39,654 nucleotides of DNA from Scytonema tolypothrichoides VB-61278. GTDB taxonomy: Bacteria > Cyanobacteriota > Cyanobacteriia > Cyanobacteriales > Nostocaceae. The position numbers and the translations under genes were made by a program. The notes beneath the pieces were generated by a model, which made no database searches, was not told the DNA's origin, and saw nothing but the letters and a program-made list of their open reading frames with translations. The DNA lies in NCBI RefSeq assembly GCF_000828085.3, contig NZ_JXCA02000022.1, positions 478,499 to 518,152 of the forward strand, read 5' to 3'. Positions 1 through 39,654 of the stretch are shown piece after piece (position 1 is the stretch's first letter; each line of letters starts with the position of its first letter).

Positions 1-395
1 GTTTCAATCCCTAATAGGGAGAAAGAGAAATTTCAACGTCAAAGCCTAAAGTGATGGCTTTTCACCCCAGTGGTTTCAATCCCTAATAGGGAGAAAGAGA
101 AATTTCAACGCTATTGTTGCAAATTTTGAAGGTTCATCACTTGGTTTCAATCCCTAATAGGGAGAAAGAGAAATTTCAACTTTGAACTCTGAGTCTGAAG
201 CGATAGAGTTGCTTGTTTCAATCCCTAATAGGGAGAAAGAGAAATTTCAACTATCTGTTGGTGAATCGGAAATACCCACGAATAAGTTTCAATCCCTAAT
301 AGGGAGAAAGAGAAATTTCAACGCAATACAGAAGTTACGTTCTAGGTTTGAGAATCAAGTTTCAATCCCTAATAGGGAGAAAGAGAAATTTCAAC
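1..395 (-). CRISPR. CRISPR array A, six 37-bp repeats, truncated by the window edge
   Basis: Six identical 37-bp repeats lie at 1-37, 73-109, 144-180, 215-251, 286-322 and 359-395, with five unique spacers of 34-36 bp between them. On the plus strand the repeat starts GTTTCAATCCCTAATAGGGA and ends AAATTTCAAC. On the minus strand it ends ATTGAAAC, the usual 8-nt 5' handle of class 1 crRNAs, and it contains the short palindrome TCCCTATTAGGGA that could be the Cas6 hairpin. I therefore infer transcription on the minus strand, from a leader at about 396-610. The spacer at 323-358 would then be the youngest. The array starts exactly with a repeat at base 1 and probably continues beyond the window. 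The repeat differs from that of array B by one base (position 22), so the type I-D proteins of this window probably serve both arrays. Confidence 0.98.
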
Positions 396-610
396 TGCGG
401 CACTCAGAAAACTGCACCATATAAAGTTTTCAAGGTTCTAAAGCGCGGATGAACTAATGATAGCAGAAAAAAAAGTAAATTAATTGACGGCAAATCGCTA
501 AAATCAAGTATAGGCAAGGAGCGCGGATGGGTTATCATCGAATATTCTCCAAAATCCTTGTAGTGTAAGCAATCCAAGCATTTTTTTCTAAACCCATTTT
601 TCTACACCTA
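396..610 (-). promoter_or_regulatory. Leader of CRISPR array A
   Basis: Read on the minus strand, this AT-rich segment aligns nearly end to end with the leader upstream of array B (39347-39560), roughly three quarters identical by eye. Shared blocks include GGTAGGTGTAGAAAAA, TGGATTGCTTACA, GCTATCATTAG and GAACCTTGAAAACTTTATAT, the last just before the array. TATCAT, with GTCAAT about 20 bases upstream, is a plausible promoter. The motif GCGCGGATG occurs at 443-451 and 521-529, and inverted at 613-621. The last two form a 12-bp perfect inverted repeat (521-532 with 610-621). No reading frame here looks coding. Confidence 0.75.
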
Positions 611-704
611 CCCATCCGCGCCATCGGTTCAGAAAATCATGTTATCACGAGGTTATTAAGCACACGTTTATCTTTGACCAAAACACCAGCCACACAGCAC
701 AGAA
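608..704 (-). pseudogene. Decayed 3' end of a cas2 gene
   Basis: On the minus strand, sequence upstream of leader A continues to align with the last 100 bases of the intact cas2 gene (39250-39349). Matching blocks, in order, are TTCTGTGC, TGTTTTGGT, AAAG, ACGT, ACCTCG-GAT-AC, ATTTTCT and GCGCGGATGGGTAG, the last containing the cas2 stop codon. The frame is destroyed by small indels and an internal TGA. The fragment begins almost exactly at the stop codon of the RNB ribonuclease gene, so the original insertion or rearrangement junction is near 705. The match is by eye and weakens toward the 5' side, but the order and spacing of the blocks make chance unlikely. Confidence 0.6.
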
Positions 705-2771
705 CTACATAGAATTCGCCGTAGGTTGCGCTTCTTGATAAATAATTTCTTGAAACTGAATCACATCTCTAAGTGGATCAGCATGACAGGCTTTCACTAA
801 AATCTGTTCGCCCAATTTCACAAAACGTTTAAATAACATTGGCAATTGCAAGCCTAAATGTTCTAACAAAATCAGCGCTAAACCACTATCTTCTCTCAAC
901 CACATCAACACTGTTGCTTCCCAAATTTCATCAGACTGACGGCGCAGATACTCTAAAGCCCAATATCTATTGGTTTGCCGTTCTACCATTGTTACTTCTT
1001 GGGTGATTGAAGATACGGTCATCATGACTTCTTTCAATTGTTCTGCTGAAAAGGGCAGCACTTCACCACGCAGGTGTGCTTTTAGTTGAAAGTGAGTCAG
1101 CAAATCGCTATAACGGCGGATAGGAGAAGTTGCTTGGGTATAGGTATCTAACCCTAAACCAGCATGTCTGACGGGGGTAATGCTCATTTCGCTCTTAGGC
1201 ATACAACGACGCATAGCGCAAGCCCGGACAAATCCTGCTGGCAATTGTAGCAATTCTTGCTCAGGAGGTAACTCTGGCTGTGGTTGACCGCGAAAGGGCA
1301 ATGGGATGTTATACTTTTGACCGTAGCGGGCTGCAACTTCGCCCGCAACAATCATCATTTCGGCGACTAATTGCCGTGATGTGGAGTCCTCTAATATATC
1401 GATGCTGATATTGTCGCCTTTGACTTTAATCATTGCTTCGGGCATGTTGATGCTGATGGCTCCTTGAGCATAGCGCCAAGCTTTACGTCGTCGTGCCCAA
1501 TTGGCGATCGCCGCAATTTCCGATTCTGCCTCCACGCCCAAATCCAACACTTCATCGACATCTTCGTAAGTCAGACGATATGTTGGTTTTATAAAACTTG
1601 GATGGATGCTATAGTCTTCTACTGCCCCAGTGTCATCTAAAATAATTCCAAAACTCAAGGCATAACAAACTTTTCCCTGTACTAGACTCATTGGTCCTGT
1701 TGCCAGAACTTCAGGGAACATAGGAACCATGCCTGTGGGTAAATATACTGTACTGCCTCGCTTTCTTGCGTCTAAATCTAACTCATCTTCTGGTATCAAC
1801 CAGCGCGTCGGATCAGCAATATGCACCCACAACCGCTCTTTGCCATCGGGAAGTAATTCCCAACTTAGACCATCATCTATCTCGGTTGTACTTTCATCAT
1901 CAATTGTGTACACCTTAAGATGGGTTAGATCCAGGCGGTTGACATCTCTGTCTGGTGGATGTGATTCCAATCGCTGTTGCGACACTTCTAATACCTTACT
2001 AGCGAACTGTACCGGAATTGACGAACGACGTAAAAATAAGTTCTCATGGGGACTCCAGCAACCCAAGTCCACTAACAGTTGAAAAGCACCTTGGGGGGTT
2101 GCGGGACGTCCCAGCATATTCATCGTTTCCAAGACCAATGCTGGAGGAGGATAGGCACGAGCTAGGGAATCATAATTTAACCCTACACGTACTATATCAG
2201 CAACTAGAGCTGCATATTTTTCTAGGGCTTCTAGGCGGTGGCGATCATAGCGTTGCCACTCTACTGGTTCACCTTTAAGCGCCTGCTCAACTTTTGCCAG
2301 GAATTCTTGCTGTCCTTTAGCTTTGAGTGCCTCTACCTCTAGTTGGTGTTTGCGTTCTGCCACTTGAGCTGCACTTCGCGGCTCGTAAGCATCTCCCTTC
2401 TGTTTGAAGTAAATTTTATCATCTGATAATAAATAATACGCTGCGTAGCAATGAGGCGGTTGTGATTCTGAAAACAGTAGATTTGCCATTTCACAAGGCG
2501 TCACTGTTTCCCCACCTTCTACGAGTAATTCCCAAGCGACTTCTAAACTAGTCGGTTCCAAATAAGGCTTAACTTCCTCTAAGAATCCGGGGATTTGCGA
2601 AGATTTGTAGGTTTCCCCAGTCACTGTGTAGGTGATTTGCCGAGGTGCGAGACTGTGGGATTGACCACGTTCATCTACCACAAAGAAACGACTTTTGCCG
2701 TCAGGGCGGTCTACTACACCCAAACGGCGATCGCTACCAAGTCGAAATTCAACTAGCGTCCCCTTCTCCAC
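705..2771 (-). CDS. RNB-domain exoribonuclease (RNase II/R family)
   Basis: A 688-residue protein with the RNase II catalytic (RNB) domain at about residues 280-600. The acidic metal-binding motif DDESTTEIDDGLSW is at 291-304, and the conserved QATSPIRRYSDLLTH block lies further on. Enzymes of this family degrade single-stranded RNA 3' to 5' in the cytoplasm during mRNA decay and RNA maturation. The N-terminal 60 residues look like a small beta-rich domain rather than a clear cold-shock domain, as in other cyanobacterial members. The start is GTG, preceded by GCGAGG. It lies downstream of rpmG and rpsR on the same strand, 108 bases after rpsR, and may be co-transcribed with them. Its 3' end abuts the cas2 relic and leader A. 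I cannot say whether it behaves as RNase II or RNase R. Confidence 0.92.
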   Translation of the reverse strand: MEKGTLVEFRLGSDRRLGVVDRPDGKSRFFVVDERGQSHSLAPRQITYTVTGETYKSSQIPGFLEEVKPYLEPTSLEVAWELLVEGGETVTPCEMANLLFSESQPPHCYAAYYLLSDDKIYFKQKGDAYEPRSAAQVAERKHQLEVEALKAKGQQEFLAKVEQALKGEPVEWQRYDRHRLEALEKYAALVADIVRVGLNYDSLARAYPPPALVLETMNMLGRPATPQGAFQLLVDLGCWSPHENLFLRRSSIPVQFASKVLEVSQQRLESHPPDRDVNRLDLTHLKVYTIDDESTTEIDDGLSWELLPDGKERLWVHIADPTRWLIPEDELDLDARKRGSTVYLPTGMVPMFPEVLATGPMSLVQGKVCYALSFGIILDDTGAVEDYSIHPSFIKPTYRLTYEDVDEVLDLGVEAESEIAAIANWARRRKAWRYAQGAISINMPEAMIKVKGDNISIDILEDSTSRQLVAEMMIVAGEVAARYGQKYNIPLPFRGQPQPELPPEQELLQLPAGFVRACAMRRCMPKSEMSITPVRHAGLGLDTYTQATSPIRRYSDLLTHFQLKAHLRGEVLPFSAEQLKEVMMTVSSITQEVTMVERQTNRYWALEYLRRQSDEIWEATVLMWLREDSGLALILLEHLGLQLPMLFKRFVKLGEQILVKACHADPLRDVIQFQEIIYQEAQPTANSM

Positions 2772-2879
2772 AAGCCTCGCAATGATTTATATTTAAAATT
2801 TTTATTTTGGATTTTAGTTAAAAGTTAGGAGTTAGGAGTCAATTACTCATTACTCTTAACTCATCACTCTTAACTATTA

Positions 2880-3095
2880 TTAGCCTTCAGCATTGATAAA
2901 CGGCAACAATGCCATAATACGAGCACGTTTAATTGATAACGTCAACTCTCGCTGTTGCTGAGATGTCAGTCCAGTAATTCGTCGAGGTAATATCTTGCCT
3001 CGCTCAGTGATAAACTTACGCAGCAAATCAACATCTTTGTAATCGATTGGTTCTCCCGGCTTAATCGGGGATAGACGACGGCGGTAATAGCTCAT
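2880..3095 (-). CDS. rpsR: 30S ribosomal protein S18
   Basis: A 71-residue basic protein of normal length for bacterial S18, with the core [18 protein letters not shown] and the conserved [19 protein letters not shown] stretch. S18 binds S6 and the central domain of 16S rRNA in the platform of the small subunit. The gene follows rpmG with only two bases between the stop and the start, so the two are translationally close and surely co-transcribed. The pairing of L33 and S18 is conserved in cyanobacteria and chloroplasts. Confidence 0.97.
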
Positions 3096-3097
3096 TG

Positions 3098-3292
3098 TTA
3101 CTTAATTTCCTTGTGAACCGTATGTTTGTTGCAGTGTGGGCAGAACTTTTTCAGTTCGAGTCGATTGGTGGTGTTCCGACGATTCTTAGTCGTTGTATAA
3201 CGCGAAACTCCAGGAGAGCGCTTGTCTGAATTCGTACGACACTCAGTACATTCCAGTGTGATTATTATCCGGGCACCTTTACTCTTGGCCAT
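3098..3292 (-). CDS. rpmG: 50S ribosomal protein L33
   Basis: A 64-residue basic protein with the L33 pattern: [18 protein letters not shown] at the N-terminus, [22 protein letters not shown] in the middle and [14 protein letters not shown] at the end. Two CxxC pairs (ECTEC and FCPHC) are intact, so this is the zinc-binding form. It is the first gene of an rpmG-rpsR pair on the minus strand. The promoter should lie in 3293-3390, before the heptamer repeats. Confidence 0.97.
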
Positions 3293-3394
3293 AATCTTAC
3301 AAAACGTTGACTCTGACGAGAATTAGCAGTTATCAGTTATCAGTTATCAAGTACCAGCCGCAGTTATCAGGGAGGTTAAGAAATTGCTGACTCT

Positions 3395-3443
3395 GTTCCC
3401 TGTTTCCTGTTCCCTGTTCCCTGTTTCCTGTTCCCTGTTCCCT
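3395..3443. repeat. Seven tandem heptamers GTTCCCT/GTTTCCT
   Basis: Seven 7-bp units run without interruption in the order GTTCCCT, GTTTCCT, GTTCCCT, GTTCCCT, GTTTCCT, GTTCCCT, GTTCCCT, which also gives a 21-bp higher-order period. A shorter run of TTATCAG heptamers precedes it at about 3330-3350. Such short tandemly repeated repetitive sequences are typical of filamentous cyanobacteria. The same heptamer appears inverted at 11015-11035. The rest of 3293-3645, between L33 and RidA, shows no gene. Confidence 0.85.
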
Positions 3444-3645
3444 GTGTCACTGTTCACTGATTTAACACAAATAGCTATTATCTCATATTACGTCGTGTTT
3501 TTCCAACTAACCGCTTAATTTTTCTGTCAAGCGAATAGCCACGACGCGACTTTTCTTTGTATGCGTTCTTGAAGTTCTGGTGATAACTTTTAGAGTTGTT
3601 TGAAAACACGTTTAGAAATTTCGACTGTATAACTCACGCTATAAC

Positions 3646-4041
3646 TCAGCCAGAAATCACCGCAACACACTCAATCTCCACCAACACATCCTTCGGTAAA
3701 CGCGACACCTGGACACAAGCACGTGCTGGCGCTGTCGCCTCATCAAAATACTTTGCATATACCGCATTCACCGCCGCAAAATCATTCATATCCGCTAAAA
3801 ACACTGTCGTTTTGACCACATCCTCAAAACTCGCCCCAGCAGACGTGAGAATTGCCTCTAAATTTGCCATCACTTGTTGAGTTTGTGCAGTCACATCCCC
3901 TTCACCAACAATCTTTCCCGTACTGGGATCAAGAGAAATTTGCCCAGCCACAAAAACCAATTCACCAGAAGCAACAATTGCTTGATTATATGGTCCCACT
4001 GGTGCAGGTGCCTTATCAGTACGAATAACTCTTTTACTCAT
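3646..4041 (-). CDS. RidA/YjgF/UK114 family enamine/imine deaminase
   Basis: A 131-residue protein of standard RidA length. It has the family landmarks [12 protein letters not shown] near the N-terminus, [10 protein letters not shown] in the middle, and [20 protein letters not shown] near the C-terminus, which carries the arginine that binds the substrate carboxylate. RidA proteins are cytosolic trimers that hydrolyse reactive enamine/imine intermediates (such as 2-aminoacrylate) released by PLP enzymes. A Nudix gene lies 39 bases upstream on the same strand, and the two may form a small metabolite-repair unit. Whether this one is the housekeeping RidA or a paralogue cannot be settled from the sequence alone. 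Confidence 0.93.
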
Positions 4042-4080
4042 TTCTTCTTCGCGTCCTTCGCGTCTTCGTGGTTTATATAA

Positions 4081-4512
4081 TTAATCCAACTTTGGACGTA
4101 TCCCATAATGCCGATACCGCCAATAATCCCGCAAAATTTTATCATGGTCAAAGCATAAATTCACTGGCACACGCCAAGACTCAAAAATTCCCATAGCCTT
4201 AGCATCATCCCCCGCCTTGGGTTCACCCGTTGCAGTTGCCAAAAAGACAACGCTGAGTGTGTGCTTGCGAGGATCACGATTGGGATCCGAATACACATGA
4301 AATTGTTCAACCAACTCCACCTGCAAGCTAGTCTCTTCCAAAGCCTCGCGCCGCGCTGCTACCTCTACAGATTCTCCGTAATCTACAAAACCACCAGGGA
4401 TAGCCCAACCAAAAGGGGGATTATGTCGCTCAATTAACACTATTGGTCGATGAGGACGGTCAATCAATTCGATGATGATATCAACTGTCGGAGCAGGATT
4501 TCGGTAAGTCAT
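4081..4512 (-). CDS. Nudix hydrolase
   Basis: A 143-residue single-domain Nudix protein. The Nudix box is complete at about residues 41-63 ([23 protein letters not shown]), fitting the GX5EX7REUXEE signature whose glutamates bind the catalytic metal. Nudix enzymes hydrolyse nucleoside diphosphates linked to another group. The substrate is not readable here, although the short length and N-terminal sequence resemble ADP-ribose or 8-oxo-dGTP pyrophosphatase-like members. It is upstream of the RidA gene on the same strand with a 39-base gap. Confidence 0.92.
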
Positions 4513-4689
4513 GAGTTATTAGTCGTTAGTCATTAGTCATTTAAAGGCAAAGGACAAAGGACAATCAACATCAGGTTACTGGACACATCCCCAGTTACTG
4601 TTCTGTGATACATTCAATGCGATGCTTCCTGTGGGAGCCGCCCAGAGGCAGCATCGCGGATTTGTTTGCTCAATAACAATAGGTTTAGT

Positions 4690-6198
4690 ATGCCTTTTCC
4701 CAGATCCAGCGGTATTTTGCTACATCCCACCTCCTTTCCCAGCCGATTTGGCATTGGGGATTTAGGAATCGAAGCTTATGGCTTCATTGATTTTCTCAGA
4801 GAGAGCAGCCAACAATTTTGGCAAGTGCTACCTTTGGGACCAACTGGGTATGGTAACTCTCCTTACGCTTGTTATTCAGCAATGGCTGGAAATGCCCTGC
4901 TGATTAGCCCAGAAAAACTAGTAGAACAAGGTTTGCTAGCTGAGGAGGACTTTGCTAATTTACCAGTTTTTCAGGAATCCAAGGTAGATTACGACAAAGT
5001 CATACCCGTTAAGATTGAACTGTTAAAAAAAGCCTGCGAGAATTTTAAAGATAGGGCAACATCCTTGCAGCAGAAAGAATTTGCTGGTTTTTGCGACAGC
5101 AAGGCTTATTGGCTAGAGGATTATGCTTTATTTATGGCGCTCAAAGATGCTCATGGTGGAACAAGCTGGCATAATTGGGAACCAGAACTTGTCAAGCGTG
5201 AACCCCAAGCCATAGAACAAGCACGACGGCAGTTGACTACGGAGATTTTTTATTACAAATTTACTCAATACGAATTTTTCCGCGAGTGGTCGCAACTGAA
5301 AACCTACGCCAATATGAGCGGTATTCAAATTATTGGCGATATTCCCATCTACGTAGCCCATGACAGTGCTGACGTGTGGTCTCATCCCGACATTTTTTGT
5401 TTGGATGAAGAAACCGCAGAAGCCGCCCTGATGGCGGGTGTCCCACCAGATTACTTCAGCGCCACAGGTCAATTATGGGGTAACCCGATTTATAATTGGG
5501 AGGAATTGAAAAAACAAGACTTTAGCTGGTGGATCGGACGCTTTGAGGCGATGCTGGATTATCTAGATGTGATCCGCGTTGACCACTTCCGAGGATTTGA
5601 AGCTTACTGGGCTGTGAAAAAAGGCGAACAAACAGCCATGAATGGAGAATGGATAAAAGCCCCCGGAGAAGAATTGTTTGAAGCAATTAAACAACAATTA
5701 GGCAAGCTACCTGTGATGGCGGAGGATTTGGGAGTCATTACGCCAGAGGTAGAAGCGCTGCGAGATAAGTATGAATTTCCAGGAATGAAAATTTTGCAGT
5801 TTGCTTTTGGTTCTGATCCTGGTAACCCGTTTTTACCTTTCAACTATTCACGCAATTGCATTGTTTACACCGGAACTCACGACAACGACACAACCGTAAA
5901 CTGGTTCAATACAGCCTCAGAACAGGAAAAGCAAAACTTATTGCTTTACTTAGGTTGTCAAAGTCCTGAAGGTATTCATTGGGATTTGATTCGACTTGCT
6001 ATGACTTGTGTGGCGAATCAAGCAATTCTTCCGTTACAGGATGTTTTGGGCTTAGGAGGTGAAGCGCGGATGAACTTCCCGAGTAAGGCTGAAGGTAACT
6101 GGGAGTGGTGCTATCAAGCGGATGCTTTGACTAAGGAATTGAGCGATCGCCTACAAACTCTCACCCGATTATGTGGACGTGCGCCTCAACCTAAGTAA
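4690..6198 (+). CDS. malQ: 4-alpha-glucanotransferase (amylomaltase, GH77)
   Basis: A GH77 enzyme of about 502 residues that transfers alpha-1,4-glucan segments between maltodextrins during glycogen breakdown in the cytosol. The first landmark is SGILLHPTSFPSRFGIGDLG at the N-terminus. The nucleophile aspartate is in VIRVDHFRGFEAYW (near residue 298), the acid/base glutamate in VMAEDLGVITPEV (near 343), and the third carboxylate in YTGTHDNDTT. I chose the ATG at 4690 because homologues begin MPFPR-SGILLHPTS. An in-frame TTG at 4666 would add eight unlikely residues. The gene stands alone, on the opposite strand to both neighbours. Confidence 0.95.
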   Translation: MPFPRSSGILLHPTSFPSRFGIGDLGIEAYGFIDFLRESSQQFWQVLPLGPTGYGNSPYACYSAMAGNALLISPEKLVEQGLLAEEDFANLPVFQESKVDYDKVIPVKIELLKKACENFKDRATSLQQKEFAGFCDSKAYWLEDYALFMALKDAHGGTSWHNWEPELVKREPQAIEQARRQLTTEIFYYKFTQYEFFREWSQLKTYANMSGIQIIGDIPIYVAHDSADVWSHPDIFCLDEETAEAALMAGVPPDYFSATGQLWGNPIYNWEELKKQDFSWWIGRFEAMLDYLDVIRVDHFRGFEAYWAVKKGEQTAMNGEWIKAPGEELFEAIKQQLGKLPVMAEDLGVITPEVEALRDKYEFPGMKILQFAFGSDPGNPFLPFNYSRNCIVYTGTHDNDTTVNWFNTASEQEKQNLLLYLGCQSPEGIHWDLIRLAMTCVANQAILPLQDVLGLGGEARMNFPSKAEGNWEWCYQADALTKELSDRLQTLTRLCGRAPQPK

Positions 6199-6288
6199 GA
6201 AGATAGAAGGAAAAAAAGGGAGGGAGCGAAGGAGGGAGCAAAGGATGTTTTCCCACACTCCCATACTCCCACACTCTGATTACTCTCC

Positions 6289-7104
6289 TTAAGACCTTGT
6301 ATTAGCTGCGATCGTCACTTCTTTGGCTGTACCCGGTTTTCCGAGTTGCTTGGCTTGTTGATTGTTGACACTCATCAACACGCCACCAGCATTACCTGCT
6401 TTCACAATCAGTTGCCCCTGAGCCATCCAAGTGCGTTGAGTCCCCCGTGGGAGTTCACCCTCATACTGGACTTTGCCATCCGCTACCACTTTTATCCAAG
6501 ATGTCTCTTTCAAAGTCACACCAATTTGCACCTGCTGCTGTTCTGTAGCATTGTCAGATAATTTATTGACCGCTTGAACAAGTTGTGCATTTTCATTTTG
6601 AGTGACTTGTTGTTGTGCAATGGGCTGTGTTTGTTCTTTCTGATTATTTTCGCTACGACTTGCTTGTAATGTCGTTGCGTTGAGTAACTCAGACAAACCA
6701 CTGACAGCGCAGAAAATCAAAAATATATATAGAAGATAAAGATGGACAGGGCGTAATTGACTCGCTGATGTGGTTTTCCAACCTAAGTTTTGGCTGAACT
6801 GGTCTATATCTGTGGGAAAGGTGCTAGAAAACTCCGCGCCATTCAACCCTAGTGCATCAGCATATTGCCGTATTAAACCCTGAGTGTAAACGGGTTCTGG
6901 CAAATCAGTCAAACGACTTTGTTCTATCGCCTCTAATAGTCGTTGGGGAATTTTGGTCAAAACGACCATTTCCTCTAACGATAAATTCTGTTCTAAACGT
7001 AACGCCAACAGTTGAGCACCCTTTTCGGCTAGAATTTCGGCTCTTTGTTGCTCGAATGAAGGTATTGACTCATGCTTGTCTTGCCTTGTTAGCCACGTCA
7101 TCAT
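6289..7104 (-). CDS. RodZ-like membrane protein: helix-turn-helix, one TM segment, DUF4115
   Basis: About 271 residues. An N-terminal Xre-type helix-turn-helix of the RodZ kind (residues about 25-90, GAQLLALRLEQNLSLEEMVV then YTQGLIRQYADALGL) is followed by one hydrophobic segment (LYLLYIFLIFCAVSGLSELL, about 125-145), a polar glutamine-rich linker, and a C-terminal beta-rich DUF4115 domain (KETSWIKVVADGKVQYEG onward). This architecture matches RodZ, which links MreB to the wall-synthesis machinery. The cyanobacterial protein may or may not do so. The ATG at 7104 lies 11 bases after AAGGAG; a GTG at 7116 overlaps that site. It follows the pseudouridine synthase gene by about 30 bases and is probably in its operon. 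Confidence 0.85.
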   Translation of the reverse strand: MMTWLTRQDKHESIPSFEQQRAEILAEKGAQLLALRLEQNLSLEEMVVLTKIPQRLLEAIEQSRLTDLPEPVYTQGLIRQYADALGLNGAEFSSTFPTDIDQFSQNLGWKTTSASQLRPVHLYLLYIFLIFCAVSGLSELLNATTLQASRSENNQKEQTQPIAQQQVTQNENAQLVQAVNKLSDNATEQQQVQIGVTLKETSWIKVVADGKVQYEGELPRGTQRTWMAQGQLIVKAGNAGGVLMSVNNQQAKQLGKPGTAKEVTIAANTRS

Positions 7105-7136
7105 ATTGTGATACACTCCTTAACCACACTGAATCT

Positions 7137-7895
7137 TTAATAGGAAACTGCTGCAATTGCTTTTTTTAAAAAACGAATTTCAAACTCTTCTAGATGACGA
7201 TACTCACCCTCAGCTAAGTAACCTTTTCCAGGCGTTTGTAATTGAATAGAACCGATGGCGGTGCGATGTAGTTCAATGACTGGATATCCCAATTGTTGAG
7301 CAACACGGCGAATCTGACGATTTCTCCCCTCCTTCAAAATAATTTCCAAACAGCAAGAATAAGCAAACTTTTCTATGACTCGTACTTGTGCTGGTCGTGT
7401 TTTTGTTTCCTCCAACACCACACCCTGACGCCACATCTGTAGCACGAATTGTGGAGGATGTCCTTTGACCAAAACACGATATGTCTTAGAAATACTATGA
7501 CTAGGATGGGTTAGACCAAAAGTGAGGTCTCCATCGTTTGTAAGTATTAATGCTCCTGTAGAGTCTATATCTAACCGACCTACTGGGTGAATACCTTGAC
7601 CGGAACTTATTTGTTTAGGAAGTAAGTCTAATACAGTAGGTCTGTTTAGTGGATCCTCACAAGTGGTAAGCACTCCAAGTGGTTTGTGCAGTAACAGGTA
7701 AATGAAAGCTGGGCGCTCTAGGACAGACACCCGCTTTCCATCAACCGTGATAGTATCTCTTTGAGGATCAGCCTTTTGACCCAAATGTGCTAATTCACCA
7801 TTGATGAGCACGCGTGACTGCCTGATCATCTCTTCCGCTTCACGACGTGAGGCTATACCCCATTGAGAAAGAATTTTTTGTAACCGTGCCTGCAT
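7137..7895 (-). CDS. Pseudouridine synthase, RsuA/RluB family
   Basis: A 252-residue protein with an N-terminal S4 RNA-binding domain (MQARLQKILSQWGIASRREA, about 1-60) and a pseudouridine synthase domain. The catalytic aspartate is D109 in GRLDIDSTGALILTNDGDL, followed by HPSHSISKTYRV and, near the end, EGRNRQIRR. It isomerises uridine to pseudouridine in ribosomal RNA. RluB-like specificity for 23S rRNA is most likely, but RsuA or RluE specificity cannot be excluded. I start at the ATG at 7895 because family members begin with the S4 motif. The longer frame adds only MIISNLH. The RodZ-like gene follows closely on the same strand. Confidence 0.92.
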   Translation of the reverse strand: MQARLQKILSQWGIASRREAEEMIRQSRVLINGELAHLGQKADPQRDTITVDGKRVSVLERPAFIYLLLHKPLGVLTTCEDPLNRPTVLDLLPKQISSGQGIHPVGRLDIDSTGALILTNDGDLTFGLTHPSHSISKTYRVLVKGHPPQFVLQMWRQGVVLEETKTRPAQVRVIEKFAYSCCLEIILKEGRNRQIRRVAQQLGYPVIELHRTAIGSIQLQTPGKGYLAEGEYRHLEEFEIRFLKKAIAAVSY

Positions 7896-8040
7896 GTGTA
7901 AATTACTGATAATCAATCAAAATGCTAATCAGCAAATAATATCTCTACATTTTGTCATGAGTTGCCCAAAACGCTACAGTAACATAGCGTAAAAATTCTA
8001 GGTATTTGTCAATTTGGATAATCATAAGCAAAACGGTTAG

Positions 8041-8757
8041 ATGCAACAGTTTAATTCACACTCGAAAAAATCACACAAGACACGTATTGTCACAAACGTG
8101 TTGACAGCAGCACTCAAACTGTGGTTAAAAACTCAAGTCAGTCAAGTATCCGAACTGGAAGTGGAAATCAGGGCTAGCGATCGCCAACTTCTCTCTGGTT
8201 GCATTCCTTGGGTATCTGTTTTTGCCAGTCATGCTGTTTATCGAGGTCTCCATCTTACGCAGATTCAACTAGTTGCAGAAAATATTCGTATCAATATTGG
8301 CTCAGTACTTAAGGGACAACCACTACGACTATTAGAAACAGTACCAGTAGTTGGCGAACTGATCCAATCACAGGAGGATCTCAATGCCTCTGTGTCATCT
8401 ACCTTGTTATCGACTGGTTTATATGAGGTTCTGGTTGAACTTTTACCAGAACACTACCTCAAATCGAAGTCAATAACTTGGAAAAAAATTGACCTTAACC
8501 AGAGTCAGGCAAAACTCTTCGCTATTTTGGCAGACGAAGGCGAACCTACTCATTTAGATATTAGTATGAGTCCGGAACTACTTAGCACACAGGAGTTGAA
8601 ACTCTCATCAATCCAAGTAAAAAGCCATACGGGAGTTCTGGTTGAGGATACTAACAAACAACTTTATTTCAATCTGGGGTCGGATGTTGATATCCAAGAG
8701 TTAACTCTTATCCCAGGAAAGTTAGTTTGTCGCGGAAGGATTAACGTCAACCCCTGA
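8041..8757 (+). CDS. DUF2993 (LmeA-like) protein
   Basis: A 238-residue protein that fits the DUF2993 family: a conserved start LTAALKLWLKTQVSQVSELEVEIRA, alternating beta strands such as GCIPWVSVFASHAVYRGL, HLTQIQLVAENIRINIGSVL, and a C-terminal IQELTLIPGKLVCRGRINVNP. Related LmeA proteins of actinobacteria bind phospholipids, but the function in cyanobacteria is unknown. No signal peptide or membrane segment is evident, so it is probably cytosolic or peripheral. It is divergent from the pseudouridine synthase gene, with about 145 bases between them that should hold both promoters. Confidence 0.8.
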   Translation: MQQFNSHSKKSHKTRIVTNVLTAALKLWLKTQVSQVSELEVEIRASDRQLLSGCIPWVSVFASHAVYRGLHLTQIQLVAENIRINIGSVLKGQPLRLLETVPVVGELIQSQEDLNASVSSTLLSTGLYEVLVELLPEHYLKSKSITWKKIDLNQSQAKLFAILADEGEPTHLDISMSPELLSTQELKLSSIQVKSHTGVLVEDTNKQLYFNLGSDVDIQELTLIPGKLVCRGRINVNP

Positions 8758-8808
8758 TGATTAAAAATAAAAAAATTAAATCTGTTAATCTTTCTTTGTA
8801 ATTATAAA

Positions 8809-8847
8809 TTTAGCCAGAAAATTTAGCTAGAAAATTTAGCTAGAAAA
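8809..8847. repeat. Three tandem 13-mers TTTAGCYAGAAAA
   Basis: Three direct copies run back to back (8809-8821, 8822-8834, 8835-8847) just after the DUF2993 gene. One base differs in the first copy. The following 8860-9060 is a non-coding spacer holding a segment rich in GCGCC and GGGTTTCCC motifs similar to other gaps in the window. I see no supportable gene on either strand there. Confidence 0.75.
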
Positions 8848-9070
8848 ATTTTGGTTCACTTGAGTACAGTCTTTCCTGATTCCGTAGCACCGTGGTTTTG
8901 GTTGGAATCTTGGCACCTTAGCCAACAATCGCTACGAACTTGTGCAAGTCTGTACTCCGTGGGCATTGCCTTGCTGCGCCAGTACGCCCAGGAGGGTTTC
9001 CCTCACTTGGCGTCTGGCGTCCCGTTGTGGCGACTGCGAAACACAGGAAATTTTTTACAGAAGTGGTTTC

Positions 9071-9619
9071 TCAATTATGAGAACCTACCCGATGATTCTC
9101 ATCAAAGCATGAGGTCATCAGTTGTTCATCCAAAAACCACAAACGTTTGTCAATAACGCTAGAGATTTCTGCGTAAAGGTACGCTGTCTCAGCATCCCCC
9201 AAAATAGCAGTACGGTCAATATTCTCCCACAGCAAAGAGGCATAGATGGATAGACGCTCTGCTAGGGATGCTACGTGTTCTTGACTTTGTGTAAGATGAA
9301 AGGGATATTCAGGTAAAACTGAATATTTGACAGCAGACCGAGCTGTTCCTCTGGCTAAACCACCAAGAGTTGTTACTCTCTGGGCAAGCATATCAATGTA
9401 CAACTCCAGTTCAATGGCAATTTCATGAAATAATTCGTGTAAAGAATGAAAGTTCATGCTTTTCACATTCCAACGCGCTTGCCTGAACTGAGTCTTAAGA
9501 TCAATAGTAGTAGCCAGCGTTTGGTTGAGAGTGTCAATAAGTTGCGCTTGAACTTCTAAAGTTGTACTATGGCGAATAGTATCAGGGCGAGTACAGCGAA
9601 GCTTATAATAATCGCTCAT
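9071..9619 (-). CDS. Dps-family ferritin-like protein with an altered ferroxidase site
   Basis: A 182-residue four-helix Dps-like protein. The helix-B signature RWNVKSMNFHSLHELFHEI, then DMLAQRVTTLGGLARGT and the C-terminal EISSVIDKRLWFLDEQL, all match the family. Dps proteins form dodecamers that oxidise and store iron using peroxide and can shield DNA. At the five positions of the usual intersubunit ferroxidase centre (E. coli H51, H63, D67, D78, E82) this protein has R49, H61, H65, D76 and Q80, with identical spacing. Two ligands are retained, one is swapped for histidine, and two are lost or weakened. Iron chemistry is therefore probably different or reduced. Nostoc punctiforme has several Dps paralogues, some reported with histidine-type centres. 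The AraC regulator upstream could control it. Confidence 0.88.
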   Translation of the reverse strand: MSDYYKLRCTRPDTIRHSTTLEVQAQLIDTLNQTLATTIDLKTQFRQARWNVKSMNFHSLHELFHEIAIELELYIDMLAQRVTTLGGLARGTARSAVKYSVLPEYPFHLTQSQEHVASLAERLSIYASLLWENIDRTAILGDAETAYLYAEISSVIDKRLWFLDEQLMTSCFDENHRVGSHN

Positions 9620-9787
9620 ACGCTCTCCTTAATTTCTCCAGGTAAGAAAAGGACGTAGTGGTAAAACGTCCAGCAGTTGTTTGCAAACGTCTCTTTGGAG
9701 ATGCACCGCAATACTCATCACTCTGATGCAATTTCTCCCAACCTCTTGAATTAAGCCGGACTATTTCTGGACGCCACAACAAGAAAT

Positions 9788-9818
9788 GCAGGGGATAAGG
9801 GAGGATGTTATCCCCTGC
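9788..9818. other. Perfect 11-bp hairpin in the Dps/AraC gap (9620-10033)
   Basis: GCAGGGGATAA at 9788-9798 pairs perfectly with TTATCCCCTGC at 9808-9818 around a 9-base loop. It lies between the AraC gene and the Dps gene, both on the minus strand. It could terminate AraC transcription, but no T-run follows on either strand, so it may instead be a regulatory or repeat element. The rest of the 414-base gap shows no gene. Confidence 0.5.
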
Positions 9819-10033
9819 CTCCTTCGATTACAGCAAGAGTTGTTAAATGAACAATCTTGCTGAATTTGAGGGGCAAGAAATGAGTCCTGTGTTTCCAAGG
9901 GGAGTGATTAGGAGAGTCTTCTGGATCGAATACCACTAGCCGAGACTAATAGGGACATTGGTGTTTATTTAAAGGTATATAAAATCCTGATTCCTGCTGT
10001 ATAGAAGATTCTTGCTCTTTTGTAATATTCTTG

Positions 10034-10939
10034 CTATCTTTTTGCACGAATTTGTTTGGGTGTTACTCCCACTACGCGCTTGAAGTGACGTGTGAATTGA
10101 CTTTGGTCAGCAAAACCAACCTGTGAGGCAATCTCAGAAATTTTTAGTTTATTCTGTAGCAGCAGCATCCTAGCACGCTCAATCCGGCAGTGCATCACAT
10201 ATTGGTAGGGAGAAAGCCCAGTAGATTGCTTGAACAAGCGGCAGAAGTGGTACTGACTTATGCCTGCTTCTTGTGCCATAATCCCAAGGAGTAAATTATC
10301 TGCCAAATTGTCGATAATAAATTCGATGACTCGTTGTAACTTATATTTCGGCAATCCTCCTTCATATTCTCGAAGTTTGTGTAATGGTGCAGAATAATGC
10401 TGCAACAAGTGAGCTGATAGCGCAGTTGCCATTGATTCAGCATAAAGGCGGCTAGCCGACCCATCTGATTGCAGTGCTGTCTTAAGGGCAAGCCCAATTT
10501 GATAAATTAAGGGATCAGACTTGGAAAAGTGTGGTATAATCTCTACAACATCCTGATTAACTGAATCACCAGCAATAGTTGAGACAAACTCAGAATTTAA
10601 GCACAAAGCGATAAATTCCGACTCTTGAGAAGAAAATACCTTATGGGTGGTCTGGGGAGGAATAACCGCCACATCGCCAGGCATGCAGGTCTCAGTTTTG
10701 TGGCAATCACCTAGCCATCGCTCCAGACGTAACTGACTACGGAGGCGAATTGCAAGTGTATAATGTGATGCATAATGTTCCGGACTTTCATACTCTGGTT
10801 GAAGGTGATACTCCAGATATAAGTTTTCCCATTTAGCATCGTGGCTAGATAGGAGAGGTCGTCTAGGAAGTACACGCTTGCGAGCTTCTACTCTAGTCAC
10901 ATCAATGGCTAAAGCTTTCTGTTGTGGCATTAATTTCAC
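10034..10939 (-). CDS. AraC-family transcriptional regulator
   Basis: A 301-residue regulator. Residues about 40-120 resemble the N-terminal cupin/sensor half, with GDVAVIPPQTTHKVFSSQES as the sharpest signature. The C-terminal 100 residues hold the double helix-turn-helix of the AraC family: LADNLLLGIMAQEAGISQYHF for the first, then SEIASQVGFADQSQFTRHFK and GVTPKQIRAKR. It should act as a ligand-responsive DNA-binding protein, but the ligand and targets are unknown. The Dps gene is 414 bases downstream on the same strand and is a possible target, by position only. Confidence 0.9.
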   Translation of the reverse strand: MKLMPQQKALAIDVTRVEARKRVLPRRPLLSSHDAKWENLYLEYHLQPEYESPEHYASHYTLAIRLRSQLRLERWLGDCHKTETCMPGDVAVIPPQTTHKVFSSQESEFIALCLNSEFVSTIAGDSVNQDVVEIIPHFSKSDPLIYQIGLALKTALQSDGSASRLYAESMATALSAHLLQHYSAPLHKLREYEGGLPKYKLQRVIEFIIDNLADNLLLGIMAQEAGISQYHFCRLFKQSTGLSPYQYVMHCRIERARMLLLQNKLKISEIASQVGFADQSQFTRHFKRVVGVTPKQIRAKR

Positions 10940-11346
10940 CTCATCTACTGGGCTTTTGCTGTTAATCGTGTTAGAAATGTGTTAACGATGGCTTGTAACC
11001 TGTCCCGTATTTAAAGGGAACAGGGAACAGGGAACAGGGGGATAGTGTTTCTTTCTTGGTTGCAAGCGTGTAACCGGGCTAGTTAAAGCCTCAGAAGTTA
11101 CGCTTATATGGGAACACAATTTTGATCAGCAATTGTACGGGTATATTTTACATATGTTTTCTTTGAAAGCATGATTTGGCTTTAGTTATCGTAAATTAAA
11201 GGGTTTAAGACCCCTATGTCTACAGGTAGTACGCCAGAAGCTAAGCCTAAGGGAAACCCGCCCAGGGCTGTTGCACCTCAGTTTCAGTTGGGGTTTAAAT
11301 CCCCCTATGTAACTGTCTTTTATTTTAAATTTTGTTAGCGCTTTTG
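10940..11346. other. Gene-free gap with heptamer repeat
   Basis: No coding frame is supportable here. The gap holds three tandem AGGGAAC heptamers (11015-11035), the complement of the repeat at 3395-3443. It also holds two related strings, GGGTTTAAGACCCCTATGT near 11201 and GGGGTTTAAATCCCCCTATGT near 11290, which flank a GC-richer segment containing GGGAAACCCGCCCA. These look like debris of intergenic repeats. The end of the gap borders the insertion sequence. Confidence 0.6.
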
Positions 11347-11349
11347 TTA

Positions 11350-12261
11350 GAGGGTGTTTGAAAAGTTTTGAAAGGTCAAATTTTATGCCAGTCGCCTCAC
11401 CATGATCCGGATCATGGCAAGGTAGATAAATGTCTCCGATGTTTCCGGCAATAACTCATAGTCTCTGACTAATCGCCGACACCCCATCAGCCAACCGAAA
11501 GTGCGCTCCACCACCCAACGTTTTTTGAGCAACGTGAAACCTTTGGTTTGCTGCGGTCGCAGCACCACCAGCACAACCCAACGGCAAAAGTCCATCACCC
11601 ACTGCATGAACGGCTCACCATCAAAGCCGCCATCCACCCAGAGGGTTGTCAAACGAGATACCTGCTTGCTAGAGTGTTTGACCCGCTTGAGAACTTGTTT
11701 GCCCCCTTCACGCTCACCCACATCGGCAGCCGTGACCAAGACCCGCAAGATTAACCCTAAGGTATCGACCGTCATAAATCGCTTGCGTCCTTTAATTTTC
11801 TTACCCGCATCGTAGCCCACGGATTGACTTACCATCGCCGCACTCTTGACGCTTTGACTGTCGATAATCGCTTCCGATGGACTCGGATGGCGCTCCTGTT
11901 CAATCCGAGTCCACTCTCGCAGACTATCGTGAATTTTCAACCATGCCCCGTCTTTTCGCCAGTTGCGGAAATATGTGTACACTGTCTGCCAAGGGGGAAA
12001 GTCGCCAGGTAACGCTCGCCATCGAACTCCTTCTATCAGGACATAGAAGATCCCATTGAGCACTTGCCACATATCCACTTCACGGGGGCGACCACCGGGT
12101 TTGGGTTCTGGAATCATGTCACTCAGAAATTCATATTGAACACGGGTCAGGTTGCTGGGGTAAGCTTTACTCATGTTACTCTCTCGGTGCTGTCTACTAA
12201 CTATTCACAGCGTATACTGAGAGAGCTTTTTTACAATTTGTCCGACTTTTCAAACACCCTC
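11350..12261 (-). mobile_element. Complete IS5-family insertion sequence, 912 bp, with TTA target duplication
   Basis: The ends are perfect 16-bp inverted repeats: GAGGGTGTTTGAAAAG at 11350-11365 and CTTTTCAAACACCCTC at 12246-12261. The trinucleotide TTA flanks both sides (11347-11349 and 12262-12264), as expected for the 3-bp TNA duplications of the IS427/IS1031 groups of IS5. One intact transposase gene fills the element on the minus strand. Intact ends, target duplication and open frame suggest a recent and possibly active insertion. Confidence 0.93.
11383..12174 (-). CDS. IS5-family DDE transposase
   Basis: A 263-residue transposase in a single frame. The N-terminal part (LTRVQYEFLSDMIPEPKPGG, then LNGIFYVLIEGVRWRALP) is the typical DUF4096-like DNA-binding region. 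The DDE triad is at D105 (IIDSQSVKS), D181 (LWVDGGFDG) and E223 (RWVVERTFGWL). It cuts and rejoins the element ends at 11350 and 12261. Many IS5 relatives split the gene by a programmed frameshift, but this one is continuous. It starts about 87 bases inside the right inverted repeat. Confidence 0.95.
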   Translation of the reverse strand: MSKAYPSNLTRVQYEFLSDMIPEPKPGGRPREVDMWQVLNGIFYVLIEGVRWRALPGDFPPWQTVYTYFRNWRKDGAWLKIHDSLREWTRIEQERHPSPSEAIIDSQSVKSAAMVSQSVGYDAGKKIKGRKRFMTVDTLGLILRVLVTAADVGEREGGKQVLKRVKHSSKQVSRLTTLWVDGGFDGEPFMQWVMDFCRWVVLVVLRPQQTKGFTLLKKRWVVERTFGWLMGCRRLVRDYELLPETSETFIYLAMIRIMVRRLA

Positions 12262-12264
12262 TTA

Positions 12265-13060
12265 GCGCAGCGTGCCCTCTTGGCATATTTTGAATTTTGA
12301 ATTGTTATGAGTCCTGTGTCGTGACAAACAACTAGTCAGTCATAACAAGAAAATTCGCAATTCAAATTCGTCACAACTGACAAACAAAGTTGCAACCCTT
12401 CGACTATGCTCAGGGTGAACCGTTTTTTTCTTAAACGCAAGATAACGGAAATGTCTCCCTTGCTAAGGAAATTAGCTCAAGGTTAGATACCGACAATATC
12501 TTGTTGCTTTGAGTAATACTTATCATTACCATTGACACAACATATTATGAAAGTATTTGTTGCAAATACTAATTTAACTATATAGTTCCACATTCAGCAC
12601 CTTGAACAATTAAACAGCACAATTACTTAATAACTGTCCTTTCTAGAGTCATTAATTATGCTTAATTACTGAAAAAAATGTTATTTGAGATACACTTTTT
12701 CATTTTTTTGAGTATTTTAGATAGTATTTTTGCATCTTTAAAAACAGTAAAAACCGATAGTACCAGTTGAGGGTGCATCGATATGCGATAAATATATTTA
12801 CAAAAAAAGTAGATATGAAAAATGATGAACCGGAGTACCTGCCGGGGCAACATACGAGCGAGTGTTATCCAAGCTTCCCTCCTTTAGTCGCTGTCAGCTA
12901 AAAAAACTGTTAGTTTTGCACAATTCCAGGGAAATATATCAACGTACTTCTGTTGATTGTCGAGAAAGCTATGCGAAGTTCCTTAGCAGCCAAAAGCTTA
13001 TATCGCTTCGATGACAAAGCGCACGACAAGCGAAGTTTTCTTGTTAGATTTTCCAATTGT
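12265..13060. other. AT-rich gene-free gap upstream of the secretin gene
   Basis: About 800 bases without a credible gene. Near 12398 there is the string CCTTCGACTATGCTCAGGGT, which resembles a dispersed intergenic repeat. The rest is AT-rich. The open frames are short, of low complexity and without ribosome-binding sites. The length suggests a long 5' regulatory region for the secretin gene, but no specific operator can be named. Confidence 0.5.
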
Positions 13061-13072
13061 GAGGAATAAACT

Positions 13073-15232
13073 GTGAAACAGCTTCACGCTAGTGCTAGTA
13101 GTTTTGTATTAGGTGCCACTGCAATGATAGTTTTCGCAGTTCAACCAGTATGGGCAGAGACTACTCAAATTACTGGAGTGCAGCTAAGTCCAGTTGATGC
13201 TGGAATTAACGTCATATTGAAAACTGCTTTGAGTTCGCGCCCACAAATTTTTACGACAAAAAAAGGTCATGCTTTAGTCGTAGATATTATTGACACTCAA
13301 TTACGTCTACCAAAAGGAAATAGTCTCCGCCAAGATAAGCCTGTTCCAGGAATTGCCTCAGTGACAATTCATCAGCTTGATGCAAATAGCATTCAGGTAA
13401 TAGTCACTGGAACCACCAGCGCCCCTAACACTCAACCTGTGGTGCAACAGCACAATCAAATTATTCTCAACTTTAGCTCAACACAGGAAACACAGGCGAC
13501 GGCTACACCACAAGCGATACCAATACAAACTGCACCTTCTGTTTCCGGCTTACCTCAACCTAGTCAAAAGCCAGATGTTACACCTACACAACCAACAGAA
13601 CCCAGTTTAGACACGACGAACCAAACTCCGCCTATTTTGGCAAAAGCGATCGCACCACCAGTAGGTGATATTGCTGTCTCCAATTTCGATGCTTCTTTTA
13701 GCAACATTGACTTGGGAACTCAAGAACGGGTGTCTCGCTTGGTATTGCGAGAAGCGCCGGTACGCGAGGTTTTGTCACTGCTGACTCGTGCTGCTAATCT
13801 TAACTTGGTTTTTGCGGGAAAAGAGACACCAGAGGAAGCTTCTTCTGGACAGCAAAGTACTACTAGTAGGAGTGAGGAACCAACAATTTCGCTGGAAATC
13901 AAAAACGAATCAGTGCAAGATGTTTTTAACTATATCTTGCGCCTGAGTAATCTTGAAGCAAACCGCAGGGGACGGACAATTTTTGTTGGAACAAAATTGC
14001 CTAATACCATTCGTGACGTCATTGTACGCAGTGTGCGACTCAATCAGGCAAAGGTGGACACAGCGTTAAATTTTTTGGTTGGTTTAGGAGCAGAAAGTGC
14101 AGTCAGCCGCGAACGTCAAGTGACTAGTGTCAACGCACTAGCTGTGGGTTCTACAGTTAACCCTGTCACACAAAGCCAGACGACAACAGAAACTAAAATT
14201 GAACGTTTAAGTGTTGATGACTCCAAATATTTAACACCCTTACTTCGAGGTTTACAAGCACTAGGAGACGAACGCACCAATTCCATTACTTTAATTGGTT
14301 CTGCCAAACAAGTTGAAATGGCGACATCTCAACTGACTCAGCTTGATATCCGCCGCCGGCAAGTGGTTGTTAATGTCAAAATTGTCGATGTTAATCTACA
14401 GAACACAAAAAACTTTAACACGAGCTTCTCGTTTGGCATAGGCAATAACTTCTTTGCTAATGATGGCGGTGCTGCAGTTCTAAATTTTGGCGGTTCTAGA
14501 CCAGCTACAAGTTCTGAAGTGAGTGGAAGTGTGTCTAGTTCTCCAACAATCAATAACCCTTTACCAGAAAATCCGCTTAAGTTTCCTAGACGTTTGCTTG
14601 TTAATTTGCAAGCTCAGGTACAAAATGGTAATGCTAAGATTTTGACTGACCCCACTTTAATTGTTCAAGAAGGTCAAAGCGCCAGTGTTAACCTGACTCA
14701 GGAAGTCGTAGGTAATATCAAAAGGCAAATCATTCGCGATCGCAATCTTGCTGCGGAAACGATTACAGCTGACAAAGAACAAGTTGGTTTAACCTTGGCT
14801 GTCAAAATCGAGCGGATTGATGACAATGGTTTTGTATCTCTCTCTGTAGCCCCCACTATTGCAGCTCCTCAAGCCCCAGCTGAGATTAATTTGGGTTCCA
14901 GTGGTAGCCAAAGAATATTTTTGGTTTCTAAGCGTGCTCTTAATTCTGGCTTAATTCGCCTGCGTGACGGTCAAACGCTCATTTTGAGTGGTATTATCCA
15001 AGATTCAGACCGAGTAAATCTCTCTAAAGTTCCCATCTTGGGTGATATTCCGCTTCTTGGCTCACTCTTTAGAAGAACAAACAAAATTAACGAACGTAAT
15101 GAGGTGATTGTATTGCTAACGCCTCAAATTTTGGATGACTCAGAGGGTTCCTCTTTTGGTTATAACTACAACCCTAGCCCGCAAGTGCGGCAAATGCTAG
15201 AACGTGGTGGTTTACAGGTGCCGAAGCGTTAG
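13073..15232 (+). CDS. AMIN-domain secretin, PilQ-like (type IV pilus outer-membrane channel)
   Basis: A 719-residue secretin. A signal peptide ends near VWA-ET (residue 28). An AMIN domain (about 32-130, ITGVQLSPVDAGINVILKTA) that binds peptidoglycan follows, then a proline/threonine-rich linker, N-domains (SRLVLREAPVREVLSLLTRA and later LDIRRRQVVVNVKIVDVN), and the secretin core with ending SKVPILGDIPLLGSLFRR and VIVLLTPQIL. Secretins form multimeric outer-membrane pores; PilQ passes the type IV pilus and takes part in DNA uptake. The GTG start is preceded by GAGGA at 13061. The usual upstream pilM-pilN-pilO genes are absent, so this may be a second secretin or a separated pilQ. Confidence 0.88.
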   Translation: MKQLHASASSFVLGATAMIVFAVQPVWAETTQITGVQLSPVDAGINVILKTALSSRPQIFTTKKGHALVVDIIDTQLRLPKGNSLRQDKPVPGIASVTIHQLDANSIQVIVTGTTSAPNTQPVVQQHNQIILNFSSTQETQATATPQAIPIQTAPSVSGLPQPSQKPDVTPTQPTEPSLDTTNQTPPILAKAIAPPVGDIAVSNFDASFSNIDLGTQERVSRLVLREAPVREVLSLLTRAANLNLVFAGKETPEEASSGQQSTTSRSEEPTISLEIKNESVQDVFNYILRLSNLEANRRGRTIFVGTKLPNTIRDVIVRSVRLNQAKVDTALNFLVGLGAESAVSRERQVTSVNALAVGSTVNPVTQSQTTTETKIERLSVDDSKYLTPLLRGLQALGDERTNSITLIGSAKQVEMATSQLTQLDIRRRQVVVNVKIVDVNLQNTKNFNTSFSFGIGNNFFANDGGAAVLNFGGSRPATSSEVSGSVSSSPTINNPLPENPLKFPRRLLVNLQAQVQNGNAKILTDPTLIVQEGQSASVNLTQEVVGNIKRQIIRDRNLAAETITADKEQVGLTLAVKIERIDDNGFVSLSVAPTIAAPQAPAEINLGSSGSQRIFLVSKRALNSGLIRLRDGQTLILSGIIQDSDRVNLSKVPILGDIPLLGSLFRRTNKINERNEVIVLLTPQILDDSEGSSFGYNYNPSPQVRQMLERGGLQVPKR

Positions 15233-15244
15233 GCTTGTCAACTA

Positions 15245-15275
15245 CCCACACTGACTGAGTACAGTACAGTGTGGG
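15245..15275 (+). terminator. Hairpin after the secretin gene
   Basis: CCCACACTG (15245-15253) pairs perfectly with CAGTGTGGG (15267-15275) around a 13-base loop, 12 bases after the secretin stop codon. Its position suits a transcription terminator, but there is no clear T-run after the stem, so it may act only as a 3' stabilising structure. Confidence 0.45.
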
Positions 15276-15430
15276 CTTGAAAGAACCAGCTTTCAACGCA
15301 AGAGATAACTATGCCCATAAGACTTGTTTTGCTACAGACTACCGAATATTTCCCTAGTTCGGGCTATCTCTAAACTTACTGGTTGTAAGTGCTTGTAGAA
15401 AGGACATGTTACACAAGTTGGGCTAACTGA

Positions 15431-15545
15431 GATCTTGCACCATTCTCAATAATCGGGAGGCTAAGCCTCCCAACCCTGGTTCCCAGGCTGAGCCTGGGAA
15501 CCAGATATCGAGGCTCTGCCTCGTTGTTGATACTGGTGCAAGATC
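15431..15545. repeat. Nested palindrome: outer inverted repeat enclosing three hairpins
   Basis: GATCTTGCACCA (15431-15442) and its perfect complement TGGTGCAAGATC (15534-15545) enclose three stems: GGGAGG/CCTCCC at 15455-15471, a perfect 14-bp stem with a one-base centre at 15476-15504, and CGAGGC/GCCTCG at 15509-15523. The whole segment could fold as a four-way multibranched RNA or DNA structure. It looks like a small non-autonomous mobile element. It ends 44 bases before the iscB relic, the place where an omega-RNA gene would lie, which is an alternative reading. Confidence 0.75.
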
Positions 15546-15589
15546 TGAGGCTAAGGGACTTATTACTTTTTCACGAGAGGATTATCTCC

Positions 15590-15902
15590 ATGATTCGTGT
15601 TCCAGTACTAGATAAAAACGGCACACCCAAAATGCCAACTTCATTTTGAAAACCCAGTTTCAGGCGTTCCAGGCAACAGAAAACGAAAAGGCGGAACAAT
15701 TACCCCGTTTGGCTTTAGGTCTGGTGATTTAGTTAAAGCCGAAAAAGCAGGAAAGTCTTATATCAGTTGGATTGGCGGTTACACCAAAACCGAGAAAACT
15801 AAGAACGTTTCAGTTTACGACCACAACTGGTACAGGCTAGGACAGTTCAGTCCATCCAAAGTGCATTTAATTAAACGGAGCAGATTATGCGTCGCAGTAT
15901 AG
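15590..15902 (+). pseudogene. iscB: iscB relic with the central part deleted
   Basis: The frame opens with MIRVPVLDKNGTPKMPTS, which matches the PLMP-containing N-terminus of IscB (RRXRR family, RuvC/HNH nucleases related to Cas9), then stops. About 25 bases on, another frame resumes with KRKGGTITPFGFRSGDLVKA, SYISWIGGY and FSPSKVHLIKRSSRLCVA up to a stop at 15902, matching the C-terminal domain. The RuvC and HNH domains are entirely missing, so the product cannot be a nuclease. IscB normally uses an omega-RNA encoded just upstream of the gene. The assignment rests on recognising the N-terminal and C-terminal motifs in the right order. Confidence 0.7.
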
Positions 15903-15996
15903 GAGATTGGGACATTCCTCCCAACACCGAATCAATAGATAAGGTGTGGGACTCCTGCCCGGTTTAGTTGAAGAGGTGGGAGTAGACGTTGATTTT

Positions 15997-16100
15997 ACCC
16001 CACCCCTTAATCCCCTCCCCGAGTTCGCGGGGAACTCACCGCTCCCCTCTGGGGATTAGGGGCTCTGAGGTTTTGGCGTTAGACAAAACCGGGGTGGGGT
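15997..16100. repeat. MITE-like palindromic element, 104 bp
   Basis: Perfect 10-bp terminal inverted repeats, ACCCCACCCC (15997-16006) and GGGGTGGGGT (16091-16100), enclose further inverted pairs: TAATCCCC (16008-16015) with GGGGATTA (16051-16058), GAGTTC/GAACTC (16021-16037), and GGTTTTG/CAAAACC (16069-16090). There is no coding content. The rest of the 15903-16312 gap is non-coding. Confidence 0.7.
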
Positions 16101-16312
16101 CGAGCGACAATTGCGGCCAACCATCAGACCATGATGTAACATCATTTAAGGAAATACCTCTGACTCGCTATGCTCAAATTCCCCTACAGGGTATGGAGAT
16201 ATTCTGATTACTATGTTCAAAGATTGTGCGTTCTTTTTAAAAACACAAGTCTTTGCCGTAAAAATACAACTTAATTGAGCGATAATGGTATACAGAGGTC
16301 ATTGTACTTGAG

Positions 16313-16519
16313 ATGTCGTTAACCACTTCTGCTTGTTGTGCTGTTAGTCTTAGTCAACAACAAGAGCAAAACAATTATCACCATAAAACACAGTGTGATG
16401 AAATGCAATGTGTTGATACTGCAGTTGACAATTGCAAGAGTACGTCTAAAAATTGCACTGTTGTGGAAAATGGTCGTGTCGTTGTTAAATCAGCACAAAA
16501 CCCTAATACCAATTCTTAA
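16313..16519 (+). CDS. Possible small cysteine-rich protein
   Basis: A 68-residue frame with six cysteines (ACC near the start, QCDEMQC, DNCK, KNC) and a polar, asparagine/glutamine-rich composition. I do not recognise a family. An AGAGG stretch about 15 bases upstream is a weak ribosome-binding site, and a TATACA box lies about 30 bases before the ATG. It ends 48 bases before the uracil-DNA glycosylase gene on the same strand, so it could be a leader gene or simply its 5' region. An overlapping frame of similar length has no better support. Confidence 0.3.
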   Translation: MSLTTSACCAVSLSQQQEQNNYHHKTQCDEMQCVDTAVDNCKSTSKNCTVVENGRVVVKSAQNPNTNS

Positions 16520-16567
16520 TTCAATCCGCTATATTGAGCGAAATTCCCGTACCCCCTAATATTCTTG

Positions 16568-17257
16568 ATGAGCAACGAACAACAACTCAGTCTCTTCGAG
16601 GACTCAAACCTTGACTCGAATGACCAAAAAGAGCTGATTCCTAAAGACGCGAAAATTCCCATTCCTCCCGGAACCTATGCCAATATGACTGAATTGGCAC
16701 AGCATTGCAACCAGTGTTACCGTTGTGGTTTGGGAAATACACGTACTCATGCTGTTGTTGGAAGGGGTGATCTTAAAGCAGCAATTATGGTTGTGGGGGA
16801 AGCACCAGGTCAAACTGAAGACGAAACTGGCTTACCCTTTGTTGGCAAGGCAGGGCAGCTGTTAGAGAAGATTTTCGCCTCAGTTAAATTAGATACTCAA
16901 ACTGACGTTTATATCTGTAATATCAACAAGTGCAGACCTCCTGATAACCGAGTTCCTACGACTGAAGAGATGGAAGCTTGCAAGCCTTATTTATTGGAAC
17001 AAATTCGCCTGGTTGATCCAAAAATTATTCTTTTTGCAGGTGCAACGGCTTTTAAAGGATTAACTGGTGATAAGCGGGCAATTTCCAAAATTCGTGGACA
17101 GTGGATCGAGTGGGATGGGCGTTTGTGTATGCCAATTTTTCACCCGTCTTATTTGCTACGTAACCAATCCCGTGAAGTCGGCAAGCCTAAGTGGTTAACG
17201 TGGCAGGATATACAAGCAGTGCGTGCTAAGTTTGATGAAATTCAGAAAAACCAGTAA
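16568..17257 (+). CDS. Uracil-DNA glycosylase, family 4 (iron-sulfur)
   Basis: A 229-residue protein that removes uracil from DNA in base excision repair. Motif A is GEAPGQTEDETGLPFVG (78-94) and the C-terminal HPSYLLR motif is intact. Cysteines C50, C53, C122 and C138 have the spacing of the four ligands of a [4Fe-4S] cluster, diagnostic of families 4 and 5; GEAPG-ED favours family 4. I use the ATG at 16568; a TTG one codon earlier adds nothing. It is longer at the N-terminus than the minimal enzyme by about 35 residues (QQLSLFEDSNLDSNDQ), which includes a QLSLF segment that resembles a sliding-clamp binding motif. Confidence 0.92.
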   Translation: MSNEQQLSLFEDSNLDSNDQKELIPKDAKIPIPPGTYANMTELAQHCNQCYRCGLGNTRTHAVVGRGDLKAAIMVVGEAPGQTEDETGLPFVGKAGQLLEKIFASVKLDTQTDVYICNINKCRPPDNRVPTTEEMEACKPYLLEQIRLVDPKIILFAGATAFKGLTGDKRAISKIRGQWIEWDGRLCMPIFHPSYLLRNQSREVGKPKWLTWQDIQAVRAKFDEIQKNQ

Positions 17258-18022
17258 CTGGTAAGTATGTGGTGTTAGACCAAAAGTTTGGCAGAAAATC
17301 GGGAATGCTGTCGCTTTTGTTGGTAGCTAGCTACTCCGTTCGCGGTGCAAGATTACCTATCTTCTTTTTGATTTTCTTGGCGTCCTATGCGCTAAGGCGC
17401 ACGCTACGTTAAGGCGTCTTGGCGGTACCCTGCGGGAAGCCCTCCGGGTATGACCTCCGGTCACGCTGCGCTAACGCAGTCGCCTACGGAGGGAAACCCT
17501 CCTGCAGCGCTGTCTCACCGCTGCGCGTCTACGTCAAATTAGGTATTCTTCTGGCGGGAAGGGAGTAATCATCCTCGATCTATTAGGTATTTCCCAATCT
17601 TAGCAACGTGATAGTGTAAAGCGCCATCACGTTTAGCGCCGTAATAGAGGATTAATAAAGTTGATTTTTTTATATGTAATTTTGACATCTTTTTATCTAA
17701 ATTGCTATGTATTGAAGTAAGGCGACAAAGACTAAAAACTTTATATAGTAAGAGTTACAAGACGGAAAAATAACAAATAAAACAGAATTCTGGAGTTATA
17801 AGTAAGATTTTTCTACCATCTCAAGAGCTATAGGATAGTTAACTAGAGCCATATGGAAAGCAAATCCTAAATTGCTCCTAGTGTTTTGCTGAGAAAACTT
17901 GGCAGGGTAAAGGAGAAAGATGTCTTATCCTTTACCCTTTTCCCAACCCATACCCAAGTTTTGGTTTGGCAGACTACTAGCTATGGCGTCAAGAACATCC
18001 AATGACGAAGGAAAAACAAATC
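17258..18022. other. Gene-free gap with a GC-rich palindromic repeat block
   Basis: About 760 bases without a credible gene. Roughly 17395-17530 is a GC-rich block built of small palindromes such as GACCTCCGGTC, CTGCGCTAACGCAG and GGAGGGAAACCCTCC. Related strings appear at about 8960-9030, 26450-26540 and 30570-30640. The remainder (17540-18000) is AT-rich and should contain the promoter of the acyl-CoA dehydrogenase-like gene. Confidence 0.6.
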
Positions 18023-19219
18023 ATGATTGACTTCAGCCTCACTCTTGAACAGCGGATGTTGCAGTCGAAAGCGCTTGAGTTTGCCCAAGCAGAGATGAAA
18101 CCTATTGTTCAAATCATTGAGGAATCTGATAATCCAGAAATTGAACCTTGGGATTTCTGTCAAAGTCTGTTCCGCAAAGGAACTGAACTAGGATTTACGT
18201 CATTATTACTCCCAAAAGAGTACGGTGGTTTGGGTGGAAAGTGCGTAGATCTCGTTTTGGTTTTGGAAGAACTGGGTGCGGTTGATGTCAGTATTGCGTC
18301 TAGTTACTTCAATCTGACTGCTGCAATGTCGCTTTTCGTGACTAGGGCTGGAACAAGTGAACAGCAAAAGCGAATATTGTCGCATGTTCGTTCTGGAGAA
18401 CCTCACTTGTATAGTGCTGCAGAAAGTGAACCAAACGTCGCCACCTCAGATTTGTTCTGTCCAATACCAGATCCTAACATCGGACTTAAGACTTTTGCAC
18501 AACGTGATGGTGATGCATACATCCTGAACGGGAAAAAGTCATCGTTAGTCACAAATGCTGGTATCGCGGATGCATATTTCATTATTGCACGCACCGCTCT
18601 TGATAAGCCTTTGGGCGAGAGTATGTCTATATTCTATATTCCAGCAAACACCCCTGGTTTGAAATTTGGTAAGAGAACCGAGATGATTGGTTGGAAACCT
18701 TCTCATCATGCAGAAATTCATCTTGATAACGTCCGAGTACCTGCAGAGAATCTTCTTGGGAAAGAAGGAGAGGCAGCAAAACTTCTGATGTTGCTTCCTG
18801 AGGTGGCTATTGGACTTGCAGCTTCCTACGTTGGTTTGGCTCGCGCAGCATATGAGTATGCCTTAGATTATGCCAAAAAGCGAGTCAGCTGGGGGCGTCC
18901 AATTATCCAGCATCAGTCAGTCGCCTTGAAACTTGCTGATATGATGATAAATACCCAAGCTGCAAGATTAACGGTATGGGAGGCAGCAAATACTGCAGAC
19001 ACTAACCCCCAACTCGCTGCAATGGTGAAGGCACCAGCAGCTAAGACTTTTGCTGTGGATGTGGCAATTAAAAACGCGCAAACAGCAGTCGAAATTCTTG
19101 GTGGCTATGGAGTGACTAAGCAGGCGAAAACAGGTAAGTTTCTTGCCGACGCCTCTATTGGATATTCATGTGACTTCACAAGGGAAGTTTTGCGTCTTGG
19201 ACTTGTTAATTGTTTGTAG
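18023..19219 (+). CDS. Acyl-CoA dehydrogenase-like flavoprotein
   Basis: About 398 residues covering all three ACAD domains: N-terminal helices (MIDFSLTLEQRMLQSKALEF), a middle beta domain, and a C-terminal helical domain ending EILGGYGVTKQAKTGKFLAD. ACADs dehydrogenate acyl thioesters at the alpha-beta bond using FAD. At the position of the usual catalytic glutamate (YEGT in the medium-chain enzyme) the sequence reads SCDFT, placing Asp384 there. Most cyanobacteria lack classical beta-oxidation, so a biosynthetic role or an unusual substrate is likely. The ATG at 18023 follows GAAGGA by about 10 bases; an ATG at 18002 has no ribosome-binding site. No related gene is adjacent. Confidence 0.88.
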   Translation: MIDFSLTLEQRMLQSKALEFAQAEMKPIVQIIEESDNPEIEPWDFCQSLFRKGTELGFTSLLLPKEYGGLGGKCVDLVLVLEELGAVDVSIASSYFNLTAAMSLFVTRAGTSEQQKRILSHVRSGEPHLYSAAESEPNVATSDLFCPIPDPNIGLKTFAQRDGDAYILNGKKSSLVTNAGIADAYFIIARTALDKPLGESMSIFYIPANTPGLKFGKRTEMIGWKPSHHAEIHLDNVRVPAENLLGKEGEAAKLLMLLPEVAIGLAASYVGLARAAYEYALDYAKKRVSWGRPIIQHQSVALKLADMMINTQAARLTVWEAANTADTNPQLAAMVKAPAAKTFAVDVAIKNAQTAVEILGGYGVTKQAKTGKFLADASIGYSCDFTREVLRLGLVNCL

Positions 19220-19418
19220 CTTGGTACAGCATTTTACCAATAGGCTTTTCTTCTGTTGTGCCTGTTGTTCTTGGGGCGAGTAAAAATTAAAATTCAAAAT
19301 TATTCTTGTTACAATCCGGCGATCGCCCACTCTTCAAAATCGTTTCATTTCACTCTCAGGGCGATCGCGTAAAACCGTCAGCACCGAACCAACAAATGAC
19401 TGACCACACCGGTAGCAA

Positions 19419-20144
19419 CTATGACTCTGGCGGCGGTTGCGACAGTGGAGGCTTTAATGGCGGTGGCGGCGTTTGTGATGGTAGCGGCTTTTGAAATGAA
19501 CCTTTCAAAATCCGAGAACGCACACGCACGCTTCCCGCTTGACAATCTCGCAACCAAGCAGTTATCCCTTGGGCAATAACACCATTACTACTATCTCGTG
19601 GTGGTGTCGGTGGCTGATTCTTGGGAGACAAACCAATTTGGGAAAACATCATCACGAAACGCCAATCAGTTTTTGTTTTTGCGAGAAACAGCCAGTGAAA
19701 TTGCTGCAATTGAAATGGTTTACCACCAGTATACTGTCGTTCTAAAGTCGTAAAAAAGACTTGCTCTACTCCATCTGAAGCAGTTTTCACAGAATCTGCC
19801 GTGTATCCACTAGGGTTAAGAGGTAGCGGTGTAAACTCAGGTCTTCCCGCCACTACCATATAACTGTAAGCGTCAGTTGCCCTGCTTAAGCGACGGGCGC
19901 GTTGACTGGCTCTATTAGCATAATTTGGTAAATCTTGCAAGAGTTGAGTCGTTAGTGTTTCTAGATTTTGGTTTGAGCAAGAAAACCTCTCTCCACCAAC
20001 GACTCTCCTCTCGGCTTTTGGAGAGGCGCTAGGGATGAAATTTTGCGCTTTTGCGGCGTCATTTAGAGAATGTGAGAATAACAGCCAGAAGCTACAACAA
20101 AGAAGCCACCAGCTTTTTTTCTTTTTTACGACTCTTGACTTCAT
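19419..20144 (-). CDS. Conserved-looking secreted or lipoprotein-like hypothetical protein
   Basis: A 241-residue protein of unrecognised family. The N-terminus is basic then hydrophobic ([20 protein letters not shown]), an export signal ending near AKA-QN. The body has [20 protein letters not shown] and [20 protein letters not shown], with the look of a small folded domain. The C-terminal 20 residues are proline-rich ([18 protein letters not shown]). Its ATG overlaps the pyrF stop codon (ATGA), so it is translationally coupled to pyrF and probably periplasmic. No function can be assigned. Confidence 0.75.
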
Positions 20145-20860
20145 GTCACCGCCACTAACTCCTCACAAATCCTCCTCCACGCTAACTCTGGATCGGCGGC
20201 TGCAGTAATCGGACGCCCAATCACCAGGTAATTTGCTCCTGCAGCCAAAGCTTGTGCAGGAGTGAGCGATCGCGCCTGATCTCCTTTTTCTGCCCAAGTT
20301 GGACGTACCCCCGGACAAACCAGCAAAAAATCATCTCCACAACTTTGTCGCAGTTGCGCTACCTCAACAGGAGAGCAAACAGCCCCATCTAAACCCATTT
20401 CTTGAGCCATTAGAGCCATCTCCAAAGCATATTCTGGTAATTCTAGAGGAATTTTCAAATCAAACGCCAACTGTCTGGAAGAAAGACTCGTCAACAGCGT
20501 AATCGCAATTAACTTCGGCGGTTTCACACCCGCATCTGCTGATCCTACAAGTACCGCCTCAGTTGCTGCGCTCAGTGCTTTTGTACCAGATGTTGCATGA
20601 ATTGTCAATAAATCAACGCCATAACGAGCCGCCGCACGACAAGCGCCAGCAACAGTGTTAGGGATATCGTGAAACTTCAAATCCAAGAAAATACGTTTTT
20701 GGCGAGATTTTAGCACCTCCAGAATTTTTGGTCCTGTGCTTGTAAATAACTCCAAGCCTACCTTAAAGAAAGTGACTGACTCCAGGCGTTCGATGAGGGC
20801 GATCGCCGCTTGTTCATCCGCTACATCCAGAGGTACGATTATTTGCTCTTGGGCGTTCAT
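20141..20860 (-). CDS. pyrF: Orotidine 5'-phosphate decarboxylase
   Basis: A 239-residue enzyme catalysing the last step of UMP synthesis, decarboxylation of OMP. The signature [20 protein letters not shown] carries the catalytic Asp-Lys-Asp elements. IIVPLDVAD at the start and [22 protein letters not shown] with [14 protein letters not shown] near the end bind the phosphate. Length and organisation are standard for the bacterial (group 1) enzyme. It lies 13 bases after tyrS and overlaps the next gene by four bases, making a tyrS-pyrF-hypothetical operon. Confidence 0.97.
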
Positions 20861-20873
20861 CAGCTTTTCTCCC

Positions 20874-22043
20874 CTACGGTATCAGTCGGACAAACTTGTT
20901 TTTCCCCAGTTGCAAAACACGTCCATGCAATTGGTTCTTGTCACTAAAAGTCGTTTCAATATCAGTGATGCGATCGCCATCTAAGCGCACCCCACCCTCT
21001 TGAATTTTCCGCTTACCTTCTCCGCTACTTTTGCACAAGCCACTCACATTCAGAATGTATGGTAACTTTGCGGGAAACTGCACATCAGCTAGGGAAAACT
21101 CTGGTACGTCACCCGCCTCAATATCCTTGATAGCTTGTTCGCCGTGATATTGCTTGACGATTTCTTGTGCTAGTAGTTTTTGGCGATCGCGTGGATTTTC
21201 CGGTAGCTGATCCAATGACAAATCCGTAAGTAGTGTAAAATAATCATTCAAGAGATGGTCGGGAACTTGTTGCAGTTTTTGGTACTTCTGAGTTTGGTGT
21301 TCTAACAAACCAACATAATTACCTAAAGATTTTGACATTTTTTGTACACCATCCAAGCCAATCAAAATTGGCAGCAGGACTCCGTACTGTGGTTTTTGTC
21401 CAAAATGGCGCTGTAAATCTCGCCCGACAGCAAGATTAAATTTTTGGTCTGTCCCTCCTAATTCGACATCTGCCTTAATAGCGACAGAATCATAGCCCTG
21501 CATCAGGGGGTACAGGAACTCATGAAGGAAAATAGGATTCTCTTTCTTATAGCGCTCAGCGAAACCCTCCTTAGCGAGCATCTGCCCTACTGTCATTGTC
21601 GAGAGTAATTCCAAAATTTCGCCCAGGTTCAACTTCGAGAGCCATTCTGAGTTGTAACGTATCTCCAACCTTCCTGGTGTATCAAAGTCTAAAATAGGTC
21701 GCACCTGTTCAAGGTAAGTCTGGGCGTTTCGCGCCACATCTTCTTCCGTAAGTTGGCGACGTACCTCAGATTTTCCAGTCGGATCACCAATGCGAGCGGT
21801 AAAATCACCAATAATGAGTACTGCCGTATGACCAGCATCTTGAAACGCTCGTAGTTTTCGCACTGGTATACTGTGACCGAGATGAATATCGCTACCCGTT
21901 GGATCAATTCCCAATTTCACCCTTAGAGGTCGGTCAGTTGTTGCTAAACGCCTTTCTAAACTTTCAACCTCACTATCGGAATCAGTCGGTTGTGGGAAAA
22001 TTTCAACAATACCACGACGCAGCCAAGAATAATCCTGCGTCAT
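20874..22043 (-). CDS. tyrS: Tyrosyl-tRNA synthetase
   Basis: A class I synthetase of about 389 residues that charges tRNA-Tyr. The HIGH-type motif is [13 protein letters not shown], the KMSKS motif is [12 protein letters not shown], and the C-terminal S4-like domain ([20 protein letters not shown]) is present. [32 protein letters not shown] is the tyrosine-binding region of the TyrRZ-like form. I start at the ATG at 22043 ([11 protein letters not shown]) because cyanobacterial homologues begin there. The frame extends upstream to a TTG at 22112, adding 23 unconserved residues. It leads the tyrS-pyrF operon and is divergent from the penicillin-binding protein gene. Confidence 0.96.
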
Positions 22044-22219
22044 ACTACTAGGAGATTGACTGTTAACTATGCTTTGCACTATCAAAGTAGGATTGTTTAT
22101 GGTCACTGACAATTTGTATGATTCTCGTTTGCCAAACTAATATCATTGCAAAAAATTAACCGCCTTGCTTGATCCAAGACATTACACTATATATTTACTA
22201 GTGAGGAAGTAAAACCACC

Positions 22220-24145
22220 GTGTCGTCCAGGACTTTTGAAGATAAGCAGCCACAACCTCAGCAAGCTGCCTCAGGTTTTGAGTTTCTCAAAGGAGTCGGT
22301 CAGGTAGCTGGCGGTACTCTACTTTCCGCAACGATGCTGACAAGTTCTATTGTAGCGGGAGGACTTGTTGGCTTAGCGGTGAGTTTCCGCAATTTGCCAG
22401 ATGTGAGACAGTTACGCAGCTTCTTGCCATCAGAAACAACTTATATCTATGACATCAAAGGTAAACTGTTAACGAGTATTCACGGAGAAGCCAACCGTGA
22501 GGTGATGCCATTAGATAGAATTTCTCCAGATCTCAAGCGAGCAGTATTAGCGAGTGAAGACAGCGACTTCTACTATCACCACGGAATTAATCCCAAAGGC
22601 GTTGGTCGTGCAGTAGTCACCAACTGGTCAGCAGGTGGTGTGCGAGAGGGTGGTTCAACCATCTCCATGCAGTTGGTGAAAAATTTATTCTTGTCTCACA
22701 AGCGTGCCTTTACCCGTAAGATAGCCGAGGCGGTACTGGCAATTCGCTTGGAGCAAATTCTTACCAAAGACCAAATTTTAGAAATGTACCTCAACCAAGT
22801 TTATTGGGGTCATAACAACTATGGTGTACAAACAGCAGCACGCAGTTACTTTAACAAGTCAGCGGAAAATTTAAACTTGGCTGAGTCAGCGATGATGGCT
22901 GGTTTAATCCAAGCGCCGGAAGAGTATAGCCCCTTTGTCCACATGGACAAGGCAAAAGAGCAGCAAAGAATCGTTTTGGGTCGGATGAAGGAATTGGGCT
23001 GGATCACGCAGCAAGAATACGATAAAGCCCTGAAACAACCAATCAAACTCGGTAAAATTAAGTCGTTCCAAGGAAGCGCCTTGCCTTACGTGACAAACGC
23101 CGTGGCGCACGAAATTGCCAAAAAGTTTGGTCGTGAAGCACTCCTCAAGGGTGGAATGCGAATTCAAACCACAGTTGATACCAACTTCCAAAGGATGGCG
23201 GAGAGTACTGTCAAAAGCTGGCATGAAAGACTCAGAGGGCAAGGGCTATCTAAAAACCAAATTGCTCTGGCTGCCGTTGATCCCCGTACACATTTTGTCA
23301 AAGCTTTGGTAGGTGGCGTAGATGCTAAAACCAGTGAGTTTAACCGTGCAACTCAAGCTTTACGACAACCGGGTTCTGCTTTTAAGCCGTTTGTTTACTA
23401 CGCAGCCTTTGCAACTGGTAAGTACGGTCCAGACACAACGGTCTACGATACTCCTGTAGGTTATCGAGATGGCGACGGATGGTACTACCCACGCAACTAC
23501 GATGGTGGGTATGGTGGAGCTATGTCAATCCGCACTGCGTTGATGCAATCTCGTAACGTTCCCGTCATTAAGCTTGGTAAAGCTGTGGGAATGAATAAGG
23601 TTGTCGAAACCAGCCGCACCTTAGGTATTATGAGTCCGATGGAACCTGTAACTTCTCTGCCATTGGGTGCTATTGGTGTCACGCCGTTGGAAATGGCAGG
23701 TGCTTATGCCACCTTTGCCAACTATGGTTGGCAGTCTCCAACGACAATTATTGCCCGTGTGACTGATAGTGGTGGCAACATATTACTTGACAATACGCCT
23801 AAACCTATACAAGTTCTTGACCCGTGGGCATCAGCAGCAACTATTGATATAATGCGCTCTGTCATTAATGGAGGTACTGGTAAACATGCTGCAATAGATC
23901 GCCCAGCAGCAGGTAAGACAGGAACAACGTCCTCTGAGAAGGATATTTGGTTTGTTGGAACCGTACCTCAGTTAACAACTGCTGTTTGGGTCGGTCGGGA
24001 CGACAACAGAACTTTGGCGAGTGGTGCGACGGGTGGGACTATGGTTGCTCCAATTTGGCGCAATTTTATGATGAAGGCGCTTAAGGATGTACCTGTAGAG
24101 AAATTCAAGTCGCCTTACCAGTTTCCTCGACCCAAATCAAATTAA
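22220..24145 (+). CDS. Class A penicillin-binding protein (transglycosylase/transpeptidase)
   Basis: A 641-residue PBP1A-type enzyme anchored in the inner membrane by one segment at about residues 30-57. The glycosyltransferase domain has SEDSDFYYHHGINPKG and REGGSTISMQLVKNLFLSHK. The transpeptidase domain has the active-site serine in QPGSAFKPFVYY (near residue 385), the SxN motif in QSRNVPV and KTGTTS (near 570). It polymerises and cross-links peptidoglycan. The GTG start follows GAGGAAG by about 10 bases. Cyanobacteria carry several such genes; which one this is cannot be told. A good terminator follows. Confidence 0.95.
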   Translation: MSSRTFEDKQPQPQQAASGFEFLKGVGQVAGGTLLSATMLTSSIVAGGLVGLAVSFRNLPDVRQLRSFLPSETTYIYDIKGKLLTSIHGEANREVMPLDRISPDLKRAVLASEDSDFYYHHGINPKGVGRAVVTNWSAGGVREGGSTISMQLVKNLFLSHKRAFTRKIAEAVLAIRLEQILTKDQILEMYLNQVYWGHNNYGVQTAARSYFNKSAENLNLAESAMMAGLIQAPEEYSPFVHMDKAKEQQRIVLGRMKELGWITQQEYDKALKQPIKLGKIKSFQGSALPYVTNAVAHEIAKKFGREALLKGGMRIQTTVDTNFQRMAESTVKSWHERLRGQGLSKNQIALAAVDPRTHFVKALVGGVDAKTSEFNRATQALRQPGSAFKPFVYYAAFATGKYGPDTTVYDTPVGYRDGDGWYYPRNYDGGYGGAMSIRTALMQSRNVPVIKLGKAVGMNKVVETSRTLGIMSPMEPVTSLPLGAIGVTPLEMAGAYATFANYGWQSPTTIIARVTDSGGNILLDNTPKPIQVLDPWASAATIDIMRSVINGGTGKHAAIDRPAAGKTGTTSSEKDIWFVGTVPQLTTAVWVGRDDNRTLASGATGGTMVAPIWRNFMMKALKDVPVEKFKSPYQFPRPKSN

Positions 24146-24167
24146 AGTAAAAAAAACTAAAACTGAA

Positions 24168-24200
24168 GAGTTTGGTATCAAATCCAAACTCCTCATTTTT
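24168..24200 (+). terminator. Rho-independent-like terminator after the PBP gene
   Basis: GAGTTTGG (24168-24175) pairs perfectly with CCAAACTC (24184-24191) around an 8-base loop and is followed by CTCATTTTT. It sits 23 bases after the stop codon of the penicillin-binding protein gene. Confidence 0.7.
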
Positions 24201-24400
24201 GCTCTCATCCCGCTTAATATCCCGCTGAATGTCAAGTTTGAACCCATTTAAAATTACCAACCAGTGTTAAACTGTCCTGTTCAGACGATACACCTGTGGA
24301 CAACCAACAGAACTGGGAATGAACCCAGATAAAATTTAAAAGTTCCGTGGCGTACTTTATCACGGCAATAAAGACAGGTTCCCACACTTACCGCGAAGTT

Positions 24401-24724
24401 TTATGATTGTTGTTCCAGTTCGTTTTTCATCCGCTGTAGGGTGAAGTCCATTTGGTCAAACATTTGTTGCGGAGTTACACCAAACTGACTTAACTGTGTC
24501 TTAAGCTGTTCTATGGTCATTTGTGCCATGAAATCTTCTGATAGCTCAAAACGCTTCATAAAGACCCGATAGCGATCCATCATGGCTTCCATCTGCTCAA
24601 TAAAAAGCTTTTTGCCCTCGCGGTCAAATTTGCCATAGTTACCGCCAAGCTTGATGAGTGCTTGATAATCTTCAAACAGTTGCTTGGCTTCTTGCTGAAT
24701 TATGTCAGAATCAAAAAATCCCAT
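24401..24724 (-). CDS. DUF1825 family protein
   Basis: A 107-residue, almost entirely alpha-helical, charged protein. MGFFDSDIIQQEAKQLFEDY at the start and KLFIEQMEAMMDRYRVFMKR in the middle are characteristic of the DUF1825 family, which is largely restricted to cyanobacteria and plastid-bearing eukaryotes. The role is unknown. It has no signal peptide or membrane segment. It stands alone on the minus strand. The gap 24725-25022 upstream is AT-rich and shows no gene. Confidence 0.88.
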   Translation of the reverse strand: MGFFDSDIIQQEAKQLFEDYQALIKLGGNYGKFDREGKKLFIEQMEAMMDRYRVFMKRFELSEDFMAQMTIEQLKTQLSQFGVTPQQMFDQMDFTLQRMKNELEQQS

Positions 24725-25022
24725 TTTGGTTACACCCCACTGAGTGATCAGACTCAGTAGCTATCTTAATTGATGCCTCTTGTTTATTCTAGTTTAGGGA
24801 CATAATTTAGAAAATAAACCTCGGTTTGAGTACGGTTTTTTACCGCAATTTCAACACTTGACTTGTGCAACTAAAAATTGAGAATTTGAAGTTCAAAATT
24901 CAAAAAACAGCGAGACACACAGTGCGACTTCCTTGGTATGCTTTTTGTTTCCCCAACTTCAGGTATTTGCTGTTATAGCATTTCACGATCAAGCCTGATA
25001 TAAATGGAGAGCACACTTGGGG

Positions 25023-25190
25023 TTAATCAACAGTGATTGATTTCCTTAGAATCGCTAACAATTGCTCATCTTTAAGTACAAGGATGAGCATTTTTATCGC
25101 TCCGGTCTTTGTTGCTCCTGAACGCTGGCAATATTGCTCAAGAATTTCGTGGTACTCATCAGGAAGTCGAATGTCTAATCGTTTACTCAT
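25023..25190 (-). CDS. Small ribbon-helix-helix protein divergent from tnpB
   Basis: A 55-residue protein starting MSKRLDIRLPDEYHEILEQY and continuing through CQRSGATKTGAIKMLI to a stop at 25023. The strand-helix-helix pattern (LDIRLP, then two amphipathic helices) is that of CopG/Arc-type DNA-binding proteins. It is divergent from a tnpB stub with 34 bases between the two start codons. The likely role is a repressor of the transposon genes or a partner of the element. It appears intact although tnpB is truncated. Confidence 0.6.
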   Translation of the reverse strand: MSKRLDIRLPDEYHEILEQYCQRSGATKTGAIKMLILVLKDEQLLAILRKSITVD

Positions 25191-25196
25191 AGTAAA

Positions 25197-25216
25197 TGTA
25201 CGTCAAATGCTGTACA
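25197..25216. promoter_or_regulatory. Candidate operator between the RHH gene and tnpB
   Basis: TGTAC (25197-25201) and its complement GTACA (25212-25216) form an inverted repeat with a 10-base spacer, lying inside the 34-base divergent gap. The position and symmetry suit a site for a dimeric ribbon-helix-helix protein. This is inference only. Confidence 0.35.
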
Positions 25217-25224
25217 ATTTTACT

Positions 25225-25428
25225 ATGCTACTAGAATTTAAGACAGAACTCAAAATTAACAAAGTGCAAGGCTTGATACTGGCAAAACATGCTGGCGTAG
25301 CGCGTCATGCTTGGAATCAAGGGCTTGCCTTGTGTCAACAGGTGTTAGCACATAACCATGCCAATCGTGACAACAAGATTAAGTTTCCTTCCTCGATTGA
25401 TTTGCACAAGTGGTTGGTGGCTTGTTAA
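25225..25428 (+). pseudogene. tnpB: Truncated tnpB (IS200/IS605-type OrfB), N-terminus only
   Basis: 67 residues starting MLLEFKTELKINKVQGLILA and continuing KHAGVARHAWNQGLALCQQV up to SIDLHKWLVAC, then a stop. This is the recognisable N-terminus of TnpB-like RNA-guided nucleases of IS200/IS605 elements, which are normally about 400 residues. The RuvC domain and zinc finger are absent, and the following sequence is unrelated. The open frame continues upstream of 25225, but that part is antisense to the RHH gene, so the ATG at 25225 is the natural start. Confidence 0.75.
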
Positions 25429-25506
25429 TAAAAAAGGAACGGTAGTTCATAAGATAGGATTCAGTTACGATAACAGCAATGCTGAATTTATTATGGTGCT
25501 TTAATC

Positions 25507-25881
25507 ATGTTTAATCAACGAAAAAGCCGGAGCATTGCCGCGATTTTAGCTTTGTCTGGTACAGTGACAATTTCCGGATTACATAAGTTTTATTTAGGAC
25601 AACCACTATGGGGTGTGCTTTATCTGTTGCTTTCTTGGACACCCATTCCCAAGGTAGCGAGTGCTATTGAAGGAGTTTGGTATTTAGCCCAAGACGAAGA
25701 AGCTTTTGACCGTAATTTTAATTTAGGTAAATCAGCCATCAAAAACTCACAGTACGCCAGCAATCAAGTAAGTACGGTTGCTCAAGCCTTGCGGGAGTTA
25801 GAAAGTTTACGTCAAGATGGATTGATTTCTGAGTATGAATTTGAGCAAAAGCGCCGCCAATTGCTAGATCATATTTCCTAA
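25507..25881 (+). CDS. TM2-domain protein with a C-terminal SHOCT-like helix
   Basis: A 124-residue protein. Two hydrophobic segments (SIAAILALSGTVTISGLHKF and LWGVLYLLLSWTPIP) with the GLHKFYLG turn are typical of TM2 domains. The last 30 residues (ALRELESLRQDGLISEYEFE, then QKRRQLLDHI) match the short SHOCT motif. It is probably an inner-membrane protein; the function is unknown. The HhH gene follows after 13 bases on the same strand and may be co-transcribed. Confidence 0.82.
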   Translation: MFNQRKSRSIAAILALSGTVTISGLHKFYLGQPLWGVLYLLLSWTPIPKVASAIEGVWYLAQDEEAFDRNFNLGKSAIKNSQYASNQVSTVAQALRELESLRQDGLISEYEFEQKRRQLLDHIS

Positions 25882-25894
25882 AGCAAGCAACACT

Positions 25895-26428
25895 ATGAAA
25901 AATTGGCTACCTTTAAACTCTAAGTTACAAAAACTACGCTATAAGTTACTGAACGACCCATATTATCGATTACAATCAGCAGAAGAAATTGCGATCGCCG
26001 CCCAACTTGGTATCTACATTGATGTTAATCAAGCAACTGTTGATGATTGGTTACGTCTACCAGGGTTATCGATTCACCAAGCGCGATCGCTTGTACAACT
26101 TTCTCGCGCTGGTGTCAAATTTTACTGTATTGAAGATATTGCCGCAGCCTTAAGCTTACCAGTACAAAGGCTAGAGCCACTCAAGCCAATTTTGAATTTC
26201 AGTTATTACGATGATGAATCTTTAACTCTTGGTAGCCATAAAATCAACCCTAACACGGCAACAGTTGAGACTTTAGCAAAAGTGCCATTTATTGATTTAT
26301 CTCTCGCGCAAGCAGTGGTTGAAAATCGCACTTCAGCAGGAGCTTACCTTAACTTAGCTGATTTTCAGCAAAGGTTAAATATTTCGGGTGAAACTATTTA
26401 CCAGCTTATGTACTACCTGCAATTTTAA
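25895..26428 (+). CDS. ComEA-like helix-hairpin-helix protein
   Basis: A 177-residue protein with two helix-hairpin-helix units. The first is IDVNQATVDDWLRLPGLSIH (about 46-65), the second KINPNTATVETLAKVPFIDL (about 113-132). These motifs bind DNA non-specifically, as in ComEA, the uptake receptor of natural competence. No signal peptide or membrane anchor is visible, unlike classical ComEA, so a competence role is uncertain. It is transcribed with the TM2 gene. The 26429-26565 gap after it has a GC-rich palindromic repeat. Confidence 0.8.
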   Translation: MKNWLPLNSKLQKLRYKLLNDPYYRLQSAEEIAIAAQLGIYIDVNQATVDDWLRLPGLSIHQARSLVQLSRAGVKFYCIEDIAAALSLPVQRLEPLKPILNFSYYDDESLTLGSHKINPNTATVETLAKVPFIDLSLAQAVVENRTSAGAYLNLADFQQRLNISGETIYQLMYYLQF

Positions 26429-26565
26429 TGTGAAAGTGCCTGTGAGTCCAGCGCTGCAGTCCTTGTTACCCGACAGAGGCGACTGGCGCGCTTCGCAGCG
26501 TCTGGTGCAGGAGATACCCAATAGCCGTAAGGCGGGGCAAGAGCCATAGGGCTACGTCTGTAGAA

Positions 26566-27138
26566 TTAAATTACCCCAATCCTATCAAAAGGCCAAAAGC
26601 GGAACACAGCCCGACCAATAATATTTTCTTTGGGTAAAAACCCCCAGTAGCGGGAATCGTTACTATCGTTGCGGTTATCTCCCATAACAAAAAATTCGTC
26701 AGGAGGAACTTGCCGCTCTTGCATTGGTAAAATTGGTGGCTCAGCTATATAATCTTCTTGTATTGGTTGCCCATCAATGTAAACCTTTCCACCTGCGATA
26801 CTGATTTTCTTTCCAGGAGTGCCAATAATACGCTTAATGAAAGCTTGGTCTTTAGGATATCCTCGATGTTGTAGTTCTTCTGGTGGCTGAAAAACGACGA
26901 TATCCCCAAACTGTGGAGGATGAAACAAGGAAGAAATTTTTTCCACAACTAGGCGATCGCCTTTATGCAACGTTGGTAACATCGAGTCGGAAGGAATGTA
27001 GCGCGGTTCAGCAACAAAAGTCCTAATTAAGAGTGCTAAGCATAAGGCGATCGCAATCAAGATGAGATTTTCCCGTAAAGTTCGCCATCCTCGCGACGAT
27101 GCAGGAGATTCTTTCGCTTCACTTTTCTGATGAGTCAT
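26566..27138 (-). CDS. lepB: Signal peptidase I
   Basis: A 190-residue membrane peptidase that removes signal peptides from exported proteins. One N-terminal membrane segment (LILIAIALCLALLIRTFVAE, about 25-44) is followed by the catalytic serine S52 in YIPSDSMLPTL and the general-base lysine K67 in DRLVVEKIS. The conserved box GDNRNDSNDSRYWG is near the C-terminus. Length and motifs are normal for a cyanobacterial enzyme. It stands alone on the minus strand, 113 bases from the WYL gene. Confidence 0.96.
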   Translation of the reverse strand: MTHQKSEAKESPASSRGWRTLRENLILIAIALCLALLIRTFVAEPRYIPSDSMLPTLHKGDRLVVEKISSLFHPPQFGDIVVFQPPEELQHRGYPKDQAFIKRIIGTPGKKISIAGGKVYIDGQPIQEDYIAEPPILPMQERQVPPDEFFVMGDNRNDSNDSRYWGFLPKENIIGRAVFRFWPFDRIGVI

Positions 27139-27251
27139 AGAAAGTCTGATGAATAAGTTAGACGAATTCTAGATTATTTTGACCCTAAAAGGACGAGGGG
27201 GTGTAGGTGCAAGAAAAACCTTACATCATTGAACCTAGTTTTGACGAAGTT

Positions 27252-28118
27252 TTAAGAAGGAATTTCTAGATTGTAACGTTGGTAAAGCAATTTGAGTTTT
27301 TCTTGAGCAAGCGATCGCACGTTTTCCGGCGAGATAATCAAAACGTCCGGTGTATCTCGCAAAACTTCGCGGAGAAACCAGTAGGTATTGGAAATGCGTC
27401 TGACGACTCGACGAACTGGTGGAGAAGCTTCCAACAATTTACTGTCTACATCCTCATTTTTGGTTTTGTAAGCAAAAGCCAAGCGTCCATGTATATGCAT
27501 TTCTACTTGCAGTTCATCTAAATTGGAACGCCATTTACCAGAAATTGGTATCACACCTGCTTCTGGAATTCTATCTAGACGTAAACTCCAGTTGTGATGC
27601 AATTCTTCCACATCCAAATTCCCTTCTGTTTCTTCACACCAGCAATCAAGATATTGACGTTCTTCATAAGGAACTATTTTGGCGTGGCGAACGGTAAAGT
27701 TCCACAAGCGCCCTGTTGCATCTTGGTAGGAAAGCTGAAATGGTTGCTCGCGCCGGATGTATTGGTTAAGTTCTATTCGCCAGGGTGGGGGAGGATTTCC
27801 TAAAAACCGTTCGATTTCTGCTCTCAGAGGCAATGATAGCTCGCTGCGTTCCAAGAGTAAATTGGCAATAAGCAAAGCTTCTTCTAGCTTACCTAAATCT
27901 ATTAAAGCATCAATAGCGTGCTTTAGCGCCGTTATCCGCTCTTGTAACCAGTTGTTATTGGGAGTAATCAGCAATCGCTGTTGAGCAATGGCTTCTACTA
28001 ACTTGGAAATGTTTGGGCGATCGCCCCACATCATCCCAAATTCACGAGCAAGGTTTTCTAGTTCAGCTTTGTCACGTTCTGATACTGATAGGGTTATTGA
28101 CTGACCTTTGCGAGTCAT
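27252..28118 (-). CDS. WYL-domain transcriptional regulator of the type I-D cas operon
   Basis: A 288-residue protein. The N-terminus (MTRKGQSITLSVSERDKAEL, then FGMMWGDRPNISKLVEAIAQ) looks like a ribbon-helix-helix or winged DNA-binding segment. The C-terminal half is WYL-like: FQLSYQDATGRLWNFTVRHA, then YLDCWCEETEGN and WSLRLDRIPEAGVIP, with the WYL triad degenerate. It is divergent from cas3 with about 97 bases between the start codons. In Synechocystis the WYL protein Sll7009 represses the type I-D system, so the same role is likely here, with autoregulation through the shared promoter. A WYL domain may sense nucleic-acid fragments; that is inference. Confidence 0.85.
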   Translation of the reverse strand: MTRKGQSITLSVSERDKAELENLAREFGMMWGDRPNISKLVEAIAQQRLLITPNNNWLQERITALKHAIDALIDLGKLEEALLIANLLLERSELSLPLRAEIERFLGNPPPPWRIELNQYIRREQPFQLSYQDATGRLWNFTVRHAKIVPYEERQYLDCWCEETEGNLDVEELHHNWSLRLDRIPEAGVIPISGKWRSNLDELQVEMHIHGRLAFAYKTKNEDVDSKLLEASPPVRRVVRRISNTYWFLREVLRDTPDVLIISPENVRSLAQEKLKLLYQRYNLEIPS

Positions 28119-28125
28119 ATTTATA

Positions 28126-28222
28126 CGGACACTTTATACTTACATCTTCTTGTCAATCTCTATTTTGCGTGCCAAGATAGATTTCAACAACCAGTTACGG
28201 ACACTATTTAAATTTATGTCCG
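28126..28222. promoter_or_regulatory. Divergent WYL/cas3 promoter with repeated CGGACAC boxes
   Basis: TACGGACACT occurs twice in the same orientation (core CGGACAC at 28126-28132 and 28198-28204), 72 bases apart. The second box also pairs with an inverted TGTCCG at 28217-28222 that includes the cas3 start codon region, giving CGGACA-N13-TGTCCG. One box lies 8 bases upstream of the WYL start and the other overlaps the cas3 start. This arrangement suits a repressor acting on both genes. No binding data are available. Confidence 0.5.
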
Positions 28223-30429
28223 AATATAACATTATTCTTAAACCTGTTTATTCATGCCCTGCATCTATATCGGATGTTCCCAAGGGGGTGAAACTACCAG
28301 AAGGCTGGATGCTTTCCTGGCATCAAGCAGAAACTCTAAAGGCGATACGCAATCCAGATGTAGATGTTATTTCCAACACTGCTATGACTGGCGATGGCAA
28401 AACTCTTGGTGGTTATCTGGACATTTTACAAGTATATTCTCCTATCTTAGGATTATATCCGACTAACGAACTGGCAAGAGACCAAGAAATGCAAGTTCGG
28501 GGATATATTGATTTATTTCAGCCTGAACATGAACCGCGTGTTCATCGCTTGAGTGGGCAAGAGTTAGAAATTTACGCGGAACAAGAAAACTTGAAAAAAG
28601 GCGCAGCCTTAGAAACACGAGTCGGGCAAACCGAGATTCTACTGACAAATCCAGATATTTTTCATTACCTGCATCGAGGCGCGTATCTACTTCCCAACGA
28701 TAGTCCAGATAAACTGTGGGGAAGGATTGATAAGCGTTTCAATGTGATTGTGTTCGACGAGTTTCATGTTTTCCAAGCACCGCAGATTGCTAGCGTCATC
28801 AATACCATGCTGTTAATTCGTCGTACCAATCGGCGTAAGAAGTTTCTGTTTCTTTCTGCGACACCAAATCCGCAGTTAGTTGAGAGGCTTAAATTAGCAG
28901 GGTTTCGTTGTTATGAAATTGATCCACTCAAAGAGAACAAATATAAATTCCCTGATACTGCTATTGAATATCAGCAGGTAAAAGCTCAAAGTTGGCGGCA
29001 AGTCTCGCGAGAAATATCCTTACATTTTGTCCGGCTAGAACCTACCTCAAAAGCGTCTGAAACTTGGCTGAAAAAGAATAGTGAGTTGATTTTGACTCAC
29101 TTGCAACACAGTGGTAAAGGTGCAATTATTCTGAACTCAATTGCCGCAGTCAAGCGGTTAACTGACTTTTTTGATAATTTTCTTAAGCCGTACGGGTTTC
29201 AAGTTAGCGAAAATACTGGTTTGTCAGGGAAGAAAATAAAGGAGGAATCGCTTGAGGCTGACTTAGTTTTGGGAACCAGCACTATTGATGTTGGTGTAGA
29301 TTTCAAAATCAATTTCTTATTCTTTGAGTCAGCGGATGCTGGTAATTTTATTCAGCGTTTGGGTAGATTGGGACGACATGATGGATATGAACGTGACGGA
29401 CAACATATAACTTTTAGCGATTGTACTGCCTATGCACTTGCACCTAACTTCTTAATTGACAAACTTTTTAAGAGTGATTCCCCAGCTTTGAAGTCAGGGG
29501 AGGTTTACGAACGTCCTTTTTTTCACGAACAAATTCGGGAGAATTACCGCAAAATCAATAATTTTGAAGGTTACTACTTCAAGTGGGGTGTTGTACAGTC
29601 AATGCGACTTGTTCGACAGTTGGGACATCCTAATGTTAAGCAGCAGTACGAAAGTAGCCAGGAAGTATTTAAAAACGATTGTGAACTCGTTTTCAGTACC
29701 GATAAGAAAAAAGTAAACCTCAAATGTGTGTTTGTTCGTAGCAAAGAATGGGAAAAGGAGTGGCAGGAACTATCAGGAACAGACAAGGGAAACCCAATTT
29801 TAGAAGAAGCGGCGAGTTTTCGGGGTACGAGTCCTTTGCTATGCGGAATTTATGACACGACTGAACCAAATGAGGTAGATAGATTTAAAACTTACGATTT
29901 ACCAGGGATTCTCAGCAATTTGGAAATTGAACCGATGAGGGGGACAGAATTTGAAAGGCTGCGTTGTGCGATCGCCACAGGCGGGGCTTTGCCCATCGCA
30001 GAACGAACCAATACCCCCATCCCCAAAGGCAGATTTAAATACTGTCTAGGATTTATGAAGTTGCTTGGATATCGAGAGGAAAGACTGGATTGGAAATTTA
30101 CTTATCCTGGGGACTTGCAAGCGATCGCCAATGCTTGGAAAGTTCAAGTTTTGTTGGGTATCCAAGTTTGGCAGCCAGGAAACTACTGGATTAGTGATAT
30201 TAATAAGCAACTGAAGAAACAGGCGTTGGTTTCTTATGTGGTACCTTTACGTGTTGATGAAGTACGGGGGCGACTACAACTGCCGATGCACTTCGAGATT
30301 TACCCAATTAGCGATCAATTCAGCGTCCACGATGCTACACCACCATATTGTATAGCGTTTGGGCAGTCGGCGCTGTTGTTGGATACGCTGGCAGGCTGGC
30401 TTAAGAGTGAGGGGATATATGTTGTTTAG
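28216..30429 (+). CDS. cas3: Type I-D Cas3 helicase (Cas3')
   Basis: A 737-residue superfamily 2 helicase without an HD domain, as in type I-D, where the nuclease is fused to Cas10d. Walker A is AMTGDGKT (56-63), motif II is DEFH (181-184), motif III SATPNP, and the C-terminal motifs LGTSTIDVGVDF and NFIQRLGRLGRH bind ATP and DNA. It is recruited to target-bound Cascade and unwinds DNA for cleavage. I start at the ATG at 28216 (MSEYNIILKPVYS) since the upstream frame overlaps the divergent WYL gene. Within the operon it is followed by a 316-base gap, longer than elsewhere, so cas10d may have its own promoter. Confidence 0.93.
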   Translation: MSEYNIILKPVYSCPASISDVPKGVKLPEGWMLSWHQAETLKAIRNPDVDVISNTAMTGDGKTLGGYLDILQVYSPILGLYPTNELARDQEMQVRGYIDLFQPEHEPRVHRLSGQELEIYAEQENLKKGAALETRVGQTEILLTNPDIFHYLHRGAYLLPNDSPDKLWGRIDKRFNVIVFDEFHVFQAPQIASVINTMLLIRRTNRRKKFLFLSATPNPQLVERLKLAGFRCYEIDPLKENKYKFPDTAIEYQQVKAQSWRQVSREISLHFVRLEPTSKASETWLKKNSELILTHLQHSGKGAIILNSIAAVKRLTDFFDNFLKPYGFQVSENTGLSGKKIKEESLEADLVLGTSTIDVGVDFKINFLFFESADAGNFIQRLGRLGRHDGYERDGQHITFSDCTAYALAPNFLIDKLFKSDSPALKSGEVYERPFFHEQIRENYRKINNFEGYYFKWGVVQSMRLVRQLGHPNVKQQYESSQEVFKNDCELVFSTDKKKVNLKCVFVRSKEWEKEWQELSGTDKGNPILEEAASFRGTSPLLCGIYDTTEPNEVDRFKTYDLPGILSNLEIEPMRGTEFERLRCAIATGGALPIAERTNTPIPKGRFKYCLGFMKLLGYREERLDWKFTYPGDLQAIANAWKVQVLLGIQVWQPGNYWISDINKQLKKQALVSYVVPLRVDEVRGRLQLPMHFEIYPISDQFSVHDATPPYCIAFGQSALLLDTLAGWLKSEGIYVV

Positions 30430-30745
30430 ATTTCAAAAGTTCTCTGAAGACGGCTAAACACAGGCTTTACAAAAATTCCAGTTTATTTCAATCGGCTTTA
30501 GCTATAGCAGTCCTAAATCATTCGTGTGAAAGTCCCTGCGCTTGCGCTTAACTCTCTGTTTTCCTCCTCTGCGTCACGCCAGGTGCTTCAAGTCGGGAAA
30601 CCCGCCCAACGCACTGGCTCCTCTGCGCCTCTGCGGTTCATTTCATCAAAATTTTTTTCACAAATTATCTAAGGTTGCTATATTAGCACGGAAACTTATT
30701 TATAAGCAACAGATAAGCTTTTTGTTTTAAATTTGAAGTAAGAAT
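30430..30745. other. Gap between cas3 and cas10d
   Basis: A 316-base gap without a gene. Its middle part (about 30535-30640) is a dispersed-type repeat with CCTCTGCG and GGGAAACCCGCCCA strings, like those near 11250. The last 80 bases before cas10d are AT-rich and could carry a promoter. No terminator is obvious. Confidence 0.5.
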
Positions 30746-33700
30746 ATGCCGAATAAACGCAAAAAATCAGAAGAACAAGCACAACTAATCTCTCTTGATG
30801 AAGCCAATCATGACATTGACTCCGAAGAGTTGGAGAACTCAGATAATGAGTGGATGTCTGGAGATGACTCAGACTATGAAATAACATCTAATCGCACAGT
30901 CGAAACCAAACCATCTGAACTCCTCACCCTCAAGTTATTGCAAAGAGCGATCGCAACAGAAAATCCTGATGATTTTATTATGCGGGACTTTAGTCATTAT
31001 GTCTTACCAAACTTATTGCGGGTAGCTATTGGAGTGACGGCGAAGGGTGGTAAATTTTTTGATTATCTCGACCAAAAGAAAGGTAAAGAAAATGTTAGAC
31101 GAGATAACGCAGGTGACCAATCTTTGAATACACACTTACTTAATGGATTGCTTCCAGCTAATCTGATTGAACGTCGTCTCAAAAAACTAAACACAACTGC
31201 AAGAAGAGTCATTCATGAAAAAGAAAGGCGGTTACTAATTGCTGGATTTATCCTACATGATTTTGAAAAGTTCGATTATCGGCTGTTTTCAAAAATGCCG
31301 GAAGTGTACAAAGCGATCGCTTTAGACAGAGAACAAAAAATCCGTGAGTTACCTCTAGCAGCACACCGTGAAATTATAGATGTGATTGTTCGGGAACTGA
31401 ATCTTGATAAATTTCTCAGTCCCGACGAACCAGAAACATGGCAAGAATATCGAGATGATTTATTATTCATTGCGTATAACGCCCAAAGAAGAACTGATAC
31501 GAATTTAAATCTTTCTGAGCATGGGTTACAGCCAATACTTAATGATTATGTCCTTGTCTGTCTTGCTGACTTAACTTGTATAGCTGATTTACTCGCCTCC
31601 GTTATTAAACATCCTCAAGATGCTGAACACCGTACTTTAAATGGTATTCTCCACAATATAAGTGATGGACAACTGAAATTAACTTATCACCGAGTTGCTG
31701 AGAACAGAGGTGTTTTAACTAATGTGGTGAATAATGCTTTGATGGAGGCTCACACAAGTTTAAACACAAAAGATTGTGAATATTACAAGCCATTGTTATA
31801 TTTACCAACGGGTGTTGTTTACTTAACACTCTGCAATTCACCAGCGATATCGACTGAAGATTTACCAGATAGAGTAGTTCACAAGATTAAAGAATTTTGT
31901 GGTGGACAACTTATCAAGCGTCAAACTGGTTTTGGTAGAGATGGTAAAGGCATGAAATATGCCGAGTATTATGATAAATTCTTTGATGACATAGGATTGA
32001 TGCGGGTTGCACTCAAGGCAACTTTACGGATTCTCAAATCTGGGAAAAGTTCAGTTGCTAAAAGTCGCAGTGATAATTTAGTTAAGTTTCAGCAGCAAGG
32101 CGTTCTCTCGGCTGATTACAATTTCACTTTTTCTGATGATATACGTATCGACCAAATTGCTGAGTTTGGTGACGTCATCACTCGTAAAATTTGGGGAGAA
32201 AAGGTTAAGAAAATTGAAGAATTACGAAAAGAAAGCAAGAAAAATAAGAAGGAGTTACTACCATTCCCTAATTTAGACTTAGTAGGAGAGGTGGCAAAAT
32301 TATGGAATTTAGAGGAGTCTTTATCTCCAATTCGAGAAATACAAGGAATTAACGAAAAGCTCAAGGAACTAAAACTTAAGGGTAACACTGGAGGCGTACC
32401 TTATGAGTGGTATTATTTGGCGTCACAGTATTTAGAACGTCACCCAGAAATTGAAAATGTAGAGCAAGTTTGTGAGGATGTTATCAACCACCTGGAAAAG
32501 TTCATCTCGCCAATTGTATTGCAGTACAAGTTACCAGATGGGTGGGACGATTTACGCTTGTGGGTGCAGCGTGTTGTCATTCTACCCGGAAAGGATATGC
32601 AAGATATTGATTCTACAAAGATTTTTCTGGATGAATTGGAACGCTATCAACTCGCCAAGAAATCTGGGCGAGGACGACAGTTAATTTGTTCTGTTTCTCA
32701 TTCTGCTTACACCGTCACAGAACAGATGGAATCTGCGGTGCTGTTTACTCCTCAAGTTTACACAAATAAGCAAATGCTGGGTGGTTCCAACGCAAAACGC
32801 AACATTTCCAGCATTGCAGGTATAGAAATGATGTTGCGTCAAATCTTGATGAACCAAACTCAAGCGGTGGGTAAGAGGTTTGAGGATGGTAAGTACCGTT
32901 ATCTCTATTTTTATCCAACTTATTACTGCACGCCAGAGACGAATAAGTTTCTTCAATGGGCTTATACTAACATTGCTCAAACTCGGTTTAATGCTAGTAT
33001 CCGCAATCACTTTATCAATGATGAATTGCAAGCAGATTTTGGACGACAACGTTATCAAAGTGTTGACACATTCCTGATTGATGAGGACTTACAACGCAAA
33101 AAAGATTTACCAGAAAATCATCCAGAACGTAAGCAAGACCGAACATTTAAGCTTTCTTATCCCGAAGACCAACCTTTAACATTTTACTTTATAGCGCTAC
33201 CACCAGGACTCGATCCGACTGATACTGAATCCTGGGTTATGCCAAGTTGGTTAGCGTTTGCTTTCCCAATGATTTTGGATGTTAAGACTGTGGTTTCTGA
33301 GTCACCCATTCCACCATTTAATGATGGGGCTGAATTTGAAGAAACTGTGTTTTTGGATAGTGCGCCGCAAGCTTTTCGGGTGTTGGTAGGACGAGATAGG
33401 TTTCGTCTTGACTATATTCTTGAAGGCTGGGAGGAAAATAACAAAAAATATCCTGCACCTCTGAACGTATTAACCGCTGCTTATGCAATTCATCTCGATG
33501 TTAATGCTAAACAAAGTAAAGGAAAATATGAATCTAACTGGGGCAAGTTTTCTGAATTAGCAAGAGATTTAGAAACAAGTCCACTGAATGTCTTTAGCTA
33601 CCTCAAAAGTTGGACGCGACGCCAAGGCGTGGAAACACCTAGCATAAATAAAATCAAGCTCTATGCTTATTACTTTTACCCTTGTTTTGACCCCTATGCA

Positions 33701-34207
33701 GAATATGATTTTCAATCGGAGACATGGAAAGTGACACAAAAATCGCAATTGAACCATCCTAAAGAATTAACAGAAAGATTCCGAAAATTCTACAGACACG
33801 CTAAGAAAACTGGTAAGCAACCAATTCCAGCAAATGCGATTCTTAAACCCATTGATGTCGCTGCTGATATCATTCTCAAAGCTGACACAAGTTTTTCTGA
33901 TGATGCATTGATTGATTTGGTAACAGCGGAAGTCTTCCAGTTAATGAAGCGAGTTCATGCTTCTAGGGCGGAAGGACGTTGGGTAATTAGTAATAAAGAG
34001 GAGGAATTACAAGCTATTCGAGATTTTGCTGAGTATTTTGTGGTTAAGGTTTTTCATGAATCTTTTGCAGGCGATCGCGCTCGTTTACAAGGACGCCAAA
34101 TGAACTACATCCGTAACACTTGCGAATACCTTTACCGCTTAGCCAATTATCAAGAACGTTCTCTAAAAGAAGAAGAGAAGACAGATGATTTAGATATGGA
34201 TGACTAA
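30746..34207 (+). CDS. cas10d: Type I-D Cas10d (Csc3), large subunit with HD nuclease
   Basis: A 1153-residue large Cascade subunit. The first 60 residues are acidic and probably disordered (EELENSDNEWMSGDDSDYE). The HD nuclease domain follows, with H171-D172 in LHDFEKFD and conserved NTHLLNGLLP upstream. The central part corresponds to the Cas10 palm-like region without a GGDD motif, so no cyclic-oligoadenylate synthesis is expected. CSVSHSAYTVTEQMES suggests a degenerate zinc-finger position. The C-terminal 160 residues are helical and probably also translated separately as Cas11d. Cas10d takes part in PAM recognition and cuts target DNA. It is followed by csc2 after 100 bases. Confidence 0.93.
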   Translation: MPNKRKKSEEQAQLISLDEANHDIDSEELENSDNEWMSGDDSDYEITSNRTVETKPSELLTLKLLQRAIATENPDDFIMRDFSHYVLPNLLRVAIGVTAKGGKFFDYLDQKKGKENVRRDNAGDQSLNTHLLNGLLPANLIERRLKKLNTTARRVIHEKERRLLIAGFILHDFEKFDYRLFSKMPEVYKAIALDREQKIRELPLAAHREIIDVIVRELNLDKFLSPDEPETWQEYRDDLLFIAYNAQRRTDTNLNLSEHGLQPILNDYVLVCLADLTCIADLLASVIKHPQDAEHRTLNGILHNISDGQLKLTYHRVAENRGVLTNVVNNALMEAHTSLNTKDCEYYKPLLYLPTGVVYLTLCNSPAISTEDLPDRVVHKIKEFCGGQLIKRQTGFGRDGKGMKYAEYYDKFFDDIGLMRVALKATLRILKSGKSSVAKSRSDNLVKFQQQGVLSADYNFTFSDDIRIDQIAEFGDVITRKIWGEKVKKIEELRKESKKNKKELLPFPNLDLVGEVAKLWNLEESLSPIREIQGINEKLKELKLKGNTGGVPYEWYYLASQYLERHPEIENVEQVCEDVINHLEKFISPIVLQYKLPDGWDDLRLWVQRVVILPGKDMQDIDSTKIFLDELERYQLAKKSGRGRQLICSVSHSAYTVTEQMESAVLFTPQVYTNKQMLGGSNAKRNISSIAGIEMMLRQILMNQTQAVGKRFEDGKYRYLYFYPTYYCTPETNKFLQWAYTNIAQTRFNASIRNHFINDELQADFGRQRYQSVDTFLIDEDLQRKKDLPENHPERKQDRTFKLSYPEDQPLTFYFIALPPGLDPTDTESWVMPSWLAFAFPMILDVKTVVSESPIPPFNDGAEFEETVFLDSAPQAFRVLVGRDRFRLDYILEGWEENNKKYPAPLNVLTAAYAIHLDVNAKQSKGKYESNWGKFSELARDLETSPLNVFSYLKSWTRRQGVETPSINKIKLYAYYFYPCFDPYAEYDFQSETWKVTQKSQLNHPKELTERFRKFYRHAKKTGKQPIPANAILKPIDVAADIILKADTSFSDDALIDLVTAEVFQLMKRVHASRAEGRWVISNKEEELQAIRDFAEYFVVKVFHESFAGDRARLQGRQMNYIRNTCEYLYRLANYQERSLKEEEKTDDLDMDD
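33731..34207 (+). CDS. cas11d: Cas11d small subunit, internal start within cas10d
   Basis: An in-frame GTG at 33731 (codon 996 of cas10d) is preceded by GGAG at 33718-33721 with a 9-base gap, a good ribosome-binding site inside a coding region. The product would be 158 residues (starting MTQKSQLNHPKELTERFRKF), mainly alpha-helical, as expected of Cas11. In type I-D systems, including Synechocystis, the small subunit is known to be made from an internal start in cas10d. The exact start used here is my inference. An alternative in-frame start further downstream would give a shorter protein. Confidence 0.55.
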   Translation: MTQKSQLNHPKELTERFRKFYRHAKKTGKQPIPANAILKPIDVAADIILKADTSFSDDALIDLVTAEVFQLMKRVHASRAEGRWVISNKEEELQAIRDFAEYFVVKVFHESFAGDRARLQGRQMNYIRNTCEYLYRLANYQERSLKEEEKTDDLDMDD

Positions 34208-34307
34208 CTTATTCTAATATGAATTTCTGTGCTCGTATCTCTATCTAGGCTTTTTTGACACCTTCCAGTACTAACTCTGAAAAAAATCACACAATTGGAG
34301 AACTCTC

Positions 34308-35315
34308 ATGAATTGTTTAAAAACTGTCGATGCCAAACACTTTCATGCTGAAATCCCTTATAAACCAATGGGAAAGTACGTTCATTTTTTGACCATACGT
34401 GTAACTGAATCCTATCCACTCTTTCAAACTGATGGCGAACTCAATAAATCACGAGTCCGAGCAGGAATTGAAGATAAAATAACGATTAGCCGCTTGACAA
34501 TGTTTAAGCGTAAACAATCAACACCAGAGCGTTTAGTCGGTCGAGAATTACTCCGTAATTATGGTTTCATGACTGCCCAAGAGTGCGAATATAACGTCAA
34601 ATTTGCAATGGATAATCCTGATTGTATTATCTATGGTTTTGCGATTGGTGATTCTGGTTCTGAAAAATCAAAAGTGGTGGTAGATACAGCTTTTTCCATC
34701 ACTGACTTTGCTGAATCACATGAAACATTTACCCTCAACGCTCCCTTTGAAAATGGTACAATGACATCCAAGGGTGAAAATGGTTCAAAACCTGGTGAAG
34801 TTACTAGTCGTATCAATCAGCAAGACCACATTAAACCTCAAATATTTTTTCCTAGCATTGTTACATTAAAAGACCCCACAGAAGCAAGCTTCTTATACGT
34901 TTTTAATAACATCTTGCGTACTCGTCATTATGGGGCGCAAACGACACGTACAGGAAGAGTGCGGAATGAATTAATAGGTGTAGTATTTGCTGATGGAGAG
35001 ATTATCAGCAATTTACGCTGGACGCAAGCAATGTATGACTATATGAAGAAGAATGCATCTCTAAATTCTCCAGAACCATTAAATGAAGATGATGTCATTG
35101 AAGCTGCAACTAATACAATTGTTAACTTAATGCAAGGAGAATTTATTGTACATGAAGACTTTATTGGTGAACAATTTAAACCTTTACTTGATGAAGTCAA
35201 AGCTATCACTGCCAAAGAAGAACAATTGAAAAAAATGCTTAAAAAAGCAGATGATGAAGCCAAGGCTTATGCTCAAAAACACATAAAAGGAAAAGACAAA
35301 GTTTCAGCTAAATAA
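34308..35315 (+). CDS. csc2: Type I-D Csc2 (Cas7d), backbone subunit
   Basis: A 335-residue Cas7-family protein that polymerises along the crRNA spacer to form the Cascade backbone. The N-terminal HFHAEIPYKPMGKYVHFLTI and the following TISRLTMFKRKQSTPERLVG are typical of Csc2. ILRTRHYGAQTTRTGRVRNE and GVVFADGEIISNLRWTQAMYD follow, and the C-terminus is helical and lysine-rich. A GGAGA ribosome-binding site lies 7 bases before the ATG. It is followed by csc1 after only five bases. Confidence 0.95.
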   Translation: MNCLKTVDAKHFHAEIPYKPMGKYVHFLTIRVTESYPLFQTDGELNKSRVRAGIEDKITISRLTMFKRKQSTPERLVGRELLRNYGFMTAQECEYNVKFAMDNPDCIIYGFAIGDSGSEKSKVVVDTAFSITDFAESHETFTLNAPFENGTMTSKGENGSKPGEVTSRINQQDHIKPQIFFPSIVTLKDPTEASFLYVFNNILRTRHYGAQTTRTGRVRNELIGVVFADGEIISNLRWTQAMYDYMKKNASLNSPEPLNEDDVIEAATNTIVNLMQGEFIVHEDFIGEQFKPLLDEVKAITAKEEQLKKMLKKADDEAKAYAQKHIKGKDKVSAK

Positions 35316-35320
35316 CAACT

Positions 35321-36040
35321 ATGACTTTTATTTACTGCTGTCAGCTAGAACTCCACGACAGCTTATATTACGCAACTCGTGAGATAGGAAGACTCTACGA
35401 GACAGAACTAGTGATTCACAATTACGCACTTTGCTATGCATTGGGATTAGTAGATAGTGAAATCTACTCTACAATTGTTGCAGAAGAACATTCCTATCGT
35501 TACTTTTGTCCTGAACAAGTCCCCAAATATGAGGAACATCTAACACCGCTCAATCACCAGAACATTTACGTCACTCCAGGGCATTCAATTAACCATACTA
35601 CCATTCTCAATACCTGGAAGTACGCTAATAACAACTACCATGTGGAAATGGAGAAAACTCAAAAGAATATTCCTAGTTTTGGAAGGACAAAAGAGATTGC
35701 ACCAGAAAGTCAATTTGAATTTTTCGTAATTTCTCAAAAGCAACTCAGACTACCAAAATGGATTCGCTTGGGTAAGTGGATGAGTAAAGCAGAAGTGCAG
35801 ACTCAAGAAGTCACCAAATTTGAATTAAAAACTGGTGACTTCTCTTTCCCTTACCCATTGAATCCTCTAGATGTGATGTTTACTCATCAAGTTGTTAGTT
35901 ACGACGTAGTTAATATGCCTCCTGTGAGTCTGATTCAAAATGTCAGCATTCGCCAAGGACAATATTACGAGTTTGAAAATCCAAACAAATCTGAAAAACT
36001 ACGACTTCCAGCCAGAATGCAGTATCGGTTTAAGGGTTAA
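35321..36040 (+). CDS. csc1: Type I-D Csc1 (Cas5d)
   Basis: A 239-residue Cas5-family protein that caps the 5' handle of the crRNA in the type I-D Cascade. MTFIYCCQLELHDSLYYATR is the first ferredoxin-like strand and helix. FEFFVISQKQLRLPKWIRLG and the C-terminal RLPARMQYRFKG fit the family. It starts five bases after csc2, so the two are translated together. The 174 bases that follow contain a heptamer repeat. Confidence 0.93.
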   Translation: MTFIYCCQLELHDSLYYATREIGRLYETELVIHNYALCYALGLVDSEIYSTIVAEEHSYRYFCPEQVPKYEEHLTPLNHQNIYVTPGHSINHTTILNTWKYANNNYHVEMEKTQKNIPSFGRTKEIAPESQFEFFVISQKQLRLPKWIRLGKWMSKAEVQTQEVTKFELKTGDFSFPYPLNPLDVMFTHQVVSYDVVNMPPVSLIQNVSIRQGQYYEFENPNKSEKLRLPARMQYRFKG

Positions 36041-36062
36041 ATCGTGCAGGGTGGGTAATACC

Positions 36063-36097
36063 AATTCAAAATTCAAAATTCAAAATTCAAAATTCAA
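36063..36097. repeat. Five tandem AATTCAA heptamers between csc1 and cas6
   Basis: Five perfect copies of AATTCAA run from 36063 to 36097, within the only large gap (174 bases) between csc1 and cas6. Units of this type occur in many cyanobacterial spacers. Its insertion here separates the interference genes from the processing and adaptation genes. Confidence 0.85.
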
Positions 36098-36214
36098 TCC
36101 GGAAGAAAGCCGAGACGAAACTTGGGTTTGGGAGTGTGTATCTGTCGCATTCTTTTTTCAAATTGGTATAATACTCACCCGAAAATCCAATAATAATAAA
36201 ATCAAAAATTAAAT

Positions 36215-37096
36215 ATGCCCCACAGCCTCGTCCTCAACCTCATCCCCCAGTCTCCCATTTACCCCGAATTCCTCACAGGTAGACACTACCACGCCCTATT
36301 CCTCACCCTCATTAGTTCAGTCGATAAAGATTTAGGAGACTATTTACACGCATCCAACGCAGAGAAACCCTTCACCCTTTCCCCCTTACAAGTCACACGA
36401 AATCATAAAAGCCACCAATACAAACACAACACCTTGCAATTTTCCCATCAACGCCCAATTCCTCCAGGTACACCCTGTTGGTGGCGTATTTCACTCCTAG
36501 ACGACAACCTATTTAGCAAGCTGACTCCACTGTGGCTAAATCTTAACCCCGAACATCCCTGGCATTTGGGTTCTGCTGATTTGTATATTACTAGCATCCT
36601 TGGTACACCACAATCAATGCAACCTTGGGCAAATGCTTGTACCTATACACAATTGTACGACCAAGCAAAAGAGAGCGATCGCACTCTCAACTTTACCCTC
36701 GCCACACCTGTCGCTTTCCGCCAAGGAGGATACGATACCATTCTGCCAATTCGAGAATGTGTCTTCAACAGTCTTCTCAGTCGCTGGAACAAATATAGTG
36801 GAATTGAATTTACCAACATCCCTATAGAATCAATTTATCCAAGCTTTTGTAACATCCATACAGAAGTTATTCGTAACTATGACAACAAATTTGTTGGTTG
36901 TGTCGGCGAAATCAGCTATCGGATTTTAGGAGATATTGAACCAATCGCCATCAAACAAATCAACGCCCTTGCTGACTTTGCATTATATGCAGGAGTTGGA
37001 CGTAAAACAACAATGGGTATGGGTATGATACGTCGTCTCTTGATGAGTCATTCTCCTTCATCAAATGTTGAAAAAAATCTTGAAAACTATGAATGA
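36215..37096 (+). CDS. cas6: CRISPR RNA endoribonuclease Cas6
   Basis: A 293-residue Cas6. The C-terminal glycine-rich loop is well formed (YAGVGRKTTMGMGMIRRL), and FRQGGYDTILPIRECVFNSLLSRW corresponds to the second ferredoxin-like domain. It cleaves the repeat RNA to leave the 8-nt handle ATTGAAAC and should recognise the stem TCCCTA/TAGGGA of the repeat. Catalytic residues (usually a histidine near the N-terminus) cannot be fixed by eye; H23 and H25 in GRHYHALF are candidates. Its stop codon overlaps the cas4 start by eight bases. Confidence 0.92.
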   Translation: MPHSLVLNLIPQSPIYPEFLTGRHYHALFLTLISSVDKDLGDYLHASNAEKPFTLSPLQVTRNHKSHQYKHNTLQFSHQRPIPPGTPCWWRISLLDDNLFSKLTPLWLNLNPEHPWHLGSADLYITSILGTPQSMQPWANACTYTQLYDQAKESDRTLNFTLATPVAFRQGGYDTILPIRECVFNSLLSRWNKYSGIEFTNIPIESIYPSFCNIHTEVIRNYDNKFVGCVGEISYRILGDIEPIAIKQINALADFALYAGVGRKTTMGMGMIRRLLMSHSPSSNVEKNLENYE

Positions 37097-37682
37097 GACA
37101 GAATACATTCCTATTGCTTCCTTAAACCAATATGCCTATTGCCCACATCGCTGCTGGCGGATGTTTTGTGCAAGTGAATTCATCGATAACCAATACACAA
37201 TTGAAGGCACAAGTTTACACGAACGAGTTCACACCCTTGGGGAAGGAAATCGTGACGACACCTGGCAAGTTCGAGCGATTTGGCTGAAATCAGACAAATA
37301 CAAACTTATCGGAAAATCTGATTTAATTGAATCAGAAAATGGTGAGTTGTATCCAGTCGAATACAAGCGGGGACGTAAGGGTGAATGGGATAACGATGAA
37401 TTGCAAGTCTGTGCTCAAGCTTTATGTCTAGAAGAAATGACAGGACAAACTGTCACGACTGGCTATGTTTACTACGCACACTCACACCAACGTCAATTAG
37501 TAGAAATTACAGAAGAATTGCGTCAAAGCACAATCGCCACAATTGAAGCTGTTCAAATGCTTATCCTAACAGCTATTATACCAAAACCTGTCAAGACAAA
37601 GCGCTGTACAGGATGCAGTTTGTACACACGATGCTTACCAGAAATTGTGGACAAAGTAGGACGGTATCAAGAAGTTTACTAA
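37089..37682 (+). CDS. cas4: CRISPR-associated exonuclease Cas4
   Basis: A 197-residue RecB-like nuclease with an iron-sulfur cluster. It has the first cysteine in YAYCPHRCWRMFC (C18), the metal-binding D78 in LIGKSDLIE, and E91/K93 in PVEYKRGRKGE. The C-terminal cysteine cluster is KRCTGCSLYTRCLPE. Cas4 trims prespacers and selects PAM and orientation with Cas1-Cas2. I use the ATG at 37089 because it gives the standard N-terminus. The frame could begin at 37065, but that would overlap cas6 more. The hairpin cascade at 37694-37921 separates it from cas1. Confidence 0.95.
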   Translation: MNETEYIPIASLNQYAYCPHRCWRMFCASEFIDNQYTIEGTSLHERVHTLGEGNRDDTWQVRAIWLKSDKYKLIGKSDLIESENGELYPVEYKRGRKGEWDNDELQVCAQALCLEEMTGQTVTTGYVYYAHSHQRQLVEITEELRQSTIATIEAVQMLILTAIIPKPVKTKRCTGCSLYTRCLPEIVDKVGRYQEVY

Positions 37683-37693
37683 TACCAATATCG

Positions 37694-37921
37694 TTTCCAG
37701 GTGGAACCTGGAAATGCAGTTCTAGCGGCTCAGCCGCAAGTAAGGCAGAGCCTCTTAATAGGCATTCCCAGTCTCTGACTGGGAACGAGGGATTAGCCCA
37801 TTTTGAGCGCCTCGGAATCAATTCCGAGGCTCAAAGACCAAGTCTACTAAAGTAGACTGAAAAGCTTATGTAGTCATCTTTAGATGACTTTGACTATAAG
37901 CCTGAGATTTAAATCCCAGGC
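37694..37921. repeat. Cascade of eight hairpins between cas4 and cas1
   Basis: Eight consecutive stem-loops fill the 290-base gap: 37694-37714 (9-bp stem), 37725-37737 (6 bp), 37743-37753 (4 bp), 37765-37785 (9 bp), 37802-37835 (about 15 bp with one bulge), 37841-37858 (8 bp), 37872-37889 (8 bp) and 37900-37921 (10 bp with one mismatch). Stems six and seven share the form AGTC-TACT/AGTC-ATCT. The elements look like repeats of the kind found across filamentous cyanobacteria. They could uncouple cas1-cas2 expression from the rest of the operon. Confidence 0.8.
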
Positions 37922-37972
37922 GGACGAGAATACTGTTCACTACTTCCTCTCAACTAAATCTTAACACTAACT

Positions 37973-38977
37973 ATGGGCACACTTTACATTACACAAGACG
38001 ATGCATTTATCGGCAAAATCGATGAGAGACTTCACGTCAAATTCGATAAAAAGACAATTTTAGATGTACCGCTTCTCAAAATCGATGGAGTCGTAGTATT
38101 AGGACGCGCAACAGTTTCACCTGCTGCTATCAATGAATTATTGCAGCGTCAAATTCCCCTAACATTTCTAACAGAAACAGGTCGTTATTTAGGACGTTTA
38201 GAACCAGAAGTCACCAAAAACATTTTTGTGCGTAAAGCGCAATGGCAAGCAGCAGGTGATACCGCTCAAGCAATTCATGTCGTCCAAGGGTTTGTACGTG
38301 GTAAACTGAAAAATTATCGTAGCCTCCTTGTTCGTCGTCAACGTGAATGCTCAGGGTTAGATTTATCAAACAGCATCGCACGGTTAGACCAAGCGATCGC
38401 ACCCATCGACACAACTCACAACATTGATTCTTTACGCGGATTGGAAGGTGCAGGTAGCGCAGCTTACTTTGGCTGCTTTGATCAAATGATTCGCAATACA
38501 GGATTCACCTTTACCAAGCGCGTTCGTCGTCCACCCACCGATCCAGTGAATTCCTTACTCAGCTTTGGTTATTCCTTGCTGTGTCATGACGTCCAAAGTG
38601 CAGTGAATATTGCTGGGTTTGATTCTTATCTGGGATATTTACATTGCGATCGCTACGGTAGACCCTCACTCGCGTTAGATTTAATGGAAGAATTCCGTCC
38701 TTTGGTAGTCGATGCAGTCGTGTTGTCTGCGTTGAACAAACAATTTCTGAAAGTTGAGGATTTCGTCACAGAATCTTTAAGCGGTGCTGTTTCTCTCACC
38801 AACGAACCAAGAAAAACATTTCTGCGGCTATACGGACAAAAGAAATTATCCGAATTTAAGCATCCCGTTTTAGGACGCAAATGTACTTACCAAGAAGCGT
38901 TTGAACTTCAAGCCCGGTTACTCGCTAAATATTTAATGGGCGAAATCGAGAAATATCCACCATTGGTTCTCAAGTAG
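37973..38977 (+). CDS. cas1: CRISPR integrase Cas1
   Basis: A 334-residue Cas1 that integrates spacers at the leader-repeat junction. The metal-binding residues are E158 (SLRGLEGAGS), H224 (GYLHCDRYGRPS) and D236 (LALDLMEEFRP). The N-terminal beta domain (MGTLYITQDDAFIGKIDERL) dimerises. The length is normal for type I systems. It begins 52 bases after the last hairpin of the cascade and is followed by cas2 after a gap with a heptamer repeat. Confidence 0.97.
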   Translation: MGTLYITQDDAFIGKIDERLHVKFDKKTILDVPLLKIDGVVVLGRATVSPAAINELLQRQIPLTFLTETGRYLGRLEPEVTKNIFVRKAQWQAAGDTAQAIHVVQGFVRGKLKNYRSLLVRRQRECSGLDLSNSIARLDQAIAPIDTTHNIDSLRGLEGAGSAAYFGCFDQMIRNTGFTFTKRVRRPPTDPVNSLLSFGYSLLCHDVQSAVNIAGFDSYLGYLHCDRYGRPSLALDLMEEFRPLVVDAVVLSALNKQFLKVEDFVTESLSGAVSLTNEPRKTFLRLYGQKKLSEFKHPVLGRKCTYQEAFELQARLLAKYLMGEIEKYPPLVLK

Positions 38978-39012
38978 GCGTAAGAGTCATCAGTTATCAG
39001 GTTTCATTGCTC

Positions 39013-39044
39013 ACTGTTAACTGTTCACTGTTAACTGTTCACTG
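39013..39044. repeat. Tandem ACTGTTA/ACTGTTC heptamers between cas1 and cas2
   Basis: Four full alternating heptamers (ACTGTTA, ACTGTTC, ACTGTTA, ACTGTTC) and a partial fifth run just 18 bases before the cas2 start. Any ribosome-binding site of cas2 would have to lie in the remaining ATTCGGTCAATTTGCCT. Confidence 0.75.
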
Positions 39045-39061
39045 ATTCGGTCAATTTGCCT

Positions 39062-39349
39062 ATGAATGTTGTTGTGTCCTACGACATCTCTGAAGATAAG
39101 CGCCGTACAAAAATTCACAAAGTCCTCAAATCTTACGGGCAGTGGGTGCAGTATAGTGTGTTTGAGTGCCAGCTGAGTGATACTCAATATGCAAAGTTGC
39201 GATCGCGCTTGCACAAACTCATCAAGCCTGATACTGATAGTATCAAGTTTTATTTTCTGTGCGCCTGCTGTTTTGGTAAAGTCGAACGTATCGGCGGCGA
39301 ACCACCTCGCGATGACACCATTTTCTTTGCCGAATGCGCGGATGGGTAG
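39062..39349 (+). CDS. cas2: CRISPR-associated Cas2
   Basis: A 95-residue ferredoxin-fold protein that bridges two Cas1 dimers. MNVVVSYDISEDKRRTKIHK holds the conserved aspartate after the first strand. I use the ATG at 39062; a TTG two codons earlier is less likely. The last codons (CADG and the TAG stop, within GCGCGGATGGGTAG) lie in the first GCGCGGATG motif of the array B leader, so gene and leader overlap. A decayed copy of its 3' end is at 608-704 on the other side of the window. Confidence 0.95.
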   Translation: MNVVVSYDISEDKRRTKIHKVLKSYGQWVQYSVFECQLSDTQYAKLRSRLHKLIKPDTDSIKFYFLCACCFGKVERIGGEPPRDDTIFFAECADG

Positions 39350-39560
39350 GTGTAGAAAAAGAGGTTTAAAAAAAATGGCTGGATTGCTTACAGGACTTGG
39401 ATTTCGGGGTAAAATTGTTTCTAACCATCCGCGCTTCTTGCCTAGACTGGATTTCAGCCATTTACCTGTCAATCAATTTACTTTTTTGCATGCTATCATT
39501 AGAACACCCGCGATTTAGAACCTTGAAAACTTTATATAGACCAGTTCTCAGACTGGGACC
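39336..39560 (+). promoter_or_regulatory. Leader of CRISPR array B
   Basis: An AT-rich leader beginning inside the end of cas2 and ending at the first repeat at 39561. GCGCGGATGG (39336-39345) and its inverted partner CCATCCGCGC (39425-39434) match the same elements of leader A. A degenerate third copy is near 39505-39513. TATCAT at 39494-39499, preceded by TGTCAA, is the likely promoter. The last segment GAACCTTGAAAACTTTATAT is identical in both leaders. Confidence 0.78.
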
Positions 39561-39654
39561 GTTGAAATTTCTCTTACTCCCTATTAGGGATTGAAACTTT
39601 GAATATATACCATTTCAGAAGGACGTAAGTAAGGTTGAAATTTCTCTTACTCCC
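39561..39654 (+). CRISPR. CRISPR array B, one full repeat, one spacer and a partial repeat at the edge
   Basis: A 37-bp repeat at 39561-39597 begins GTTGAAATTTCTCTTACTCC and ends ATTGAAAC, followed by a 36-base spacer (39598-39633) and the first 21 bases of the next repeat. It is the reverse orientation of array A, with one base changed (A in place of T at position 16 of this orientation). The leader at its left marks 39598-39633 as the youngest spacer. The array continues beyond the window. Confidence 0.95.

Follow-up and report, generated by a model that had tools for sequence, protein, structure and literature searches.

How did a stand-alone CRISPR array come to lie beside a broken piece of cas2 at the end of an RNB ribonuclease gene, at the opposite end of the window from its cas genes? 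By the window we mean the whole stretch of DNA analysed, 39,654 nt from a 650,664-base contig of Scytonema tolypothrichoides VB-61278. Cyanobacteria that have many arrays, some of them of a type I-D-like repeat family, have been described (PMC4916379), and duplication is one recognised way in which multiple arrays originate (PMC12814883). At its right end the window has a complete type I-D locus, followed by a leader and array B. Arrays A and B occupy opposite ends, and both point outward, in opposite directions. The features concerned are the following.

1-395, minus strand: CRISPR array A, leader-proximal part, with six 37-nt repeats GTTGAAATTTCTCTTTCTCCCTATTAGGGATTGAAAC
396-607, minus strand: array A leader of 212 nt, homologous to that of array B (alignment with shuffles, blastn)
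443-451, plus strand: internal copy of the CGCGGATG motif, reading CATCCGCG on the leader strand (sequence; conserved columns of the leader alignment)
521-530, plus strand: second inner CGCGGATG copy, CCATCCGCGC on the leader strand (sequence; conserved columns of the leader alignment)
604-621, minus strand: leader 5′ element GCGCGGATGGGTAGGTGT of array A (instance collection, leader alignments)
622-704, minus strand: decayed cas2 3′ tail, its frame broken by indels, homologous to about 39250-39335 (alignment, blastn)
705-2771, minus strand: RNB-domain ribonuclease gene, its stop forming the junction with the cas2 tail (Pfam RNB, 9.1e-80; junction comparison)
28108-30429, plus strand: cas3′ helicase, type I-D (TIGR03158, 7.9e-111)
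30746-34207, plus strand: cas10d/csc3, the type I-D signature (TIGR03174, 1.1e-286)
34308-35315, plus strand: cas7d/csc2 (TIGR03157, 1.9e-109)
35321-36040, plus strand: cas5d/csc1 (TIGR03159, 1.5e-68)
36215-37096, plus strand: cas6 (TIGR01877, 1.5e-24)
37065-37682, plus strand: cas4 (TIGR00372, 1.2e-49)
37973-38977, plus strand: cas1d (TIGR04093, 1.1e-132)
39056-39349, plus strand: intact cas2, probable ATG start at 39062, final 14 nt within the leader element (Pfam Cas2, 4e-28)
39336-39353, plus strand: leader 5′ element GCGCGGATGGGTAGGTGT of array B, overlapping the cas2 stop (sequence; cas2 comparison)
39350-39560, plus strand: leader of array B, 211 nt (sequence, alignment)
39561-39654, plus strand: start of CRISPR array B (repeat sequence)

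The cas locus was assigned to type I-D by Cas10d/Csc3, Csc2, Csc1, cas3′ and cas1d, all of which scored above the curated NCBIfam cut-offs. Its order, cas3′-cas10d-cas7d-cas5d-cas6-cas4-cas1d-cas2-leader-array, is that of the type I-D system on plasmid pSYSA of Synechocystis 6803. Unlike in Synechocystis 6803, a second array with a cas2 scar lies at the far end of the 39-kb window, and the 5′ element of the leader overlaps the cas2 stop; the exact element was absent from the type I-D cas2-to-array stretch of Synechocystis 6803. Short tandem CTGTTCACTGTTAACTGTTCACTG-type repeats were also seen between cas1 and cas2 (39007-39045), with related repeats at 3393-3452.

Array A shares both its repeat and its leader with this locus. 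The repeats of the two arrays are identical at 36 of 37 positions and differ at one. Between the cas2 stop, or the position that corresponds to it, and the first repeat, the leaders measure 211 nt (array B) and 212 nt (array A). Both lie within the range of about 202-220 bp that PMC10212523, which describes the work of Kieper et al. 2019, gives for type I-D leaders with three conserved motifs. The six readable spacers of array A average 34.7 nt, close to the 35 nt or so of type I-D, including that of Synechocystis 6803; the means ranged from 34.7 to 36.4 nt across 19 arrays. With its nearly identical repeat and its distance from the cas genes, array A resembles other multiple or stand-alone arrays that share one cas locus. 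A third array in the same genome (G000:C1:971018) starts with the same 18-nt leader element and has a different repeat, GTTGAAATTATCTATTCCCCGTTAAGGGGATTGAAAC, with 247 nt between element and repeat, compared with about 225.

The sequence-only reading had matched 608-704, read on the minus strand, to the end of cas2, with homology running on into the leader and repeats. Alignment and shuffling confirmed the resemblance, the leaders proved homologous, and 622-704, on the minus strand, turned out to be the final third of the intact type I-D cas2 (39056-39349) in decayed form. In the pairwise alignment suggested as a check, the reverse complement of 396-760 was compared with 39056-39560; the local alignment ran continuously through the cas2 tail and the leader with few gaps. 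Against 1000 dinucleotide shuffles, 608-704 scored 59 with cas2 (shuffle mean 16.5, SD 2.4) and none of the shuffles scored as high. With GCGCGGATGGGTAG left out, 624-704 alone still scored 38 (shuffle mean 16.6, 0 of 1000 as high), and the score of the tail was unmatched even without the GCGCGGATGGG block. For the leader at 396-607, aligned with that of array B, the score was 213 (shuffle mean 18.3, 0 of 1000). Apart from the query, the genome matched 396-704 at E up to 0.001 in one place, the cas2-leader copy (78% over 297 nt, E 1.8e-61). The coordinates need one correction, as the similarity is traceable to the very base that adjoins the RNB stop (705-707); by blastn with a cas2-leader query, it begins 8 nt past that stop. 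The fragment at 608-704 is not a functional cas2, as it holds only the last third of the gene, lacks a full-length frame and contains indels.

The end of the RNB gene had also been taken as the start of the fragment, and comparison with relatives places the junction there too. RNB was found in one copy in each of the 14 genomes searched. Five of them, all of the Brasilonema group (G000, the source genome, to G004), have an array of the array-A repeat downstream of it, and in the other nine no such array was found in the downstream RNB flank examined, which spanned a few hundred bases to several kilobases. No relative was seen to have another gene at the place of 608-704, and four have the decayed tail there. 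The cas2-leader similarity found by blastn begins 8 nt past the RNB stop in G000-G003 and about 20 nt past it in G004. The RNB C-terminus reads ...N-stop in the arrayless G005 and G011, and ...N-S-M-stop in G000-G004 and in the arrayless G006. Thus, the last two RNB codons and the stop may derive from the insert, the alignment over those bases being ambiguous. As G006 shares the RNB end of the array-bearing genomes, it may have lost its array later; it may also show the state before insertion.

The far side of the insertion was less informative. The sequence past the array in G000 is unlike that in the G003/G004 pair, and the downstream neighbours of RNB vary among the arrayless genomes; therefore, none of the genomes compared offered a clean empty site flanked by matching sequence on both sides. 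The protein encoded beside RNB in G005 and G006, presumably a GMC-type oxidoreductase, is encoded elsewhere in the other genomes searched or has only weaker or partial matches there. In a leader tree the RNB-locus leaders formed one group, weakly (support 49/80; 50% of bootstrap trees), so a single insertion is not proved, and the tree did not tell donor from copy. Two further observations concern these neighbourhoods. In another genus, that of G008, a different Cas2-like gene, about 48% identical, is convergent to RNB (G008:C53; L045, 172-378), which puts a CRISPR gene next to the 3′ end of RNB there as well. G004 has two type I-D arrays (L060, L061) and no cas2 match at E 0.01, which could reflect a real loss, the arrays being orphans in a genome that lacks adaptation genes, or a gap in the assembly, a draft of about 410 contigs.

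The stop codon of cas2 lies, at the cas locus, within the 18-mer GCGCGGATGGGTAGGTGT. A search of 217 genomes of the family found its pattern in 98, and the reversed pattern, as a control, gave 0 in every row listed. We collected 132 instances, from which three loci present at two lengths were removed, leaving at least 129 unique ones. The set was gathered by exact match, so the invariance of the element within it is by construction. In 24 of these at least 129 instances no repeat was detected at 220-251 nt (locus ends, solitary elements and non-cyanobacterial chance matches), and one with less than 60 nt of upstream sequence was set aside. The 104 that could be judged have their first repeat 220-251 nt downstream and at least 60 nt of upstream sequence. 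Among the matches listed, intact cas2 lies upstream in 28 of the 104 and not in 76, one of the latter being judged on only 233 nt of upstream sequence. In 34 of these 76 listed matches the element adjoins a short stretch whose resemblance to cas2 exceeds the 99th percentile of a null drawn from the same sequences (<1 expected), and no significant tail was found in the other 42. The cas2 match upstream of the element stays above background for about 16-20 nt and then fades. The leader itself has two extra inverted copies of the element core (CATCCGCG) in conserved blocks, the second immediately 5′ of AACCTTGAAAAC, in an alignment of 84 rows, one of them a locus present twice. Some loci, mostly labelled Nostoc (L092, L110, L111, L120, L165), have the element and a similar leader start with no CRISPR repeats detected downstream; they are possibly dead or array-less leaders.

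The element was also compared among the cas2 genes nearest to that of the window, 30 best-ranked matches and not a random sample. Twenty-one of these 30 read through the element and nine stop before it. The exact 18-mer stands at that place in 21 of the 30, and 28 have it within two mismatches; the remaining two differ at four positions. Seven of the nine early-stopping genes keep the element within two mismatches, the other two being those that differ at four positions. In a separate alignment the exact element was present in 19 of 20 leaders. Being mostly kept where it is untranslated and where cas2 is absent, the element would fit a DNA-level role in the leader, and we infer that it is retained as a leader DNA element would be. 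The nine early-ending genes (L235, L236, L242-L244, L246, L248-L250) encode a Cas2 five residues shorter, so the ECADG C-terminus of Cas2 looks dispensable.

We also compared how fast tail and leader diverge. At the RNB locus, pairwise identity was 0.62-0.85 for the tail (80 nt) and 0.79-0.93 for the leader, with the tail lower in all 10 pairs. The order was reversed at the cas locus, where identity was 0.91-1.00 for the cas2 end and 0.78-0.92 for the leader, with the cas2 end higher in 15 of 15 pairs; in both comparisons the genome pairs are not independent. The faster divergence of the tail beside RNB, together with the fading of the cas2 match past about 20 nt, suggests that most of the cas2 tail of array A looks like a neutral scar, and its last 16-20 nt could be functional. 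Among 418 readable spacers in 19 arrays (six from array A and one from array B), no pair reached the alignment score used, the RNB-locus arrays included. As the five RNB-locus arrays have no readable spacer in common, turnover has probably replaced their contents since the species diverged. On this indirect evidence, array A probably works and is served in trans.

Elsewhere in the genus, stand-alone arrays likewise carry only 3′ ends of cas2, and the left ends of their blastn matches vary. These lie at 39203 (in G001, G005 and G006), at about 39312 (G001, G003 and G004) and at 39336, which is the leader element itself (G006). Another copy, whose match starts at 39201, lies in G005 about 5.5 kb past the intact locus of that genome. 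Over residues 62-97 (36 residues) it is 97% identical to the Cas2 of the window, and its tail contains an insertion. This recent-looking copy shows that duplication need not include the whole of cas2. The breakpoints 39201 and 39203 both fall inside the sole GCGATCGC palindrome of cas2 (39199-39206), one of 27 such palindromes in the window. We take this palindrome to be the HIP1 repeat; it is a possible recombination site, a lead and not a mechanism. The loci with breakpoints at GCGATCGC are L055 (about 11725), L053, L056 and L057.

These observations are best explained if array A arose from a copied partial cas2-leader-array segment, in which the end of cas2 hitch-hiked because the leader starts inside cas2. 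We hold this to be probable. The element GCGCGGATGGGTAGGTGT includes the cas2 stop, so any copy of a working leader would have to take along at least the final bases of cas2. The copied module was probably composed of the 3′ end of cas2, the leader and an array, because the 5′ element of the leader overlaps the cas2 stop. In this scenario, a segment that took in the last third of cas2, the complete leader and part of an array would have been copied from a cas2-leader-array locus and joined to the 3′ end of RNB in an ancestor of most of the sampled Brasilonema-group species. After insertion the leader would have stayed under selection, the cas2 tail would have decayed neutrally, and array A would have kept gaining spacers through Cas1, Cas2 and Cas4 supplied by the distant cas locus, at the window's opposite end. 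As to a vehicle, neither phage nor plasmid has support. There was no match to 396-704 in the phage collection; two exact element matches in viral contigs, without CRISPR repeats in the stretches inspected, look like chance, and two in plasmids overlap annotated cas2 genes.

It has to be asked whether a complete cas2 was once present beside RNB, as the sequence-only reading had proposed in deriving the fragment from a whole module of which one cas2 copy later decayed. The cas2 origin of the fragment, its continuity with the leader and its junction at the RNB end all stood; the former presence of a whole cas2 found no support in the junction common to five genomes and the 3′-only tails elsewhere. 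If a complete cas2-leader-array module or even the whole cas operon had been inserted at RNB and the part from the RNB stop to the middle of cas2 deleted later, a cas2-derived tail would likewise be present, and a single ancestral deletion would yield the same junction in five genomes. However, the deletion would have to end at the end of the RNB gene and to precede the species split, the other loci, including the recent-looking copy in G005, have only 3′ parts of cas2 with varied left ends, and no full-length cas2 adjoins RNB among the matches listed for seven genomes of the genus. We therefore consider insertion of the whole unlikely, and partial copying, rather than insertion of an operon followed by deletion, is what we infer from the sequences compared.

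Somewhat less probable still is that the tail is no scar but a functional extension of the leader, such as an upstream promoter or an integration enhancer. The short cas2-like stretch retained 5′ of the element in those 34 of 76 listed matches without intact cas2 would agree with it, as would a cas2 match that exceeds background for about 16-20 nt, but past about 20 nt the match is at background, and beside RNB the tail has diverged more than the leader in every pair, with indels. As for chance or convergent similarity limited to the conserved GCGCGGATGGGTAG block, the block does recur inverted in the leader, which gives the idea some footing. However, the shuffle test rules it out, since 624-704 without the block still beats all 1000 shuffles, and the decayed tail occupies the same place in four relatives; its probability is negligible.

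We found no description of cas2-tail scars, or of a leader element overlapping the cas2 stop, in searches of the open-licence literature. Extra arrays are often traced to their origin through the repeats and spacers that they share, and spacer turnover is fast. This is also how ancestry is judged in the available part of PMC12814883, whereas here it is judged by a cas2 fragment, with no readable spacer in common. A piece of cas2 joined to the leader decays more slowly, and as a mark it indicates the kind of donor locus, the unit copied and the point of insertion. The overlap of the element with the cas2 stop offers a testable reason for arrays sitting directly 3′ of cas2, and the element, about 225 nt from the integration site, is a candidate for the place where the adaptation machinery or a host factor makes contact. 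On balance, we lean towards the view that the 3′ end of cas2 in type I-D systems of Nostocales has a dual use, as the end of Cas2 and as the outer element of the leader, and that leader-array units bearing this element may be copied around chromosomes as minimal immune modules that lack cas genes, cas2 scars of different length tracing each event once turnover of the spacers has removed every other trace.
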